A DNA stretch of 5,014 nucleotides, taken from NCBI GenBank assembly GCA_946615275.1, contig CAMOHV010000146.1, positions 1 through 5,014 on the forward strand, given 5' to 3'. Under the pieces are notes generated by a model. That model was given only the letters and a program-made list of their open reading frames with translations. It had not been told where the DNA came from and did no database searches. Below, piece by piece: positions 1 through 5,014 of this stretch. The stretch is from an uncultured Verrucomicrobiota bacterium (GTDB lineage: Bacteria; Verrucomicrobiota; Kiritimatiellia; RFP12; UBA1067). The position numbers and the translations under genes were made by a program. Position 1 is the first letter of the stretch, and each line of letters starts with the position of its first letter.

Positions 1-336
1 GTGCGCATGGCGATGGTCGACGCCCTCGAATCGCAGGGCGAGCGCGCCGCGAACGACATCGCCTATTACATCGCCGACTCCGACGAGGACGTGGCCGACT
101 CGGCCTTCACGGCGTGGACAGGTCTTCTTGACGACATGACCCGCGCCCGGCGCATCATGGCCATACGAGCCGCGGCCCAGACGCTCGCGACGGCAGGCTC
201 CATGCAGATGCGCGGCGGCGACCAGCGCCAGGGCTACGGTCCCATGCAGGGCCCGGGCCAGTACCAGGGCCATGGGCCCATGCAGGGGCCGAGCGCGCCG
301 CAGGCGCCGGGCGCCGCGCGCTGGGGCAATCGCTGA
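1..336 (+). CDS. C-terminal part of an unrecognised protein with HEAT-like helices and a Gly/Gln/Pro/Met-rich tail
   Basis: The frame is open from base 1 and ends at TGA 334-336. It opens on a GTG, but no upstream sequence is visible, so I treat the gene as cut by the window edge rather than starting there. The visible 111 residues have two parts. Residues 1-65 look like amphipathic helices rich in Ala and Leu, with an acidic turn (ADSDEDVADSA, about 25-35). This is the style of a HEAT/armadillo-type repeat, with helices ending in small residues and a D-x-x-V pattern opening the next helix. Residues 66-111 are low complexity and probably disordered, with GPMQGP twice at 12-residue spacing and an end of ARWGNR. 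No signal peptide or catalytic motif is visible. The HEAT assignment is a pattern judgement, and a scaffold or protein-interaction role would be a guess. It is separated from the next gene by its own promoter, so it is probably not in that operon. Confidence 0.6.
   Translation: MRMAMVDALESQGERAANDIAYYIADSDEDVADSAFTAWTGLLDDMTRARRIMAIRAAAQTLATAGSMQMRGGDQRQGYGPMQGPGQYQGHGPMQGPSAPQAPGAARWGNR
241..287 (+). repeat. Short in-frame direct repeat, 36-nt period, encoding GPMQGP twice
   Basis: The 11-mer CCCATGCAGGG occurs at 241-251 and 277-287. Each copy is flanked by GGN on the left and NCC on the right, giving GGNCCCATGCAGGGNCC. The 36-nt spacing keeps frame and gives a 12-residue unit (GPMQGPGQYQGH, then GPMQGPSAPQAP). 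The second unit has already diverged in its second half. It is best read as local duplication inside a disordered tail. Confidence 0.6.
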
Positions 337-342
337 TTGCGC

Positions 343-371
343 TTGCGCTCGAAGCCGAAATTTGGCATAAT
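343..371 (+). promoter_or_regulatory. Predicted sigma70-type promoter for the oxidoreductase operon, with extended -10
   Basis: The -10 is CATAAT at 366-371 (5 of 6 to consensus), preceded by TGG at 363-365, which makes an extended -10. The -35 is weak: TTGCGC at 343-348, only the TTG matching, at a 17-bp spacer. The same TTGCGC also sits at 337-342 as a tandem copy, at a poor spacer. The start point would be near 378. The stretch ATTTGGCATAAT (360-371) matches the rpsO promoter's ATTTGGTATCAT at 10 of 12 positions, which raises confidence in both. Confidence 0.6.
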
Positions 372-379
372 TCTCCAAT

Positions 380-397
380 CGCCCGCATCGGCGGGCG
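380..397 (+). promoter_or_regulatory. GC-rich hairpin at the 5' end of the oxidoreductase transcript
   Basis: CGCCCGC (380-386) and GCGGGCG (391-397) form a perfect 7-bp stem closed by the tetraloop ATCG. Position 380 is about the third base of the transcript predicted from the -10 at 366-371. A 5'-terminal stem-loop of this kind can protect an mRNA from 5'-end-dependent decay. Alternatives are a terminator for the upstream gene (unlikely, because GCAGATTT follows rather than a T-run and the hairpin lies beyond the promoter) or a dyad operator for a repressor. The pairing is seen; the function is inferred. Confidence 0.5.
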
Positions 398-423
398 GCA
401 GATTTCACAAACTAACAAAACCG

Positions 424-430
424 AAAGGAA
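424..430 (+). promoter_or_regulatory. Ribosome binding site of the Gfo/Idh/MocA gene
   Basis: AAAGGAA lies 7 nt before the ATG at 438, inside an A/C-rich, probably unstructured leader (about 405-437). It supports this start, which also places a twin-arginine motif at residues 7-8 as expected. Confidence 0.7.
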
Positions 431-437
431 AACAAAG

Positions 438-2024
438 ATGAGATTCGACATCAACAGAAGGTCCTTCCTCAAGGGCGCCGCCGGCGCCGCAGCGATCACC
501 GGCATGGGCGGCTGCTGCAGCAAGTGCGCGATCGTCCACACGCCCGGGCAGAAGGTCAAGCTCGCCGCCGTGGGCGTGATGGGCAAGGGCTATTCCGACT
601 GGATGCCCATGATCACCAGCGGCAAGGCCGAGATCGTCGCGTTCTGCGACGCCGACGCCAACATGCCCAAGAAGGCGGCGGAGCGCATCGCCGCTGAGAG
701 GAAGAAGGGCAAGCTCCCCGCCGGATTCGACTTCGACCCGCTCAAGGTGCCGTTCTTCACCGACTACCGCCAGCTCCTCGACAACTGCGTGAAGCTCGGC
801 GTCGAGGCGATGACCATCTCCACCCCCGACCACGTCCACGCCCCCGTCGCCATCCAGGCGATGAAGATGGGCATCCACGTGTATGTGCAGAAGCCGCTCG
901 TCCGCACGCTCTGGGAGCTCGACTACTTCGACCGCACCGCCCGCGAGACGGGCGTCATCACCCAGATGGGCAACCAGGGATCCTCCATCGACTCCATGCG
1001 CCGCTGCACCGAGGTGATCCAGAGCGGCATCCTGGGCGATGTGAAGGAGGTCCACGTGTGGACGAACCGTCCCGTGTGGCCGCAGGGCAAGGCCGTGGCC
1101 GACTGGGTGAAGGGCCATCCGAACGGCGACAAGATCCGCGCCGGCCTCGACTGGAACGCCTGGCTCGCCACGGCGAAGGACCGTCCGTTCCTCGACATGT
1201 ACCCTGCCGACGCCCCGGTGTACGACCCCTGGAAGCTCGGCAAGAACGTCTACCACACCTTCACCTGGCGCGGCTTCTTCGACTTCGGCTGCGGCGCCTT
1301 CGGCGACATGGCCTGCCACACGATGAACCTCGCCTTCCGCGGCCTCGAGCTGGGCGGCGTCTCCGACGCCGAGTGCATCAAGGTCGAGTCCAAGAACGAC
1401 GTGGCGTATCCGCTCAAGTCCATCGTGAAGCTCACCTACAAGGCCCGCGCGAGCAAGGTGCGTCCCGGCGTGGACCTCCCCGCCGTGACGCTCTTCTGGT
1501 ACGACGGCGACCTCAAGCCCGCCGCCGACATCATGCCGAAGTGGGCCAAGACCCACGAGGGCAAGGTGCCGAACACCGGCTGCCTCCTCATCGGCACCAA
1601 GGGTTCCGTCCTGATGCAGGACGACTACGGCGCCAAGTGCGCCATCGCCCTCGACGGCGACAAGGAGTACGTCGACGTGTTCGCGCACGAGGCCGCCAAG
1701 GCCGTCCCGCGCTCCATCCCGTTCCGCACCGAGGCCTCCGCCACCGGCGGCAAGTCCACCGTGCAGATGAGCGGCTTTGGCACCGGCCAGTACATCGAGT
1801 TCCTCGACGCCATCAACGGCAACGGTCCCGTCTACGATCAGACGCACTCCCGCTGCTTCTCCGACATCGAGTACTCCATCCCGCAGATGGAGGGCATCCT
1901 CGTAGGCTGCATCGCGCAGCAGGTTCCCGGCAAGCTCAACTGGTGCTCCAAGAAGCAGCAGTTCGACAACGCCGCCGCCAACGCCCTCATCAAGCCCTAC
2001 CTCCGCAAGGGATTCGAGTTCTAA
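438..2024 (+). CDS. Tat-exported Gfo/Idh/MocA family NAD(P)-dependent oxidoreductase
   Basis: The protein has 528 residues, from ATG 438 to TAA 2022-2024. The N-terminus carries a twin-arginine signal (NRRSFLKG, residues 6-13), then an Ala/Gly-rich hydrophobic stretch ending at GGCCSKC (24-30). Export as a folded, cofactor-loaded enzyme is therefore likely. A lipobox at C26 or C27 is possible but weak. The Rossmann domain (about 40-165) has the dinucleotide loop GVMGKG (46-51), FCDAD (69-73) with an Asp suited to NAD ribose, TPDHVHAP (129-136) and VQKP (150-153), the family's EKP position with Lys152 kept. The second domain has TQMGNQG (175-181), [10 protein letters not shown] (208-217) and GDMACH (289-294), whose His294 is the usual active-site-region histidine. 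The C-terminal block (about 440-528) ends in the FDNAAAN...YLRKGFEF style common in PVC paralogues. Related enzymes oxidise or reduce sugars, inositols and their derivatives; the substrate cannot be read here. It is the first gene of a probable operon, with rubredoxin 35 nt downstream. Confidence 0.93.
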
Positions 2025-2044
2025 CCAGAGCGATCAACCCACAG

Positions 2045-2051
2045 AAGGAGG
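2045..2051 (+). promoter_or_regulatory. Strong ribosome binding site of the rubredoxin gene
   Basis: AAGGAGG, a near-perfect SD, sits 8 nt before ATG 2060. A second purine run, GGAGG at 2054-2058, is too close to the ATG to act. This site fixes the small gene's start inside a much longer open frame and predicts strong translation relative to its neighbours. Confidence 0.85.
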
Positions 2052-2059
2052 ACGGAGGA

Positions 2060-2197
2060 ATGAAGAAATACGTCTGCAAGGTCTGCGGCCACGTCTACGA
2101 CCCCGCGAACAACGACAACGTCCCGTTCGAGGATCTCCCAGACGACTGGACCTGCCCCGTCTGCGGCGTGGGCAAGGACCAGTTCGAGGAGATGTGA
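2060..2197 (+). CDS. Rubredoxin, short-loop (45-residue) type
   Basis: Rubredoxins are small cytoplasmic one-electron carriers with a single iron held by four cysteines. They donate to partners such as rubrerythrin, superoxide reductase or rubredoxin:oxygen oxidoreductase in anaerobes. The ligands are clear: C6-x2-C9 (YVCKVCG) and C32-x2-C35 (WTCPVCG). The conserved aromatic core (Y4, Y13, F23, W30, F42) and the PFEDLPDDW segment are present. The protein is complete at 45 residues, whereas most rubredoxins have 52-54; the gap is about 7 residues in the loop between the two CxxC motifs ([13 protein letters not shown]). From memory, Desulfovibrio desulfuricans rubredoxin has the same short loop. 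No signal peptide is present, so it should remain in the cytoplasm while both flanking products are exported. The gene starts 35 nt after the oxidoreductase and ends 32 nt before the phosphoesterase. It is too short to be a damaged fusion domain, and the strong SD argues for an independent protein. Confidence 0.97.
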
Positions 2198-2213
2198 GCG
2201 GAAGCTACCGCCG

Positions 2214-2221
2214 AAAGGTGA
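2214..2221 (+). promoter_or_regulatory. Ribosome binding site that decides the phosphoesterase start
   Basis: AAAGGTGA lies 8 nt before ATG 2230. The alternative upstream in-frame GTG at 2194 overlaps the rubredoxin stop, would add 12 residues ([12 protein letters not shown]) ahead of the Tat signal, and has no better SD. I therefore prefer 2230. Confidence 0.7.
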
Positions 2222-2229
2222 TCCGGACG

Positions 2230-3618
2230 ATGGACACGTCACGCCGAAGGTTTCTGTCGCTTGCGGCCGGCGCGGCCGTCTGGAGCTGGGGCGGCGGGCG
2301 GATCGCAGTTGCGCAGGGCGGCGCGCCCGCCCTGCGCATCGGCGCCGTCAGCGACATCCACATACTGCTCAAGGGTAAGAAGGAGAACTGCTTCCAGTAC
2401 GGCGCGCACGGCACGTTCCGCGCCGCGCTGGAGTATTTCCGAGACCAGAAGGTCGACGCTGTTACCGTCACGGGCGACCTCGCCGACACCGGCAGGCTCG
2501 CCGAGCTCGAGATCGTCGGCAAGATCTGGCGCGAGGTGTTCCCCGGCGACAAGCGCCCCGACGGCGGCCACGTCGAGCCCGTCTTCATCTACGGCAACCA
2601 CGACTGCTTCGGAAGGGTCAAGGGCGTTCCGCTCGTGAAGCATGACTTCGCCGCATCCTGGAGGCAGGCGTTCGGGCGCGAGTGGTCGCCTGTGTACCAC
2701 GTGAAGGTGAAGGGCTACACCTTCATCGGCATGCACTGGGGGCACGAGAAGGATCTGCCCGCGTACATCAAGGCGCACGAGGCCGAGCTTGGGCTCGGGG
2801 AGGCGAAGCCTTTCTTCTGCCTGCAGCACCCCATCCCGAAGGACACGCTCTTCGCGCACTCCGGCAAATGGGGCGAGGACAAGGGGCAGGTCACGAAGTG
2901 CCTCTCCGCGTACCCCAACGCGGTCTCGCTCTCGGGCCACACCCACATGGCCACCACCGACGACCGTGAGGTGTGGCAGGGCGCATTCACGGCGATCAAC
3001 TGCTGCACGCTCGCGCAGATCAAGCCGCCGTCGAGGTGCGTGAACACGCCGTGGCGCAAGGACAGGGAGAAGCCCGGCACGATCCACCACATGAAGAGCA
3101 CGAGCCGCTACGGCAAGCAGGGCTACGTGATCGACGTTTGGCCGGACCGCCTTGAGATCGAGCGCCGCGAGTTCGTCTTCGGGATGGAGGCCGCGCCGCG
3201 GTTCACCGTCCCGATCCCAGTGGACGCGGCGGCGCCGGCGTTCGCCTACGCCCAGCAGGCGAAGAAGGCCGTGGCGCCAAAGTTCCCGGAGGGCGCGTCG
3301 CTTGTCGTCTCCGAGCGCGACGGCAAGGACTCCGACAAGAAGCCGGAGCGGCAGATCGTTCTGGAGTTCCCCTCCGCGACATCCGCCGGACACAAGGGGC
3401 GGGTTGAGCGCTATCGCGTGGAGGCGCTGCCCGAGGGCGGAGGAGAGCCTGTGTTCGCCTGCCAGGTGGCGCAGGATTCCTACTTCCATCCGATCGAGAA
3501 GATCCCGCCGAGGCAGCAGTGCGTGCTTGCGGCGGCGGATCTGCCCGCCGGGCAGAAGGTGAAGTGGCGCGTGACGCCCCTGGGCGTATTCGGCCAGAGC
3601 GGCAAGCCGCTTGAGTAG
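2230..3618 (+). CDS. Tat-exported calcineurin-like metallophosphoesterase with a C-terminal beta domain
   Basis: The protein has 462 residues, from ATG 2230 to TAG 3616-3618. The Tat signal is SRRRFLS (residues 4-10) followed by a hydrophobic stretch and a plausible cleavage near AVAQ (26-29). The full dinuclear-metal motif set is present: D42-x-H44 in VSDIHI, GD-x-A at 82-85 (D83), GNHD (122-125), H200 in LQHPIP, and GHTH (236-239). The metal sites are therefore intact and hydrolysis of a phosphoester is expected. The substrate cannot be read; phosphomonoesters, diesters and nucleotides are all possible. From about 350 to the end is a separate beta-rich region (RVERYRVEAL, DLPAGQKVKWRVTP, VFGQSG) with the spacing of a fibronectin-III-like domain, probably for binding or stability. 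The gene is third in the probable operon, and its product should work outside the cytoplasm alongside the oxidoreductase. No clear terminator follows the stop, so read-through toward rpsO is possible. Confidence 0.92.
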   Translation: MDTSRRRFLSLAAGAAVWSWGGGRIAVAQGGAPALRIGAVSDIHILLKGKKENCFQYGAHGTFRAALEYFRDQKVDAVTVTGDLADTGRLAELEIVGKIWREVFPGDKRPDGGHVEPVFIYGNHDCFGRVKGVPLVKHDFAASWRQAFGREWSPVYHVKVKGYTFIGMHWGHEKDLPAYIKAHEAELGLGEAKPFFCLQHPIPKDTLFAHSGKWGEDKGQVTKCLSAYPNAVSLSGHTHMATTDDREVWQGAFTAINCCTLAQIKPPSRCVNTPWRKDREKPGTIHHMKSTSRYGKQGYVIDVWPDRLEIERREFVFGMEAAPRFTVPIPVDAAAPAFAYAQQAKKAVAPKFPEGASLVVSERDGKDSDKKPERQIVLEFPSATSAGHKGRVERYRVEALPEGGGEPVFACQVAQDSYFHPIEKIPPRQQCVLAAADLPAGQKVKWRVTPLGVFGQSGKPLE

Positions 3619-3646
3619 AGCCGTCCGGTCTGGATTGGATGGGGGA

Positions 3647-3675
3647 TTGACTTCGGGGCGGGGATTTGGTATCAT
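3647..3675 (+). promoter_or_regulatory. Strong sigma70-type promoter of the rpsO-pnp operon
   Basis: TTGACT (3647-3652, 5 of 6) and TATCAT (3670-3675, 5 of 6) are separated by exactly 17 bp. TGG at 3667-3669 adds an extended -10. The predicted start is near 3682, giving a leader of about 148 nt before the rpsO ATG. Both near-consensus hexamers fit a highly expressed ribosomal protein operon. It lies 28 nt beyond the phosphoesterase stop, so rpsO is not simply the next gene of the upstream operon. Confidence 0.85.
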
Positions 3676-3700
3676 ATCCGCCGTTCCTGCGACCGTCTAA

Positions 3701-3712
3701 GGAGATTTCTCC
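3701..3712 (+). promoter_or_regulatory. Small leader hairpin burying a second SD-like sequence
   Basis: GGAGA (3701-3705) pairs with TCTCC (3708-3712). The 5-bp stem leaves a 2-nt loop, so 4 bp with a TT-centred tetraloop is more realistic. The 5' arm is part of TAAGGAG (3698-3704), an excellent SD far from rpsO. An in-frame TTG at 3716 opens a 19-codon frame ending at TAG 3773-3775, immediately followed by an ATG at 3776. Whether this is a translated leader peptide, a ribosome standby or anti-SD site, or chance cannot be told from one sequence. Confidence 0.35.
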
Positions 3713-3714
3713 CC

Positions 3715-3826
3715 GTTGCGGGCGTCCGCCAGTCTCAGCGGATGTTCGGATTTGCGCACGCGCGCATGCGGGTAGATGTCGGCGGACGCAGGCGCGCAAC
3801 AACAACAAACAACAAGGAAATCCGAA
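3715..3826 (+). promoter_or_regulatory. Candidate rpsO leader pseudoknot (probable S15 autoregulatory element)
   Basis: Stem P1 is GCGTCCGCC (3722-3730) with GGCGGACGC (3781-3789), 9 bp perfect. It is extended outward by GTTGCG (3715-3720) with CGCAAC (3795-3800), 6 bp, across a 1x5 internal loop. Stem P2 is TTCGGATTT (3745-3753), inside the P1 loop, with AAATCCGAA (3818-3826), outside it, 9 bp perfect. The order P1-P2-P1'-P2' is an H-type pseudoknot. P2' starts on the last bases of the SD and fills the spacer before ATG 3830. Loops are 14, 27 and 28 nt, long enough to be feasible; the 27-nt loop holds a GCGC/GCGC mini-hairpin (3754-3757 with 3762-3765). A competing hairpin, TCCGC (3725-3729) with GCGGA (3738-3742), would break P1. 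Known family facts: S15 represses its own mRNA through structured rpsO leaders, by a pseudoknot over the start region in E. coli and by unrelated folds elsewhere. The pairings are seen; S15 binding is inferred. Confidence 0.6.
3814..3820 (+). promoter_or_regulatory. Ribosome binding site that decides the rpsO start
   Basis: AAGGAAA lies 9 nt before ATG 3830, preceded by CAA repeats (about 3797-3815) that should be single-stranded. An earlier in-frame ATG at 3776 lacks an SD and would add 18 residues, including four Gln in a row, that do not resemble S15. Its codons fall in the structured leader, so 3830 is chosen. Confidence 0.85.
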
Positions 3827-3829
3827 AAA

Positions 3830-4093
3830 ATGAGTCAGATTGACAAAGCCGCCATCCGTTCCGAGTTCCAGCGCCACGAGCGCGACACCGGATCGTCCGA
3901 GGTGCAGATCGCCACGCTCACGAAGAAGATCCAGCTTCTCACCGAGCATCTCAAGAAGAACAAGAAGGACCATGCGTCCCGCTACGGCCTCATCCGCATG
4001 GTGAACAACCGCCGTTCGCTCCTCGACTACCTCAAGCGCGAGGACGAGGCGAAGTACAAGGAAATCATCGCCAAGCTCGGCCTGCGCCGATAA
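3830..4093 (+). CDS. rpsO: Small ribosomal subunit protein S15 (uS15)
   Basis: S15 binds the central domain of 16S rRNA early in 30S assembly and contributes to a bridge with the 50S subunit. The product has 87 residues, against about 89 usually. The family signature is nearly continuous: [10 protein letters not shown] (19-28), LTEHLK (37-42), KKDHASR (45-51), [10 protein letters not shown] (60-69) and the terminal LGLRR (83-87). The His, Asp and Ser that contact rRNA in well-studied S15 proteins correspond to H40, D47 and S50. The second His of the usual DHHSR is Ala here, and two residues are missing from the variable N-terminus. It has its own strong promoter and a long structured leader, and is followed after 21 nt by pnp, the classic rpsO-pnp order. 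Confidence 0.98.
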
Positions 4094-4097
4094 GGGA

Positions 4098-4104
4098 AAG
4101 AAGG
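4098..4104 (+). promoter_or_regulatory. Ribosome binding site of pnp in the 21-nt rpsO-pnp gap
   Basis: AAGAAGG ends 10 nt before ATG 4115, a slightly long spacer; CAGG at 4105-4108 is a weaker, closer alternative. A minimal GCAT/ATGC stem (4108-4111 with 4115-4118) with a 3-nt loop would include the start codon but is too short to weigh. The gap leaves no room for a terminator, so pnp should be co-transcribed with rpsO. Confidence 0.6.
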
Positions 4105-4114
4105 CAGGCATCCA

Positions 4115-5014
4115 ATGCAAGGTGCAAAGCAGTTCAAGGTGAACATCGCCGGGCAGGATCTCGTGTTCGAGACCGGCCTCCTCGCGATGCAGGCAGCGGG
4201 CGCGGTGACGTGCTCGTACGGCGACACAACGGTCTTCACGGCCGTCACGAACACGGACACGCCGCGCGAGGGGATCGACTTCTTCCCGCTCCAGTGCGAG
4301 TACCGCGAGAAGTTCTACGCCGGCGGCAAGTTCCCCGGCGGCTTCTTCAAGCGCGAGGCGCGCCCCTCGGCGAAGGAGATCCTCACGGCCCGCATGTGCG
4401 ACCGTCCGATCCGCCCGCTCTTCCCCGACGGGTACTACAACGACGTGCAGGTGAACAGCATGCTCATCCAGAGCGACGGCACGCGCGAGGCCGACTTCCT
4501 GGCCGTGAACGCGTCCTCCGCCGCGCTGCACATCAGCGACATCCCGTTCATGGGCCCGATCGGCTGCGTCCGCATCGGCCGCATCGACGGGCAGTGGGTG
4601 ATCAACCCCACGCACGAGCAGAAGGCGAAGAGCGACATCGACCTCCTCTACGCCGGCATCCGCGGCAAGTTCCTCATGATGGAGGGTTCCGCCTCGGAGA
4701 TCTCCGACGAGGACTTCATCGCCGCCCTGAAGCGCGCCCACGAGGAGGTGGAGAAGATCATCGACCTCCAGATCGAGATGCGCCGTGCGCTCGGCAAGCC
4801 CGACAAGGACATCAAGGACATCCCGCAGCCCGCGGACAAGATGGACTTCATGCGCAAGGAGGGCGGCGAGGCCCTCGCGGCCGCGCTCCTCATCAAGGGC
4901 AAGCTCGAGCGCCAGGGCAAGGTCTCCGCCATCAAGGAGGACCTCCTCAAGAAGGTCTCCGAGAAGTGGCCCGAGATCGACGCCGTCGGCTTCGTGCACC
5001 TCTTCGACGCCCTC
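4115..5014 (+). CDS. pnp: Polyribonucleotide nucleotidyltransferase (PNPase), N-terminal 300 residues, cut by the window end
   Basis: PNPase degrades RNA 3' to 5' by phosphorolysis as a ring-shaped trimer and is a core part of bacterial mRNA decay. The frame runs open from ATG 4115 to the last base, giving 300 of the roughly 700 residues expected. The first RNase PH-like domain is recognisable: ETGLLAMQAAGAV (19-31), YGDT (35-38), PREGIDFFPL (50-59), YAGGKFPGGFFKREARPS (68-85, the conserved FF-R-R/K RNA-contact loop), DRPIRPLFP (96-104), NASSAALHISDIPFMGPIG (132-150) and GRIDG (155-159). From about 205 the sequence becomes helical and charged (HEEVEKIIDLQ), matching the all-alpha linker between the two PH domains. 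The catalytic second PH domain and the KH and S1 RNA-binding domains lie beyond the window. It sits in operon with rpsO. Confidence 0.97.
   Translation, partial: MQGAKQFKVNIAGQDLVFETGLLAMQAAGAVTCSYGDTTVFTAVTNTDTPREGIDFFPLQCEYREKFYAGGKFPGGFFKREARPSAKEILTARMCDRPIRPLFPDGYYNDVQVNSMLIQSDGTREADFLAVNASSAALHISDIPFMGPIGCVRIGRIDGQWVINPTHEQKAKSDIDLLYAGIRGKFLMMEGSASEISDEDFIAALKRAHEEVEKIIDLQIEMRRALGKPDKDIKDIPQPADKMDFMRKEGGEALAAALLIKGKLERQGKVSAIKEDLLKKVSEKWPEIDAVGFVHLFDAL

Follow-up and report, generated by a model that had tools for sequence, protein, structure and literature searches.

A conserved 5' hairpin in the rpsO leader of Kiritimatiellia, candidate sensor of a proposed new class of S15-responsive RNA

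A predicted hairpin at the 5' end of the rpsO leader, named here P1, was shown by comparison of relatives to be conserved and tied to rpsO in one part of the class Kiritimatiellia. Sequence comparisons further showed that the 5' strand of P1 has a putative second, distal partner in several clades, and that in the clade of the analysed DNA a putative stem (stem 2), formed between a strand after P1 and a following hairpin (P2) and a strand just before the AUG, covaries. We judge it somewhat probable that this Kiritimatiellia rpsO leader represents a new class, responsive to S15 and bistable. Its refolding would probably serve to limit S15 to the need of the cell. Leaders binding S15 serve to study, as a model, the way in which a single protein gains unrelated RNA partners across bacteria. 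If true, a further class would carry the U·G/C-G determinant in a new scaffold, with unrelated clamps on one sensor, and the evolution of sensor and clamp would be separable and testable.

Gene context and comparison set

The window, meaning the whole stretch of 5,014 nt analysed here, comes from an uncultured Verrucomicrobiota bacterium, and its leader and gene features described below lie on the + strand. The rpsO gene (3830..4093, PF00312, E 4.1e-34) encodes an 87 aa uS15 with the KKDHxSR segment retained. The gene starting 3' of it and leaving the window (4115..5014, PF01138 and PF03725) we take to be pnp (polynucleotide phosphorylase), from its domains and its position after rpsO. Upstream, on the same strand, are a Gfo/Idh/MocA oxidoreductase with a Tat signal (438-2024), a 45-aa rubredoxin (2060-2197) and a calcineurin-like phosphoesterase (2230-3618). 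A sigma-70-type promoter (TTGACT-17-TATCAT, 3647..3675) precedes the leader, and the rpsO transcript is predicted to start near 3682, as read off the -10 hexamer. The Shine-Dalgarno sequence of rpsO is AAGGA (3814..3818); the 16S 3' end in the genome of one clade member has the anti-Shine-Dalgarno CACCTCCTTT.

From the S15 protein scan, the best 80 loci were kept. The first 26 (L001-L026) were mainly metagenome-assembled genomes (MAGs) titled Kiritimatiellae, Verrucomicrobia or Lentisphaerae, several were titled just 'bacterium', and L019 bore the title Akkermansia muciniphila. L030 was titled Opitutia, and the titles of L027-L029 had no class name. The class set comprised 345 genomes of the class of G001 (L001), named here Kiritimatiellia because it also includes the genomes of L004, L005, L007 and L013. 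S15 was found in 298 of the 345 genomes, and 130 of their S15 places, mostly the best-scoring ones, supplied leaders. After merging those with identical last 120 nt, 161 sources (window, L001-L030, L081-L210) gave 132 distinct leaders. The bearers of the leader are uncultured bacteria, many from animal guts. G001 had two S15 copies (contigs C25 and C337), each with the leader, perhaps due to assembly duplication or strain mixture.

P1 is conserved and found at rpsO

P1 is a 37-nt core hairpin (3686..3722), with an outer helix (3686-3693/3715-3722), an internal loop (3694-3700/3713-3714) and an inner helix (3701-3704/3709-3712). It begins ~5 nt downstream of where the transcript is predicted to start. 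The core pattern YCUGCG[AG]Y-GUCUNAGGA...UCCC[CU]GNYG[CU]GG, with at most three and at most one substitutions tolerated, was found near the promoter in 101 of the 132 distinct rpsO leaders, its start being 97-191 nt upstream of the rpsO ATG. L027-L030 were among the 31 leaders without the full core by this pattern; L154, L179 and L187 escaped it and have a similar hairpin, with a different inner stem and loop. A -10-like hexamer was present within 40 nt 5' of the core in 93 of the 101 leaders and ended 8-12 nt upstream of it in 83, so P1 probably lies close to the start of the mRNA. Control windows placed 60 nt further upstream had 36 such hexamers, scattered.

A covariance model of the core (R1) gave 110 matches in 108 of the 345 class genomes at E 0.1. 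Of these, 107 were on the contig of a detected S15 gene, at most 414 nt away, and all 101 pattern-derived cores precede an rpsO ATG, placing the element in the 5' UTR of rpsO. The other three matches were two by contig ends and a weak one (E 0.0035) within a 165-codon open frame. In a phylum sample of 387 genomes, searched with strict filters, 31 of 32 matches were in the class set and the last was weak (G569, E 0.022). Up to E 1, R1 matched none of 74 loci, a set drawn from other bacteria and class genomes without the core. The window is among the sequences from which R1 was built; there, R1 scored 51.6 bits at P1 (E 1.6e-10) and also weakly matched 643-682 (11.3 bits).

The 69 distinct cores were thinned to 48. 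These had 26 cells with two-sided changes, compared to 18.8 in shuffles (9 of 500 as high), a control which, here and below, related sequences may beat even without structure. The percentage of paired cells was matched by 102 of 500 shuffles. Overall, the covariation of P1 was modest and rested mainly on pairs 1 and 7. Among the 28 thinned class-A cores, pair 7 was A-U in 12, G-C in 12 and G-U in 4, and the second and third pairs were C-G and U·G in all 28. Class B (33 leaders, chosen by a CCCT test, which omits L135, L114 and the L088/L090/L092/L094 group) had no two-sided changes in the local P1, and pair 7 was broken in 24 of the 33. The AGGA portion of the core was almost invariant. It is part of a strong Shine-Dalgarno-like UAAGGAG (3698-3704 in the window, ~130 nt 5' of the rpsO start), and by eye no start codon was seen at the usual distance 3' of it in the window.

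The C-G/U·G motif and the link to S15

The outer helix of P1 has two adjacent pairs, C3687-G3721 and U3688·G3720 (5' side 3687..3688, 3' side 3720..3721), which were C-G/U·G in 101 of 101 cores and in 48 of 48 thinned cores, an invariance partly due to selection because the cores were gathered with a pattern. Three leaders in which the local-partner pattern failed (L114, L162, L183) had the U·G in their sole remaining helix. The short leaders L114, L151, L162 and L183 fold only into a distal-type helix with a 5-nt bulge, and its second pair is again U·G in L114, L162 and L183.

The motif is of a type recognised by S15 in 16S rRNA and in the rpsO leaders of E. coli and mycobacteria. Passages of PMC10931766 (cf. 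parts of PMC4684408) describe U-G/C-G as the determinant present in both kinds of E. coli S15 target, rRNA and mRNA; according to passages of the former, it is crucial in mycobacteria too. At the matching place in 16S helix 22, the genome of one clade member has a U·G beside a C-G (paired by eye), with CCUGGAAC opposite GAGAGGG, as compared to CCUGCGAC opposite GCGGG in the leader; the 16S contig, being from a MAG, is possibly misbinned. The 16S search matched 2 of 20 genomes, with the S15 region located in one (L222). A mimic of the 16S three-way junction was not identified in the leader, and its likeness to the GU/GC or three-way-junction determinants of S15 targets lies in the C-G/U·G pairs, which S15 would use. 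From these sequence likenesses we infer that S15 is the ligand, a reading strengthened by the invariance of the motif.

An rpsO leader which does not sense S15, and acts as a 5'-end stability element, a thermosensor or a translation enhancer, seems to us quite improbable. The Shine-Dalgarno-like UAAGGAG with its almost invariant AGGA would fit such a role, and 5'-terminal hairpins often protect mRNA. However, feedback is suggested by the presence of the element almost exclusively at rpsO, by a wobble that is itself invariant, beyond mere pairing, and by pairing that adjoins the start. Moreover, several bacteria are known to autoregulate rpsO, according to passages of PMC10931766.

Stem 2 covaries, stem 1 does not

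The original prediction was an S15-responsive pseudoknot, built from two perfect 9-bp complementarities in interleaved order: stem 1 (3722-3730/3781-3789) and stem 2 (3745..3753/3818..3826). Both are present in the window, and stem 2 indeed covers the start region, where its 3' strand runs from the last Shine-Dalgarno base and stops 3 nt short of the ATG at 3830. The arrangement was also correctly thought unlikely by chance: two 9-bp stems in pseudoknot register occurred in 0.02% of 20,000 dinucleotide-preserving shuffles of 3682-3829, a figure for one leader, whereas a survey reads many. Of the shuffles, 5.6% had at least one perfect 9-bp stem and 1.4% had more than one; a stem reaching into the last 12 nt occurred in about 1%.

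The covariation expected in relatives was found in one stem and not in the other. In 17 sequences of the window's clade (set A1, used for the tests of stem 1, stem 2 and the rod fold described below), stem 2 had two-sided changes at 6 of 9 pairs, with 15 such cells compared to 3.3 after shuffling, more than in any of 500 shuffles; 82.8% of its cells were paired. Stem 1 had two-sided changes at 0 of 9 pairs, and its cells were paired at the shuffled level (68.7% vs 68.9%). It also clashes with P2 (3723..3744), a hairpin with 3723-3729 pairing 3738-3744, which has 7 of 7 pairs in 16 of the 17 clade members. Stem 1 was therefore rejected as a structural part.

For these reasons, the two-stem pseudoknot is very improbable as the functional, S15-bound fold. 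Its register in the window and the covariation of stem 2 argue for it, but stem 1 lacks two-sided changes in the 17 sequences, and L096-L098 keep just 2-3 of its 9 pairs. In addition, the 5' strand of stem 1 is the end of P1 plus the 5' arm of P2, and its 3' strand falls in the 3' strand of the lower helices of the rod, so the match may arise because these two folds share partners. With stem 1 unsupported and the conserved core lying upstream, the pseudoknot is not the conserved thing. What stood of the prediction is a structured, rpsO-specific leader with stem 2 over the start; P1, the promoter and a longer, competing helix of 11 bp (3719-3729/3738-3748, counting G-U) had been overlooked.

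Judged by sequence, 10 of the 17 clade members can form 8 or 9 of the 9 stem 2 pairs, and 5 or 6 pairs are left in L089, L095-L098, L193 and L110. The stem is lost in the close relatives L089 and L095-L098, and L193 can form a respelled stem, GAUGUAUUAC/GUAAAAUAUC, with one mismatch (by eye).

As a feature of all clades, start pairing of the stem 2 type was rejected. In a start-pairing test of 103 leaders, the mean z was -0.48, and of the 17 leaders at <=0.05, the window's clade accounted for 10. When the pre-AUG segments were swapped between leaders, 28 of 104 were at p <=0.1 (~10 expected) and 18 at 0.05. Nine of the 28 were scattered and 19 fell into three unrelated start-proximal stems, in the window's clade (10 leaders), in L154/L179/L187 (3) and in the L107 group (6). 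The stem is UUUGAGUCC/GGACUCAAA in L187, with similar ones in L179 and L154, and GGUGUU/AACACC in the L107 group. Because leaders within a clade are not independent, there are ~3 independent cases of such clamps.

A distal partner for the 5' strand of P1

The predicted minimum free energy fold of the window leader is a rod (3686..3792), with lower helices 3686-3691/3787-3792 and 3693-3697/3781-3785. Its apical pairing (3731-3735/3748-3752) ties up most of 3745-3753, the 5' side of stem 2, and thus rod and stem 2 are mutually exclusive. The rod had -57.8 kcal/mol, compared to -54.1 with the local P1 forced, a gap of 3.7 kcal/mol; the folding energy of the window leader plus some coding sequence had a z of -2.98. 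Two-sided changes were found at 7 of the 41 rod pairs, with 12 cells vs 4.2 and 0 of 500 shuffles as high. The apical pair in columns 50/65, for example, was U-A in 12 and C-G in 5 sequences. Further pair types were not above shuffles (373 of 500 as high), and the lower helix was paired in just 75% of cells.

In class B, the same 5' strand pairs with a CUUCCCGGUUCGCAG-like sequence near the start, in 99.4% of cells. This distal helix changes from A-U to G-C in four leaders and has more cells with two-sided changes than any of 500 shuffles; for further pair types, 342 of 500 shuffles were as high. A hairpin at the same place after the core, as P2 in the window, covaries strongly. With the non-local fold lower in energy by about 1 to 20 kcal/mol, P1 may form only rarely in class B. 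L168, in which the distal strand differs, was omitted from set A3. A search for distal partners by shuffling gave 18 of 101 leaders at <=0.05 and 7 at <=0.01; most class-B distal partners missed 0.05.

These helices bear on where S15 would bind. It is conceivable, though unlikely, that S15 binds the rod, or the UCUNA bulge of class B, with a different site or polarity and with P1 as a folding intermediate. The pairing and covariation of the class-B distal helix would fit, as would the conserved UCUNA bulge and the folds of L114, L162 and L183, which show the distal-type helix alone. However, the distal partner of U3 in class B is A in 17 of 33 leaders, whereby the U·G is lost, whereas the local P1 keeps the U·G in 33 of 33.

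Control of rpsO by a small upstream ORF (MFELAHARTG-like, ATG at 3742) is hardly credible. In 11 of 17 clade members, the frame runs uninterrupted to a closing UAG (by eye), but the window, L084 and L085 have it shifted, and L103, L193 and L110 have it altered. No Shine-Dalgarno was seen by eye before its ATG, and the UAG lies within a rod helix. A conserved small upstream ORF was thus rejected.

Predicted openness of the start and proposed mechanism

Openness of the start region (-18..+3) was predicted with the local P1 either forbidden or forced. Of the 101 leaders, 55 gained more than 0.05 in openness when P1 was forbidden rather than forced, 11 lost more than 0.05 and 35 stayed within 0.05; in the window it went from 0.59 to 0.81. 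Among 404 control sequences, made by shuffling the middle of each leader, 26% showed a rise and 37% a fall of this size. The mean change was +0.093 in real leaders vs -0.013 in shuffled ones, and in 45 of 101 real leaders the change was larger than in each of the four shuffles of that leader (20% expected). Averaged over the ten leaders that have stem 2, the change was +0.23, as compared to -0.01 after shuffling. The non-local fold was lower in energy in 74% of real and 75% of shuffled leaders, hence without excess.

For the S15-responsive, bistable leader which we favour, the following course can be proposed. Transcription would start ~5 nt before P1, so that P1 would fold first. S15 in excess of free 16S rRNA would bind P1 through the invariant C-G/U·G and keep the leader in the local fold of P1 and P2. 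This fold would free 3745-3753 to pair with 3818-3826, covering the Shine-Dalgarno and start (translation OFF). Without S15, refolding to the rod would sequester 3745-3753 and leave the start exposed (translation ON). The outcome would be feedback control of S15, perhaps also of the downstream pnp. We infer S15 binding and the ON/OFF polarity, the latter (P1 = OFF) from the U·G argument and the predicted openness.

More tentatively, and at somewhat less than even confidence, we propose that one invariant 5' strand picks either its local partner, giving the S15 motif, or its distal one, giving the rod that sequesters the strand of the start clamp. The leader would then act as a bistable switch driven by a protein, and clamps specific to each clade would have been reinvented repeatedly, as three unrelated stems, on one conserved sensor.

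Relation to known S15 leaders

The leader had also been suggested as a possible separate class, and database searches agreed: at the gathering score, Rfam had nothing in the window and nothing in the leaders of 12 relatives. The E. coli rpsO leader, presumably the Rfam family S15 (RF00114), differs in that this family was unmatched in the window and in the 12 relatives. An AdoCbl-II riboswitch (RF01689) was rejected, with 24.7 of the required 36.5 bits in the window and none among the matches of the 12 relatives; this sub-threshold match begins 3 nt before the -35 hexamer. A chance-level match to Six3os1_3 was on the other strand of the L191 leader (17.7 of 40 bits, E 1.3). In the literature, judged from titles, the beginnings of abstracts and selected passages and with subscription journals thinly covered, we found no rpsO leader described for Kiritimatiellia, Verrucomicrobia or Lentisphaerae.

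Chlamydia belongs to the same PVC superphylum. Its predicted rpsO leader is a hairpin overlapping the start codon, as given in part of PMC4137082, whereas the core described here lies 97-191 nt upstream. The E. coli and mycobacterial leaders are alike to ours in their place in the rpsO 5' UTR, a structure near the start and the U-G/C-G motif, in the relevant passages of PMC10931766. There, the motif is part of a pseudoknot; here, a 5' hairpin carries it, and a pseudoknot found no support. Among stem 1, which lacks covariation, and stem 2, which nests with P1 and P2, no conserved start-region pseudoknot of the E. coli type was found.

Passages of PMC4137082 and PMC4684408 describe the leader of the alphaproteobacterium Rhizobium radiobacter with a highly conserved 5' helix, a conserved loop, an apparent GU/GC motif and a second helix with the ribosome-binding site. 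By published description, these traits resemble those of the Kiritimatiellia leader. In Geobacillus/B. stearothermophilus and Thermus, S15 represses its own synthesis at translation initiation, as stated in part of PMC10931766, which is what we propose here. According to passages of PMC4684408 and PMC10931766, those leaders mimic the 16S three-way junction, unlike the present one, for which no mimic was identified.

Further observations on the leaders

A second promoter-like pair was present within the leader, its first base 83-93 nt before the ATG and 3' of P1, in 17 of 101 leaders (L101, L104-L106, L125, L128, L134, L136, L148, L152, L156, L160, L165, L174 and L205-L207), counted without a shuffled baseline. 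A transcript starting there would be without P1 and so would escape control. In 18 of 101 leaders (e.g. L093, L101, L136, L205), the 45 nt preceding the start hold the pattern GCGG...AAGGA...CCGC, which would set the Shine-Dalgarno into a hairpin loop. Finally, L164, L169 and L171, which are without the core, have another stretch shared in rpsO leaders of the class, ATCATTGGACACAAGTCAAAAAAGTTTAAA...GGATGACA.
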